Positions 1 through 54,425 of a stretch of DNA of 54,425 bases are shown one piece after another (position 1 is the first letter of the stretch; the number at the start of each line of letters is the position of its first letter). Origin of the DNA: Planctomycetota bacterium (GTDB taxonomy: Bacteria; Planctomycetota; Planctomycetia; Pirellulales; Pirellulaceae); contig JAPOIJ010000008.1 of NCBI GenBank assembly GCA_029979005.1, forward strand, positions 1 to 54,425, read 5' to 3'. The notes below the pieces were generated by a model, which saw nothing but the letters and a program-made list of their open reading frames with translations, ran no database searches and was not told the origin of the DNA. A program made the position numbers and the translations under genes.

Positions 1-387
1 TAATTGAATTAAGTCCAAGGCAGATATTGGGGTGAAAATAAGTTTGTTTGGCAGAGACTTTGGTTCGAGGGATTCTGTGTCGTTTCCCGAAAAAACTGGC
101 GTGGAATCAGCGATTCCCCCATCCCGACGCCCTTCCCGCAGGATTTTTATCGAGGCAACTGGGAAAACGTTCACTGAGTTATATTTTATGGTTGATAAAA
201 ATGGTATCCGTCAGTCACGAATTAGCGATTGGTTTCATTTCGGGCAAACGTCTTTCGATTGATAATAAGCGGCTATTGTGCCTTCACCTAGATTTTGTAG
301 GCTGATGGGCAATCCCGTCAAAATGGTTGTTAAGTGATAGGGTAACTGTTGTTTCGGTTCTTACGCCCCCCATTGAGTGTTGCAGTA
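1..387. other. Leading intergenic region, no supported gene
   Basis: Two overlapping short reading frames exist here (76 and 85 codons). They overlap each other in different frames, show no recognisable domain and lack a convincing ribosome binding site. I see no RNA gene or strong hairpin. The stretch probably holds the end of whatever precedes the window plus the leader of the carboxypeptidase gene. Confidence 0.4.
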
Positions 388-1911
388 ATGTCAAAAGTTG
401 AATTAGAAGATCCTAATTACGTGGCGCTCTGCGGCCACAATCGGGAAACGGGTTATTTGATTTCAACCGCGGCGCTTTTGGAGTGGGATCAACAGACCAA
501 AATGCCTGCGTTGGCCAGTGAATATCGTTCCGAGCAAATAACACATCTCGCAGGACTCATCCACGAACGAAAGACGGATCCCCGTATCGGTGAATGGCTC
601 GATCAACTCGCGGACTCACCGCTGGCGGAAGACCCTGAAAGTGACTCGGGGACGACGATTCGAATCTTAAAAAGAGAGTATGAAAAGAGGATTAAGCTTC
701 CTGCAACTCTCGTGATGGAGTTGGCGCGTGCCGCATCAGTTGGGCAGACCCAGTGGGTGGCGGCTCGGAGAGAAAATAACTTCGATGCATTTGCGCCGCA
801 GTTAAAGAAAATTTTTGAATTAAAGAAATCGGAAGCCGAGGCAATTGGCTACGCGGAGGTGCCGTACGACGCATTGCTCGACGAGTACGAGTCAGGTGCA
901 AGGACATCTGATGTTGCTGGGATTCTCGAGGCGTTGCGGCAAGAGTTAGTTCCGCTGGTTGCTGAAATTCAAGCATCCAGCTATCGAGCGCCTGTTGATA
1001 TTCTCAGCCGAAAATTTCCAATCGATCATCAGCGTAAATTTGGGCGAATCGCATCGGAAAGGATTGGGTTCGATTATCAACAAGGCCGGTTGGATGTAAC
1101 GCATCATCCGTTTTGTACTGAAATGGGACCGAGTGATTGCCGAATTACCACACGGTACGACGAAAACTTTTTTAGTGGTTCATTTTTTGGAACGCTCCAT
1201 GAAGCAGGGCATGGGATATATGAGCAAGGACTGAGGGCGGAGTACTATAGTTTGCCGCCCGGTAAGTTTTGCAGCCTAGGTATCCACGAATCTCAATCGC
1301 GGTTGTGGGAAAACCTGGTCGGTAGACGATTCAGTTTTTGGCAATATTTTTATCCACAAGCTCAACGTTTATTTCAGGATGCATTGGGGGACGTGTCTCT
1401 CGATGACTTTTATCGTGCGATCAATCATGTGGAACCATCGCTGGTTCGAGTTGAGGCGGATGAGGCGACCTATAACCTGCACATTATCATTCGGTTTGAG
1501 TTAGAGCAGGCAATCATCAATGGTGAACTCGATACGGATGATCTTCCGGAAGCGTGGAATGAAAAATATAAGCGTTATCTGGGAATTGAATCACCTGATG
1601 TTGCGACCGGCGTTCTTCAAGATGTTCACTGGAGTGCCGGGTTGGTCGGCTATTTCCCAACCTATTCGCTTGGCAATCTATACGCGAGTCAAATTTTTGA
1701 TGCAGCTTCCGAGCAATTGGGAAGGCTCGACACAATGTTCCAAGAGGGAGATTTTACCCCCCTTAAGAACTGGTTGAACGTGGAGGTGCATCGGCATGGT
1801 CAGTGTTTGTCTGGCCCGGACTTAGGAGAGCGGGTGACAGGAAAGCAGCTTTCACATGAAGCGTTGATGGATCATCTCAAAGAGAAGCTCGTTCCGATTT
1901 ACGGCTTATAG
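388..1911 (+). CDS. M32 family metallocarboxypeptidase (Taq type)
   Basis: Predicted zinc metallocarboxypeptidase that removes C-terminal residues from peptides, probably in the cytoplasm since no signal peptide is visible. The M32 zinc motif HEAGH is at about residues 271-275, followed by the family motif HESQSRLWEN at about 300, which carries the third zinc ligand region. The length of 507 residues matches the family (about 500). The frame is open upstream to a TTG at 349, but the ATG at 388 gives the usual family N-terminus and is preferred. It stands alone, 187 bases before an unrelated gene. The family assignment is firm; the physiological substrate is unknown. Confidence 0.93.
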   Translation: MSKVELEDPNYVALCGHNRETGYLISTAALLEWDQQTKMPALASEYRSEQITHLAGLIHERKTDPRIGEWLDQLADSPLAEDPESDSGTTIRILKREYEKRIKLPATLVMELARAASVGQTQWVAARRENNFDAFAPQLKKIFELKKSEAEAIGYAEVPYDALLDEYESGARTSDVAGILEALRQELVPLVAEIQASSYRAPVDILSRKFPIDHQRKFGRIASERIGFDYQQGRLDVTHHPFCTEMGPSDCRITTRYDENFFSGSFFGTLHEAGHGIYEQGLRAEYYSLPPGKFCSLGIHESQSRLWENLVGRRFSFWQYFYPQAQRLFQDALGDVSLDDFYRAINHVEPSLVRVEADEATYNLHIIIRFELEQAIINGELDTDDLPEAWNEKYKRYLGIESPDVATGVLQDVHWSAGLVGYFPTYSLGNLYASQIFDAASEQLGRLDTMFQEGDFTPLKNWLNVEVHRHGQCLSGPDLGERVTGKQLSHEALMDHLKEKLVPIYGL

Positions 1912-2098
1912 CGATTAGGACGGAGGATACCGAAAACGTGCCGGTTCTAATTGAAAGCAGTCTGAATTACAGTTAGAGTTGGAGAGTCGTCGCAATTGAC
2001 AAACGTTGGCGAATTTTCTGGGGTGCCGATTTGGGGCGCTGATTAACTGAAATTGAATCAGGATTGCTTAAGACCGTTTTTTATTTTGTGAATGAAGT

Positions 2099-2755
2099 AT
2101 GGATACCCCCAACCAAGCATCTCCGGATTCATCGATTCTCGGCAATTGTCTGAGTTGTGAGGGGTTGGTTCGTGTTCCCGTAACCTCCGCTGCTGATTCG
2201 AAAGTGCGTTGTCCTCATTGCAGCAAGGAATATCGACTTAACGAGATTTTAGACGATTCGGTTCCCGTTCTTGAAATCGTTGAAGAAACTTCTGAGCCTT
2301 TTAGCGCACCGCTTGAGTTGGAAGAACCGACAGTCATCCAGCAAGATGTTTTTGTCGTCCCCCCTCAGTTATCTGAAGGGGCGAGACGTAGGCGGAAACG
2401 CCGTTCGGGCAGTGAGCATTCGGACGGCAGTTCCGATTCGAGACGTCAAAACGGTGGGCGGGGAGCGTCACGAGAAGATAAAAGATCGCGTAAAAGGTCA
2501 CGGTCAGAACGAAATTCACAACACAGTTTGCGAGGGCAAACAAGAACCTCGAGGACGGTCAAAAATCCTGCCATTGAATTCGTTAAGGTGGTTGCAGGCG
2601 GTTTGTTGGCAATTCCAATTGCTTATGCAATCGTCTTGTGGGCGTTTAATAAAGATCCTTTAAACGTAGGACCGAAAATTAGCGAGTATGTGCCGGTTGT
2701 CATTCCTGCAGATTTTCAGCTTGATCTGAAAAGTGGTTTGCATGCAGACGATTAG
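2099..2755 (+). CDS. Zinc-ribbon, basic-linker, single-TM protein of unknown function
   Basis: A 218-residue protein with three visible parts. The N-terminus has a four-cysteine zinc ribbon (CLSC at about residue 18 and CPHC at about 39). The middle, about residues 95-155, is rich in Arg, Lys and Ser. A single hydrophobic segment lies at about residues 162-182, followed by a short tail with the motif YVPVVIPADF. The ribbon and basic linker would sit on the cytoplasmic side if the positive-inside rule holds. I do not recognise a named family. The zinc ribbon resembles those at the start of many planctomycete membrane proteins. A role in contacting nucleic acid or an acidic partner is only an inference from the basic linker. 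Confidence 0.75.
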   Translation: MDTPNQASPDSSILGNCLSCEGLVRVPVTSAADSKVRCPHCSKEYRLNEILDDSVPVLEIVEETSEPFSAPLELEEPTVIQQDVFVVPPQLSEGARRRRKRRSGSEHSDGSSDSRRQNGGRGASREDKRSRKRSRSERNSQHSLRGQTRTSRTVKNPAIEFVKVVAGGLLAIPIAYAIVLWAFNKDPLNVGPKISEYVPVVIPADFQLDLKSGLHADD

Positions 2756-3233
2756 AATGTCAGCGAGACTCAACTTGGCTTGCATTCTGTTTCTCAGTCG
2801 GGCAATTTTTCAATATTAATGGCCAGCGTTAGAGCCAATGCTAAGCTCATTTTCCATAAACACAGTCCTTTTGCGCCAATTAATGGACAAGCTTTAGATT
2901 TTTGGAAATCAAGAAACGGGTCGAGGTATCACGAGTTGGTTTGCTGCCGGGATTGACTGATCGGTAAGACTCTTTGCTGAAAGTGTTTGCGTGAGTTCCC
3001 CGTCGTTCCTCTTAGCTTGATCAGTGTGGGAGCTGGGTTTGTTGCCTCCCGTTTGCCGGTAAAACCCCGATCTCTGTCGCAACCGGTATGGTATTGATGC
3101 CTTTTGTCATCATTTCATGTAGGAAAAACGCATCATATTACCATTTGGTGTGGTACGTTTTGCCAGCTTATATCAGCGGGGAACCCGCGTGTTTCTATTC
3201 GCTGCGCTCAAACTAGTGACGGATCGGTTAGTC
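2756..3233. other. Intergenic region, 478 bp, nothing recognised
   Basis: No convincing small ORF, terminator or RNA was found. The short reading frame starting at 3104 lies mostly inside the next gene in another frame. The region presumably carries the promoter of the DUF11-type gene. A string resembling a sigma-54 site near 3148 has the wrong spacing. Confidence 0.3.
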
Positions 3234-5516
3234 ATGAGATTACAATCGAAAAAAACTTACCTTCGTCTAAGACGCACGTTCCCGGTCGTCGGAATTCTCT
3301 TAGTGCTAGTTTGTTTCCAGAACGGTTGTTCATCGTTGCGAGTACCTGCCATTGATCCTTCGGGGACTCGGATTTTCAAACAGGGTGGAACTCCATTACT
3401 TACTCCACGTTCTGCTCAAAACAATGCAGGAAGTTTTAATCAGATAGGTCAACCAGTTGCGGTTGTTCCGGCGTATCAACCCCAGCCGTTCACTGCGCCA
3501 ACAGTAGTAACACAACCACAGATGGGATTAAGCCAACCGACCGGTGGCCCAGCATTTCGTCAACCTGCTACTCCGCCGCGTTGTGACGGGACGGGGGTAG
3601 TAAAAGCAAAAAAACAGCGATACGTTCCGGATGTCAGCGGCTGGAAAACCCCGGGGCAATCGGGGAAAATTGTGATTACCCCTTCGCGAATTGTCGCGCC
3701 TGTAGGAAGCGAAATAGTTGTCCTAGCAGGTTTGTGTGGAGACGACGGATTTTTTGTTAAAAACCAACCGCTCGAGTGGATGCTGTCCAACAATAGCGTA
3801 GGAGAAATGATCGAGGTTGGCGGGAATCATCATTCCAAGTTTAATAAATTGATTCCTCCGACTTCCAAAAAGATTAGTGGCCAGTATGCAAAAGGCCGGA
3901 CAAGTCTGAAGCGAATTGTCTTAACGCGAGGTACTCCTACGCCAGCGGATGATATTAGTTTAGCGAAGGGGCAGACCTTTGTAAGTTTATCATCTTCGTC
4001 ACCGGGGACGAGTTATGTAACGGTGGTTGCGCCGAAATCGGAGGGGTGGGACAAACGACGGGCTTCAACAGTCGTCCATTGGGTAGACGGCCAGTGGTCT
4101 GTTCCTGCTCCGGTTCAGGCAACTGCGGGAACAGTCCAGTCGCTTGCGACGGTGGTGAGCAGCGCAGATGGAGGCGGAGTGAAAGGTTGGGAGGCACGGT
4201 ACAGTATTGTCGGCGGTGCCCCCGCAGAATTTGCCCCTGCTGGATCTCGGGCAGCCACGGCGACCACTGACGCGAATGGAAAAGCCATTGTTCAAATCCG
4301 TCAGCCTGCAGGACAGCTGGAACCGGGCACCACCCAGGTGCGGGTGGATATTGTTCGCCCGCCTATTTTCGGTGAATCTGAATTGATCGTTGAAAGCGGA
4401 ATTACGACCGTTAATTGGAGAGCCCCGGCACTTACCATTCGGGCATTCGGACCCGAGAGAGCTGAAAGTGATTTGCCGTTTGAATATACGGTAGAAATCA
4501 CGAATCCCGGTGATCTTGTCGCTCGTGACGTAGTTCTAAAAATGAAGAACTTAGACTCTGGTGTGAATTATATCTCAAGCTCGCCAACTCCTCAGCAGTA
4601 TGCAAATACTTATCAATGGAATCTGGGAGATGTCACTCCTGGCGAAACGCCAAAGCAAATTAAGGTTCAATTGAAATCAAATAAGCTTGGGAGTGTGGGA
4701 GCCTTCTTTGAGGTTTCCAGTGAAACTGATCGGCTAAAAACAGAGGCGCCGGTTCAAACTGAGATCATCCAGCCATGCCTAAACCTGAGTATAAACGGGC
4801 CAGTTGAGGCGGTTGAAGGCGAGAGTATTTCATTAAATTTAGGCCTTGAGAATCGCTGCGGTGAAGGATTGGCTAATGTGAAGGTCGCGATCAAGTGGCC
4901 GAATACGTTTGCCCGTCTAAACACTGCTAACGCCCAAGGGGTGGCAGAGTTTGAGAATTCATTTATGCCCGCTGCTCAAAAAGACAATTTACCAACGTTA
5001 ACGTTTCAGACACGAGCTGCAGGAAAGCACTGCTTCGAGGTTGAGGTTACTGCCGACGGAGTACAGACAATTAAAAAGTCTTATTGCTTGACTGTTAAAC
5101 CGAAGGCGGGCGGCCTGTTAAACGGCTTAACTCCCCCGCAGGACAATGCAAATAATCAATTGCAATTGAGACTCGAATTAGGCGATAAAGTTCAAGCAAA
5201 AAAATGTCTTGTGACGGCTACCATTACTAACACGTCGAATAAGGACGCAGACAACTTTACATTGACGAATCGATTTTCAGCCGATGTGAGTGCTGAAATG
5301 CTGAAACCACAACAGGCACTGCGAATTGATCAGGTAAATGCAAATAAAGAGTTCTTTTATTCGATTCCTCGAATTCCGGCGGGGCAATCGTACGCCATTA
5401 CTATCGCCTACGCCGTGGATCCGTTTAAACAACCGCAAAGCAATAAAAGTCTGTTCGCTATCACATCCTCAGCGGGGACAAACATCAGTCAGGAAATTGA
5501 GCTGGATTTAAATTGA
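3234..5516 (+). CDS. Large DUF11/Ig-like repeat envelope protein
   Basis: A 760-residue exported protein. The start at 3234 puts a basic stretch and hydrophobic signal segment (about residues 14-30) first, ending in QNGCSS, which may be a lipoprotein cleavage site although the residue three before the Cys is atypical. A low-complexity Pro/Gln-rich stretch follows. Next come Ig-like folds at about 140-400, including a segment resembling Big_1 domains (TTDANGKAIVQI), and then DUF11-type repeats from about 405 with phrases such as VEITNPGDLVARDV and LGLENRCGEGLANVKV. Such proteins are thought to act at the cell surface or periplasm as structural or adhesive modules. The reading frame allows upstream starts back to 3150. 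Function is unknown. Confidence 0.82.
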   Translation: MRLQSKKTYLRLRRTFPVVGILLVLVCFQNGCSSLRVPAIDPSGTRIFKQGGTPLLTPRSAQNNAGSFNQIGQPVAVVPAYQPQPFTAPTVVTQPQMGLSQPTGGPAFRQPATPPRCDGTGVVKAKKQRYVPDVSGWKTPGQSGKIVITPSRIVAPVGSEIVVLAGLCGDDGFFVKNQPLEWMLSNNSVGEMIEVGGNHHSKFNKLIPPTSKKISGQYAKGRTSLKRIVLTRGTPTPADDISLAKGQTFVSLSSSSPGTSYVTVVAPKSEGWDKRRASTVVHWVDGQWSVPAPVQATAGTVQSLATVVSSADGGGVKGWEARYSIVGGAPAEFAPAGSRAATATTDANGKAIVQIRQPAGQLEPGTTQVRVDIVRPPIFGESELIVESGITTVNWRAPALTIRAFGPERAESDLPFEYTVEITNPGDLVARDVVLKMKNLDSGVNYISSSPTPQQYANTYQWNLGDVTPGETPKQIKVQLKSNKLGSVGAFFEVSSETDRLKTEAPVQTEIIQPCLNLSINGPVEAVEGESISLNLGLENRCGEGLANVKVAIKWPNTFARLNTANAQGVAEFENSFMPAAQKDNLPTLTFQTRAAGKHCFEVEVTADGVQTIKKSYCLTVKPKAGGLLNGLTPPQDNANNQLQLRLELGDKVQAKKCLVTATITNTSNKDADNFTLTNRFSADVSAEMLKPQQALRIDQVNANKEFFYSIPRIPAGQSYAITIAYAVDPFKQPQSNKSLFAITSSAGTNISQEIELDLN

Positions 5517-5567
5517 CGCCAGACTCGAAGGCTTTTTCTTGCAAATGATCAAGAAACAAAAGTGCGG

Positions 5568-6695
5568 TTAGCCGATGTCAACCGAAGTGCGTTTGACAAG
5601 TCCTGAGACATAGATGTCGTTGTCAATCTTCTCGATGCTCATCTTGGACAGTTCTGTCGCACTACTCAGATCGTCTATTCCGAGGCCTTCAACGGGAGAC
5701 AGTGCTTTACTTCCTCCGGCGATTTTCGGGCCAATGAAAATGTGCACTTCATCGATTTCTCGCATGGTGTGAAGAGAGCCAAGGAGTTTCCCTCCGCCCT
5801 CGACTAGTATATTGGTCATGCCAATTTTGGCTAAATGCAACAAGAGGTCATTGAGCCGATCGTCAGCCGATTCCGATTTAGAATTAAAAACTTCACAACC
5901 AGCGGCTCTGAGGTGTTTGCAATTCTGAGAGTCAGCTTCAGGCCCGACCGCAATGATCGTTGGATAGGATTTAGCTGACAAAGCCAGTTGTGATTCCGGA
6001 GATAGCCGGCCTCGGGAATCAATTACAATTCGTGTTGCATCACGACAGCCCGGCGGACGTGCGTTGAGCATTGGGTCATCAGCGATTGCAGTACCGATGC
6101 CAACCATCACCCCATCCACACGTCCGCGAATTTGATGAACAATCTCGCGTGAGGTTGAATTCGAGATCCACTGACTATCTCCAGTGGAAGTGGCTATTTT
6201 TCCATCGAGCGTCATCGCCCACTTTGCGATGATCCATGGTTTGTGTTTTTGAGTCCATTTCAAATAGGGAGCAAGGATCTCTCGAGCAGATTCGGAAAGC
6301 ACGTCGGTCGTTACTTCTATTCCAGCGTCTTGTAACTGCTGGATACCCTTTCCAGCGACGAGGGGATTGGGATCCTGGTGGGCCACTACTACTCGCGAAA
6401 TTCCTGCATGGATGAGTGCCTCTGTGCAAGGTCCTGTTTTGCCTGTGTGCGAGCATGGTTCGAGAGTGACGTAAGCCGTTGCCCCGTTTACGCGATGCGA
6501 ATTCGATTGGTCGACCGATGCGATGGCATTGACTTCTGCGTGGGGCCCCCCGAAAGACTCATGGTAACCCTTGCCAATTATTTCATTCTGAGCAACGACG
6601 ATGCACCCAACCATCGGATTGGGCTCCACCCTGCCCTGCCCTTTGAAGGCTTCATCGATGGCAAGTTGCATGAAATGTTGGTCGTCACTGGGCAT
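5568..6695 (-). CDS. ribD: Bifunctional riboflavin biosynthesis deaminase/reductase RibD
   Basis: Carries out the deaminase and the reductase steps that convert the early pyrimidine intermediate of riboflavin synthesis. The N-terminal deaminase domain (about 1-145) has the zinc site HAE at 52-54 and PCSHTGKTGPC with Cys at 81 and 90. The C-terminal reductase domain (about 150-365) contains KWAMTLDGKIAT and the VEGGGKLLGS segment. At 375 residues it matches the usual length. It is not next to other rib genes in this window, and its 3' end faces the DUF11-type gene. No riboswitch was recognised upstream. Confidence 0.95.
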   Translation of the reverse strand: MPSDDQHFMQLAIDEAFKGQGRVEPNPMVGCIVVAQNEIIGKGYHESFGGPHAEVNAIASVDQSNSHRVNGATAYVTLEPCSHTGKTGPCTEALIHAGISRVVVAHQDPNPLVAGKGIQQLQDAGIEVTTDVLSESAREILAPYLKWTQKHKPWIIAKWAMTLDGKIATSTGDSQWISNSTSREIVHQIRGRVDGVMVGIGTAIADDPMLNARPPGCRDATRIVIDSRGRLSPESQLALSAKSYPTIIAVGPEADSQNCKHLRAAGCEVFNSKSESADDRLNDLLLHLAKIGMTNILVEGGGKLLGSLHTMREIDEVHIFIGPKIAGGSKALSPVEGLGIDDLSSATELSKMSIEKIDNDIYVSGLVKRTSVDIG

Positions 6696-6776
6696 GGATT
6701 GTGTTTGTTGTTTGCGTGCAGCGCCCTGCTAAAGACACACTGGTAGTAGACAAAACGAAGGGCATATTCTGATGGA

Positions 6777-8144
6777 TTAACTGTCGAGCTCAGTTAGTTT
6801 TCCGCTGGAATCGGAGAAAGAATCGACAGGAGCTCCCATCTTATCGAGCATAGAGACATAGAGATTGGTCAAGGGCGTGCGATTCCTGAATCGTATGAAG
6901 CGTCCCGTTTCAATGGATCCCCCTCCCCCGCCAAACATCATGATCGGAAGATTGTCGTGGGCGTGTGAGTTGCCATCAGCAATTCCGCTACCGTACATAA
7001 CCATGCAATTGTCCAGTAACGTGCCGTCTCCCTCTTCGATGGAATCAAGTTTTGAGATGAAATGATTGGCCAGGCTCATATGGTATTGATTGATCTTGCT
7101 AATCTTCTGTTGCTTTTCACGCGAATTGCCGTGATGGGAGATGGTGTGGTGACCTTCGCGAATTGAGAGGTTTCGATAGGCGCGATTCCCGCCCGCATTG
7201 GTATACATGAAGGTCGAGATTCGTGTCGTATCGGACTGGAAGGCAAGTACCATCATGTCGAGTAAAATTTTAACATGCTGTGAATACTCAGCGGGAACTC
7301 CAACGGGCCGAGGGAAATCGGAATGGTCGTCACCGGAGGACTCTAGCTTGTCGGTGGTGGCGAGGCGTCGTTCGATATCTCGTACCGCATACAAATACTC
7401 ATCGAGTTTTCGGCGATCCTGTTGGCCCAGATAATTACTGAGGGATTTTGCTTCGCCACGAACAAAATCCAAAATGCTTTTGCGACCTGAGGCTTGTTTG
7501 GCTTGTGCTCGCATATTTTCAATTTCATCAGCTGAACCAAACATTCTGGAAAACACAGCAGCTGGATTGATTTCTTTTGGTAACGGCGAGGTCTCGGTTC
7601 GCCAGGAAATATTTGAAGTGTAAAGGCAACTGTAGCCCGAGTCGCATCTTCCCCCGGTCGAACTTCCTTCAGTTCCCAGTTCAAGTGATTTTAATTTTGT
7701 GAGATGTCCAATTTTTTCAGCCGCGATCTGGTCGACTGACGTTCCATTTTTAATGTCATTGCCATGCGTCTTTTTAGGATGCGCACCTGTTAAAAATGAA
7801 GCGACGGACCTGGCATGATCCCCTCCTCCGTCACCAAGTGCCTGCGCACCGCGTAACGAAAGTCCTGAAAAGATATTCATTTTCTCTCGGTGAGCGGCGA
7901 CGGGTTCCATGATCGACTGGAGTTGGAAATCACGATCCCCACGTCCCTGCGGAATCCAGTCCGGCATATGCATACCGTTGGGAACGTAGAGGAATGCCAT
8001 CCGCACTGGCGGTTTCGTGGACGCTACGCGATTGGTTACGTTGGCGATCAAAGGTGCCGGGCGTGTCATGGCTTCCAGCCACGGTAACGCAAGGGAAGTC
8101 CCCAGGCCACGGAGCACGGTGCGACGCGAAATCTGTTTGCCCAT
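6777..8144 (-). CDS. DUF1552 secreted protein with Tat-like signal
   Basis: A 455-residue planctomycete-type DUF1552 protein. The N-terminus reads SRRTVLRGLG followed by a short hydrophobic segment, which fits a twin-arginine export signal. Family landmarks include FLYVPNGMHMPDW near residue 52, the HARS...FLTGAHP segment, DMMVLAFQSDTTRI, and the HHTISHHGN segment. It begins 19 bases after the stop of the DUF1592-type gene, so the two are almost certainly one transcription unit. In planctomycetes and related bacteria these two families are repeatedly adjacent. The molecular function is not established. The fold is related to the DUF1501/sulfatase-like group, which is my recollection rather than something shown here. 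Confidence 0.92.
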   Translation of the reverse strand: MGKQISRRTVLRGLGTSLALPWLEAMTRPAPLIANVTNRVASTKPPVRMAFLYVPNGMHMPDWIPQGRGDRDFQLQSIMEPVAAHREKMNIFSGLSLRGAQALGDGGGDHARSVASFLTGAHPKKTHGNDIKNGTSVDQIAAEKIGHLTKLKSLELGTEGSSTGGRCDSGYSCLYTSNISWRTETSPLPKEINPAAVFSRMFGSADEIENMRAQAKQASGRKSILDFVRGEAKSLSNYLGQQDRRKLDEYLYAVRDIERRLATTDKLESSGDDHSDFPRPVGVPAEYSQHVKILLDMMVLAFQSDTTRISTFMYTNAGGNRAYRNLSIREGHHTISHHGNSREKQQKISKINQYHMSLANHFISKLDSIEEGDGTLLDNCMVMYGSGIADGNSHAHDNLPIMMFGGGGGSIETGRFIRFRNRTPLTNLYVSMLDKMGAPVDSFSDSSGKLTELDS

Positions 8145-8163
8145 CTTTAAATCCTATGGAAGA

Positions 8164-10539
8164 TTACTCTTCGGTAACGAGAGCTGGCGGACCTGTTCGT
8201 TTAATAAACGGGTCGCTCGTTGCAATTGCGATTACCAAATCAGAAAAACGGTAGCCCTCTGTTTCGATCTCTTCAATTATTTTATCGACTGAACAATCGT
8301 CAAAATACTCTAAACCTCGGCCGAGTGCATAAATTAGCATTTTTTCAGTCATGCATCGTACGAACTTATCCCTCATTTTCGTTTTTACGGTTCTCTGGAG
8401 CTCGATTGCCCCCGTGAAAATCGTCCCGTCCGGCAGTTCACCTGAAGGGTCGATCGTACTGGTTTCATCGACGTCTCGCCATTTCCCAACGGCGTCGTAA
8501 TTTTCCAAAGCAAATCCGAGTTGATCCATTACCTTGTGACAGACGGCACAAGCAGGGTTAGCGCGGTGTTGTTCCATTCGCTGTCGAAGCGTTCCCTTCA
8601 GTTCCGCTTGATCCTCTAGCTGCATGGCCGAAGGATCGGGAGGAGGCGGTTCTTCACCCAGGAGATTTTCAAGAATCCACTTGCCACGTTTTACCGGGGA
8701 GGTGCGGGTCGGATTGGAAGTGAGCGTTAAGACGCTTGCCTGCGTCAGTAATCCGCGGCGACCGTACTTCGACATCGATACCTTGCGAAAATTTTCTCCG
8801 CGAACGCCAGGTACCCCATAATGTTCGGCGAGACGTTGGTTAATGAAAGAACTTTCTGAATCGAGGGCATCGAGGATGCTTGCATTACGTTTGATTAGAT
8901 CGGCGAATAGAAGCTTGGTTTCGGTTGCCATATCCCGTTGCATTTCAAGGTTGAAGCCGGGAAACAAATCGGGATCAGGTTTGAAATGTTCCAAATGGCC
9001 GAGTTGGAGCCATTGCTCCACAAAGTTTTCGACGAGTGCATTTGCCTTGGGGTCTTTTAGCATGCGGACAATTTGGCGTTGGTATTCGGCAGGCTTGGAA
9101 AGTTCGCCGCGTGCGGCCAGCCGAAACAGCTCATTGTCTGGCATTGAACTCCAAAGGAAATAGGAAAGGCTCGTGGCAAGCTCGAAATCGTTTAAGTTCC
9201 TTGTTTCCCCCATCGCAGTTGGAGCCTCGACTTTGTACAGAAAATAAGGTGAGACCAGCACCGCTTGAAAAGTAAATCTAAGTGAGACTTCGAAACCCTG
9301 CCCTTCCTCTCGAGACTGATCGTAGAGTTTCATAATCCGATTTAATTCGCCTTGAGTCGCGCGACGGCGATAGGCTCGCGACATAAAAAGATTCAGTACT
9401 TTTTCAGCCTCGACGCGTTGCGCTTCGGGATCACTGGGGGAGTTGGGGATTAACTTCAGATGTGTTTTCGGAAGAGCACCGCTTGGCCCGGTCACTTCAG
9501 CGTTCACAACATAAAGGTTGCGATCGCCTTTGTTCGGTTCATAGAAATCATTGAGAAAGGAAATGCCAAGCTGATTTTCACCTTTTTTTAATCGCACCGT
9601 GACCGTAAAGGAATCGGGCTCCTCTTGAGTCGCTTTGACTGTTTTTGTAACAGAGCCTTTTCCATTAACCGCAATGCCCATCTTGACTGGTTCGTCGCCC
9701 CACTGACTACCATAAGCGACGATTGACAATTCATATTTACCAGACTCCGTGATTTCGAGCGGGTATGAAATCGTGCCGTTAGTTGAAAGCACATGCTGAG
9801 TTTGGAAGGGGCGAGAACCGTTTGTTTTTTTGAACTCACTTCCAGGAATCGTTGCTTTAAATCGGGGAACGGAAGGGTCGGCGATTGCAGAATTTGTGAT
9901 TTCCTCAGCGGCTTGGAGGTATTTCTCCATTAAGATTGGGGGAAGCGACAACACGTCGGCAATATTGTCGAATCCATATCCCACATCGTCTCCGGGAAAT
10001 TGCTCGGCGGGATCGTAATTAATTCCAATTAAGTCACGAATCGTATTTTTGTATTCCGTCCGATTCAATCGGCGAATGGTGACACGCCCCGGGTTAATCT
10101 CGGTGCAATCGACACTGTTCAGTAGGTTGTCGATCCAATCGAGTAAAACTCGGTGTTTATCGTCCGGTAGCGGAGGATCCTCTATCGGTGGCATCTCTTT
10201 GGCGACAACGCGAACGACGACCTTTTGCCATTTTTTACGTCCATTGAGAAGCTGATCCAGGGTGGCGAATCCCTCGAGATTAAAGTCTGCTTCCGCCCCG
10301 TCACCCCAATGGCAATCTCCACAATATTGCTTAAGCGTGGGCAGTATTTGCTGCGTGTATTGTCTCTGGATGGCTCGCAAGTCATCCTTGTTGTCCGAGA
10401 ACTCAAAAAGATTTGCATTCCACTGCGAAGATTCATCTGGAGTGCTAAGCGTTGCGACGGATCCAGTATTTGCCAATAAAAGCCAACTTGAATTAGCAAT
10501 GAAAATAACGCAGGCGAAAATTTTTAGTTTGTTTTTCAT
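8164..10539 (-). CDS. DUF1587/1592/1588/1585-type cytochrome-like secreted protein
   Basis: A 791-residue exported protein, chosen to start at the ATG at 10539 so that the hydrophobic segment KIFACVIFIANSSWLLLA forms the signal peptide; the frame stays open to 10587. An N-terminal planctomycete cytochrome-like domain has CGDCH, a haem c motif of the CxxCH type. DUF1587 follows (RVTIRRLNRTEY), then a carbohydrate-binding-like segment (about 240-350), DUF1595 and DUF1592 (FLWSSMPDNELFRLA), and DUF1588 (RRGLLTQASVLTLTSNPTRTSPV) with a second CxxCH (CAVCHKVMDQLGFA). A DUF1585-like end follows. It is the first gene of the pair with the DUF1552 gene. An extracytoplasmic redox role is suggested by the two haem motifs; the substrate is unknown. 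Confidence 0.92.
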   Translation of the reverse strand: MKNKLKIFACVIFIANSSWLLLANTGSVATLSTPDESSQWNANLFEFSDNKDDLRAIQRQYTQQILPTLKQYCGDCHWGDGAEADFNLEGFATLDQLLNGRKKWQKVVVRVVAKEMPPIEDPPLPDDKHRVLLDWIDNLLNSVDCTEINPGRVTIRRLNRTEYKNTIRDLIGINYDPAEQFPGDDVGYGFDNIADVLSLPPILMEKYLQAAEEITNSAIADPSVPRFKATIPGSEFKKTNGSRPFQTQHVLSTNGTISYPLEITESGKYELSIVAYGSQWGDEPVKMGIAVNGKGSVTKTVKATQEEPDSFTVTVRLKKGENQLGISFLNDFYEPNKGDRNLYVVNAEVTGPSGALPKTHLKLIPNSPSDPEAQRVEAEKVLNLFMSRAYRRRATQGELNRIMKLYDQSREEGQGFEVSLRFTFQAVLVSPYFLYKVEAPTAMGETRNLNDFELATSLSYFLWSSMPDNELFRLAARGELSKPAEYQRQIVRMLKDPKANALVENFVEQWLQLGHLEHFKPDPDLFPGFNLEMQRDMATETKLLFADLIKRNASILDALDSESSFINQRLAEHYGVPGVRGENFRKVSMSKYGRRGLLTQASVLTLTSNPTRTSPVKRGKWILENLLGEEPPPPDPSAMQLEDQAELKGTLRQRMEQHRANPACAVCHKVMDQLGFALENYDAVGKWRDVDETSTIDPSGELPDGTIFTGAIELQRTVKTKMRDKFVRCMTEKMLIYALGRGLEYFDDCSVDKIIEEIETEGYRFSDLVIAIATSDPFIKRTGPPALVTEE

Positions 10540-10894
10540 GAACTGTTCAAGGAAAGTTTGTCCGCGTAGAAGGATTGCCGCAACCATCCAAGTCTAGCAA
10601 TTTAGCCCTGAATTGGGCACCTTTGAATCCGTAAAGCCAACGATATCCCACTAGGTTAAACCGTTGAAATGTCCCAAATGTCCGGCGAAATGAGGGGGTA
10701 TTTGCAAAAAAAACCGCCTAAAACGCATTTTTTGGGCAAAAATCGGGGTTTTGCCCGTGTTTTTGGGTAATGCTGTATTGAATTATTGGGCTAACTAAGT
10801 CTAATTTCCGCGTCGCGTAATTCGGAAGAACTTGTTTTCCCCGAGTTTCCGAGTTTTTAAATCCAAAACCTACACTCATTGGAGGCATCGTCTT
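10540..10894. promoter_or_regulatory. Divergent intergenic region upstream of the HU gene
   Basis: This 355-base region separates the minus-strand DUF1592-type gene from the plus-strand HU gene. A possible sigma-70-type promoter for the HU gene has TTGAAT at 10778-10783, a 16-base spacer and TCTAAT at 10800-10805. A hairpin with stem GGGCAAAA (10734-10741) and TTTTGCCC (10749-10756) lies just upstream. The ribosome binding site GGAGGC is at about 10881-10886. The promoter call is by eye only. Confidence 0.35.
10734..10756 (+). other. Perfect 8-bp stem hairpin upstream of HU gene
   Basis: GGGCAAAA pairs perfectly with TTTTGCCC across a seven-base loop, and a short T-rich run follows (GTGTTTTTGGG). 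It lies before the suggested HU promoter. It could be a terminator for stray plus-strand transcription or a protein-binding site; nothing in the sequence decides between them. Confidence 0.4.
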
Positions 10895-11218
10895 ATGGCG
10901 AAAAAGACTGGCCCAAAAGCCCCGACCAAATCAGAAATCATGAACAACATGGCTGAAGCAACAGGTCACACGAAAAAAGAAATCGCAGCTTTTTTTGAAG
11001 CTTTAACATCTGAAATCGCAAAGAATTGTCAGGCTGGTGGGCCTGGTCAGTTCACGATTCCCGGTCTTTGCAAAATTGTCGTTCAAGACAAACCTGCAAT
11101 GCCTAAGCGTGAAGTAAGAAACCCTGGAACAGGCGAAATGGTATGGGCCAAGCCACGACCAGCTCGACAGGTCATCAAGGTTCGAGCGCTTAAGGGTCTT
11201 AAAGACATGGTCAGCTAG
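10895..11218 (+). CDS. HU/IHF-family DNA-binding protein
   Basis: A 107-residue histone-like nucleoid protein expected to bind and bend DNA as a dimer. The start at 10895 is preferred over the upstream open frame to 10832 because a strong GGAGGC ribosome binding site lies 9 bases before it. The helical dimerisation body holds KSEIMNNMAEATGHTKKEI. The beta-arm region reads REVRNPGTGEMVWAKP, where bacterial HU usually has GRNPxTG, so the arm tip is recognisable but altered. A basic N-terminal tail (AKKTGPKAPTK) extends slightly beyond classical HU. The gene is monocistronic, with its own terminator at 11299-11326. Confidence 0.93.
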   Translation: MAKKTGPKAPTKSEIMNNMAEATGHTKKEIAAFFEALTSEIAKNCQAGGPGQFTIPGLCKIVVQDKPAMPKREVRNPGTGEMVWAKPRPARQVIKVRALKGLKDMVS

Positions 11219-11298
11219 AACCATAAAGCTTTGAGAGAATGGGAATCGAAAATACCTTAGTTATTCGAATTTCAGGCTCTTTACTCAATGCATTGAAA

Positions 11299-11326
11299 AC
11301 CGTCGGAAATTCCGGCGGTTTTTTTT
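11299..11326 (+). terminator. Rho-independent terminator after the HU gene
   Basis: Stem ACCGTCGG pairs with CCGGCGGT around an AAATT loop with one G-T wobble, followed directly by a run of eight T. It lies about 80 bases after the HU stop codon and is a textbook intrinsic terminator. Confidence 0.88.
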
Positions 11327-11494
11327 ATTGAAATTCCTAAGTTTTTGTTGGGACGGTCGACTGTGATTCGTAAGCCAATTTTCCGACCGTTTTAACGCAA
11401 ACGTTGAGATTTCCTTTTCCATCCTCTGGAAATCAAGGCGTTTTCGTTCCATCATAGGACCACCACTGCGAGTATTCCTTTGAAGTGCGAAGTC

Positions 11495-11542
11495 GTTTGG
11501 GCGTATTTTGGTTTGGGCGTATTTTGGTTTGAGCGTATTTTG
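11495..11542. repeat. Three tandem copies of a 16-bp unit
   Basis: The unit GTTTGGGCGTATTTTG is repeated three times head to tail; the third copy has one change (GTTTGAGCG). It lies 65 to 112 bases before the aminotransferase start codon, so it may overlap its promoter or leader. Confidence 0.85.
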
Positions 11543-11606
11543 TTAACGCTTAGGTTACTCCGGTGTACCTGTTCACTCGCATTCCATTATCCCGGATTAG
11601 TATTCC

Positions 11607-12806
11607 ATGCCGAAATTTTCCGATCGTGCGCTAACCCTGCCCGCTTCACCCATTCGAAAACTTGTTCCTTACGCTGAAAAAGCCAAATCAAAAGGAATCA
11701 AGGTATTTCACCTCAATATTGGGCAACCGGATGTGGAAACCCCGCCGCAGTTTTTTGAAGCGATACAGCAAGCGGACTTGAAGGTTCTAGCCTATAGCCA
11801 TTCCGCCGGAATTGAGACGCTCAGAGATCAGATCAGAGCGTATTACGGGAAATTAGGGCACGAGGTGGCTGAGGATCAAGTAATCGTAACTACGGGTGCG
11901 TCAGAGGCTCTGAATTTCATTTTTACAGCGATCATAAATCCGGGTGACGAGGTCATTGTCCCCGAGCCATTTTACGCGAATTATGTATCGTTTTCGTTGG
12001 GTAATGATGGTGTCGTGGTCCCGGTGACGACATCGATTGAAAGCAATTTCTCCCTGCCCTCAATCGAGGATTTTGAAAAGAAACTTACGCCGCGAACACG
12101 CGCGATTCTGATTTGTAATCCGGGGAATCCGACCGGAATTCTTTATCCTCGAGAAGCACTGGAAGAGTTGCGGGAATTTGCCAAGCGAAATGATCTATTT
12201 TTGATCGCCGATGAGGTTTATCGAGAATTCGCGTACGACTCCAATGTCCATCATTCGACGTTGGGGCTGGAGGGTTTGGAAGAACATGTGATCGTCGTCG
12301 ACTCGATATCGAAACGATTCTCCGCATGCGGAGCTAGAATTGGCTGTGTTATCTCCAGAAATACAGAACTGATGGGTGCCATGCTCAAGATGGCCCAGGC
12401 GAGGTTATCTCCTCCAACACTCGGGCAATTAGGCGCCGCCGCGGTTTACCAGCTTCCCTCCGAATATTATGAGAGTGTGGTGGGCGAGTACGCTAAGCGC
12501 AGGGATTTGCTTAAAGCGTCTTTGGATCGAATCGAAGGGGTGGTTTGCCCGGAGATTAACGGGGCGTTTTACGCAATGGTCCGACTCCCCGTGCCAGACT
12601 CCGAAGATTTTTGTCGCTGGATGCTGGAAGAGTTCTCACACGAAGGTGCAACCGTCATGATGGCCCCAGGCTCCGGTTTTTACGCAAGCCCGGAATTAGG
12701 CCACGATGAGGTAAGAATCGCGTACGTGCTCAATGAGGACGACCTGAGCTCGGCAATGGCCTGCCTCGAGGCAGGTCTAAAGGCCTACGCGGCTAAAACT
12801 TCCTAG
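11607..12806 (+). CDS. Class I/II PLP-dependent aminotransferase
   Basis: A 399-residue fold-type I aminotransferase of the aspartate aminotransferase superfamily. The N-terminal half has FHLNIGQPDVETP and TTGASEALNF. The substrate and cofactor region shows NPGNPTG and ADEVYREF, and the PLP lysine sits in DSISKRFSACGARIG at about residues 226-240. An Arg-containing C-terminal motif (DEVRIAYVL) would bind the substrate carboxylate. The substrate cannot be read from the sequence; aspartate, aromatic or branched-chain amino acids are all possible. A 16-bp triple repeat lies upstream. The gene converges on the minus-strand ABC-linked gene with 108 bases between the stop codons. Confidence 0.9.
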   Translation: MPKFSDRALTLPASPIRKLVPYAEKAKSKGIKVFHLNIGQPDVETPPQFFEAIQQADLKVLAYSHSAGIETLRDQIRAYYGKLGHEVAEDQVIVTTGASEALNFIFTAIINPGDEVIVPEPFYANYVSFSLGNDGVVVPVTTSIESNFSLPSIEDFEKKLTPRTRAILICNPGNPTGILYPREALEELREFAKRNDLFLIADEVYREFAYDSNVHHSTLGLEGLEEHVIVVDSISKRFSACGARIGCVISRNTELMGAMLKMAQARLSPPTLGQLGAAAVYQLPSEYYESVVGEYAKRRDLLKASLDRIEGVVCPEINGAFYAMVRLPVPDSEDFCRWMLEEFSHEGATVMMAPGSGFYASPELGHDEVRIAYVLNEDDLSSAMACLEAGLKAYAAKTS

Positions 12807-12914
12807 GCTCGGCTCCAGTGTGGGCGCGGTTCAGCGGATTACGTTAGAGGATGAACTCAGGAAAACAGAGGAAAATTGGAGAGAATTTGGCCGGTGACTC
12901 TAATGCCTCAGCCG

Positions 12915-14843
12915 TTACTTCTTTTTCTCTGTTTCCTCGGTTTTGCTCTCCGGTGTTTCCTTCTTTTCGGGGGAATTTTTGTCAGGCCCTGTCAATTCGA
13001 GCGTGGCTTCTGGCGCCTGTTCAGCGGCTTTCTCAGACGCGTCCGCTTTGGGATTTTCAGTAGCGGAAGGTTCAGGTGCGGCCTGGTCGGTGGGCTCATC
13101 TCCAATGTCCAGGTCTTGCTTTGCCGGCATGTCGTCGCCGATATCTCCACCCGATTCTGAGTCCCCATTTCCCTGACGTCCGGATCGGCGTTCTTCAATG
13201 TCGTCGGTTGTGGGGATCATGTCGTCTGCAAAGCCGTTCTCGGCTCGGTAATCGACAAACGACTGCAGCGGGAAATCATCCGGCCATTCGCGATTGGTGA
13301 CGTTTAGCATGTCCTGATATTCTTTAACGGCATCGATCAGTTGATCTGCAAAAGCTCCATCTTTGAGTTCCGGATAATCGTCAAGAACCTCAGACCATTT
13401 GCTGAAGGCGGTCAAGTATAACGAGATGGCTCCCTGATTCGTGATCGACTTTGTTTTCGTTTTGTAGTCAAAGTCGTATTCATCGTCGTAGATTGATTTA
13501 CGCCACATTTCTCTCGCGTCAAATAGTGACTGCCGAGCGGCGATAGTCATTTGGGTTGACTCGGATCGGTTGCGAGCTTTCCAGTATCGGTAATTGATGG
13601 TATTTGCACTCTTGTCCGAGGTGCGGATTTGCTCCAGAAGTCTTTGAATTTCGAGTGCCGCCCGATCCGCTTTTGTTCTGTCTTCTTCTTTTGCTTCACG
13701 GGCGATTGTTAAATCGAGACCCATGGCATTGTCATTCAGGAACCTCGCAATGCCTCTTGCGAGTGCATTTTGCTCATCGTTCCTTTCGGCTGGATCCATC
13801 GCCATAACGGCTTTTTGAGAATCGGTGAGTTTGGCTTCGTCCATGAGGTCCTTCATGATTTCCGCACGAGTTCCTGGGGGGACAAGTTCATCGATAATTC
13901 TTCGTTCTGCTTCAATATCGCTTTCGTAGTCAGCAATCTTTTCAAGGGAAATGGTAATGCCCTGAGTATTAGAGATTTCCTCGTTACCATACCCCGTCCA
14001 CTCATCGCTTGCCTCACGCCAGACTTCCTGAATGATCTCGTCTGAACGAAATTCTTCCTGGAGTGCGAGACCCTGGTTACGTAATTGGGCGGGGCGATAC
14101 ATGTAAAACATCATGTCTGGTTCACGCTGCGGGCAGCTATCTTTTTCGACCATGTCCCGCGAGTAGGCGTACCACTGATAAGCCATTTTCCAGCTGTCAG
14201 GGCCATAACTAAGTTGGTCGTAGAGATCAGGCGCGATGTGAGTCGACATCTCTTGATGGAATTCATTGTCTTTGCGGAACATCCGACGAAAAGAGAGTTT
14301 CTCGTCCGACTTTCCCATTTTGTTGCCAGTGAAGAAGCCTAATTTACTTGGCATTCGATGGTCGCGTTTGTTAAAGGGCATTCCCTGTTTGAGAAATGCG
14401 AGACCTTTTTTGACCCAGCTGTATCGGTATTCGTAATCGTCGAACTCCATCGACACGTTGTAGGCTAGATTGTGTGCCTGGTATTCCCATACTTTGACAA
14501 AGTTCGGTTGGATTTTGGTAAGTGCCTGAAGAGTCGAAGCGAGTTTGTCATAGTTCTCCTTCTTCTTGTGATCCATTGCCTGCATCCAAAGCATATTAAC
14601 AGCGACGCCACGAAGTCCCAGAGACGCGAGTTTCATCGTCTCGCTGGCCGGGTCGATTTCGGACATCTTAGCCTGAGAGAGATTATTCTTTTCCCGGAGC
14701 ATGGATAGCACGCCCCCTGCGTCATTGATTTCACCTTCAGCCGTTCGTGTTTCCGGGCGCGAAACTAACGAAAGCGGTATCAACAAAGCGCCAATGCAGG
14801 CGATGTAAACGATTTTACGAATGAATGGATTGGAATTATTCAT
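12915..14843 (-). CDS. Membrane-anchored helical protein linked to an ABC-2 exporter
   Basis: A 642-residue protein of unknown function. The start at 14843 overlaps the stop of the upstream permease as ATGA, which indicates translational coupling; the frame is open to 14900 but that would lengthen the overlap. A hydrophobic N-terminal anchor lies at about residues 11-27 (IVYIACIGALLIPLSLV). The body is helical, with a TPR-like segment near residues 65-130 (SLGLRGVAVNMLWMQAMDHKK). The last 80 or so residues are low complexity and rich in Glu, Pro, Lys and Ala. The coupling and order say it works with the ABC transporter, perhaps as its extracytoplasmic partner. No family name is claimed. Confidence 0.8.
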   Translation of the reverse strand: MNNSNPFIRKIVYIACIGALLIPLSLVSRPETRTAEGEINDAGGVLSMLREKNNLSQAKMSEIDPASETMKLASLGLRGVAVNMLWMQAMDHKKKENYDKLASTLQALTKIQPNFVKVWEYQAHNLAYNVSMEFDDYEYRYSWVKKGLAFLKQGMPFNKRDHRMPSKLGFFTGNKMGKSDEKLSFRRMFRKDNEFHQEMSTHIAPDLYDQLSYGPDSWKMAYQWYAYSRDMVEKDSCPQREPDMMFYMYRPAQLRNQGLALQEEFRSDEIIQEVWREASDEWTGYGNEEISNTQGITISLEKIADYESDIEAERRIIDELVPPGTRAEIMKDLMDEAKLTDSQKAVMAMDPAERNDEQNALARGIARFLNDNAMGLDLTIAREAKEEDRTKADRAALEIQRLLEQIRTSDKSANTINYRYWKARNRSESTQMTIAARQSLFDAREMWRKSIYDDEYDFDYKTKTKSITNQGAISLYLTAFSKWSEVLDDYPELKDGAFADQLIDAVKEYQDMLNVTNREWPDDFPLQSFVDYRAENGFADDMIPTTDDIEERRSGRQGNGDSESGGDIGDDMPAKQDLDIGDEPTDQAAPEPSATENPKADASEKAAEQAPEATLELTGPDKNSPEKKETPESKTEETEKKK

Positions 14844-16816
14844 TTGGCGATTTCTCGTGTTTTGAGTGCAAAGTAACCGAGAATGGTTAATCCGGCACAA
14901 AAGCCTAGGGTGATTGTAAGTGCGACCAGAATTCGGTCACTGTCAATCGCGTAGCCGTAAGTTAGGAACTCTGAAAAATTTAATTGATTGAAGTTCGGCG
15001 CCAAATAGGTCATGGCATTTAATAGTTGTACGATCAATTTATCTAATTGCTCAACAACGGTCTGAGTAACGCCGGTATCAAGATCGAGGATCATGTTTTT
15101 CTGGGTCACCACTCGGATCAGAGATTCGATTGGCCCGCCACCCTCGTGCGACGCGAGTGTCATTTCCCGAATGAAAGCAGTAAAGAAACCAATGATAATC
15201 ATCACGGAGGTGCCCAGCATCGCAATCGGGGCACTGACGAAGGTGCTGAACGCAACGCCCATCGAGATGATGATCATCATCTGACACCAAATTCCGATAT
15301 AGCCTTTAAAAAAGTTCACCCAGTAAACTTCGTCCTGGGCCCGGAAATAAAGGTCGGCTTTGGCAACGCCGAGATACTGATTGTAATCACGACAAGTCAA
15401 ATTCAGCTTCAGTTTTCCATTCTCTCCCGCGAAGTCATCAAACAGGTCATACTCACCTTGTTCTAAAAGTTTTCCATCGGGGGCAATCTTCTTGCCGAGA
15501 ATCTTCCGCGAAATGGGCAGCGTTTGAACGGAATATTCGTTCGTCTCAAAGTCAATTACTTCCGAGACGAATTTCGGATCTAACTCGTTGGGAACGCTTT
15601 CGAACTGGATACCTCCGGTGACTCGTTTTTCAACGTCTGCCTTGTACGTTCGAAACACACCCAGTGTCATCTCGATCGGAATGACGTCGTTAAGGGGGAA
15701 TTTACTCTCTCTGAAATCATCGAAATCGAACGTCGCTTTCGAAAGAGAGAAGCGAGCCATCGCATTTCCTCCGTCCACGTAACCACGGTACTCCCACTCT
15801 TTTCCGACATTTAACCCCTTTTCCTTGAGATTACCTTGGCGGTCAAAGAATGCGAGTGACTCTCCATAGATCGGGACCCTCGCGCGGAAGTAGCCAACGG
15901 CCGGTCCAAGCGAAATGACACCATTGTTAATACTGACTTCATGCGTATGCCCACCAAACGGGATACAGACAACCCGTAGGTATTTAATCGATCCGTTAGG
16001 AAGCTCCTCTTGTTCAAGAATATTGGATGTGACTCTCGGAGGCGGAGAATTCTTTTCGCGGATGTCTTCGATCAACTCAATTCGATGATCGTGTCCCGAA
16101 ACCTTATTCGTGACGGCTTCCATGACTGCATTGTCAGATACCCGCCGTCCGGTAATTCGAGAAATTTTGTCGTCAGGGATCGTTGAGAATGAAGCGATCG
16201 TTTGGGTTTCTCCCACAATCTGGTGATCGTGAGACAGGCCTCGCCAGACAAAGAAAAAACTAATAATGCCCATTACCGCCAACAGTGCAGTACAGAGAGC
16301 ACCGAATCCAATAATTCGCCCCAGGACAATCTCGGTTGACCGTACCGGTTTGGTTACAACCGTGTAGATCGTGCGATTTTTGATATCTTCGGGAAGGCTA
16401 AACGAGCTAATCAACATGCCCATCAAGAGCACCAGCATCTGGGTTCCCCAAAGAACGAAGTTGATATAGATTTGATCCGGATGTTCACCACCAGTGTTCA
16501 TGAACCAGCCGCCAAACAGCAATGAAGCGGCAAAGATACCGAATGTCACTAAAATCACTTTTCGGCGCAGTGACTCCTTGACGGCCAGTCTCGCGATGGC
16601 GACCGTTCGCCGTGGTGAGGTGAACAGGAAGTCCGGAACCGCTTGTCCAATAACCTGAGCAACGACGTAAAACGCCTCAAAGGGGCCATGTCGAAATGCA
16701 GCAATGAGATAGCCTGCAAACACGCCCAGAAGGATAGCTGTCAGCACGATAAATCCAAATTGGACGATGCCGCTTGAGAGCCATTGTGAGTAAATTACAA
16801 AATCTTCGACAACCAT
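14840..16816 (-). CDS. ABC-2-type transporter permease with large extracytoplasmic domain
   Basis: A 658-residue membrane protein. About six hydrophobic segments are visible: near residues 15-38, 88-108, 125-147, 170-195, a long stretch near 500-550, and 625-650. Between about 200 and 490 lies a large hydrophilic, beta-rich domain that would face the outside. The intracellular motif EDIKNRTIYTVVTKPVRSTEIVLGRI is typical of ABC-2 permeases of the NosY/GldF kind. It is followed on the same strand by its overlapping partner and preceded by the ATPase with a gap of 125 bases. The substrate is unknown; carbohydrate, lipid or protein assembly are all possible. Confidence 0.86.
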   Translation of the reverse strand: MVVEDFVIYSQWLSSGIVQFGFIVLTAILLGVFAGYLIAAFRHGPFEAFYVVAQVIGQAVPDFLFTSPRRTVAIARLAVKESLRRKVILVTFGIFAASLLFGGWFMNTGGEHPDQIYINFVLWGTQMLVLLMGMLISSFSLPEDIKNRTIYTVVTKPVRSTEIVLGRIIGFGALCTALLAVMGIISFFFVWRGLSHDHQIVGETQTIASFSTIPDDKISRITGRRVSDNAVMEAVTNKVSGHDHRIELIEDIREKNSPPPRVTSNILEQEELPNGSIKYLRVVCIPFGGHTHEVSINNGVISLGPAVGYFRARVPIYGESLAFFDRQGNLKEKGLNVGKEWEYRGYVDGGNAMARFSLSKATFDFDDFRESKFPLNDVIPIEMTLGVFRTYKADVEKRVTGGIQFESVPNELDPKFVSEVIDFETNEYSVQTLPISRKILGKKIAPDGKLLEQGEYDLFDDFAGENGKLKLNLTCRDYNQYLGVAKADLYFRAQDEVYWVNFFKGYIGIWCQMMIIISMGVAFSTFVSAPIAMLGTSVMIIIGFFTAFIREMTLASHEGGGPIESLIRVVTQKNMILDLDTGVTQTVVEQLDKLIVQLLNAMTYLAPNFNQLNFSEFLTYGYAIDSDRILVALTITLGFCAGLTILGYFALKTREIAK

Positions 16817-16941
16817 GTTTGATTTTAATCCGTCGTCTGTTTGATTTGGGAGTGGGAACTACTTTGAAAAAGATCCGAGGAAGTTGTCCAGATAAAATAC
16901 CTATTAATTACGTGCGATATTCAATGCGGATCAACTAAAAC

Positions 16942-17904
16942 CTATTCTTTCTGGTCGACACCAGCCGAGCGGTGTCCCGGACGCTGCTGACTCTCACGGA
17001 CAATTCCAAGGAACAAGTCTTCGAGTGTGCTGGTCGGATTCTCGACCGAGACAAGGTCGCCACCATGTTTTTTGATGACTTCAAGGATTTCTGTGTGGGC
17101 ACTTTGAGGCAAGCCCTTCACTTTGATTTGTGTTTCTTCGCTGACCTTGAGAAGGCTATCGACTCGGCCAAGTTCTTTGAGGTCGCCCTGGTAGAGAATC
17201 GCGATTCTGTCGCAAACGTCCTGGACATCGGCAAGCAGGTGAGAGCACATCACAATTGTCTTTCCCTGATCCCGCAGTTTGAGGATCATGTCCTTCATGT
17301 CGCGTGTACCGAGTGGATCGAGTCCTGATGTGGGTTCGTCGAGAAGAATCAAATCGGGATCGTTGATCAATGCCTGAGCAAGGCCGATCCGGCGGGTCAT
17401 TCCTTTCGAGTACTCCTTCAGTTGTCGACGTTTGGCGTAGGTCAGGCCAACTTGCTCAATTAGTTCGGCAGTTCTCTCTTTCCGAATCTTGGCCGGCATG
17501 TCAAACAGACGACCGTAGAAATCGAGTGTTTCCTCGGCGGTGAGGAATTTGTAAAGATAGGATTCTTCAGGTAGGTAACCGATTCGCTCATTTTTAGTGA
17601 CTTCGGTTGAATTCTGACCAAATACTAGCGCCCGCCCACTTGTCGGGAACAACAAACCGAGAAGCAGTTTAATCGTCGTAGATTTGCCCGAACCGTTAGG
17701 CCCAAGGAGACCAAAGATCTCACCCTTACGAACTTCAAGGTCAAGCGCGTTCAGAGCACGAACTTTTTGACGCCCCCAGAAGTCGCGGTAGATCTTAGTT
17801 AAGTTCTGAGTTTCGATGACGATATTTGGATCGTAATCGGGATTGGTTTGTTCTAGTTTTCCGGTTGCTTGTGGGGCTGTTTCCGTGGAAGTGTCGGCAG
17901 ACAT
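16942..17904 (-). CDS. ABC transporter ATP-binding protein
   Basis: A 320-residue nucleotide-binding subunit. Walker A reads GPNGSGKST at about residues 70-78. The signature is [13 protein letters not shown] and Walker B is [13 protein letters not shown], with the switch His in CSHLLADV. The C-terminal extension of about 90 residues is typical of ATPases that pair with ABC-2 permeases. It is the first gene of a three-gene set with the permease and the anchored partner and would power their export activity. The N-terminal 30 residues before [11 protein letters not shown] are a variable, polar leader. Confidence 0.93.
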
Positions 17905-18443
17905 TGTGAACGGTTTCTCCGGTAAGAATTTGGTTTAATGAGGCTTTATTGTGGCCGGGAACGCATTGTTTCCCAGAAAAATCGACGTTTATTTGTTTGA
18001 TTTGCGGAGCGAGCCGTTCTCAAACAACAGATTGAATCGGAATCTATTGCTACGGTTCGATATACGCCGCAACGAGATCAAAGGTTCAGGGAACGCGCAA
18101 GTCATCCAATCGACTCGGTTTTTCCCCCAATCAGCTAGATTATGACCTAAGAAAACCTCTGAGTCGGACAATTTTGGTCGGATTTCGAGGCGACTATGGA
18201 TCAATCAGGTGAAAAATCGGACCTGAACCTTTATCTTACGCAACCGCCATTTTAAGTGCCTGTGATTTGATTCACCATGACTTATATGGAAAAAATCAAG
18301 TTAGTGGGCGTATGTCCTTCTCATAATTCATACAAACCGTTATCAAGAGGAATCGAGAGTTGCAGCGATTGGTTTCGGAAGGCGGCACTCGGATCAAATC
18401 GACGTTTTAACCGAAAAAATAGGCATTGTTTGACGCGATCGTT
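17905..18443. other. Divergent intergenic region, 539 bp, nothing recognised
   Basis: Separates the minus-strand ABC ATPase from plus-strand folC. Short frames on both strands look random. No hairpin with a T-run, no tRNA and no riboswitch was recognised. Promoters for both flanking genes presumably lie here. Confidence 0.3.
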
Positions 18444-19952
18444 ATGCACCATATCAACGTTGATCCTATCACCACGAATCCTATCAAAAGGGAACTTCCG
18501 AATTTGTTGGACGAACACCTTTCACGCCTCTACGAACGAATCAACTACGAAAGGCAGGATTCAGTAGATAATGAGCATTTCAAGCTTAATCAAATGCGAG
18601 AAATTCTCAGTCGTCTAGGCGAACCACAATCGAAATACCCAATCATTCATGTAGCCGGTACCAAAGGGAAGGGATCGGTGTCCAACATGATTGCGAGAAT
18701 TTTGAGTGCAGCGGGCAAACGAACGGGCGTCTACACCTCGCCACATCTCGAATCGATCCACCAAAGAATTGAAATCGATGGGGAGTACATCAACGATGAG
18801 CAGTTGCTGGGCGTTTTTCAGCGTTTAGCTCCCGTAATTCAAGAAATGGATCATCAAGCCGAGGCAACCGGGTCTAAGAAGTTGACTTTTTTTGAAATTA
18901 CGACGGCGGCGGCGATTGAATTTTTCGCGAATCAGAATTGCGATGCCGTTGTACTCGAAGTCGGATTAGGCGGACGCCTCGATTCGACCAACGTTTGCAT
19001 GCCAGTGGCGAGCGTCATCACCAGCATTAGCCTCGATCATACCAAGCAGTTGGGCGATACCGTGGGAGAAATTGCTGCCGAGAAGGCGGGAATTATTAAA
19101 CCCGGTGTGCCCGTGGTCAGTGGAACGGTTGAACCGGACGCAGCGAAAGTGATAGAAGAAATCGCACAACAAAGGCAATCTCCTTTATTTGTCTACGGTC
19201 GTGATTTCAAAGATGGCTGTGTTGACGGACCGGGGTTTCGAGTCGACGGTGAAATTAAGCTCGGCGAAACGAAACCCTCCTTTCTGCCAACCTCCCTGCC
19301 TTTCAGTGTGTCCGGATTGCAACTGAAGTTGCTGGGGGCACATCAGCGCCAAAATGCTTCGGTTGCGGTTGCTGTTATCGAGACCTTAAACGCTTCTGGA
19401 TGGAATATTGAGGATACGAGCATCCAGTCAGGTTTATCAGTTGCCGGTTTGCCGGGACGCACTGAAATCATTCCAACCTCAGCGACGGTGATTCTCGATA
19501 TTGCTCATAATGTTGCCTCAGTTCAGGCTTTGGTGAGTGCTCTGCGGTCTGATTTGCCCCAGTGGAACAAAGCTACGATTCGTTCGTTGATTTTCGCAAC
19601 CAGTCGCGATAAAGATGCAAACGGAATGTTAGAGGAAGTGTTGGAGCAATTCGACCGCGTCGTATTAACACGTTACCAAGATAATCCGCGAGGAAGATGT
19701 GAATACGAGTTATTGAAGTTGGCGGAAGAAATTGCAGAGGAAAAAAAGTCGCTAGGTCTGCAGGTTGCCGATTTTTTTGTAGAGCCAACCCCCGAATCGG
19801 CGTGGGCTTTTTTAAATCAGGAAACCGGCTTGGTGAGGGCTGGTGAGAAATCAGACGAAGAGAGAGGCAAAGAGCTTATTTGCATTGCCGGCTCAGCATT
19901 TCTCGTTGCTGAGCTCAGAAAAACCTGTATCGCAGCGCGCATCGAAGGTTGA
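18444..19952 (+). CDS. folC: Folylpolyglutamate synthase / dihydrofolate synthase
   Basis: Mur-ligase family enzyme that adds glutamate to dihydropteroate and folates using ATP. The ATP loop is HVAGTKGKGSVS at about residues 70-80, followed by GVYTSPHLESIHQRI. Other landmarks are FFEITTAAAIEFF, the VLEVGLGGRLDSTN motif, SLDHTKQLGDTVGEIAAEKAGI and the C-terminal-domain entry GRTEI with LDIAHN. At 502 residues it is longer than the common 420-450, mainly from an N-terminal extension and a tail. The ATG at 18444 is chosen over a TTG at 18426. It is followed by an unrelated permease after about 150 bases. Confidence 0.94.
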   Translation: MHHINVDPITTNPIKRELPNLLDEHLSRLYERINYERQDSVDNEHFKLNQMREILSRLGEPQSKYPIIHVAGTKGKGSVSNMIARILSAAGKRTGVYTSPHLESIHQRIEIDGEYINDEQLLGVFQRLAPVIQEMDHQAEATGSKKLTFFEITTAAAIEFFANQNCDAVVLEVGLGGRLDSTNVCMPVASVITSISLDHTKQLGDTVGEIAAEKAGIIKPGVPVVSGTVEPDAAKVIEEIAQQRQSPLFVYGRDFKDGCVDGPGFRVDGEIKLGETKPSFLPTSLPFSVSGLQLKLLGAHQRQNASVAVAVIETLNASGWNIEDTSIQSGLSVAGLPGRTEIIPTSATVILDIAHNVASVQALVSALRSDLPQWNKATIRSLIFATSRDKDANGMLEEVLEQFDRVVLTRYQDNPRGRCEYELLKLAEEIAEEKKSLGLQVADFFVEPTPESAWAFLNQETGLVRAGEKSDEERGKELICIAGSAFLVAELRKTCIAARIEG

Positions 19953-20102
19953 GTTGTTTTGCTTTTTCACAGAAACTAAGGGAAATCAGTTTTTGAATCG
20001 AGTTGTGAACTTCCACTTGTATTTGCCTTAAATACAGCGATGTTCTTTCCTTCAAGACAACCTGAATAACCATTGATGCCTCTGTTTGGCTGGCAAAATG
20101 TT

Positions 20103-21449
20103 ATGAGAAAAATAATTACGATTGCCGCTCGTGAATATCGAGCGATGGTAGGCACGAAAGCGTTCTTATTTTCAATCATCATGATGCCGGTTCTGATGAT
20201 GGGCAGTTTGTTTGCAATCGAATTAATGCGGAACGCAATTGAGGTTCATGATCGAAAAATTGCCGTTATCGATCACTCGGGTAAATTCGCCGATCTTTTA
20301 GTTTTGGAAGCGAATCGAAAGAACTTATCTATCGATCAAGGCCTGGAGCAAAGCACAGAAGAATCAGGCGAATCGGAGGAAAAACAAGGGGATCTATTAG
20401 GGGGGGATTTTGATCGATATTTCTTCGAGAGAATCGATCCCCATGAGGCGACCGATGAACTGAAATTGGAACTGTCCGAACGGATCCGGGAACAAGATCT
20501 ATACGCATTTTTAGAAATTCCTGCGGAGGTTGGCGACGTGCAGAGCTCCCAGAAAATTCGTTTTTATTCACAGGATTCTAGTCTTTCGGTCGCCCGCAGC
20601 TGGGTTTCGAATATCATCAATACTTCGATCCGTGAGGAGCGATTTGCGACCGCCGGTATCGATCCTAACGCGGTGGAGGCCGCTAGTATTCCAATCGAAA
20701 TTGTGGGGATGGGATTGGTGGATCGCAGTTTGGATGGGGGAGTAATTGCCGAAGAAGAAAATGATCCTATGAATGCAATTTTTCTTCCGATGAGCGTCAT
20801 GATGATGATGTTTATGGTGATCTTCATGGCCGCGCAACCCATGTTGGAGAGCGTGCTCGAGGAGAAATCCCAACGGATTGCTGAAGTTCTACTCGGGAGC
20901 GCTAACCCGTTTCAATTGATGTGCGGGAAACTCTTGGGGACGGTGGGTGGATCTCTAACGGTGTTTGTAATCTATATGATTGGTGCTTTTGGTCTGGCTT
21001 GTTGGCAAGGTTATTTGGATCAGGTTCCCTTCCACTTGGCACCCTGGTTTATCGTCTTTCAAATTACAGGCGTTCTTTTTTATTCCGCGATCTTTATGGC
21101 GATAGGTGCTTCGGTTTCGCAACTGAAAGAGGCGCAATCGATGTTGTTGCCCGTCTGGATGTTGATGATGAGTCCGATGTTCGTGTGGTTGATGGTTGTT
21201 CGCGATCCACTGGGTGTCATGCCGACTTACTTTTCTTTCTTCCCTCCGGCGACGCCGACGGTCATGATGCTTCGCTTAGCAACGGGGCAGGCAATTCCAT
21301 GGTGGCAGCCAGTGACGTCCATTCTTATTATGACGTTGTCGACCATCTTGATTGTGATTGTGGCCGCACGAATTTTTCGCGTTGGAATTCTCTGGCAGGG
21401 GAAGACTCCCAAGCTGGGGGAAATTCTCAAATGGGCCATTACGGGCTAA
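20103..21449 (+). CDS. ABC-2-type permease (NatB-like), no ATPase beside it
   Basis: A 448-residue ABC-2 permease. The N-terminal motif REYRAMVGTKAFLFSIIMMPVLM and first membrane segment (about residues 20-40) are followed by an extracytoplasmic domain to about 230. At least five further hydrophobic segments lie between about 230 and 435. The phrase LEEKSQRIAEVLLGSANPFQLMCGKLLG is the family signature. Earlier starts at 20073 (TTG) and 20076 (ATG) are possible. Neither neighbour is an ATP-binding subunit: folC lies upstream and the transglutaminase genes run convergently. It must use an ATPase encoded elsewhere, or possibly the one at 16942-17904. Confidence 0.87.
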   Translation: MRKIITIAAREYRAMVGTKAFLFSIIMMPVLMMGSLFAIELMRNAIEVHDRKIAVIDHSGKFADLLVLEANRKNLSIDQGLEQSTEESGESEEKQGDLLGGDFDRYFFERIDPHEATDELKLELSERIREQDLYAFLEIPAEVGDVQSSQKIRFYSQDSSLSVARSWVSNIINTSIREERFATAGIDPNAVEAASIPIEIVGMGLVDRSLDGGVIAEEENDPMNAIFLPMSVMMMMFMVIFMAAQPMLESVLEEKSQRIAEVLLGSANPFQLMCGKLLGTVGGSLTVFVIYMIGAFGLACWQGYLDQVPFHLAPWFIVFQITGVLFYSAIFMAIGASVSQLKEAQSMLLPVWMLMMSPMFVWLMVVRDPLGVMPTYFSFFPPATPTVMMLRLATGQAIPWWQPVTSILIMTLSTILIVIVAARIFRVGILWQGKTPKLGEILKWAITG

Positions 21450-21497
21450 ACGGATTAGAAATACAGTGCCCGTTTGGGGCTGCGGTTGGAAGCTCGC

Positions 21498-22496
21498 TTA
21501 TTTAGACGAATCTGTCTCGATTTGTCGTGAAATCCATTCGATCGCTACGCCTTGAGGTGCTTGTTTCGCAATTAACGTCGGCCGAAGGTAGCGGACTTCC
21601 TGTCTTTGGCCGGCGACTCGAAAGCGATCACCTTTTTGAAGAATTGGGCGGGGTTCCGGCATTTCGCCGAAGGCATACGTTCCAGCGGCTTGGCAGGGAA
21701 ACCAAACCCCTTCTTTATTAGCACCCGTTAGATAAAACTCAGGATAGGTATGACCGGGAATCCATACGGCTCGAGCGGGGATTCCCTGAGCCCGGCAGAT
21801 GGCGATAAATAACGATGACAGTTCTTCACAGTCTCCATGCTTGACCTCTAAGGCATGTAGGCAGCTGTGGATTTGTTTATCAAATTTATATTCAATGTTG
21901 TCCCGAACCCAGACGTAATTTTTTTCTACTTGAGCCCAGGCGTCTAGCGATTCATCCTCAAGTTCGCTGGCGATTGTCCGAATCTCTTTTGAGTTGCATT
22001 CAATGTAAGGGCTGGGTTTGAGGAATTGCTTGACGTCGCTCGGCATTTTGCCGCCACGTGTAAATTTGGAAGTGTCTTCGGGATTCGTAATAAAGCTCTT
22101 TTTGATTTTGAATCGAATGACTGCCGTTTCCGGTGTGCCTGCTGTCATTTGATTGACTGAAAAAGAAAACTGTTGAGTCTGTTTGGTTGGGTTCTTAAAA
22201 CGGATCGCTCCAACGCCCTGTGATTTCTCTTGAGAAAGAATTTCGATTTCCTGTTCAGGCCATGACCTTGGGATTGGGACGGTCGCTGTAATGCCCCGCG
22301 CATTGGTAGGTGAGGTTAATTTCAATCCAAATTCCCAGACGCTAACAACGGGTTTTTCACTCATCGTTTTTGAAAGGTTTGGCGAAAGCAATCCGTTTTC
22401 ATTAGGAGACTGGGACTGGCCTGCTGCCGAGGTTTGAATGAGTAGAGCGACTAGCAGCGCGTAGTTGAATTTCTTAATGAGTTGTATTCTGTTCAT
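21498..22496 (-). CDS. Secreted transglutaminase-like protein, Cys and His present
   Basis: A 332-residue exported protein with signal segment NYALLVALLIQTSAAGQ. After an N-terminal beta-rich domain (about 45-170) comes a transglutaminase-like core. The Cys is at 223 in HGDCEELSSLF, and the His at 249 in WIPGHTYPEF. The usual Asp is not obvious: the position after the next strand reads WFPCQAAG. Members of this superfamily are often peptidases or peptide cross-linkers. It is the second gene of a tandem pair with 15 bases between them; the other copy has lost the His. The reading ends 48 bases from the convergent ABC permease stop. Confidence 0.83.
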   Translation of the reverse strand: MNRIQLIKKFNYALLVALLIQTSAAGQSQSPNENGLLSPNLSKTMSEKPVVSVWEFGLKLTSPTNARGITATVPIPRSWPEQEIEILSQEKSQGVGAIRFKNPTKQTQQFSFSVNQMTAGTPETAVIRFKIKKSFITNPEDTSKFTRGGKMPSDVKQFLKPSPYIECNSKEIRTIASELEDESLDAWAQVEKNYVWVRDNIEYKFDKQIHSCLHALEVKHGDCEELSSLFIAICRAQGIPARAVWIPGHTYPEFYLTGANKEGVWFPCQAAGTYAFGEMPEPRPILQKGDRFRVAGQRQEVRYLRPTLIAKQAPQGVAIEWISRQIETDSSK

Positions 22497-22511
22497 GGAT
22501 ATGCGTAATGT

Positions 22512-23531
22512 TTAATCTTCAAGAAGGGCTCGCTGAAACGTGACCGAAGGTTTCGATTTTCCTTGGCAAGTAGCAAATTCTCCCACAAATTTTTGGCGGC
22601 TTTCCTTCTCAGGAACTTTGATGCTGTCGCCTTTTTGAAGTACGATCCGAGGTTCCGAGTACGATCCAAACTCTCTCACGCCGCCTACACTGCAGGGGAA
22701 CCAGTGAGCCTTTCCCTCGGAATCAACTAGCATGAATTCGGCGTATTGAGTGCCTTGAACCCATACCATTCTTGCTGGGATTTTGTGGGCACGACACATG
22801 GCAACGAAGAGTCCGACTTTATCCTCGTTACATCCCAAGCGATCACGAAAGACCTTGATCGTGTCACGAGGTGGATCGGATGTGTCTTCAATGTTGTCGC
22901 GTACCCAATCGTAAATCGCCTCGATTTCCGACCAGATACCCTCGCGTTCGGCGACAATTGATTTGACTTCTTTCTTTAGTTTTGTGTCACGGAAATTTAT
23001 TTGAGGCCCAATTCCAAGGTATGGCTTGCCATCGCGCTGGCTCGTCTTGGGTCGAATGAAAAGACTCGGATCCCGGGGGGCATTGATTTGGTTGGTAGAA
23101 ACCAGAAAGGTCATTGAGATCGTGATTTCTTCACGCGGCCTAATTTGAGGTATCTTGGCAACGATTTGCTTCACCCCCCCTTCGAGATCCCGGTAACCAA
23201 CGTTTGCAATGTTCGCAGGAATATCATCCTCGGCCACAGCAACGGATTGTTCTGGCCACTCTGTGGGAACCGGGATCGTTAACAGCATGTTCATGGCTGG
23301 GCCGGATCCGCCGCGGATTTTGGCGGTCACCTTCCATTTTGTTGTTACCGGGTTGGAAAAGGTAACTCCTTCGATTTCAGTTTCTTGCAGAGCTTTGAAT
23401 TCTGAGCTGTTTTGAGAATTTACAGGGGAATGGAACGCTGCAGTGGCCTGGATTGAAGGAGGCCAGAACAACAATGCCGATATGGCAGTTCCGATAGAAG
23501 AAATGAAGAGCTTGTTGTTACATCGACGCAT
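22512..23531 (-). CDS. Secreted transglutaminase-like paralog lacking the catalytic His
   Basis: A 339-residue paralog of the gene that follows it, sharing the layout of signal peptide, beta-rich domain and transglutaminase-like core. The Cys is kept at 234 in LGCNEDKVGLF, but where the sister protein has GHTYPEF this one has GTQYAEF, so the catalytic His position is Thr (261). The same WFPC phrase follows. It is therefore probably not an active enzyme of the classical type, and may bind peptide or serve as partner to its sister. The start at 23531 is preferred to 23543. A bidirectional terminator and a lipoprotein gene lie upstream. Confidence 0.82.
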   Translation of the reverse strand: MRRCNNKLFISSIGTAISALLFWPPSIQATAAFHSPVNSQNSSEFKALQETEIEGVTFSNPVTTKWKVTAKIRGGSGPAMNMLLTIPVPTEWPEQSVAVAEDDIPANIANVGYRDLEGGVKQIVAKIPQIRPREEITISMTFLVSTNQINAPRDPSLFIRPKTSQRDGKPYLGIGPQINFRDTKLKKEVKSIVAEREGIWSEIEAIYDWVRDNIEDTSDPPRDTIKVFRDRLGCNEDKVGLFVAMCRAHKIPARMVWVQGTQYAEFMLVDSEGKAHWFPCSVGGVREFGSYSEPRIVLQKGDSIKVPEKESRQKFVGEFATCQGKSKPSVTFQRALLED

Positions 23532-23764
23532 GGTAATACCCATTGATTAAAACCGGTCCATTACATGATACATCGTATGAAATGCTTGGAAGCCCTTATT
23601 ATTTTGCTGGGTTGGCGGGGTGCTTGCGTGGATCTTTCTCAATAGTCTGGATTTTATGGGTTAGATAGGTCAGATCTTGTTTGAGATGGGGGCATCAGGG
23701 CGCTTGTTCGCCGGACTGAGTGTGAGGGTGCTTGCGGTCAGCGAGCATAAAAAATTGTCAACAA

Positions 23765-23801
23765 AAAAAGAGCGGCAAGCATTTAGCTTTCCGCTCTTTT
23801 T
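23765..23801 (-). terminator. Bidirectional intrinsic terminator after the Cys-rich lipoprotein gene
   Basis: AAAAAGAGCGG pairs with CCGCTCTTTTT, extended by AAGC/GCTT inside with one mismatch around an ATTTA loop. A-runs and T-runs on both sides make it work in either direction. It ends the minus-strand lipoprotein transcript and separates it from the transglutaminase pair. Confidence 0.85.
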
Positions 23802-23822
23802 GGATCAGGAGGTTTTTCACGC

Positions 23823-23861
23823 CTGCAACCATTGTCTTTGTGTTGCAGATTAGACCGGTCT
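23823..23861. repeat. Two small palindromes downstream of the lipoprotein gene
   Basis: CTGCAAC (23823-23829) pairs with GTTGCAG (23842-23848), and next to it lies the perfect palindrome AGACCGGTCT (23852-23861). Both fall between the lipoprotein stop codon and the terminator, so they may fold in the 3' end of that transcript. Confidence 0.5.
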
Positions 23862-23868
23862 GCGATAT

Positions 23869-24249
23869 TTAAAAATCAGGGGGTGAAACAATGTCGCTGA
23901 CCAAACCGGTATTAAATGAATTTTTGGAGTTGAGAAAGCTGGTTTCTTCTGTCGCTGGCGCTGGTGAAGGAACCTGTCCGTTTTCAACTGGTGCATTGAT
24001 TGTTGGCTGCATTGCGGGGCCAATTGTACCGCAATCGTTGCAAAGTGGGGCAACGTTGGAGTCGCAGTTCATCATTTGGCCTGCCGGTAAATTGCAGGTG
24101 CTGCAAGCGTCTCCTTTGCACAATGACCGAAGTTTCGATCGAATTGGTTTGTTTTTAAACGGGTGAGCAAACGAGCAATCGTTGCATGCGCATCCACTCA
24201 TTAATCCAGCCAAACACATGCAAGCCGCAAATTGTAAAAATCGTTTCAT
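23869..24249 (-). CDS. Cysteine-rich small lipoprotein
   Basis: A 126-residue predicted lipoprotein. The hydrophobic start MKRFLQFAACMCLAGLMSGC ends in a good lipobox (LMSGC), so the mature protein begins at Cys 20. It then shows a dense pattern of cysteines: CACNDC directly at the mature N-terminus, CKGDACSTC near residues 44-52, and a further NC and CNDCG near 62-73. The C-terminal half is Pro/Ala/Glu-rich and Cys-free. The paired cysteines suggest disulfides or metal binding outside the membrane. I do not recognise the family. Starts at 24255 and 24270 are also possible. It has its own terminator. Confidence 0.72.
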   Translation of the reverse strand: MKRFLQFAACMCLAGLMSGCACNDCSFAHPFKNKPIRSKLRSLCKGDACSTCNLPAGQMMNCDSNVAPLCNDCGTIGPAMQPTINAPVENGQVPSPAPATEETSFLNSKNSFNTGLVSDIVSPPDF

Positions 24250-24494
24250 CGCCATGTCTTCCCGTGCCAATTATATGGATACAGTCGAAATCAAGGAACT
24301 GATTTCGGGTGTAGAAACGTACAACACAATAAATGATGTGCAAGTGCATCACGTGTATTTTTTACATCATCTTTTTAAAAAAACGGGAAGGCCGGCTTAA
24401 AACCGACCTACAGTACTTCGAAACACATATTCACCCCCATCAACATTTCCGTTTGTAACTAACATGCGGATTAATTCGAAAAGTTGTATTTCCA

Positions 24495-25625
24495 ATGAAT
24501 ATTACTTCTCTGAAAAATCGAACATGGATTCTCCGTTCAGTAATAGCGAGCATGTTGTGCCTGGCTAACTCTTTCGTATTGGCTGAAGACTACTTATCGA
24601 GGGAGAGCGAGGTAGCGAACGTCAAGTCTCAAGTTATGTTGGAAACAAACGCTGGGGATTTGAAGAATGTGACAGGTTTCCCTTCTGATTTGATCCAAAA
24701 TGCAGAGCGAGTGGGACAATGGATTGAAACAATCGACACGCTCGGTCGAACGCGGATGATCGAGATCTGTTCGAGAGACGATGTTTGGTTAGTTTCCGCC
24801 CGGGATTCTCACTGTCATCCGAGCGATGTGTCCTTGCTGGAATGCTCTCGACTGGTCAACGGATGCTGGCAAAGTGAAGAACTTGCCAAACTGACAGACG
24901 ATCATGCTAATGACAAAACTAAAGTCACCATGATTTATGTTCACGGTAATCGAACTGATTTGAAATGGGCAAAGTCGAGAGCGATACAATTTTATGGCAA
25001 CTCTTTGCAAAGTTGTGAACGTCCTCCATTGCGGTTTGTTGTATTCGCTTGGAAGTCTGAGGCTGAAAAGGCGCGTGTCATTCCGGACTACAAAATCAAA
25101 TCAAGCCGCTCTGTCACCATTGGCAAAGCATTTTGTGAACTTCTGGATCATTTCGAGGATAGGAAGATGCTGCTGGGTGGGTTCAGTCTCGGCGCTCAGG
25201 TCGTACTATCGGCGATGTCGGAAGCGGAATTGCGGGCGCCGTCAGCGAAATCTGGCCAGTATCAAGTAGCCGTCATAGCTCCTGCAATCAACTCGGATTT
25301 CTCACGGGCAAATCTGGCAGTCTATCCGCAGAATTCTCTTGTTCGACATACCGACGTATTTGTCAGTCGGGAGGATTGCGCGGTGAAAGTGTCCGAAGCG
25401 ATCAATCGCAGAACCAATGCTTCGTGTTTAAATATTACCGATCTGGTTGATTATCAGGGCGGCGCATCCGTTTCCGTCCATGACATTACTTGTGAAGTCA
25501 CAAGGCGCCATTCGATCGACAATTATGGACGATCGGTTTCGGTGACTTCTCGGGTTTGTGACCTGTTGAATGAGGTTTTTGAGGAAAAGGACGTTATCTC
25601 AGGTCGGCAAGTTTCGGCCGAATAG
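24495..25625 (+). CDS. Secreted alpha/beta hydrolase-fold protein
   Basis: A 376-residue exported protein with a signal peptide ending near LAED (residue 31). The alpha/beta hydrolase core begins at about 145 with MIYVHGNRTDLKWAK, where HG marks the oxyanion region. The nucleophile elbow is GGFSLGAQV (Ser near 229). A possible catalytic His is HSIDNYG near 338. It resembles the DUF900-like hydrolases. The substrate is unknown; an esterase or lipase-like action on an extracytoplasmic ester is the default guess. It stands alone on its strand. Confidence 0.8.
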   Translation: MNITSLKNRTWILRSVIASMLCLANSFVLAEDYLSRESEVANVKSQVMLETNAGDLKNVTGFPSDLIQNAERVGQWIETIDTLGRTRMIEICSRDDVWLVSARDSHCHPSDVSLLECSRLVNGCWQSEELAKLTDDHANDKTKVTMIYVHGNRTDLKWAKSRAIQFYGNSLQSCERPPLRFVVFAWKSEAEKARVIPDYKIKSSRSVTIGKAFCELLDHFEDRKMLLGGFSLGAQVVLSAMSEAELRAPSAKSGQYQVAVIAPAINSDFSRANLAVYPQNSLVRHTDVFVSREDCAVKVSEAINRRTNASCLNITDLVDYQGGASVSVHDITCEVTRRHSIDNYGRSVSVTSRVCDLLNEVFEEKDVISGRQVSAE

Positions 25626-25950
25626 CAGATTGAGGGATCGACCCATTCGTATGATTTGAGCCCAACCGTTCATGAAGTTAAAGCATTGCCTTCAGCGATT
25701 TTGGGATGCTCTAACCGGTCCCCGTGGCAGTTTTCGCCCCAAAAATGGCCTTGTCCGAAAAGATTCCCAAGCGGTGAGTTGGGAAGTGCCCCCAATCGTG
25801 GATTTTGACTTGCAAAGCAGGGGACTTGGCCTAGTATGATCGCTTTCTTGGAAAAAGTGATAAGCCGTTAATCTGACGGATTTCCCCGATGCCTTGGGGA
25901 CTTCGCTCGCGTTGGATGGCAGCAATTCTGTTTTTATTAGGCTCCAAACA
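25626..25950. other. Intergenic region before the ZIP gene, 325 bp
   Basis: No gene is supported. A loose inverted repeat (TTTTGGG near 25700 and CCCCAAAA near 25738) is present; it is spaced too widely to call a terminator. Any metal-responsive operator for the ZIP gene would be expected here but I could not identify one. Confidence 0.3.
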
Positions 25951-26877
25951 ATGTATACGCTGTTGATCATATATTGCGTTTTGATCGCTTTGGCGTCCCT
26001 GTTTGGCGGTTCGGTTCCCTCGTTTGTAAAGTTGACGCACCGACGGATTCAACTAACGCTCAGTTTTGTTTCGGGCGTAATGTTAGGCGTTGCATTTTTG
26101 CATTTGCTCCCCCATGCATTTTACAAACTTGGAAGTATCGAATGGACTGCGGGCATTGGCTTGATTGGTCTGCTGTTTATGTTTTTTATGATTCGGATGT
26201 TTCATTTCCATCAACATGATCTTGCAGTTGATCGGGAACACGACCACAAGCATAAACAACTTTGCGACCACGAGAATGATCATCATCACATTCATTGTGA
26301 AGATCATGGGGGTGGCGTCGATATTAGTTGGCTCGGACTCTGTTTTGGCCTCGCGATTCATACAATTATTGACGGGATCGCCTTGGCTGCCGTGGTTCAA
26401 GCGAACGGCGCGACTGGGCTCTCATTTGCCGGTTTAGGGGTGTTTCTTGCAATTGTCTTGCACAAGCCTCTTGATGCGTTGTCCATTACTTCCCTGATGG
26501 CAGCACGCGGTTGGAATACACAGCAGCAGCTAACCGTAAACTCTGTGTTTGCCTTGATGTGTCCATTGGGAGCAATAATTTTTGCTTTTGCAATCGATCA
26601 AAATCCAGCCTATCGAGATTGGATCCTTGGAGTTGCTTTGGCTTTTTCAGCGGGTATTTTTCTCTGCATTTCACTAGGAGACTTGCTGCCGGAAGTGCAT
26701 TTTCATTCACATGATCGATTACAGTTATCTGGTATGTTACTGCTGGGGGTTTTGCTTGCTTTGCTAATTGAAGTGAGTCACTCTCACGAGCAACCACAAC
26801 CCGAAGAAGCTGAAGTTGTCCAGGTGAGTTCTGTCAAAGACTCGTCGGCATTGTTGTCAGAAGTACAACGCCATTAA
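25951..26877 (+). CDS. ZIP-family divalent metal transporter
   Basis: A 308-residue membrane protein of the ZIP family, which carries zinc or other divalent metals into the cytoplasm. About eight hydrophobic segments are visible. Between the third and fourth lies a His/Asp-rich loop at about residues 84-128 with more than a dozen histidines. The core metal motifs are HTIIDGIALA and HKPLDALSI in neighbouring helices. The start at 25951 places the first helix MYTLLIIYCVL at the N-terminus; the frame stays open to 25894. Substrate choice (zinc, iron, manganese) cannot be read off. Confidence 0.92.
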   Translation: MYTLLIIYCVLIALASLFGGSVPSFVKLTHRRIQLTLSFVSGVMLGVAFLHLLPHAFYKLGSIEWTAGIGLIGLLFMFFMIRMFHFHQHDLAVDREHDHKHKQLCDHENDHHHIHCEDHGGGVDISWLGLCFGLAIHTIIDGIALAAVVQANGATGLSFAGLGVFLAIVLHKPLDALSITSLMAARGWNTQQQLTVNSVFALMCPLGAIIFAFAIDQNPAYRDWILGVALAFSAGIFLCISLGDLLPEVHFHSHDRLQLSGMLLLGVLLALLIEVSHSHEQPQPEEAEVVQVSSVKDSSALLSEVQRH

Positions 26878-26892
26878 TTGCGGGTAGCTAAA

Positions 26893-27495
26893 TCAAGTTC
26901 GGAGAGACAGCGGAACAACAAAACGGTGATCCGAAGTGGCTGATGGATCGGTCGAAGAAGCATTTTCGGATTCGATAAATTGCTTCAGTTTTTCCAAACT
27001 CATCAAGTACTCGGTCTTCATTTGTGAAGGGAAGAGCCAGCCAAAGTAGCCGTAGAATGGGCCCCATGGTAGCTTTCCATCGCTGGACCATGAGACGGTG
27101 GTAGTGTCTCCGTTTTCGACAAGTACAAAACTACTAAACATTCGCGGACGTGTTTCAAAATCAGTAGAGTATTCGATTCTCTGATTCGGTGTCGATTTTG
27201 TGATCCAGATTTTTCCTTTTCCGCGAATGTCGGTCCAACTCAGCGCCGCGTCCTTGCCCGACTTTTGCCCATTAAATTTCATCTCAAGGTCGACGATTTC
27301 GGCGGGGTTGAATTGGCGCGACCAATTGGGCCAGTTTTCTAACGAATTTAACTGAGCAAAAATTGCCTCTGGTTTACCCGCAATCGCGAGTTCGGCAGTG
27401 AATGAAAAGGAACGCGGAATCAAGCACCCAATAAATGCAAAAAACAAGATAACCGAACCGAAGAGCAATAACGCTCGAAAATAATACTTAAGCAT
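26893..27495 (-). CDS. SRPBCC/polyketide cyclase-fold protein with N-terminal anchor
   Basis: A 200-residue protein. The first hydrophobic segment (about residues 8-27, LLLFGSVILFFAFIGCLIP) would anchor it in the membrane, with the START-like domain outside. The domain begins with FTAELAIAGKPEAIFAQLNSLENWPNW, the classic SRPBCC opening, and includes GKGKIWITKSTPNQRIEY and TTVSWSSDGKLP. It would have a hydrophobic ligand pocket; the ligand is unknown. It converges with the ZIP gene with only 15 bases between stop codons. Confidence 0.82.
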   Translation of the reverse strand: MLKYYFRALLLFGSVILFFAFIGCLIPRSFSFTAELAIAGKPEAIFAQLNSLENWPNWSRQFNPAEIVDLEMKFNGQKSGKDAALSWTDIRGKGKIWITKSTPNQRIEYSTDFETRPRMFSSFVLVENGDTTTVSWSSDGKLPWGPFYGYFGWLFPSQMKTEYLMSLEKLKQFIESENASSTDPSATSDHRFVVPLSLRT

Positions 27496-27551
27496 TGGTG
27501 GATTACTGGACCATTTGATGAAAAATCCTCGTTGGCAAGTGGTTGCGGCCG

Positions 27552-28898
27552 TTAAGGTGCTTTCGTAAGACGCTTGATTTCTAAATTTCGAAACTCGACT
27601 GGGTCACTATGCCCTGCGAGTCCAAAGTAACCAGCGGTGCGATCTTTACCGGGATGTGGTCGATCAGCCATAAATTGGGAAGCCTCGTTTAGATCACAAT
27701 CAAGGATGATCGTTCCATTTAGCTCAACTTTGATTTTAGAACCAGAGACCGTCACTTCTTGAAAATTCCACTCGCCGACCGGTCGCTGGTAACCGCGATG
27801 AGCGGCAACCATACCGTATGCCGACCCATGGTATTGGCGATCATCAAGTTTGCTGAACTTTTCTGCGGTGTTGTCGAGGACTTGCAGCTCACACATACCC
27901 TGATAAGCCGTGTCACCTTTACCCGGATATCGAATTGCTAAACCATTATTTCCCCCGGGAGGAAGTTTGAATTCAAGACGGGCGACGAAATTATCATACT
28001 CGCCTTCGGTATGAATCGTTCCTCCTTTTCCTTTTTTACAGCGAATGCAATTGTCAATGACCTCGTAATTATCAAGAGGTCCTTTCCATCCGGTCAGGTC
28101 GGTACCATTGAAGATTGATTCGAAGCCTTTATCGTTTTTTGAAGCGAGAATTTTATTCGCTTCTTTAGCACTGAGTTCACGGGCGTAGATGTTGCGCCAC
28201 TTAATTTGGCCACCGTGGGTTTGCAACTGAATCGGGCCTTTCGCGATGAGTGGAAGTTTGCTCTTTTTCCCCCAATAGTTGGCCATGATGGCATGATCAA
28301 CAACTTGTTTGTCATTCAGCCAAACACTTGTTCGCGAACCGATTTGTTGAATTTTAACGCGATTCCATTCCCCGAACGGGTTGTCCGCTAATACCAGTGG
28401 ATCTTTTCCCGCCGAGCCACCTGGGTTGTTCCAAAGGCCTCCCGATCCCTTATCGGCTCCAAGCTTAAATTTGTTCTTGTCGGTGTAGTCCCAAATCTGC
28501 ACTTGAGGGGTGGCTTTCAAATAGATGCCACTGTCAGCCAATGCGACGGTTTTGTACTCAATTAAAAGTTCAAAGTCACCAAATTCTTTTTCCGAAGTCA
28601 AGAATGGGCCTTTGCCATCGTTAATGATCTCTCCATTTTCCACTCGCCAAAATTCACTTGTGTTGGCTTTTGCATCGGCGATCCGTTTGGCTTTGGCAGC
28701 ACTATCCATTTTTGACAGACTGCGGGGATCGTAAGTCTTGATCGCATACCAACCATCGAGGTTTTTCCCATTGAAAATTGGCTGGAAAGCATCGCTGTTA
28801 CCTTGACCAAAACTTTGGCTGGAACCGCAAATGAGAATTGCGAATGCAGTTAAAACAAAAAGTGAGTTCACGAAGTGAGCTGGCTGTTTTTTATTCAA
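27552..28898 (-). CDS. Secreted protein with two DUF1080 domains
   Basis: A 448-residue exported protein starting at a TTG codon, with a signal peptide ending near SFGQG (residue 33). Two DUF1080 (3-keto-disaccharide hydrolase type) domains sit in tandem: about residues 38-240, opening FQPIFNGKNLDGWYAIK, and about 258-446, opening FESIFNGTDLTGWKG. Both have the beta-sandwich phrases FELLIEYK/VARLEFKLPPGG and GEWNRVKI/GEWNFQEV. In planctomycetes this family is expanded and is linked to polysaccharide breakdown. The two halves differ enough to suggest an old duplication. Confidence 0.9.
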   Translation of the reverse strand: MNKKQPAHFVNSLFVLTAFAILICGSSQSFGQGNSDAFQPIFNGKNLDGWYAIKTYDPRSLSKMDSAAKAKRIADAKANTSEFWRVENGEIINDGKGPFLTSEKEFGDFELLIEYKTVALADSGIYLKATPQVQIWDYTDKNKFKLGADKGSGGLWNNPGGSAGKDPLVLADNPFGEWNRVKIQQIGSRTSVWLNDKQVVDHAIMANYWGKKSKLPLIAKGPIQLQTHGGQIKWRNIYARELSAKEANKILASKNDKGFESIFNGTDLTGWKGPLDNYEVIDNCIRCKKGKGGTIHTEGEYDNFVARLEFKLPPGGNNGLAIRYPGKGDTAYQGMCELQVLDNTAEKFSKLDDRQYHGSAYGMVAAHRGYQRPVGEWNFQEVTVSGSKIKVELNGTIILDCDLNEASQFMADRPHPGKDRTAGYFGLAGHSDPVEFRNLEIKRLTKAP

Positions 28899-29051
28899 TG
28901 TTTTCTCGTCAGTTTTAGCGTGAAAGTGGCATTAGATTTGACTACAACATCTTAACCTTCCAGCAAGTAGCGGACTACCAATCTTTAAAATTTTTAGTAA
29001 TCGCATACACAACTATCTTGTGTTTTTATCTCGAAAATCAAAGTCACCCGA

Positions 29052-29579
29052 ATGAATGATCCATTGAATCCGGAAATCTCCGAGGAATTTGCCCGCTTGT
29101 CCGTTGATTTGCTCAACCAGGCGACTATCAAAATCAAACATTGTGTAGACCAGTTGACAGAAGATCAGGTTTGGTGGCGTCCTCAACCAGCGATGAATAG
29201 TGTCGGAAACCTTCTGGTTCACATAGCGGGAAACTTAAGGCAATGGGGAGTAGTGCCGTTCACACTGGTCACGGATCATCGGGATCGAGAATCTGAGTTC
29301 TCCCCCGAACTCCGAAGAGATGTTACCGAGCTGATTCAAGAATTAGATTCGCTTGTGCAGACTGCGAAAGAACAGTGGCATTATTTATCAGTTAGTCAAT
29401 TAAGCAGAGTAATTAATATCCAAGGGTTCAGTGTTTCGAGAATGCAAGCGATCATTCATGCGTCCAGCCACTTTGTAGGTCATAGTCACCAAATCATTCA
29501 ACTAACCCGATTGCAGCTCCACAACGAATACAAATTTCACTGGACTCCAAATAAACCTCGGGGAGAGTTGCCAATTTAG
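29052..29579 (+). CDS. DinB-like metal-binding helical bundle protein
   Basis: A 175-residue cytoplasmic protein of the DinB/DUF1572 type, a four-helix bundle that usually binds a metal through three histidines. Candidates visible are the His in NLLVHIAGNLRQW (about residue 60) and the pair in HFVGHSHQIIQL (about 138-144). The opening helix and the phrase LTEDQVWWRPQPAMNSVGN are typical. Function in this family is mostly unknown; some members are thiol-dependent S-transferases. It stands alone. Confidence 0.85.
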   Translation: MNDPLNPEISEEFARLSVDLLNQATIKIKHCVDQLTEDQVWWRPQPAMNSVGNLLVHIAGNLRQWGVVPFTLVTDHRDRESEFSPELRRDVTELIQELDSLVQTAKEQWHYLSVSQLSRVINIQGFSVSRMQAIIHASSHFVGHSHQIIQLTRLQLHNEYKFHWTPNKPRGELPI

Positions 29580-29586
29580 GGGCGAT

Positions 29587-29679
29587 TCAGTCCCAAGGCT
29601 CGTGACGTTTCGGAGATCCCCAGGGCCAGGCTTGCTCAAGTGGTCCCAGTTTGTCGAGGAGCCACATCATTGAGAACAT
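29587..29679 (-). CDS. Possible 30-residue tryptophan-rich small protein or gene remnant
   Basis: A 30-codon frame that starts ATG at 29679 and ends TGA. Its translation, MFSMMWLLDKLGPLEQAWPW followed by ten more residues ending HEPWD, has four tryptophans and reads like natural protein rather than random sequence. A stop codon lies two codons before the start, so as it stands it cannot extend upstream in this frame. No strong ribosome binding site is visible. It may be a real small protein or the leftover C-terminus of a decayed gene. Confidence 0.35.
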   Translation of the reverse strand: MFSMMWLLDKLGPLEQAWPWGSPKRHEPWD

Positions 29680-29973
29680 TGCTCAAAGTGGGTATGCAGG
29701 AGGGCAGTCGCGTTCATCTTTGCAGGGAAGTGCTAGCGTTTAACTGCCATTATCCAGAAGCGTACCTCGGCTGGCTCACCTAAAGAATTGATCTAGGTTG
29801 AAAAATTCAGGTGGATTAGATTTATGCTGGACTTAATCCGCTTTTAAATTTACAGCTTTTCCTAATTTGTATTTTTCAGATTTTGGAAGGGTGTTGGTAT
29901 CCGGATCGAATGGAATCGGCGGTTACGTGATTGGTGAGCAATCATCAGATCGATTGACAAATGGAGTTGAGCA
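29680..29973. other. Leader region of the DUF4332 gene, nothing else recognised
   Basis: Together with the small frame before it, this is a 394-base gap. I see no terminator or RNA. It presumably contains the promoter for the 1201-residue protein that follows. Confidence 0.3.
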
Positions 29974-32900
29974 ATGAAGCTTACTGACCTTTTCATTGAG
30001 GGCACTCGCCACCAGCCAGATTTTAAACTTGGGCCGTTCTCCGATGGAGTTTCGTTGATCTGTAGCGATTACCGCGTTGGAAGAGCAGGTATTCTCGAGT
30101 TTTTTCGAGACGCTTGTCTCGGACTGAAAGCTGATTTCGACCCTTACGGTACTCATAATCAAACAGGGAGTTTGGGGGTTCGATTTGCGTCGGTCTCCTG
30201 TGAATTAAATCGCGGTCAGGAATCTCAAACGGTGATTAAGCGGCGTTTTGATAGCGGCAGCGGACATCAATGGGATGCTGATGCTTTGGCAGACTATTTA
30301 GCTCCCGTCGATTCAGAGCTGTTTGATTCTGTGTTTTGTGTAAGTTTTTTAGAAACGGCTGCCAATGCGCGCAGACTCGCCAGTGCTTTGCATCGAGAAT
30401 TAGGGGTTCCGATTGGTAAGGACTCGGTTGCAGAGCGTGATGCTGTGATCAAGAGAGAGCGGGATTCGCAAATGCGATTGGAGCAATTGTCTGCCCTTCG
30501 AGCGCGAATTGAGACGCTTGAATTAGAGCGCCGCAGAATTCTAGACAATTCTCGTCGAGATCAAAAAAAGCAATCAACCGAATTGAGTTTGGTTGAATTA
30601 GAAATAAATAATGTTGTTGCTGCGATTAATGAAATCGGGCAACAGCGCGCTGGCCTGGTCAGTGAGTGTAATGATCACGAGATACCTGCAGATTTAAATC
30701 CCATTCATTCCTCCGGTGAAATGAATGGGGGAACGCCTGTTAGTCCCGAACTGTCATCACTTTATGCACGCCTCGATCATGTTGAGGATCAAATTCAATG
30801 TTGGAGAAAGTTTCAGCTGAGTGTTCAGAAACAGCGGGTGCAGATACGTGATGAAATGGCTGTATGGAATGGATTGACGCTTGATTCCGGTCAACATCCC
30901 TATCATCATTCTCGAGAAATATTGGTCTCCTTGGAAAGCAAGGTAGATGAAGTTGATCGCAATGCTAAACATTGGGGGGATGCGGCGGCTGCTCGGGTTG
31001 ATACCGCCAGTATGGCGCGGACGGTTGGCGCAATCTGTGACAGTATGCGTGAAGATTTGTATGGCTTGTGCGACGAATTGGCACATCAATACAAGCATAT
31101 GCGTCATAAATCTGCGGCCGCTGAGTTAAAGCAATTGCGGGCGCTCTACAACGAAATTGGTTCCAACTTACAAAAATTGGCTCGTGAAAGAAAATCTATT
31201 GCAGCCCTCATTCGAGAGTCGGATGTTTTCGGGGCAAATTTGATTTCCTTGAGTGACACCGGTTTTATGGCTTCGGCGCGAACGCTGGGTTATGAAAAAG
31301 CTCGAGATCGATATTTTGCAGAGACAGCTCTAAAAGTAAGCAGAGCAGGGGGCACTGAAGATGATTTTCAAGAACGCATAAATTCAATCGACCGACGTCG
31401 AGCAGAATTAATAGCAAGCGCTCGCTCATTGGATACCGAGTTAGAACTTTTGCGCCAAAGACATCTGTCTTTACTTGAACAGCGTGCGGAATTAATCGAG
31501 TTGGAGAAACCATTGGATTGGTCCGCAAAGATTCAAGAGATTGACCAAACGCTGATTTCATTAAGATATCAATGCGAAGCGCTAAATAGTCATGGAGAGA
31601 TTGAACTGCCATCAGCCAATCCTATTGTCGAATTGGCGAGTCATGCATTGGAGCGTTTAACCGAAGGAGAATTCGACGCAATTTGGCTGGGGTATTCACA
31701 TCAAACCGGGAGTGTGAGCGAGCTGACCGCGACTGCGGTCGAATTAAACGTGAGAAATCGATTGGGGCATGAGGTTGCGTTTTCACAATTACCGTCGGGA
31801 CTCCAAAATCACGTCTATTTAGCCCTTGTTTTCGGAGTCAAGAATCACTTGCGCGAGAATGGAATCGAGATTCCGACCTTTATCGATCACGCTTTTGACC
31901 ACCTCGCCGACGATGTTATTCAAGATTTTCTTGAACGAGCGGAAAGCCTGCTGGGGGCGGGACATCAGGTGATACTGCTAGGGCGTTCTCTGGATAACAC
32001 CTCGGCGCTGCCATCGAAAGTCTTCACGATCCCTGCAATCTCTCCGGCTGCCGAAAATGTTGCGGCTGGGGTAGTTCATGATACTGTTGAGGGGCCGACC
32101 GTCTCGATCGTTACGGAACCCGAATGGCGCCCCGAAGATTTTGTGGCGACCGAAGTTTATGCGGCTGGCTTTCTACCCCGCCCATACCCGCTCTCAAAGT
32201 ATCCGAGGTCTCAGGCTCAATGGGCCGTTGAGGAAGAAGATTCTCTCGTGAGTCTGCCATTTCCAGTTTCCGGTCAAAAACAAGCTGCGGTTGGAGAGGG
32301 CGATGCCTCACCCACATCACCGTATCATCCCGCCGTTTCTTCGGTATCAGTTAGTATGATTGGGGACCGACTGGGTTATGTCTCTAGGATTGACGAAACA
32401 ACCAAGCTGGATCGATTGGGATTTTTCGATCCCAAGCAACTGAGACTGTTTCACGATCAAGGAATTGAGAGTGTCGGTGATCTGTTGGTAGTCGATGAGG
32501 AGATCGTTGGAGAACTCAACCTCCACACTGAACAGCTCGACAGATGGCAAGCGCAGTTGTGGCTTTTGATGCATGTCCCGGGGCTCCGGACACCTGATGC
32601 AAAAGTGTTAGTTGCCTGTGGTATTACAGAACCAGAGCATTTAGACACTTCGTTTCCACAGCAGATTCTGGAACGAATCGACCGTTTTTTCTCAACCAGT
32701 GAAGGTCGGCATTTTGGAGTCAGCCGAGATTCAATAACGCTCGACCGAATCAACGATTGGTATCGATCACTCGACCGCATCCGAGCGAAGGCTGAAGGTA
32801 CCGATACTGAACCGCAGGAGCTTAAGATTCGTCCTGGTGGAGATTCGCGGGGGAGTGGTCATGCACCGGGTAGCCGGAAGCCGTACCAGCGGACTGCACG

Positions 32901-33579
32901 GGGGTACCAAGCCCGGGATTTCGCACCCGATGGCAATTTAATCAAGTTAAACCGTGCTTCAAAAACCGCGAGACTTGCCAAGAACAATCAACAGCCCATG
33001 CTGGCTCGCCCACCCCGCATGCATTCAAACGCTCCGGTTGCCCAGATCGTTCCAAGCCTGCCGCCAGTGCCGGTACAGGATGTTGCCAAGACCAGTCGAA
33101 GTAAGCCAAGAGCAAAAAAGAAAGATACTAAACCCACTGCACTCAAGTTCTATCTCGACTTAAGTGATCATGTCGAAGCAGCTCCATCGATTGGCCCCAA
33201 AACAGCGGAGAGATTCGAGAAAATTGGAATCAGTACAGTCTCCGAGTTTTTGAAACATACTGCAGAATCGATGGAGGCGAAGCTAAACTATAAACGCATC
33301 TCAGAGAAAATTATTCGGGTATGGCAACATCAAGCGAGGTTGGTTTGCCGTATACCCAATTTGCGAGGTCATGATTCTCAATTGCTTGTCGCCTGTGGCA
33401 TCACCGAGCCGGAAACCCTGGCGACCATGCAACCCCAAGCATTGTTTGAAATCGTCGCTCCCTTTGCTGAAACCAAGGAAGGCCAGAAGATCATTCGCAA
33501 TGGTAAAAATCCTGATTTGGAGGAAGTCACCAACTGGATTAGCTGGGCTGCCGACTTCCGTTCACTGCAAGCAGCGTAA
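29974..33579 (+). CDS. RecF/SMC-like pseudo-ATPase with coiled coils and two DUF4332 repeats
   Basis: A 1201-residue protein. The N-terminus looks like a RecF/YhaN-type AAA head, but where a P-loop (GxNxxGKST) is expected it reads CSDYRVGRAGIL, lacking Lys and Ser/Thr. Long heptad-rich helices follow, notably about 150-215 and 450-530. The second half of the head at about 600-680 has LPSGLQNHVYLALVFG in place of the ABC signature and PTFIDHAFDHLADD in place of Walker B, with His where the catalytic acid usually lies. After a Pro-rich link come two helix-hairpin-helix-like DUF4332 repeats, at about 805-930 and 1055-1185, that both contain LVACGITEPE. It stands alone. It may be a DNA- or protein-binding scaffold. 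Confidence 0.85.
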   Translation: MKLTDLFIEGTRHQPDFKLGPFSDGVSLICSDYRVGRAGILEFFRDACLGLKADFDPYGTHNQTGSLGVRFASVSCELNRGQESQTVIKRRFDSGSGHQWDADALADYLAPVDSELFDSVFCVSFLETAANARRLASALHRELGVPIGKDSVAERDAVIKRERDSQMRLEQLSALRARIETLELERRRILDNSRRDQKKQSTELSLVELEINNVVAAINEIGQQRAGLVSECNDHEIPADLNPIHSSGEMNGGTPVSPELSSLYARLDHVEDQIQCWRKFQLSVQKQRVQIRDEMAVWNGLTLDSGQHPYHHSREILVSLESKVDEVDRNAKHWGDAAAARVDTASMARTVGAICDSMREDLYGLCDELAHQYKHMRHKSAAAELKQLRALYNEIGSNLQKLARERKSIAALIRESDVFGANLISLSDTGFMASARTLGYEKARDRYFAETALKVSRAGGTEDDFQERINSIDRRRAELIASARSLDTELELLRQRHLSLLEQRAELIELEKPLDWSAKIQEIDQTLISLRYQCEALNSHGEIELPSANPIVELASHALERLTEGEFDAIWLGYSHQTGSVSELTATAVELNVRNRLGHEVAFSQLPSGLQNHVYLALVFGVKNHLRENGIEIPTFIDHAFDHLADDVIQDFLERAESLLGAGHQVILLGRSLDNTSALPSKVFTIPAISPAAENVAAGVVHDTVEGPTVSIVTEPEWRPEDFVATEVYAAGFLPRPYPLSKYPRSQAQWAVEEEDSLVSLPFPVSGQKQAAVGEGDASPTSPYHPAVSSVSVSMIGDRLGYVSRIDETTKLDRLGFFDPKQLRLFHDQGIESVGDLLVVDEEIVGELNLHTEQLDRWQAQLWLLMHVPGLRTPDAKVLVACGITEPEHLDTSFPQQILERIDRFFSTSEGRHFGVSRDSITLDRINDWYRSLDRIRAKAEGTDTEPQELKIRPGGDSRGSGHAPGSRKPYQRTARGYQARDFAPDGNLIKLNRASKTARLAKNNQQPMLARPPRMHSNAPVAQIVPSLPPVPVQDVAKTSRSKPRAKKKDTKPTALKFYLDLSDHVEAAPSIGPKTAERFEKIGISTVSEFLKHTAESMEAKLNYKRISEKIIRVWQHQARLVCRIPNLRGHDSQLLVACGITEPETLATMQPQALFEIVAPFAETKEGQKIIRNGKNPDLEEVTNWISWAADFRSLQAA

Positions 33580-33626
33580 ATTCATTGGCGCTGTAATTTC
33601 AGAGAATACATCGATTAGGAAATTCC

Positions 33627-35222
33627 TTAAATCTGCGGCCCTGCATTGAGTACTTCTTCAGAGGCTTTATCAGCGTAAGCGGTAAAGTTATCGCGGAACT
33701 TTGTTGCCAGTAACTTTGCCGTTTCTTCAAACGCGACGGCATCTTTCCACGTTCCCCGTGGTTGGAGTATCTTTCCTGGAACGCCGACGCACGATTTTGG
33801 GATTCGCAGCCCAAAAATTGGATCGGTGGTGTAGTCGGCAATCGCGAGCGATCCGTTATGAATAGCGTCAATAATCGCGCGCGTGTATTGAAGGCTGATT
33901 CGCGAACCGACTCCAAACGCTCCGCCGCTCCAACCGGTGTTGACCAACCAGGCACTGGTTCCGTGGAGTTGCATTTGTTCAGCTAATAACGTGGCGTATT
34001 TGGTTGGGTGCCAGACTAAGAACGCAGCGCCAAAGCAGGCGGAAAAAGTTGCTTCGGGATCTTTGACTCCGACTTCGGTTCCCGCCACCTTTGCCGTGTA
34101 ACCGCTGATAAAATGATACATCGCTTGAGCAGAAGTCAGTTTGCTCACCGGAGGGAGGACGCCAAAGGCATCGCAAGTCAGAAATACAATGTTCTTGGGC
34201 GAATCGGTGATGCAGGGAATCCTGGCGTTATCAATGTACTCGATGGGATAGGAACAGCGTGTGTTTTGGGTCAATGACACATCGTTGTAATTAACTTCGT
34301 GGGTGACTGGGTCCTGAACGGTGTTCTCAAGCACCGAACCATAGCGGATCGCGTCAAAGATTTGGGGCTCTTTTTCTTTCGAGAGGTTAATGCATTTCGC
34401 GTAACACCCTCCTTCGATATTGAAGACGCCATCGTCGTTCCAGCAGTGCTCGTCGTCTCCAATGAGTGGTCGCGATGGATCGGCCGACAGTGTTGTCTTT
34501 CCAGTTCCCGACAGTCCGAAGAACAGTGAGACATCGTGTTTTTCACCAACGTTACACGAGCAATGCATCGACAGAATATCTCGTTTGGGCATCAGATAAT
34601 TCATGATCGTGAATACGCCTTTTTTCATCTCACCGGCGTATTCAGTTCCTAAAATTACCATTTCACCGCGATCGAAGTTAATCGAAACGGAAGTGGTGGA
34701 ATCGACGCCCTCAATCGAGGTGTCGGCAGAGGCTTGTCCAGCATTGTAAATAATGTAGTCGGGTTCGCCGAAGTCAGCCAATTCCTCCGCCGTCGGTCGA
34801 ATCAACATGTTGTGCATAAATAAAGCGTGATAGGCGCGTGAGCAGATGACGCGAACTTTAAGGCGACAGTTGGGGTCCCAGCCAGCGAAGGCGTCGAGAA
34901 CATAAAACTGTGGGCAGTTGTCGAGGAAATCGACTGCCTGTTGTTTCACTTTTGCAAACGATTCTTCAGGCATGGGGATATTGATCTCCCCCCACCAGAC
35001 ATCATCGTTAATGCTCTCTTGCTGAACGATCCGTTTGTCTTTAGGGCTGCGTCCAGTTTTATCACCCGAGTTGGAAGACAGTCCTCCGGTGCTGGTGATC
35101 ATCCCTTGATCGAATTTGATGGCCTCTTCGTAAAGACGGGCAGGGGCTGTGTTTCGTAAAATACCTTCTGGAAATTCAGGTTGAGTTAATGAAGCAATTC
35201 TTGATTGGTTCGGTGTGGCCAT
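33627..35222 (-). CDS. pckA: Phosphoenolpyruvate carboxykinase (ATP)
   Basis: Converts oxaloacetate and ATP to phosphoenolpyruvate, the entry step of gluconeogenesis. The ATP loop is [10 protein letters not shown] at about residue 235, followed by the metal-binding GDDEHCW. Other landmarks are RSPKDKR near 50, the substrate region and [10 protein letters not shown] near 440. The length of 531 residues is standard. The ATG at 35222 has an AGGA ribosome binding site; the frame extends to 35273 without family similarity. It is divergent from prpB-prpC, which fits a switch to growth on propionate or other gluconeogenic substrates. Confidence 0.97.
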
Positions 35223-35580
35223 GTGATCGTTCCTGCGTGGACCGGAAACGGGAGGCTTTACGAAAGAAAGCAATGTTGCTGCGAAAAATATCAGCAGAAT
35301 GTTTCCGTGGAAGCTCCCTAATTGAGTCCATTTCAGTTAATGTTTTTGGATAAGTGATCAGGTTAACTACCTTATTGATTCTGTCAAAGCCAACTCGCCG
35401 GTCGAAGGCTCATATTTTTCCGAAGCTAAAGCAATCTTCGTGGTTTCCAAGAGAACTTCCATATGTTGAATAATTTTTCCCGCAGGTCGGCGTTTCACGG
35501 TAGGATTAGCTTGGCTAACCAAGGTGCTTTCAAAGAAGCCGCTTGGCCGTTTCTAATTTTATCGAAGAAAGAGTCACGGT
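35223..35580. promoter_or_regulatory. Divergent promoter region between pckA and prpB
   Basis: This 358-base region must hold the promoters of pckA (minus) and prpBC (plus). No clear palindromic operator, hairpin or small ORF was found by eye. Confidence 0.4.
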
Positions 35581-36465
35581 ATGTCCTCAACTCCAGGTGA
35601 GCGATTTCGAACGGCGATGGTCGAAGAGAAACCGCTACAAATTCCCGGCACCATTAATGCCTACACGGCGTTACTCGCTCAGCGTCAGGGATATCGCGCA
35701 ATTTATCTTTCAGGGGCTGGTGTTGCGAACGCTTCGTATGGCATACCTGATCTGGGGATGACATCCATGTCGGATGTTTTGGTTGATATCGAACGGATTA
35801 CTTCTGCCTGTGCGTTACCTTTGCTGGTGGATGCGGATACAGGTTGGGGGCACTCTTTGTGTATTGCCAGGACCATTCAGGCGTTCATAAAAGCGGGTGC
35901 GGCGGCAGTCCATATCGAAGATCAGCAGGCGGCCAAACGCTGTGGACATCGTCCAAATAAATCGATGGTGAGTACTGGAGAGATGGTTGATCGTCTGCAT
36001 GCAGCGGTTGATGCTCGAACGGATGAATCGTTTGTGATCATGGCTCGTACTGATGCTTTGGCGGAAGAGGGGTTGGAGCGATCGATTGAACGTTGTCAGC
36101 GTTATATCGAAGCGGGAGCCGATGTTATTTTTGCCGAAGCTATCACCGATGCTGAGCACTATCGATTTTTTACCCAATCGTTGAGCGTGCCGGTGCTTGC
36201 GAATATGACCGAATTCGGAATGAGTCCGTTGATGACGGTCGAGCATCTTTCAAAGGTGGGGGTGGAATTGGTACTCTATCCGCTGTCTGCGTTTCGAATG
36301 ATGAGCCGCGCAGCTGAAATGGCTTATGAGACGATTCGAAAAACGGGTACTCAGAGCAGTCTTCTCGATCAGATGCAAACTCGAGAAAAACTTTATGAAG
36401 TGCTGGATTATCACGCGTACGAGCAAAAAATAGACGACCTATTAAATAAGGCTGATGCAGAATGA
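35581..36465 (+). CDS. prpB: 2-methylisocitrate lyase
   Basis: Cleaves 2-methylisocitrate to pyruvate and succinate, the last step of the methylcitrate cycle for propionyl-CoA. The isocitrate lyase superfamily active-site motif KRCGH is at residues 119-123. DADTGWG and AAVHIEDQQ provide metal and substrate contacts, and [12 protein letters not shown] follows. At 294 residues it is the size of PrpB rather than the longer isocitrate lyase. The stop overlaps the start of prpC as ATGA, so the two are translationally coupled. Carboxyphosphoenolpyruvate phosphonomutase-like relatives are the main alternative, but the motif and neighbour favour PrpB. Confidence 0.92.
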
Positions 36466-37604
36466 CAGTTAAGAAAAAAACAGGTGGACTTGCAGGTGTT
36501 GTTGCTGGTGAGACTGCCATCGCAACGGTTGGTAAAGAGGGCAAAGGTCTAAATTATCGTGGTTACTCAATTCATGATCTAGCGGCGGAGGCGACATTTG
36601 AGGAGGTCGCTTTTCTACTTCTTTATGGTCACCTTCCCCTGAGAAAAGAGCTGGACAGCTTTACGGCAAGACTTGTCAGTGGACGCCAGTTGCCGGACGC
36701 TTTGTGTCAAACGCTGCGTTCAATTCCAGCGGATGCCCATCCCATGGATGTTCTTCGCACCGGATGTTCGATGCTGGGTGTTTTGGAGCCTGAGACATCG
36801 TTTAGCCAGCAAGAGCAAAAGGCCGAACGTTTATTGGCCTGCCTGCCTTCGATGCTGGTGTATTGGTATCGCTTTGTTCAAGACGGGACGGAAATCGACT
36901 TCGATTCAAACGAGACAAGCATTGCTGGATACTTTCTCGAAAAAATGCATGATACGACGCCATCAGATCTTCATCGTCGCGTGATGGACGTGTCGCTTGT
37001 GTTGTATGCCGAACATGAATTTAATGCGTCTACCTTTACCGCCCGAGTTTGTACGGCGACGCTTTCTGACTTATTCTCTGCAATTACCGGGGCGATTGGA
37101 ACACTGCGGGGACCATTGCATGGGGGAGCCAACGAAGCGGCGATGGAGTTGATCGAGAAATTTCAAACGCCAGATGAAGCAGAAGCCGGCATTTTGGAAA
37201 TGTTGTCGAGTAAAGCGTTGATTATGGGATTCGGCCATCGAGTCTATTCGATATCAGATCCTCGTAATGAAGTGATTAAAGGCTGGGCAAAGCAGCTTTC
37301 GGAAGCCAATGGTGACACGGTACTTTATCCGGTTTCTGAGCGAATCGAGCAGGTGATGTGGCGAGAGAAAAAGTTGTTTCCCAATCTCGATTTTTACAGC
37401 GCCTCGGTTTACCATTTCCTTGGAATACCGACCGAGATGTTCACTCCAATTTTTGTCCTCTCGAGAGTCTCTGGTTGGGCCGCACATGTCTTTGAGCAGC
37501 GCTCCAATAACCGTCTTATCCGCCCCGGAGCGGAATACATTGGTCCTGATCAGCTCGATTTCGTAGCAATCGACGATCGCGATGCAGCAGGAGATTCCGT
37601 GTAA
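36462..37604 (+). CDS. prpC: 2-methylcitrate synthase (citrate synthase family)
   Basis: Condenses propionyl-CoA with oxaloacetate to 2-methylcitrate, the first step of the cycle that PrpB ends. Citrate synthase motifs are all present: [12 protein letters not shown], the catalytic His in [11 protein letters not shown] (about residue 220), [14 protein letters not shown] (about 255) and the Asp region [11 protein letters not shown]. At 380 residues it matches the PrpC size class. A citrate synthase with mixed specificity is possible. Overlap with prpB by four bases supports the methylcitrate role. No prpD dehydratase lies beside it. Confidence 0.92.
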
Positions 37605-37647
37605 GTAACAGCGCGAACAAGTAATTATCGACGCATTCTTATTGGTA

Positions 37648-38382
37648 TTACTCGTCCAATTGTGCCGCTGCCGATTGGTCGACAAAGAAGAAAAGCTCAC
37701 CTTGCGGAACGATGTGAGAGGTGGGGTAATCTCGATAACGGCCCGATTCTTGTAGGATTTCTGCGAGAATTGGGGCCTTGCTTTGACCAGTAATCAGGAA
37801 ATATATGCAAGAACTTGCATTGATGATCTTGCCCGTGATCGTGATGCGTTTTTGCCCACTCTCTGGATGCGTTGCAACTTCGCAGATTCGTTCCGATTCG
37901 AGGAAGTTAATTTCATGCGGAAAGATGGAAGCCGTGTGCCCGTCAGCACCCATGCCTAAGATCATTATATCGAAAGCAGGGATGTCGTTGCTGTTTTGGG
38001 AAACAATACTTGAGATTTCTTTCTCGTAACGCGACGCTTCGATACTCGGCTCGTCTTCTCCACGAACTCGATGGATGTTGGTGGAGGGAATATTTATTTT
38101 TGACAAAAGTAAACGACTGGCTTCGCCAAAATTGCTTTCCGCATCATTAGGGGGAACACATCTTTCGTCTCCCCAGAAGAAGTGAATTTTGGTCCAATCG
38201 ACTGAGTTGGCGTGTTCTTCGGCAAGTACTTGAAATAGAAGCTTAGGTGTACTGCCTCCAGAAAGTGAGACAGTGATCAATTCCTGGGTGGAAGACAGGG
38301 AGTGAAGTTTAGCCACAAATTCGCTGGCGAATGAGCGAGCGACTTCAGGGTTGTCAGAGTATTTTTTGATGACGGGTTTCAC
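37648..38382 (-). CDS. pgl: 6-phosphogluconolactonase
   Basis: Hydrolyses 6-phosphogluconolactone in the oxidative pentose phosphate pathway. A 244-residue protein of the SOL/DevB type: VSLSGGSTPKLLFQVL at about residue 40, the conserved FFWGDERCVPPNDAESNF at about 69 and the GMGADGHTASIFP motif at about 146. The start codon is GTG. No glucose-6-phosphate dehydrogenase lies next to it. It converges with prpC with 43 bases between stop codons. Confidence 0.93.
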   Translation of the reverse strand: MKPVIKKYSDNPEVARSFASEFVAKLHSLSSTQELITVSLSGGSTPKLLFQVLAEEHANSVDWTKIHFFWGDERCVPPNDAESNFGEASRLLLSKINIPSTNIHRVRGEDEPSIEASRYEKEISSIVSQNSNDIPAFDIMILGMGADGHTASIFPHEINFLESERICEVATHPESGQKRITITGKIINASSCIYFLITGQSKAPILAEILQESGRYRDYPTSHIVPQGELFFFVDQSAAAQLDE

Positions 38383-38433
38383 GGTAGTAATCCGGTTTGG
38401 GTTGCGAATTGGACAGTTTAAAGATTTTGTAGG

Positions 38434-39246
38434 TTAATGATTCGCGAACAAGTGGCGAAATTTTTGAGGGATTTTCTTTCGTTCACCGGCAGCAAACCGC
38501 ACTGGTTTTTGGTCGTTAAAATTAAATGTGTCCTGAAACCATGGGCGACTGTAAACGAGGTAGAGGATGGGGCGAGCGTAATCTGCATTGTTTGCCATGC
38601 CGCCGTGAATTACGCGATAGTCCATCAGATAAGCATCGCCACGGTCGGGTGACGGAACACTTGCTTGTGACCACTGAGGAGATTCCGACAAAGCGCCAAG
38701 TTCCTGCCGAGCGGTCGCCCTTCGGTGGCTTCCTTCCCAGATCGCAGTGGAACCAGTTTTCTGGTTAATGTCAACTAACGGGATGACGACCGTCAGGGCA
38801 TAGGGAGGAATACTTCCGCATGCTTCGGGAGACTCAAACAAAGGGGGATGGTCAAAGTGAATTGGCTGGTGCTGCGCGCCTGGGAAACTGAGCACTGAGC
38901 CAAAACTGGAAATCACACACTGGCTCCCCAAGATAGATTGCACCAAGGGAAACAAAATATCGTTGGCGTATAAAAGAGGATCATTAAACGGCGGCTTTAG
39001 TTTTATGGAAATCATGAATCTCTGATCTCCAACTACTGCGTGTTTTTTCCTTAATTTCTTGATGGGCTGGTCGGTGTAACTTTGCTGATAAGCACCGGCT
39101 AATTCGTCCACGAAAGACCGAGGAATAGCATTTTTTAACCATAACGCTCCATGTTCGAGGAATAGTTCTCTAGCATGGTTCTGCGTGCTTTCGAGCAATT
39201 GTTGTGTCTGAAGCTCGGTTTTAGAGACGGCAATTGTTGAATTCAT
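38434..39246 (-). CDS. PhyH-family Fe(II)/2-oxoglutarate dioxygenase
   Basis: A 270-residue phytanoyl-CoA dioxygenase-like protein. The iron ligands are visible as HFDHPPLF (His and Asp) and the distal His in YRVIHGGMANN; the 2-oxoglutarate Arg may be ARP just after it. The start at 39246 is preferred, since the frame open to 39375 adds an atypical stretch. Such enzymes hydroxylate lipids or small molecules; the substrate here is unknown. It follows pgl on the same strand, 51 bases upstream of it, without evident functional link. Confidence 0.86.
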   Translation of the reverse strand: MNSTIAVSKTELQTQQLLESTQNHARELFLEHGALWLKNAIPRSFVDELAGAYQQSYTDQPIKKLRKKHAVVGDQRFMISIKLKPPFNDPLLYANDILFPLVQSILGSQCVISSFGSVLSFPGAQHQPIHFDHPPLFESPEACGSIPPYALTVVIPLVDINQKTGSTAIWEGSHRRATARQELGALSESPQWSQASVPSPDRGDAYLMDYRVIHGGMANNADYARPILYLVYSRPWFQDTFNFNDQKPVRFAAGERKKIPQKFRHLFANH

Positions 39247-39566
39247 GGCAATCGAATGCAGACGGCAATGGGTGGATGGCGAAACCGCCGAAGTGTGCCT
39301 TATTCTACAGTCTACGGAATTCAGAGTCAGGTATTGGTTGGATATTTGTTTGAGTGGTCTGTTGTATTGAGGCATCCAAAGTTTTTACAAATCTAAGGCG
39401 GTTTGTTGAGGTCGTTACGTAATTACCTAGAGGCATTGTCTCTGTTTCGATGTTGAGAACTGGTTTTTGTAGGTTGGGTTTAAGTTGAAATCCCATTGCG
39501 GATTCATTTAATGCGTTGGGTTTGGTAGGATTTATAGCTCACGTGAGCCAAGTATAAGGGGGAGTG
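39247..39566. other. Intergenic region, 320 bp, with a 12-bp palindrome
   Basis: Divergent region between the PhyH gene and a small lipoprotein gene. Apart from the palindrome GCTCACGTGAGC at 39537-39548 I see nothing that can be named. Confidence 0.4.
39537..39548. promoter_or_regulatory. Perfect 12-bp palindrome upstream of lipoprotein gene
   Basis: GCTCACGTGAGC is a perfect palindrome ending 18 bases before the lipoprotein start codon. It is well placed for an operator that would block transcription or initiation, but it could also be chance. Confidence 0.35.
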
Positions 39567-39983
39567 ATGTTGTTCGTGCACCACCGTCGAGTTTTCATGC
39601 TGATTCTGTCTGTCTTTTGCATTAGTGGATGCGATATGCAAACACCGGCAGATAAAATTCAAGTATGTTTTGACGAAGTCAAAAGTGCGACTGCTGAGTT
39701 TCATCAAAATATGGTTGAAATTACAGACCAAGCCTCAGCGGAGCGGATCCTGCCTGAATTAGAAGCAAGCCACCAACGACTAGCTGAAGCCTTTAATGCT
39801 CTCGACGAAGCGACGTTGACGAGTTCCCGAGGGGCTCGGAAAATAATCATGGAGGTAGAAGATTACAAGAAGGATCAGCGAGAACTGTTGAGAATCCAAT
39901 TCGATCGGCTGAAAGAAGATGAATTCGTTAAAGCCGTGGTTGAGCCTTTTATGCGGAGGATAAACGCGTTTAAGGCGATGTAG
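39567..39983 (+). CDS. Small lipoprotein of unknown function
   Basis: A 138-residue predicted lipoprotein. The signal MLILSVFCISGC ends in a good lipobox (ISGC), with the mature Cys at about residue 22. The rest is charged and helical, with a coiled-coil-like region. A purine-rich GGGGGAG lies just before the start; a GTG at 39564 and an ATG at 39597 are alternative starts. I do not recognise a family. It precedes the TorD-like gene on the same strand by about 85 bases. Confidence 0.7.
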   Translation: MLFVHHRRVFMLILSVFCISGCDMQTPADKIQVCFDEVKSATAEFHQNMVEITDQASAERILPELEASHQRLAEAFNALDEATLTSSRGARKIIMEVEDYKKDQRELLRIQFDRLKEDEFVKAVVEPFMRRINAFKAM

Positions 39984-40067
39984 ACTTTTACACTTTATCA
40001 GCGGTAAAACAATTTGCGTTAGCTTTTCTAACGCTATCTTCGATGGAGCGATGTGCAAGTGAGCGGA

Positions 40068-40652
40068 ATGCCTAACGCGACCGGCCAATTGGCCGAAATT
40101 GTTAAATTGATCGGCAGACTTTGGCTGTTTGAAGTCAATCAATCAACCCTTGAGTCGATGTGTGGTTCAGAATTCCGTGAGGCTTATGAATCGCTTGGGG
40201 GCGAATTGCCTGAAGCTGTTTCAACAGAAATAGTCGAACAGCTTGCGATAGAATACTGTGAGCTATTGATCGGGCCGAAAGAACACATCTCACCTGTCCA
40301 GTCGATCTGGTCAGAGGCACAGTATCAAGCTGAGACGGCAGCGTCGATGAACCGGTTTTTCGACGTTTTGCCAGGCTACCGCCCTCAGTCTTCGCTGCAA
40401 GATCACATAGGCGTTCAATTTGATTTCTTGAGTGAATTGATGCGACTTGTGCGGGATCCTGAACAAGGGGAGGTTGTGCGGGAAGTGATTCAGTGCTTTG
40501 TTGATGATCATTTGAGTTGGTCATTGCCAATGTTTGAAAAAATTGTCTCTGAAACGAATTCTTCTTTTTATCGAGGATTGGCAATTGTCTCTGCCAATTT
40601 TGTAAAGGGTGTGTTGCCGCAATTAAGTATGGTGTCCACCTCCACGGACTAA
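40068..40652 (+). CDS. TorD/DmsD-like redox enzyme chaperone
   Basis: A 194-residue all-helical protein resembling the TorD/NarJ family, which fold and hold molybdenum-cofactor or similar exported redox enzymes. Landmarks are the EYCELLIGPKEHISPVQSIW segment (about residues 60-80), comparable to the family motif YxxLF(G/V)PxxPxxPxESxY, and the DHIGVQFDFLSELMRLV helix, comparable to EPDHLGxELxFMxxL. No molybdoenzyme subunit is found in this window. A GTG at 40053 is an alternative start. It is followed by a transglutaminase-like lipoprotein gene after 31 bases. Confidence 0.78.
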   Translation: MPNATGQLAEIVKLIGRLWLFEVNQSTLESMCGSEFREAYESLGGELPEAVSTEIVEQLAIEYCELLIGPKEHISPVQSIWSEAQYQAETAASMNRFFDVLPGYRPQSSLQDHIGVQFDFLSELMRLVRDPEQGEVVREVIQCFVDDHLSWSLPMFEKIVSETNSSFYRGLAIVSANFVKGVLPQLSMVSTSTD

Positions 40653-40683
40653 TGTTTCAAGAATTGTATTCCAGAGTTAAAAA

Positions 40684-41718
40684 ATGAAGTTTGAATTATC
40701 AGCTGGTTGTTGCGTTTGTTTAGCGAGTATCGCGTTGCTTACCGTTGTTGGTTGTAATGAAGGTGGGACCCCACCTTCGGTTACGTCCCAGCCAGAGGTG
40801 TCGGATTCCAGTGGAAATTTGGATGTTGAATCACGGCAATTTGAGTTCGAATATGCTGCTGAAATTCAGGGCGTACCCAAAGATGCATCGGTTCGGATTT
40901 GGTTCCCCGTGGCTGAATCCAACCCTCAGCAAACCGTGGAGATGTTAAGCTCGGATGTCCCCGGAGAATTGACGTTGCACCGTGATGCGAACTATCAAAA
41001 TCAGATCGGTTTCGTTGAACAGCAAATGGACGGAGATGGGAATATTCCGTTTGGAATTAAATATAAAATTAATCGAATAGAAGCGGGGACTGACGGCTCT
41101 GAATTGTCATTGAACCCAAAGGAGAAGGGACTGTTTCTGAGTGCGAATGCCATGGTTCCTGTCGAAGGAAAGCCTTTGACACTTCTTGCCGATAAACAGC
41201 TTCCGGAAGATCCGGTGGACGCTGGACTACTGCTGTATGATACGGTTGAAAGTCACATGACTTACGACAAATCAAAACCGGGTTACGGGAAAGGTGATGC
41301 TGTGTGGGCCTGTGATAGTCAAACGGGAAACTGCACTGATTTTCACAGCCTGTTTATTTCGTTAGCTCGCAGTCAACAAATTCCTGCAAAGTTTGAGATC
41401 GGTTTCCCAATTCCGACGGGTCAGCAGAACGGGAAAGTTGGAGGGTACCATTGTTGGGCTTGGTTTCATGCTGATGGTGTTGGGTGGACTCCAGTCGATA
41501 TTTCAGAGGCGGACAAGAATCCGTCGATGAAGGATTATTATTTTGGAAAGTTATCTGCGGATAGGGTGACGTTTTCCAAAGGACGCGATATAGAACTTGT
41601 TCCGAAGTCTGAGCATGGTCCGTTAAACTACTTCGTCTACCCGTACGTCGAGGTAGATGGGGAGCCCTGGCCTAAAGAAAAAATCAAGTTGAATTTTTCT
41701 TTCCAAGAAACCCAGTAA
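40684..41718 (+). CDS. Transglutaminase-like lipoprotein with complete catalytic triad
   Basis: A 344-residue lipoprotein. The signal ends in the lipobox VVGC (Cys at about 24). An N-terminal beta-rich domain is followed by a transglutaminase core with the triad visible: Cys near 217 in NCTDFHSLF, His near 256 in GGYHCWAWF and Asp near 271 in TPVDISEA. It could act as a peptidase or cross-linker on the outside of the inner membrane. It differs from the pair at 21.5-23.5 kb, whose Asp and partly His are missing. A small membrane protein gene follows after 28 bases, probably in one transcript. Confidence 0.87.
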   Translation: MKFELSAGCCVCLASIALLTVVGCNEGGTPPSVTSQPEVSDSSGNLDVESRQFEFEYAAEIQGVPKDASVRIWFPVAESNPQQTVEMLSSDVPGELTLHRDANYQNQIGFVEQQMDGDGNIPFGIKYKINRIEAGTDGSELSLNPKEKGLFLSANAMVPVEGKPLTLLADKQLPEDPVDAGLLLYDTVESHMTYDKSKPGYGKGDAVWACDSQTGNCTDFHSLFISLARSQQIPAKFEIGFPIPTGQQNGKVGGYHCWAWFHADGVGWTPVDISEADKNPSMKDYYFGKLSADRVTFSKGRDIELVPKSEHGPLNYFVYPYVEVDGEPWPKEKIKLNFSFQETQ

Positions 41719-41746
41719 AGTCACTCTCTCTCTAGGTAATTTCAAA

Positions 41747-42013
41747 ATGAAACAGCACCGCACAATTGGCGTTTTTCTGCTTGGTTGCGCCGTTATCTGT
41801 TTTTTAATTGCCTGGGAGCGTTATTACTCGGCGGTTCAAACTGCTCAGGAAATCGCACGTGCTATTACCGAAATCGAATACGAGTCCGTATCCATGCCGA
41901 TTGAAACGACGGTTAGTGGACTGCTGGGAGTTGCACTGGCAGTTGCCGGTATCGTATTAATAACGGAATATGTTCGCGGAAAAAGCAAACCTGACGATCT
42001 GCTCCAGCGGTAA
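41747..42013 (+). CDS. Small two-helix membrane protein
   Basis: An 88-residue protein with two hydrophobic segments: about residues 7-24 (IGVFLLGCAVICFLIAW) and about 56-75 (VSGLLGVALAVAGIVLI). Between them is a short hydrophilic stretch. It follows the transglutaminase-like lipoprotein closely and probably shares its transcript. No family was recognised. Confidence 0.68.
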   Translation: MKQHRTIGVFLLGCAVICFLIAWERYYSAVQTAQEIARAITEIEYESVSMPIETTVSGLLGVALAVAGIVLITEYVRGKSKPDDLLQR

Positions 42014-42025
42014 TTGAGTTGGTGA

Positions 42026-42043
42026 GGAAACCAATTGGTTTCC
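42026..42043. terminator. Perfect 18-bp palindrome between convergent genes
   Basis: GGAAACCAATTGGTTTCC is an exact inverted repeat between the stop codons of the small membrane gene (+) and rph (-). It has almost no loop and no T-run, so it may be a cruciform-forming element or part of a shared terminator rather than a standard intrinsic one. Confidence 0.45.
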
Positions 42044-42062
42044 GTCCAATTTCACGTGGAAC

Positions 42063-42782
42063 CTAAAACTTAGGCCATTGTTTTCCAATTGCTTTTTGTT
42101 GGATTTGGGTAAGCTGTTTAATGCTTTTCTTGGCTAGCTTAATAAGATCTGCTAACTCGTTTTCACTGAAGGTTGCTTCTTCTCCAGTGCCCTGGATTTC
42201 GACGAATTGGCCGCGACCGGTCATGACGACGTTCATGTCAACACTGGCGGCAAAATCCATCGGGTAATCCAAGTCCGTGACTGGTTTGCCGTCAACGATC
42301 CCGACACTGATCGCCGCAATTGAATCTCGAAGTGGATAGACTTTGGGGTCGGGTAGATCTTTTTTGATTGAATTGATGGCGTCTACGAGCGCAATCATCC
42401 CTCCCGTGATGCTGGCGGTGCGAGTACCCCCGTCGGCTTGAAGAACGTCACAGTCAACTGTGATTTGGCGAGCACCTAGTGCTTCCAGATTTGCAACTGC
42501 GCGGAGGCTTCTCCCGATGAGTCTTTGAATTTCAGTGGTCCTGCCGTCGACCTTAGATCGATCTCTTCGTTTACGCGGACTGGTGCTTCCCGGAAGCATG
42601 TTGTATTCCGCTGTAATCCAGCCTTTTTCAGAGTTTCGCATCCATGGTGGAACATCTTCAGAGACACTCGCTGTGCAGAGGACAACGGTTCCACCACATT
42701 GGTAGAGGACACTGCCTGGAGTCTTGTTGGTGAATTTGCGTTTTACTTTGACTGGGCGTATTTCGTTGGCTTTTCGAGTCAT
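42063..42782 (-). CDS. rph: Ribonuclease PH
   Basis: Phosphorolytic 3'-5' exoribonuclease that trims the 3' ends of tRNA precursors. A 239-residue protein with [15 protein letters not shown], the [17 protein letters not shown] segment, [17 protein letters not shown] and the catalytic core [20 protein letters not shown]. Length matches the family. The ATG at 42782 is chosen over a TTG at 42791. It is the last gene of the run argB, argF, rph, with about 59 bases after argF. Confidence 0.97.
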
Positions 42783-42841
42783 GGTATTCAATCGTGCAGG
42801 AATAGTTTTTTTGAGAGTTGGGACTTTAAGCAGAACAGCAA

Positions 42842-43768
42842 CTAGCTGGCTTTCGACGCTTCGGTAAGCAACCAGACTACAAGTCCCTTTTGGGCATGAA
42901 GTCGATTGTTTGCTTGCTGGATAATTGCGCTTTGAGGGCTGTCGATTACTTCTGAGGTAACCTCTTCGCCTCGCCTTGCTGGTAAACAGTGTAGGAATTT
43001 GGCACCGTCTCGAGCGGAGTTCATGATGTTCTGGTTGATTTGGTAGCCAGACAGATCAGAAAGGCGCTGCTGTGATTCGGCCTCTTGTCCCATGCTTGTC
43101 CAAACGTCGGTGTAAACGAAAGCAGCATCCGCTGCAGCGGCGACTGCATCGCTCGTTTGTGTGATGATTGGCGAACCAGCAGCCTCATTGAGTTGATCAA
43201 TGAAGGACGATTCAAATTGGTATTTTTCAGGTGCACCAATTCGCAGTGGGATGTTTAGTTTACTACACGCTACCGCGAGACTGTAAGTTACGTTGTTGGC
43301 ATCTCCAAGATAAGCGATGCTCACATCGCTTAGACCGCCTGCTAATTCCTGGATCGTCAAAATATCGGCGAGAGCCTGGCAGGGGTGGGAGACATCGGTC
43401 AATCCATTAATAATTGGGCACTCGCTGAACTCGGTGGCTTCAACGACTTGTTGGTGGCTCTTGGCGCGAATGACGAGGACGTCGAGGTAGCTGGTAAGAA
43501 TTGGCATAAAGTCGCAGAGCGGTTCGCGCTTGCCCCAACCAACATCTTCTCCAAGGAAAAGTGCCGAACCACCGAGTTGTCGAATCAACGTCTCAAAACT
43601 GACACGCGTCCGGAGGGAAGGTTTCTCGAACAGTAGGCCCATAACCTGATGTTCCAGCAATCCTGGTCGGTTGCCCTCATTAAGCTTAGATTTTAGATCT
43701 GATGAAATTTCCAGAACCCGACGAATTTCTTCGCTGGAAAGGTCAAACAGGGAAAGCACATGTCTCAT
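42842..43768 (-). CDS. argF: Ornithine carbamoyltransferase
   Basis: Makes citrulline from ornithine and carbamoyl phosphate. The carbamoyl phosphate motif SLRTR is near residue 51, HPCQAL near 128, and the ornithine-binding [11 protein letters not shown] near 259. At 308 residues it has the family length. The ATG at 43768 starts [15 protein letters not shown] as usual for the family. The stop of argB is 41 bases upstream, so the two arginine genes are likely cotranscribed. Confidence 0.95.
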
Positions 43769-43809
43769 GCGATGTCCTTTTGCATATCTCAGAGAGATGG
43801 ATGGAAGGT

Positions 43810-44754
43810 TCAAGTCTGGTTGGAAATGACGGTGCCGATGCCGCTGCTGGTGTAAACTTCGAGCAATAACCCGTGCCGAAGAGAGCCATTAACTATGTGT
43901 ACTTTTCGAACTCCGCGGTCAATGGTCTCAAGGCATGCTTCCACTTTGGGAATCATTCCGTCGGAAATCGTACCATCGGCTATTAACTCTAAAGCTTCCG
44001 ATTTGGTAAGACTTGAAATAATAGAATCCGGATCGGACGGGTCTCGAAGGACTCCGGGGACATCTGACAAAATTACCAGTTTGTCTGCGTTAAGTTCCTG
44101 AGCAAGTTTGGTCGCAACGGTATCGGCGTTTACGTTAAGTTTTTGCCCATCGGCATCGACACACATTGACGGGATAAATGGGGTTTGGCCGGCGTAGCAA
44201 AGGTTGTCAATTACCAATCGGTCAACTTTTGTGACTTCACCGACGAATCCGAGGTCGACGGGTTGCCCGTCATTTCCGTTTAGTTCTAGTTTTTTACCGG
44301 TTAAGACTGGAGTTGAATCGAAGTTTAACGTCATCGCGCGACCACCGATTTTTTCAAATTCGTCGGCCAAAAATTGATTCGTTTCCTGTGCGAGGACCCG
44401 CTCGACGATGTCGAGCGTGGGGGCGTCTGTGTATCTTCTTCCTTCGACGAAACGCGGTTCTATTCCGGCCTCTTTCATGGCAGCTGAAATCCGACTACCT
44501 GCCCCATGAACAACAACGGGGCGCATTCCCACGGTTTCCATGAAATGAATGTCGAGCAAAATGTGGTGGAGCGCATCGATGTCATCGAGCATGCTACCGC
44601 CCAGTTTGATGACGGTGGTTTTGTCTCGAAACATTCGGATCCAGCCGAGTGCTTCGATTAAGGTGTTTGCTTTTTGAATTGCCTGTTCCACGGTGTTCGT
44701 TTCTTTTGAGTGTTGAGTCTGCGACTTGCGTAGAGCAATGGGAAAGCTCACCAT
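43810..44754 (-). CDS. argB: Acetylglutamate kinase
   Basis: Phosphorylates N-acetylglutamate, the second step of arginine synthesis. The motif [11 protein letters not shown] near residue 50 begins the amino acid kinase fold, [10 protein letters not shown] near 82 binds the acetylglutamate and [11 protein letters not shown] near 230 binds ATP. The start is uncertain: the ATG at 44754 has a GGAAG ribosome binding site seven bases before, but homologs usually start nearer [14 protein letters not shown], which would suit the GTG at 44691. Either way the catalytic domain is complete. Confidence 0.93.
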
Positions 44755-44911
44755 CCTAGAACTTCCGATGGGCCGGTGCAAGGTTCTAGATATTGGTCGT
44801 CCAATTACCCGGATAGTATCCGGCCTCTGAAATCAGGCTTGAGTAGGTTTACTACTTTGGTGAAATGACCCCAAAAGATTACTAAATCGAACGTTAAAGG
44901 AGTGCCGAGGG

Positions 44912-47900
44912 TTAAGCGATGGCGGCGTCCTTATCAGTGATTTTTTCCCACTCACGGGCTAAGATTTCGACCGAATCACGAATCTGCTTTTCAGTATGGG
45001 CTGCAGTCATGAAAATTCTAACTCTAGTTTCCTTCTCCGGCACAGCGGGATAAAGAATGGGTTGAGCGTTGATTCCATGATCGTACAGGGCTTCTGAGAG
45101 ACGCAAGGCTTTAAGGGAGTGACCGGTGATGATCGGAATGATCGCAGTCCCCTGAGCCATGCCAGTATCGAGCCCGGCTTCTTTGGCGAGCCTGAGGAAC
45201 AGTTGGGCATTCGATTGTAACTTGGTAACCAATTCAGGTTGTTTCTGTAATACCCTCAGAGAGCCAAGCGCCGCTCCGACATTGGCGGGAGGCATGCCGG
45301 CGGCAAACACGTAGCCTGGCGTCGTATAACGAAGGTACTCAATTAACGAGCGAGAGCCTCCGACGAAACCGCCGCAACTGCCGAAGGATTTGCTCAAGGT
45401 GCCCATCCAGCACTCAATGTCATCTCGTTGGACGTTATATACTTCTCCCAGTCCCCGCCCCGTCTCGCCAAGTGTGCCAATGGAGTGAGCTTCGTCGAGA
45501 TACAACCAAGCCTTGTATCGTTTCTTGATCTCAATGAATTTTGGTAGATCCGGGTAATCCCCGTCCATGCTGTAAAGGCCTTCAATGATGATCAGTACGC
45601 GTCGGTACTCCCCACGACAACTGCGAAGAATATTTTCCAAATCTTCCCAGTTATTGTGCTCGAATGGTCGACGTTGAGCGCCGGAAAGCATCGCACCCTG
45701 GATCAGGCTGTTGTGGGCAAAACTGTCGTGAAGAATCAAATCGCCGCGTCCAACCAGATGTCCAATGATTGACTCATTGCAAGCGTGACCGCCAGGAAAC
45801 GTGATTACATCTTCAACGCCGAGGAACTCGGACAATTCCTTTTCGAGTTGTTTATGAATTGTTTTTTCGCCTGAGACAATTCGACTAGCCGAAACGCTCG
45901 TTCCGAAGTTATCAATCGCGTTCTTTGCAGATAAATTGACTTCGGGATCTCCGGAAAGCCCCAGGTAATTATAGCTCGCATAAGAAATTAGTTCTTTACC
46001 GTCTATTTCGGTCGTATCCCCGATGCGACCTTCATGAACACTGAAAAACGGGTTTCGAATTCCCGAATCTTCGATCCTTTTTCTGAGGCTTTGAAGTCGC
46101 ATGAATTCAGGCATCTTTTCAAGCTTGTAAAACGATTCAGGGACCTCTCCGTTCGTCTTTTTTGTTCCCGCATATTTCTGGATCGCGGTGGCAACTTCGC
46201 GAACGGTTTCAATGTCCTGCAGAACATGTTCCGGAATCTTCCCACCAAAAGCGCGCTCGAGTGATTGGGCGACATCGAGACGGGCGAGCGAATCAAGTCC
46301 CAGTTCGAGAATGTTAGTGTCTATTCCGACCGTTTGAGTTTTGTCCGTTAATGCGGAGTGCACCTGTTCAATAACGGCTTGAACAACTTCGGGTGCAAGT
46401 TCTGAATCAGCAAGCGTTTCGCCATCGATTTCAGCAGGAGCATATTCCTGATTCGATTCTATGTTCTGTGACTCTTCCCAGAGACACCAGCGGGCAATGA
46501 CATGGATGTCTTCGCCATTTTCAAAGTTTCTTTTACAGGCGTGTCTTTGGACTTTGCCGGAGGACGTTTTGGGAACACTATGGGCTCGCACCAAGACGAT
46601 TGCATCTGGCGGCAGATCGTGCTCAAGGGCAACCGAGGTACGGATGCTCTTGATGACATTTTCCCATTGTTCTTTGTCGCGGGTGCGCTCGATCTCACAA
46701 ACAATGACTAAATGTTCTCGATCCCATCGTGTGACTGAAAATGCGGCCGCTCCCCCTGAGCGTGTAAGTGGATGGCAAAGTTCAACGGTTGTTTCGATGT
46801 CTTGAGGGTACCGGTTTGCACCGCGGACGATAATCATATCTTTTAATCGACCGGTAACAAACAATTCGCCTCGATCCATAAACCCAAGATCACCCGAGCG
46901 GACATAGTACTTTCCATTGTCAGGTTTTAGTCGCGCCCGAAAGGTCTCTTGCGTTTCCTGTTCTTTTTGCCAGTATCCCTGGCCACAGCTTGGGCTGTTG
47001 ATCCAGATCTCTCCGATTTTATCATCGGGCAGCGGGGTATGGTTTTCCGGGTGAACGATGAGGACTTCTTCTTCCTCGAGAACCTTGCCGCAACCGACTA
47101 ATCGACGGGCATTTTCGTGGTTTTCATCAACGCGGAGAACGCGATGTTCGGACAATTCGTATTTGTCGAATGGTCTCACAATTGGAGCTTCTTCGTCCGA
47201 CCCACCCGTCACAATTAGGGTGGTTTCAGCCATGCCGTAGCAAGGATAGAAAGCCTCGGGACTAAATCCATAGGGAGCGAACTTTTCGGTGAAACGCTCC
47301 ATCACTGCAGCGCTAACCGGTTCGGCACCGTTGAACGCGACTTTCCAATTAGAAAGGTCAAGCCCTTCGCAGTCTTCTTCATCGATTTTCATCGTACACC
47401 ATGCGTAGGCGAAGTTTGGTCCTCCGCTGGCAATCGACTTGTATTTAGAAATGGCACGCAGCCAACGAATAGGACGCGTGAGGAAAGCTACGGGGGACAT
47501 TAAATTGTCTTCCGTTCCACAGTACATGGGGTTGAGAATGCCGCCGACGAGTCCCATGTCATGGTAGAGTGGAAGCCAGCTACAGATTGAACCCTTCCGT
47601 CCGGTCTGGAAAGCTCTTGTGATCATCCGGCAATTTGCAATGAGGTTGCGATGACTCAGCATCACACCTTTGGGAGAACCGGTTGACCCTGATGTGTATT
47701 GAATCAACCCAAGGTCGTCGAGCGAGGCTTTGGGTTTCACCCAGTCGTTGGCATACTCGGCGGCAACGGATTCTGTTGGCAGCCAAGGAATTCTCTGCAA
47801 GCCGGGAGAGTCCTTAATCCACTTTTCACAACTCTTGATCACTGATGAAACCGAAAGTGCAACCGATGCCTGCGAATCGTCTGAGATGGCACCGATTCGG

Positions 47901-48226
47901 GCCATGTTACGGTTGCGTCGTGGTGGAAATGCGGGGATCGGCGTAACGGCAGCGTAGTGACAACCAAAAAAAGCAACAATGAAATCGAGCCCCGGTGGAT
48001 ACATCATGAGCGCTCGCTTGCCAGCATAACCTCGGGAAACGAGCATTGCTGCAACAGCTTTGGCGCGGTGATCTAATTCTGCGAAAGTTAAAGTGGTTAT
48101 TTCGCCATCCCCACCAATGAAGCGGTAGGCGATTTTCTCCGGCAATGCTGCGGCCCAATAACTTAGCCGATCCAGGAAATTGGTTTCCGGGGGTGAGTAA
48201 GGTGCAAATAGTTCTTCAAGTTTCAC
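44912..48226 (-). CDS. Fusion of fatty acyl-AMP ligase, acyl carrier protein and alpha-oxoamine synthase
   Basis: A 1104-residue three-part enzyme. Residues about 1-575 form an AMP-forming acyl ligase of the FAAL type: YTSGSTGSPKG at 177-187, YGMAETT near 330, SGDLGFMDRGELFVTGR near 444 and the final KTSSGKVQR near 553. Residues about 610-685 form an acyl carrier protein with the phosphopantetheine Ser 646 in LGLDSLA. Residues about 700-1098 form a PLP-dependent alpha-oxoamine synthase: NYLGLSGDP near 753, DEAHSIG at 911 and the PLP Lys 946 in GTLSKSFGSCGGFVGG. The design implies loading a fatty acid on the carrier and decarboxylative condensation with an amino acid to give a long-chain amino ketone, as serine palmitoyltransferase does. 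It has no tailoring neighbour. Confidence 0.9.
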   Translation of the reverse strand: MKLEELFAPYSPPETNFLDRLSYWAAALPEKIAYRFIGGDGEITTLTFAELDHRAKAVAAMLVSRGYAGKRALMMYPPGLDFIVAFFGCHYAAVTPIPAFPPRRNRNMARIGAISDDSQASVALSVSSVIKSCEKWIKDSPGLQRIPWLPTESVAAEYANDWVKPKASLDDLGLIQYTSGSTGSPKGVMLSHRNLIANCRMITRAFQTGRKGSICSWLPLYHDMGLVGGILNPMYCGTEDNLMSPVAFLTRPIRWLRAISKYKSIASGGPNFAYAWCTMKIDEEDCEGLDLSNWKVAFNGAEPVSAAVMERFTEKFAPYGFSPEAFYPCYGMAETTLIVTGGSDEEAPIVRPFDKYELSEHRVLRVDENHENARRLVGCGKVLEEEEVLIVHPENHTPLPDDKIGEIWINSPSCGQGYWQKEQETQETFRARLKPDNGKYYVRSGDLGFMDRGELFVTGRLKDMIIVRGANRYPQDIETTVELCHPLTRSGGAAAFSVTRWDREHLVIVCEIERTRDKEQWENVIKSIRTSVALEHDLPPDAIVLVRAHSVPKTSSGKVQRHACKRNFENGEDIHVIARWCLWEESQNIESNQEYAPAEIDGETLADSELAPEVVQAVIEQVHSALTDKTQTVGIDTNILELGLDSLARLDVAQSLERAFGGKIPEHVLQDIETVREVATAIQKYAGTKKTNGEVPESFYKLEKMPEFMRLQSLRKRIEDSGIRNPFFSVHEGRIGDTTEIDGKELISYASYNYLGLSGDPEVNLSAKNAIDNFGTSVSASRIVSGEKTIHKQLEKELSEFLGVEDVITFPGGHACNESIIGHLVGRGDLILHDSFAHNSLIQGAMLSGAQRRPFEHNNWEDLENILRSCRGEYRRVLIIIEGLYSMDGDYPDLPKFIEIKKRYKAWLYLDEAHSIGTLGETGRGLGEVYNVQRDDIECWMGTLSKSFGSCGGFVGGSRSLIEYLRYTTPGYVFAAGMPPANVGAALGSLRVLQKQPELVTKLQSNAQLFLRLAKEAGLDTGMAQGTAIIPIITGHSLKALRLSEALYDHGINAQPILYPAVPEKETRVRIFMTAAHTEKQIRDSVEILAREWEKITDKDAAIA

Positions 48227-48710
48227 AGGGATTCAACTCCGAGTTCCATCGTGGGTTGCCTGAGACAGCATGTTCTCTTAAAGCTTCCAAATGAAGAGAA
48301 TCTTGATTGCCTCAAAGCGGTAGAAATCAAATCGCCAAAGGGGACGATTGGTGGTGATTTCTCGCAAATAATTTCGCGTCATTATAGCAGTTTCCCATCT
48401 TATGTTCAGGGCTTCTTTTTTTCGGAAAATCCTGCTGATTTCCCGTCTCCGATACAGACTGAAAATCCCTCAGCCTTTCACAATACGTGCAATTTTAGGT
48501 GTGAATACTGCACGAATCGTTCAGCATGGGAGGCGAACTCACAATCGCCTGCTGGGGAGGCAAGCCCACCGCTTGAAAATGCCTCCACAATCGGTAACCA
48601 CCAATCGGAGATTGTTATTAACAACAGTGGCTTCGAAATCAGGAGACCTTTAAGAAACAGTCAGTGCCGTGGGGACGTGCCTTTTTGCTACTGGAGGACT
48701 CCAAGACGAT
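48227..48710. other. Intergenic region, 484 bp, no supported gene
   Basis: A plus-strand frame runs from 48251 to 48925 and contains CNFRCEYC, which mimics the radical SAM motif, but its surroundings do not look like that family and it runs into a gene on the other strand. No terminator or RNA was found. The promoter of the fusion gene (minus) probably lies within the first part. Confidence 0.35.
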
Positions 48711-49286
48711 TCAAGTCAAAATTCTATTTGACTCTGGTCTCAATTCACGAATCGTTAGATGCTGACCGAGGCGAACGGCAGGGCGAAGGTCGCTGGCCAA
48801 AAAACGACGTTGCATCGGGATGTCATTCACGGCAAGACGGTACTCGACCACACGCGTTGTGCGATTCCAGAGAATGTCAACGACGCAAGCGATTTGAGGT
48901 TTTAATTTACCATTCTGAGATTTGATTTCGACCTGATCCCCCATCTCAATTTCAGTGCGAGAGACTTCCAACCACAATGCCGGTTTGCCCCGGAACGCCC
49001 GATTGCCATATTGGAATTTCGAGAAACCCAGTTCTCGATCCGAAGAGTTTTCGCAGGTGCTGCGTACGAAAACACGGTCACTCGGAATTAAACTGTCTGC
49101 TGTTTCTACATCATCGGGGTGAACCCAAGATGGAGTTTGTTCTGTCCACCAGAGGAAAACACCAAACTTGGACGGTTGCTTCAAATCACTGTTTGTGACT
49201 TGAATTCTAGATCCACCCCTCTCTGGAGGACTCGTCTCCCATGAAAAAGGGATGGCTAAGTTCGAATTGTCGTTCGTTGGTTTCAA
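48711..49286 (-). CDS. Hypothetical protein, 191 residues
   Basis: A protein of unknown function with no signal peptide or membrane segment. It is predicted to start at TTG 49286, which has a GAGG ribosome binding site seven bases before it; no ATG exists until deep inside the frame. Phrases such as GVFLWWTEQTPSWVHPDD, GKPALWLEVSRTEIEMGDQVEI and the strand-rich middle suggest a small beta-barrel. It lies downstream of gapA and its terminator, so it is probably transcribed on its own. It overlaps an unlikely plus-strand frame. Confidence 0.6.
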   Translation of the reverse strand: MKPTNDNSNLAIPFSWETSPPERGGSRIQVTNSDLKQPSKFGVFLWWTEQTPSWVHPDDVETADSLIPSDRVFVRSTCENSSDRELGFSKFQYGNRAFRGKPALWLEVSRTEIEMGDQVEIKSQNGKLKPQIACVVDILWNRTTRVVEYRLAVNDIPMQRRFLASDLRPAVRLGQHLTIRELRPESNRILT

Positions 49287-49364
49287 CCGAGGACCTCGAT
49301 CGCAATTTAAGTCAGGCGAAGCTGGTATTCAAAACGCGTCGGCAACCAGCAACGCTAAGGAACA

Positions 49365-49391
49365 AAAAAAGCACGGGGTTAACCGTGCTTT
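49365..49391 (-). terminator. Intrinsic terminator after gapA
   Basis: AAAGCACGG pairs with CCGTGCTTT across a six-base loop. Read on the minus strand it is followed by T-runs, about 50 bases after the gapA stop. Confidence 0.85.
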
Positions 49392-49397
49392 CACCCT

Positions 49398-49413
49398 ACT
49401 CGGAAAACCGAGT
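49398..49413. repeat. Small perfect hairpin next to the gapA terminator
   Basis: ACTCGG and CCGAGT pair around AAAA. It lies between gapA and its terminator, so the gapA transcript end would fold into two stem-loops in series. Confidence 0.5.
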
Positions 49414-49442
49414 TTGTGTCCGAGTTTTATCTGGAAAAATAA

Positions 49443-50465
49443 TTATTTTCCGATGCGAGCGATTAGGTCGGCAGTTCTCGAGCTGTAACCCCACTCGTTA
49501 TCGTACCAACTGATGACCTTCACCATATTGGCTTCCCCTGGCAAAGCTTTTGTCATATCCGCAGCAAAAATTGAACTGTGAGGGTTATCAATAATGTCTG
49601 TCGAAACAATTGGATCCTCGGTGTATTCGAGCACACCGTTCATTGGCCCATCGGCGGCAGCTTTGATTGCTGCATTGATTTCTTCTGCGGTAGCTGATTT
49701 TTCTAAGTTTACCGTTAGGTCAACGACGCTTCCTGTGGGAACCGGAACCCGCATCGCCATTCCAGTAAGCTTGCCTTTGAGCTCAGGAATGACCAAAGCG
49801 ACAGCTTCGGCAGCACCCGTTGAAGTAGGAATAATGTTCAGGGCAGCGGCACGTGCACGGTAGAGATCCTTGTGAGGCGCGTCCAAAACATTTTGGTCAT
49901 TGGTGTAACCGTGGATTGTTGTCATCAATCCAGCAGTGATTCCAAACGTGTCGTTGAGAACCTTTGCGATCGGGGCAAGACAGTTAGTGGTGCAGCTTGC
50001 GTTCGAAATGCACTTCATATCGTCGGTGATTTGGTCGTCGTTGACACCAAGGACGCACGTTAGATCCGGTGCGTCTTTTGCAGGTGCGCTGATGACTACT
50101 TTGCGAGCACCTGCGGCCAAGTGGGAATCGTAACCCCCACGAGTTTCAGTCGCTCGGTTGCAGAATACTCCGGTGCTTTCAACCACCACGTCAACATTCA
50201 TCTCTCCCCAAGGTAACTTGGCAGGATCGCGTTCCTCGAACACGCGGATCTTGTTACCGTTGACGATGAGATTCTCGTCGTCAAAATCGACGGTTCCCGG
50301 AAATCGTCCGTGGATACTGTCGTACTTCAGCATGTTTGCCAGAGACTTGTTGTTTGTGAGGTCGTTGACTGCGACAACGTCGAACTCGTCACTTCGACTC
50401 ATCAAGTTACGGAACGTTAAACGCCCGATACGACCGAAACCATTAATTGCAACTCGAATCGCCAC
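49443..50465 (-). CDS. gapA: Glyceraldehyde-3-phosphate dehydrogenase
   Basis: Oxidises glyceraldehyde-3-phosphate to 1,3-bisphosphoglycerate with NAD+. The N-terminal NAD-binding motif is [10 protein letters not shown] at residues 6-15; the Asp at position 35 of the second strand (VAVNDLT) favours NAD over NADP. The catalytic Cys is 158 in SNASCTTNC. The end is [11 protein letters not shown]. At 340 residues it matches the family. It is monocistronic, with an intrinsic terminator at 49365-49391. Confidence 0.97.
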
Positions 50466-50675
50466 GACATTTCTCCAATATTGGTCAGTAATTCAAAATC
50501 AAAATTTTTTTTGGTGTAGGATAAAGCAGCGACCTTGAATCATAGGTTGACGTCGATGCTTGTGCGGTGACGATAACAAATTCTCGTAAACTACGGCAAG
50601 TGGGCGATATAATCGTAACCGCTGTTAAACCTGCTTTTGACAGCCCAAACTCCTGAAAATGATCGTGGAAAATCG

Positions 50676-51527
50676 ATGACGGGCGGCTCAAACAAGGCGA
50701 ATTGGCAGATTCCGCGAGGTGTAACGGCCTCGAATTGGGAATACGCTCAGGCGAAGCACATATCGGCCGGATATGACAAATTCCTCCTGGACGATCCATT
50801 AACCATGGTAGACAGGCAGATCCTCGACCGTTATCTCCCCAATCGGAAGGAGGAGGGTGGCGAAAATGCAAATTGGAACAAGCCGCTCATCGCTGATTTT
50901 GGTTGCGGAAATGGGAGGTCGCTGATCCCGTTACTAAACCGGGGGTATCAAGGAGTTGGCATTGATCTCTCCCTCCCGATGCTGAACGCTTTTCAAAAAA
51001 AAATTGGGATCGATCCGAATAAAGGGACGTCAGTTTTAAAAACAGGCGAAAACGACTGTTTTTGGCTTCAGGCTAACCTCGTCGAATTAGATGGAATCGT
51101 CGATGGAGCGTTTGATCATGGTCTCAGTCTGTTTAGCACGGTAGGCATGATTCGCGGCTATGAAAATAGACAGGTCTTTTTGGAGCACGCGCGACGAACC
51201 ATTAAGCCTGGTGGCTGGTTTATACTTCATGCGCATAACGTTTGGTATCAATTGAGGTATCCAGGTGGTCTTCGTTGGGCTCTCGGGAATGGCATTCGTG
51301 CAATCCAGGGGAAAGCTGAGTTTGGTGATCGCGAGTCCAATTATCGTGGCATTAACAATATGTTCATCCACAGTTTTCGGCGCAGGGAGCTCCTAAAGTC
51401 ATTATCGCTTGCAGGGTTTCGCGAGTTTGATTGGTTTGGAGTTAGGCCACATCAAGACCAACCCGTCGACGGTCTTCCTATGGGGCAGTCACTGAGATTG
51501 GTGGGGTGGGTGGTGGCGTGCCGGTGA
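50676..51527 (+). CDS. Class I SAM-dependent methyltransferase
   Basis: A 283-residue protein with the SAM motif I ADFGCGNGRSLIPLL at about residue 78 and the acidic residue of motif II in GVGIDLSLPML. The later DHGLSLFSTVGMI region (about 147) resembles motif IV and RTIKPGGWFILHAHN (about 174) is the post-motif. The substrate is not evident. The frame is open to a TTG at 50637, but the ATG at 50676 has a better placed GGA ribosome binding site. It is divergent from gapA and not linked to neighbours. Confidence 0.85.
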   Translation: MTGGSNKANWQIPRGVTASNWEYAQAKHISAGYDKFLLDDPLTMVDRQILDRYLPNRKEEGGENANWNKPLIADFGCGNGRSLIPLLNRGYQGVGIDLSLPMLNAFQKKIGIDPNKGTSVLKTGENDCFWLQANLVELDGIVDGAFDHGLSLFSTVGMIRGYENRQVFLEHARRTIKPGGWFILHAHNVWYQLRYPGGLRWALGNGIRAIQGKAEFGDRESNYRGINNMFIHSFRRRELLKSLSLAGFREFDWFGVRPHQDQPVDGLPMGQSLRLVGWVVACR

Positions 51528-51772
51528 ATCCATTCCTCGCCTGCTCATCGACGGCGTTTTAACCTTGGATCTTTGAATTGATTACGCGGTTTCACAGGCC
51601 TAACTTGCTGGATGTACGATGCCAGCCATCGACTTTTTGGCGGGAGCTTTCTTTTTGTCCTAAGCATTTAGAAAAGACTTTCATTGAATTTGATCTTCAG
51701 GAGAACTTTGTATCAATGCGAAGCACGGTTACAATCAGAGCGTAGTTTGGAAATTGATGGAGAAGATTCAAT

Positions 51773-52081
51773 ATGACGCGGCGAGAGCAATTGGAGTCGA
51801 TGCTGGCGGACTCACCAGAAGACACATTTCTTAGGTATGCTCTTGCAATGGAGCTTGAGAGTGAAGGTGAGAATGAGCGAAGTCTCTCACTTCATCAAGG
51901 ACTAATTGCGGATGAGCCACCGTATGTTCCATCGTTCTTTATGAGTGGGCAACAATTGGCAGATCTTGACCGCACAGATGAAGCCATCGAGATTCTTAGG
52001 CAGGGTATCGAGCAGGCAGGTTTGCAAGGGGATGATCATGCAAAGGCTGAGATGATTTCTTTTTTGCAGTCGCTTGAATAA
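51773..52081 (+). CDS. Small TPR-like protein
   Basis: A 102-residue protein with two to three tetratricopeptide-like helical pairs: PEDTFLRYALAMELESEGENERSL and YVPSFFMSGQQLADLDRTDEAIEIL. No signal or membrane segment is present. TPR repeats mediate protein contacts; the partner is unknown. It stands alone, upstream of the BRCT/MerR/TPR protein on the same strand, separated by 464 bases. Confidence 0.75.
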   Translation: MTRREQLESMLADSPEDTFLRYALAMELESEGENERSLSLHQGLIADEPPYVPSFFMSGQQLADLDRTDEAIEILRQGIEQAGLQGDDHAKAEMISFLQSLE

Positions 52082-52545
52082 GCCGCCGAAATTTTCGGAT
52101 CAAGAGTTTTTATTGATCGAAGCGTTTCCTGGCGACCGGGTGTTATGTTTTTGAACATTTATTCCACAATCTTGGTCCAACTGAAATGGATAGGGTGCAA
52201 AGCCTAGGATCGTAAAACTTTAGTTTTGCGCAAAAAGTTAGTGTTAAAGCGTAAGGGTTTTTCTAATTAACCATGTGTTGGGCGGCGTGAATGAGCGCGT
52301 ATTGGTTTTCGAGAACCCCATTTTCCGCCTGCTCGTTTGTTAGCCAATGAGTTTTAATTTCGTTCATTGACACTGATCACCTCTTCCTCAACACTTTAAC
52401 TTAACCAAACTGCCTACTTGGCTGCTTTCGGGCGCAGGGCGAATTAGCAATCGAGAGGCCTTAGTAATCAGCCAATGTGAAATGCGTTGGCTCGTTTAGT
52501 GCAATAATTAGCGGAATAATCTTCAAGCTTAGAAATCTTATTTAG
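52082..52545. other. Intergenic region, 464 bp, containing a small minus-strand ORF
   Basis: Apart from the small frame at 52263-52367 this gap holds a short hairpin (AAAACTTTAGTTTT near 52217) and an inverted repeat (AGCCAA...TTGGCT) before the BRCT/MerR/TPR start. No other coding signal was found. Confidence 0.4.
52263..52367 (-). CDS. Small protein of 34 residues with strong ribosome binding site
   Basis: A frame of 34 codons starting ATG at 52367, beginning MNEIKTHWLTNEQAENGVLE and ending AAQHMVN. The leader carries GGAAGAGG about ten bases before the start, a strong ribosome binding site; a GTG at 52373 could also start. The composition and phrasing look natural, with a helical appearance. 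No membrane segment or toxin-like feature is visible. I do not recognise it. It is too short for usual gene calling and lies opposite to its neighbours. Confidence 0.5.
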   Translation of the reverse strand: MNEIKTHWLTNEQAENGVLENQYALIHAAQHMVN

Positions 52546-53784
52546 ATGAAATTGCCAGTGGCACACCCCGAATTTAGCGAATCTTCTTCGGATGAATTGT
52601 TGAACAGTGATTCACCGATTTCGGGCCACCGAATCGCATTTGTCGGTAAATTGGGAAGCATGAATCGCCGGGAAGCGCGAGAGTTAGTTCGTCGGCATCA
52701 AGGGTTGATGGTAGAGCGGATTGATCCTTCGGTTGACTTAATAGTTATTGGTGCGGATGTATTACCCCTGGGAGATGAATCTGAGTTGCTGGATGATTGG
52801 GTGATCGAGGCAAGTGCTCAAGGACGCGTCAGGGTGATTAACGAAACTCAGTTTTGGCAAGAGCTGGGAATCGTGGAGCCAGATCTGGATATCGGACGTT
52901 TTTACACGCCGGCAATGCTGGCTGGTTTACTGGGGTTGCCGTTATCAACTATTCGTCGTTGGCATCGTCGCGGGCTGATTACTCCAACCAGGCAGGTCAA
53001 GAAATTAGCGTATTTCGATTTTCAGGAAATCGCATCGGCGCGTCGGATTGCGCGTTTGATCGCGTCTGGTGCTACGGCACAATCAATTGAGACAAAGCTT
53101 TCACGTCTAGCTGGGCTTTACCCCAATCTTCAGCGTCCGCTGTGTCAGCTTTCCGTAATTATTGAGGGACGTCAACTGTTACTGCGGCAAGGGGGGGGCT
53201 TAATTGAACCGGGCGGTCAGATGCGAATTGATTTTGATTCGCTCGGACCTAACGAAGCCATGGATGATCAGGAGGTATCGTTTCCGATCAACGAACCGGT
53301 TCCTCCAGTTCCATTAGACGAGTTAGTCACGCCGGATGAGTTTCTCAGGGCAGCTATCGATTTTGAAGATGAAGACAATCTGGAGGGGGCGGTTGAAGTA
53401 TACCGCGCGATGTCACTTGCCTTCGGGCCATCCTCAGATTCATCTTTTCGTTTGGCTGAATTGCTCTATCAGCAAGGTGATTTGCCAGGTGCGCGAGAGC
53501 GATACTATTTGGCAATCGAGTTAGACGAGTCGTTCGTGGAGGCGCGGGCGAGCTTGGGCTGTGTACTTGTTGAGTTGGGAGAGCAAGAGATGGCGATGGC
53601 AACTTTTTACGGAGCACTTGCGCATCATTCAGATTATCCAGACGTCCATTTTTATCTTGCTCGGTTGCTAGATGAAATGGATCGTGCGTCTGAAGCTGAG
53701 CCGCATTGGCAGAAGTTTCTCGAGCTCGCCCCCAAGAGCCCGTGGGCTGAAGAGGCTCGTCAGCGGTTAGGTGTTGACCAATAA
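52546..53784 (+). CDS. BRCT, MerR-type helix-turn-helix and TPR fusion protein
   Basis: A 412-residue protein in three parts. Residues about 27-110 look like a BRCT domain: HRIAFVGKLGSMNRREAREL with VDLIVIGAD, close to the BRCT domain of bacterial DNA ligase. Residues about 123-185 are a MerR-type DNA-binding domain: YTPAMLAGLLGLPLSTIRRW followed by the wing and YFDFQEIASARRIARLI. From about 260 to the end are TPR repeats (GAVEVYRAMSLAFG, GDLPGARERYYLAIELDESF and DRASEAEPHWQKFLELAP). No signal peptide is present. This suggests a DNA-binding regulator that contacts other proteins. What it senses is unknown. Confidence 0.85.
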   Translation: MKLPVAHPEFSESSSDELLNSDSPISGHRIAFVGKLGSMNRREARELVRRHQGLMVERIDPSVDLIVIGADVLPLGDESELLDDWVIEASAQGRVRVINETQFWQELGIVEPDLDIGRFYTPAMLAGLLGLPLSTIRRWHRRGLITPTRQVKKLAYFDFQEIASARRIARLIASGATAQSIETKLSRLAGLYPNLQRPLCQLSVIIEGRQLLLRQGGGLIEPGGQMRIDFDSLGPNEAMDDQEVSFPINEPVPPVPLDELVTPDEFLRAAIDFEDEDNLEGAVEVYRAMSLAFGPSSDSSFRLAELLYQQGDLPGARERYYLAIELDESFVEARASLGCVLVELGEQEMAMATFYGALAHHSDYPDVHFYLARLLDEMDRASEAEPHWQKFLELAPKSPWAEEARQRLGVDQ

Positions 53785-53836
53785 TCAGGCTCACCACGGT
53801 TTTTTAGCGAAGTTTTAAGCTCTTTAACGTTTTCAG

Positions 53837-53854
53837 ACAGGAGAGGTTTCCTGT
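53837..53854 (+). terminator. Possible terminator hairpin after BRCT/MerR/TPR gene
   Basis: ACAGGA pairs with TCCTGT around a six-base loop, followed by a short T-rich stretch (TTGACTTT). It lies about 50 bases after the stop codon. The T-run is poor, so this is tentative. Confidence 0.4.
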
Positions 53855-54023
53855 TTGACTTTAACGGTTAGCTAATAAATAACCTCTGTTAGGTTCTTGA
53901 CGTTCTTTCTGGTTTTTCTTGCTAGGTTTGCAGATTCTTCCGATTGTATTAGCAGGGCATCGCTGTAGGTGTCCCGCGCGAATTTTCCAATGAACTCAGA
54001 AACCTCTTTTGACGCACTGTTTC

Positions 54024-54425
54024 ATGACCCCACGAATCAAGCATAATTTAGCGACGGCTGGATTGGCTTGCTGGCTTTTAATCTGGACCGTTTCGCTTTC
54101 CTTTGCTCAGAAGTCCTATCCCACTACGCGTTACCGTGGTCAGCAATTGCTTGAGGAGAGACAGGTTTATGATCTAGGAAGCCAGTTGTATGCTGATTCG
54201 AACAGTGATTTCCAGGCCATGTCGCCTAGTCGATGGAGCACACCACCGGTAGCCGCCCGTCCCGCTATTGCCAGTCGAAAAGAAGGCAGCAATTTACAAT
54301 CTAAGAATCCGGTTAAGAAATTATTGGGTTCCGGTGCGTTTCCCCCGAGACGGGATAACATGGATCAAAATCTCGATGCTTCGGTGGCGAACAAATCTAA
54401 AGATTCCTATTGGTCGCAAGCTGGA
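54024..54425 (+). CDS. Secreted protein, N-terminal part only (cut by window edge)
   Basis: An ATG at 54024 opens a frame that stays open to the last base of the window, giving 134 codons. The N-terminus has basic residues and a hydrophobic stretch (LATAGLACWLLIWTVSLSFA) with a likely signal cleavage after SFA. The rest is polar and low in hydrophobic content, rich in Ser, Pro, Arg and Lys, perhaps an extended linker before a domain outside the window. The family cannot be judged from this part. Confidence 0.65.
   Translation, partial: MTPRIKHNLATAGLACWLLIWTVSLSFAQKSYPTTRYRGQQLLEERQVYDLGSQLYADSNSDFQAMSPSRWSTPPVAARPAIASRKEGSNLQSKNPVKKLLGSGAFPPRRDNMDQNLDASVANKSKDSYWSQAG

Follow-up and report, generated by a model that had tools for sequence, protein, structure and literature searches.

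Can a single protein carry a free fatty acid and an amino acid to a long-chain amino ketone, and might that product be a sphingoid base? The question is raised by one gene in the window, the whole stretch of planctomycete DNA that was analysed (54,425 nucleotides; Pirellulales, contig JAPOIJ010000008.1).

Domain layout and distribution of the gene

The plus strand of positions 44912–48226 is riddled with stop codons, and the open frame lies on the minus strand, where a gene of 1104 codons plus stop (44912..48226) begins with GTG, to judge from the frame itself and its orthologues. On that strand, the encoded protein comprises the N-terminal domain of a fatty acyl-AMP ligase (FAAL; residues 24–419, 46970..48157; Pfam AMP-binding, 208 bits, with FAAL-type PDB matches), a ligase C-terminal domain of the AMP-dom_DIP2-like kind (residues 463–570, 46517..46840; PF23024, 48.8 bits), an acyl/peptidyl carrier protein (ACP) domain (residues 617–682, 46181..46378; PP-binding, 43.1 bits) and an alpha-oxoamine synthase (AOS) domain (residues 700–1097, 44936..46129). 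The last is identified from Pfam (Aminotran_1_2, residues 746–1087, 152 bits), trees and a structure model, and it lies on the side of serine palmitoyltransferase (SPT) and LCB2. All four Pfam matches exceed their gathering scores. The sequence-only reading had described one 1104-residue frame with an acyl-AMP ligase, a carrier and an oxoamine synthase, which the frame and Pfam bear out. Both motifs that it quoted are present: LGLDSLA, with the predicted phosphopantetheine attachment site Ser646 (codon 46289..46291, minus strand), and TLSKSFGSCGG, with the predicted PLP Schiff-base lysine, Lys946, in GTLSKS (codon 45389..45391, minus strand). A structure model of the full-length protein is weak (pTM 0.48).

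How widespread is this arrangement? In 52 of 60 related genomes, one and the same frame encodes both ligase and AOS (in 12 of them as two separate matches), and three of the 52 frames (G010, G013 and G021) have no ligase start. Among the eight genomes without a joined frame, contig ends interrupt two (G029 and G032); G036 has its FAAL on its own, plus two further frames that end in AOS (one of 2608 aa, the other truncated where its contig stops); and G004, G037, G038, G041 and G048 have no ligase-AOS frame. The ACP-AOS part is matched at E<=1e-90 in 217 of 246 Pirellulales genomes from 19 families, a count that includes some copies borne on polyketide synthases (PKS). Cultured strains with an orthologue include Bythopirellula polymerisocia.

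The best PDB sequence matches of the ligase are the FAAL-type 7r7e, 3kxw, FadD32 and FadD23; it aligns nearly end to end with such structures, and its best-matching sequences place it among the FAALs. Because the 3kxw alignment covers residues 25–582 with short gaps only, the FAAL-specific insertion is not deleted. In NCBIfam, FAAL models rank behind an NRPS/PKS model for the ligase, and among the 25 families listed no model scores above its cut-off for the 1104-aa protein.

Affinity of the oxoamine synthase domain

The C-terminal domain had been said to resemble serine palmitoyltransferases, and tree, AU test, residues and fold match all agree with this. In two trees of 45 rows each, from which further planctomycete, long or distant rows had been removed (L137, L171, L182, L185 and L187–L190 from both, L002 from one only), the domain groups with SPT/LCB2 and apart from BioF, KBL and HemA-like rows, with supports of 97/95 (the tree lacking L002) and 97/96; for unnamed rows these labels, like that of the bacterial SPT rows, were assigned from profile scores and tree placement, and L170 and L172 are labelled BioF though just or clearly under the bioF cut-off. 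Two rows labelled FAAL-ACP-AOS (L074 and L075) fell outside the clade in the 97/95 tree. One tree used 67 of 79 rows, with 12 planctomycete rows left out. The nearest named family is eukaryotic LCB2 (support 98/81). AU tests of rival groupings, which covered BioF and KBL, rejected a grouping with BioF (p-AU 4e-8) and weakly rejected one with KBL (p 0.03). Because an alternative to the AOS–LCB2 sister relation was not rejected (p-AU 0.12), we hold that relation only tentatively; furthermore, LCB2 uses acyl-CoA, so that the tree is compatible with either CoA or a carrier as acyl donor of this AOS. The domain shares 38% identity with human SPTLC2 over 340 positions, and its model (pLDDT 90.3) finds SPT 8guh as its best Foldseek match (TM 0.92). 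The NCBIfam SPT models score 301, 286 and 231 bits against cut-offs of 640, 500 and 670; since these equivalog cut-offs are not reached, we term the domain SPT-like rather than a member of an equivalog family.

The residues of the active site point the same way. Lys946 aligns with Lys244 of the S. multivorum SPT and Lys379 of human SPTLC2, and His838, Asp911 and His914 align with residues of both enzymes, so that the alignment gives the features by which we recognize an SPT: a fold-type I AOS with the Schiff-base lysine in GT[FL][ST]KS and a stacking histidine. The residue preceding the lysine is Ser in this protein, bacterial SPTs and ThAOS, Thr in LCB2, and Gly or Ala in BioF, Kbl and HemA-like rows. 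Ser781 occupies the position of Ser81 of the S. multivorum enzyme, the role of which is described in PMC10196870. Possible loss of phosphopantetheine attachment, a concern of the earlier reading, was checked as well: all 28 aligned orthologues retain Ser646. Lys946 is retained in 27 of the 28; in L043, the sole exception, the stacking histidine is gone too, and the genome of L043 has a second ACP-AOS.

Gene context and candidate partner genes

Might the neighbours of the gene disclose its pathway? A match to the protein was found in 36 of the 41 neighbourhood stretches examined, and in these stretches no recurrent lipid-related neighbours were seen by eye. A few families recur in part of the stretches (by eye, outer-membrane-like and sugar-isomerase-like); because they are not lipid-related, we draw no operon inference. 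The relatives offer more. In Methylocapsa palsarum, the nearest stand-alone AOS relative shares its gene row with a GNAT and with a delta-4 desaturase that matches Lipid_DES (40 bits, cut-off 23). Chlorogloeopsis fritschii has a FAAL-ACP-AOS that belongs to the same clade; 1.3 kb away stands an SDR that finds the 3-ketodihydrosphingosine reductase TSC10 as its best PDB match, and a TSC10-type SDR adjoins the FAAL-ACP-AOS of Limnothrix, the AOS of which falls with bacterial SPTs.

The genome itself encodes, at C251:1439-2566, a GNAT that is probably ceramide-synthase-like (bCerS-like), as its synteny suggests. It lies near an SPT or SPT-like AOS in four of six alphaproteobacterial loci; the gene order at L258 is CerR-ACP-SPT-LptF/G-GNAT (some of these names given by eye). 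CerR was found in 17 Pirellulales genomes, and in 7 of these the GNAT adjoins the CerR-like gene. The GNAT is present in 57 of the 60 relatives. Across the 246 Pirellulales genomes, AOS and GNAT occur together in 210, AOS only in 7, GNAT only in 14 and neither in 15, a co-occurrence within the order with p = 2.4e-11. Outside Pirellulales, none of nine AOS-bearing genomes had the GNAT at E<=1e-35, and we therefore rejected it as a general partner of the AOS there. A phylum sample of 392 genomes gave the GNAT in 117 and this AOS in 20, under thresholds that differ; 19 genomes of one Planctomycetota family, f21, are listed without a match to the AOS.

The sequence-only reading had also allowed for modification of the product by distant genes. 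The GNAT on C251 fits this expectation. A search of the genome for a CerR-like gene gave no match at E<=1e-12, and in G038 a CerR-like gene is present without this AOS or the GNAT. A KDSR search of the 60 relatives with the Chlorogloeopsis SDR as query found no clear orthologue: every relative has SDR matches, at 26–38% identity among the matches listed, which is the generic SDR level.

Proposed function and its alternatives

We consider it likely that the FAAL-ACP-AOS protein is a self-loading, SPT-type sphingoid-base synthase, whichever amino acid it takes. With ATP, the FAAL domain would adenylate a long-chain fatty acid in its free form and then transfer the acyl group, without recourse to CoA, to the phosphopantetheine on Ser646 of the carrier domain in the same protein. 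The PLP domain, through Lys946, would take up an amino acid (L-serine most probably) as an external aldimine; this would attack the carrier-bound thioester, with loss of CO2 and release of a 3-keto sphingoid base, which the GNAT may then N-acylate and distant genes may reduce, giving ceramide-type lipids. What the analysis shows directly is the domains, catalytic residues, clade and conservation of the protein and the gene context of its relatives; all reactions are inferred from these, as are the amino acid substrate, the length of the acyl chain and whatever follows. The earlier claim that fatty acid and amino acid could become a long-chain amino ketone on one protein is supported, since domains, trees, residues and gene context are all consistent with it. 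The gene context of the relatives favours the sphingoid branch over a generic amino ketone, and the ceramide-synthase-like GNAT lies elsewhere in the genome. Several results weigh against the proposal: bioF takes the highest NCBIfam score, the genome gave no CerR-like match at E<=1e-12 and has a second AOS-GNAT pair, the relatives gave no convincing KDSR orthologue, the gene's own neighbours are uninformative, the full-length model is weak, and the LCB2 kinship is insecure. The GNAT, moreover, is commoner than the AOS in the phylum sample, missing from the nine AOS-bearing genomes outside the order at E<=1e-35, and present without the AOS in 14 genomes inside it.

Would the amino acid be serine? 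The same mechanism with alanine or glycine, giving 1-deoxy-type bases instead of canonical 3-ketosphinganine, lies within our proposal and seems unlikely: the active-site residues do not dictate which amino acid is used, the S. multivorum SPT also accommodates alanine and glycine (PMC10196870), 1-deoxysphingolipids have been reported from the Black Sea (PMC12619533) and 138 Planctomycetota MAGs from there have Spt-like genes (PMC11334938), but a sphingolipid delta-4 desaturase stands beside the nearest stand-alone relative, and PfSgaB, the SPT of another bacterial cluster, takes serine almost exclusively (PMC12134224). We regard it as improbable that the product is a secondary-metabolite amino ketone, a precursor of the pyrrole, pyrazine or prodiginine-like kind, in place of a membrane sphingolipid. 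In Ectobacillus, TBK1r and G036, closely related AOS domains form an internal or closing part of PKS proteins, and the neighbourhoods in Pirellulales hold no recurrent lipid genes; however, a spread over most genomes and 19 families of the order would be atypical of such a role, and the AOS co-occurs with the bCerS-like GNAT within Pirellulales.

Another SPT-side AOS (C87) is encoded in the genome; it shares its row with a second GNAT and with a transporter judged by eye to be of the MMPL type, so that the GNAT evidence may belong partly to this AOS-GNAT pair. The C87 AOS falls on the bacterial SPT side (82/72, on a long branch), and it could be the true sphingolipid entry, with FAAL-ACP-AOS serving another lipid. 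We think this quite unlikely, because the second, weaker GNAT (73–113 bits) is found among the relatives only in members of the window's genus, whereas the first GNAT and FAAL-ACP-AOS are order-wide, and because G028 has, roughly 0.3–0.4 kb from an orthologue of the first GNAT, a second ACP-AOS that belongs to the window clade. Another acyl-chain role, BioF- or KBL-like, is very improbable even though bioF gives the AOS its highest NCBIfam score (345 bits, below the cut-off of 426): the tree and AU tests oppose it, the genome has its own separate BioF and Kbl, each above its curated cut-off, and we reject a part in biotin or threonine metabolism on these grounds.

How does the proposed self-loading synthase compare with known systems? 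LCB2 works in the membrane as a heterodimer with LCB1 on acyl-CoA, whereas here a carrier is fused to the AOS. SxtA and PigH do join an ACP to an AOS, but have no N-terminal FAAL and use other acyl chains and amino acids. In Rhodobacteria, an SPT that uses acyl-ACP, with a dedicated synthetase and ACP, has been demonstrated experimentally (PMC9386255); this AcpR/AasR/SPT system (Caulobacter CC_1162/1163/1165) has the same three activities and a dedicated carrier in place of CoA, as three separate proteins rather than one polypeptide, and the present protein differs also in its FAAL-type ligase and in an AOS that falls in another clade of the SPT side. A second experimental precedent, PfSgaAB of Pseudomonas fluorescens MYb115, with a KDSR homologue in its cluster, delivers a chain built by an iterative PKS to a separate SPT-type AOS (PMC12134224); here a FAAL would load a fatty acid that already exists, and a KS is absent except from PKS relatives such as L193 and L136, which have one. 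FAAL-ACP loading modules such as the PKS FAAL 7r7e and 3kxw, with which the ligase aligns nearly throughout, feed PKS or NRPS (PMC8460268), whereas here an AOS follows. A term search of a FAAL review (PMC11837247) gave no mention of oxoamine, PLP or sphing, and among the matches listed from the open-licence literature no title announced a FAAL-ACP-SPT fusion or Pirellulales sphingolipids.

Bacterial sphingolipids have long been held to be rare (PMC12619533). If the proposed function is right, they would belong to the core traits of a large order of planctomycetes, made by an enzyme that the NCBIfam SPT models leave unnamed; FAAL-ACP-AOS would mark organisms in metagenomes that make sphingolipids, and a single gene would lead from fatty acid plus amino acid to a sphingoid base, a route useful for biocatalysis. 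A wider reading, which we regard as rather doubtful, is that FAAL-ACP-AOS is the order-wide sphingolipid entry of Pirellulales, that its AOS lineage (planctomycetes, some cyanobacteria and Methylocapsa) stands closer to LCB2 than any other bacterial lineage sampled, and that the eukaryotic enzyme descended from this branch, acquiring CoA use and the LCB1/LCB2 heterodimer later. The lineage would thus bear on the origin of the eukaryotic SPT.

Domain organisation and conservation

The sequence-only reading had described a single 1104-residue frame joining a ligase, a carrier and a fold-type I synthase. We recovered this frame (1104 codons, GTG start) at positions 44912-48226 on the minus strand. 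Pfam, with every match above the curated score, assigns residues 24-419 to an AMP-binding ligase, 463-570 to its DIP2-like C-terminal domain, 617-682 to the carrier and 746-1087 to a class I/II aminotransferase fold. The ligase matched FAAL-type PDB structures almost end to end (7r7e, 534 bits; 3kxw, 447 bits; then 5d6j and FadD32), and the α-oxoamine synthase (AOS) part matched, in order, ThAOS, S. multivorum SPT, human SPTLC2 and plant LCB2, followed by KBL. Just downstream on the minus strand (42063-44781), genes for acetylglutamate kinase, ornithine carbamoyltransferase and RNase PH were recognised by eye.

Counted by reading match rows, the ligase and AOS parts share a single frame in 52 of 60 related genomes. 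The gene is broken off at contig ends in G029 and G032, G036 carries a FAAL on its own plus two other frames ending in AOS, and a search of the remaining five (G004, G037, G038, G041 and G048) found no ligase-AOS frame. At E≤1e-90, 217 of the 246 Pirellulales genomes (in 19 families) had a match to the ACP-AOS part, some of these matches being PKS-borne copies; among the good genomes of the order, the count was 173 of 191. In the phylum sample (E≤1e-80), 20 of 392 genomes had a match, 11 inside the order and 9 outside, with none among the 19 genomes listed for family f21 of the same class. The carrier Ser646 is invariant in our alignment of 28 orthologues (28/28), and the PLP Lys946 is kept in 27; the exception is a full-length copy in G028 (L043, 7842-11318), in which Thr replaces this lysine and Asp the stacking His. 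G028 also has a second ACP-AOS of the window clade (L072, 6533-9491), about 0.3-0.4 kb from a gene for a GNAT acyltransferase, and this separate protein has apparently replaced the decayed AOS domain of L043.

Placement of the synthase domain

The likeness to SPTs, proposed earlier from the PLP motif, was borne out by phylogeny of the C-terminal domain: SPTs, eukaryotic LCB2 and the window clade were split from BioF, KBL and HemA-like rows with support of 97/95 in a 45-row tree and 97/96 in a tree with other rows. Membership of the SPT side is thus well supported by these trees. The window clade itself (100/99) comprises planctomycete FAAL-ACP-AOS proteins, PKS-borne AOS domains, proteins of Chlorogloeopsis, Xenococcus and Ectobacillus, and an AOS from Methylocapsa palsarum that stands alone. 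The group nearest to this clade is LCB2 (98/85 and 98/81 in two trees). In AU tests, placement with BioF was rejected (p = 4e-8) and placement with KBL gave p = 0.03. Because grouping with bacterial SPTs without LCB2 keeps p = 0.12 and is not rejected, the sister relationship with LCB2 is favoured but insecure. Profile models give no clear verdict on the family: bioF scores 345 bits and SPT 301, 286 and 231 bits, all below cut-offs. The window AOS shares 38% identity with human SPTLC2, 33% with both S. multivorum SPT and ThAOS, and 29-31% with the BioF, KBL and HemA-like rows. The genome already encodes a separate Kbl (472 bits against a cut-off of 460 for PRK06939; 439 against 493 for TIGR01822) and a separate BioF (456 against 426), so the window protein is not needed for either role.

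The top Foldseek match by E-value of the AOS model (pLDDT 90.3) was SPT 8guh, by small margins over other AOS structures. The full-length model was poor between domains (pTM 0.48) and was not used. Residues His138, Asp210, His213, Lys244, Arg367 and Ser81 of S. multivorum SPT align with His838, Asp911, His914, Lys946, Arg1070 and Ser781 of the window protein. Ser precedes the PLP lysine in the window AOS, as it does in bacterial SPTs and in ThAOS; LCB2 has Thr there, and the BioF, KBL and HemA-like rows have Gly or Ala. The position of S. multivorum Asn52 is Tyr in the window AOS, S. paucimobilis SPT and LCB2. Substrate choice among Ser, Ala and Gly is not fixed by these aligned residues.

Gene neighbourhoods and a putative acyltransferase partner

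In Methylocapsa palsarum, sequence matches place the AOS, a 387-aa GNAT and a 358-aa desaturase (Lipid_DES domain at 40.2 bits; cut-off, 23) in that order on the minus strand (L215, 6598-10167), a set resembling eukaryotic SPT, the ceramide-synthase step and dihydroceramide desaturase. Chlorogloeopsis fritschii PCC 6912 encodes a 1146-aa FAAL-ACP-AOS of the window clade, separated by 1.3 kb and a single other ORF from an SDR whose top PDB match is the 3-ketodihydrosphingosine reductase TSC10 (110 bits; next 96); the locus also encodes a further FAAL and a pair of glycosyltransferases that match MGDG synthase below the cut-off. The same kind of SDR follows a 1117-aa FAAL-ACP-AOS in Limnothrix RL_2_0, whose AOS groups with bacterial SPTs (100/99; 91/96 for the wider group in the tree with other rows). 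This shared architecture and reductase argue that window-type and bacterial-SPT-type AOS would catalyse the same reaction. Others have shown that PfSgaABC, in which an SPT likewise comes with a KDSR homologue, makes sphinganines (PMC12134224).

PKS-associated members of the window clade occur in the Planctomycetes bacterium TBK1r (L193, 4260-9515), where a 1751-aa protein read by eye as KS-KS-ACP-AOS-ACP precedes a further PKS gene, and in Ectobacillus panaciterrae DSM 19096 (Bacillota; L136, 6386-14563), where thioesterase- and PPTase-like genes (by eye) lie beside a FAAL and a 1622-aa PKS that has AOS as its last domain.

Relatives of the Methylocapsa GNAT were found in 57 of the 60 related genomes, and the three others (G038, G041 and G048) are also without AOS. 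In a sample of Methylocapsa's class, 7 of 58 genomes had the GNAT; an SPT or SPT-like AOS accompanies it at four of the six non-Methylocapsa loci (one a fragment at the stretch edge) and was not found within the stretch examined at the other two. At locus L258, a CerR-like epimerase, an ACP and an SPT (81% to that of S. paucimobilis) come together with three genes named by eye, two of them LptF/G-like and one desaturase-like, and with the GNAT. It resembles the Caulobacter region in which the N-acyltransferase CC_1154 is reported to adjoin lptF/lptG copies (PMC11324152); our reading of the GNAT as ceramide-synthase-like rests on this synteny.

Across the 246 Pirellulales genomes, the GNAT of the window's own genome (C251:1439-2566; E≤1e-60) and AOS occurred together in 210, AOS only in 7, GNAT only in 14 and neither in 15 (Fisher p = 2.4e-11); the corresponding counts in the 191 good genomes were 172, 1, 8 and 10 (p = 3.3e-11). 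For nine and two genomes not listed as matchless, the status was deduced from the match lists. The genomes do not represent independent samples; those with neither, 15 in all, come from nine genera of five families. About 150 bp 3′ of this GNAT lies a gene for a 417-aa ketoacyl-synthase-like protein (by eye; L236, 1439-3971). GNAT frames in family f17 (e.g., G494, G512 and G415) reach ~680-890 aa, and two matches inside one 800-aa frame of G415 seem to represent a tandem fusion.

A CerR-like gene is present in 17 of the 60 relatives, 37-574 bp from the GNAT in seven (G029, G032, G033, G042, G054, G057 and G059) and apart from it in the other ten, including G038, which lacks AOS and GNAT. The sphingolipid reading is weakened because a CerR search of the window's own genome gave no match (E≤1e-12) and because, in the phylum sample, none of the nine AOS-bearing genomes outside the order had the GNAT (E≤1e-35), which is present in 117 of the 392 genomes.

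The fourth AOS of the window's own genome (428 aa, contig C87) scores below all profile cut-offs and falls on the SPT side of the tree. This AOS, a second GNAT (380 aa, 32% to the first) and an MMPL-type protein (834 aa, by eye) are encoded consecutively on the minus strand (L237, 4610-9891), possibly providing a second entry into sphingolipids or a sphingolipid-like pathway.

Proposed reaction

We consider the window protein likely to be a sphingoid-base synthase, and propose serine as its amino acid with less confidence. A free fatty acid would be loaded in an ATP-dependent step onto the protein's own carrier, and decarboxylative condensation of the carrier-bound acyl group with serine would yield a 3-keto sphingoid base, which would then be acylated and reduced by products of distant genes. 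This chemistry is already known. A Black Sea survey reported 138 Planctomycetota MAGs with Spt-like proteins, with no mention of a fusion in the section concerned (PMC11334938), and no title among the open-licence matches listed announced a FAAL-ACP-SPT fusion in one protein, its near order-wide presence or its adjacency to LCB2.
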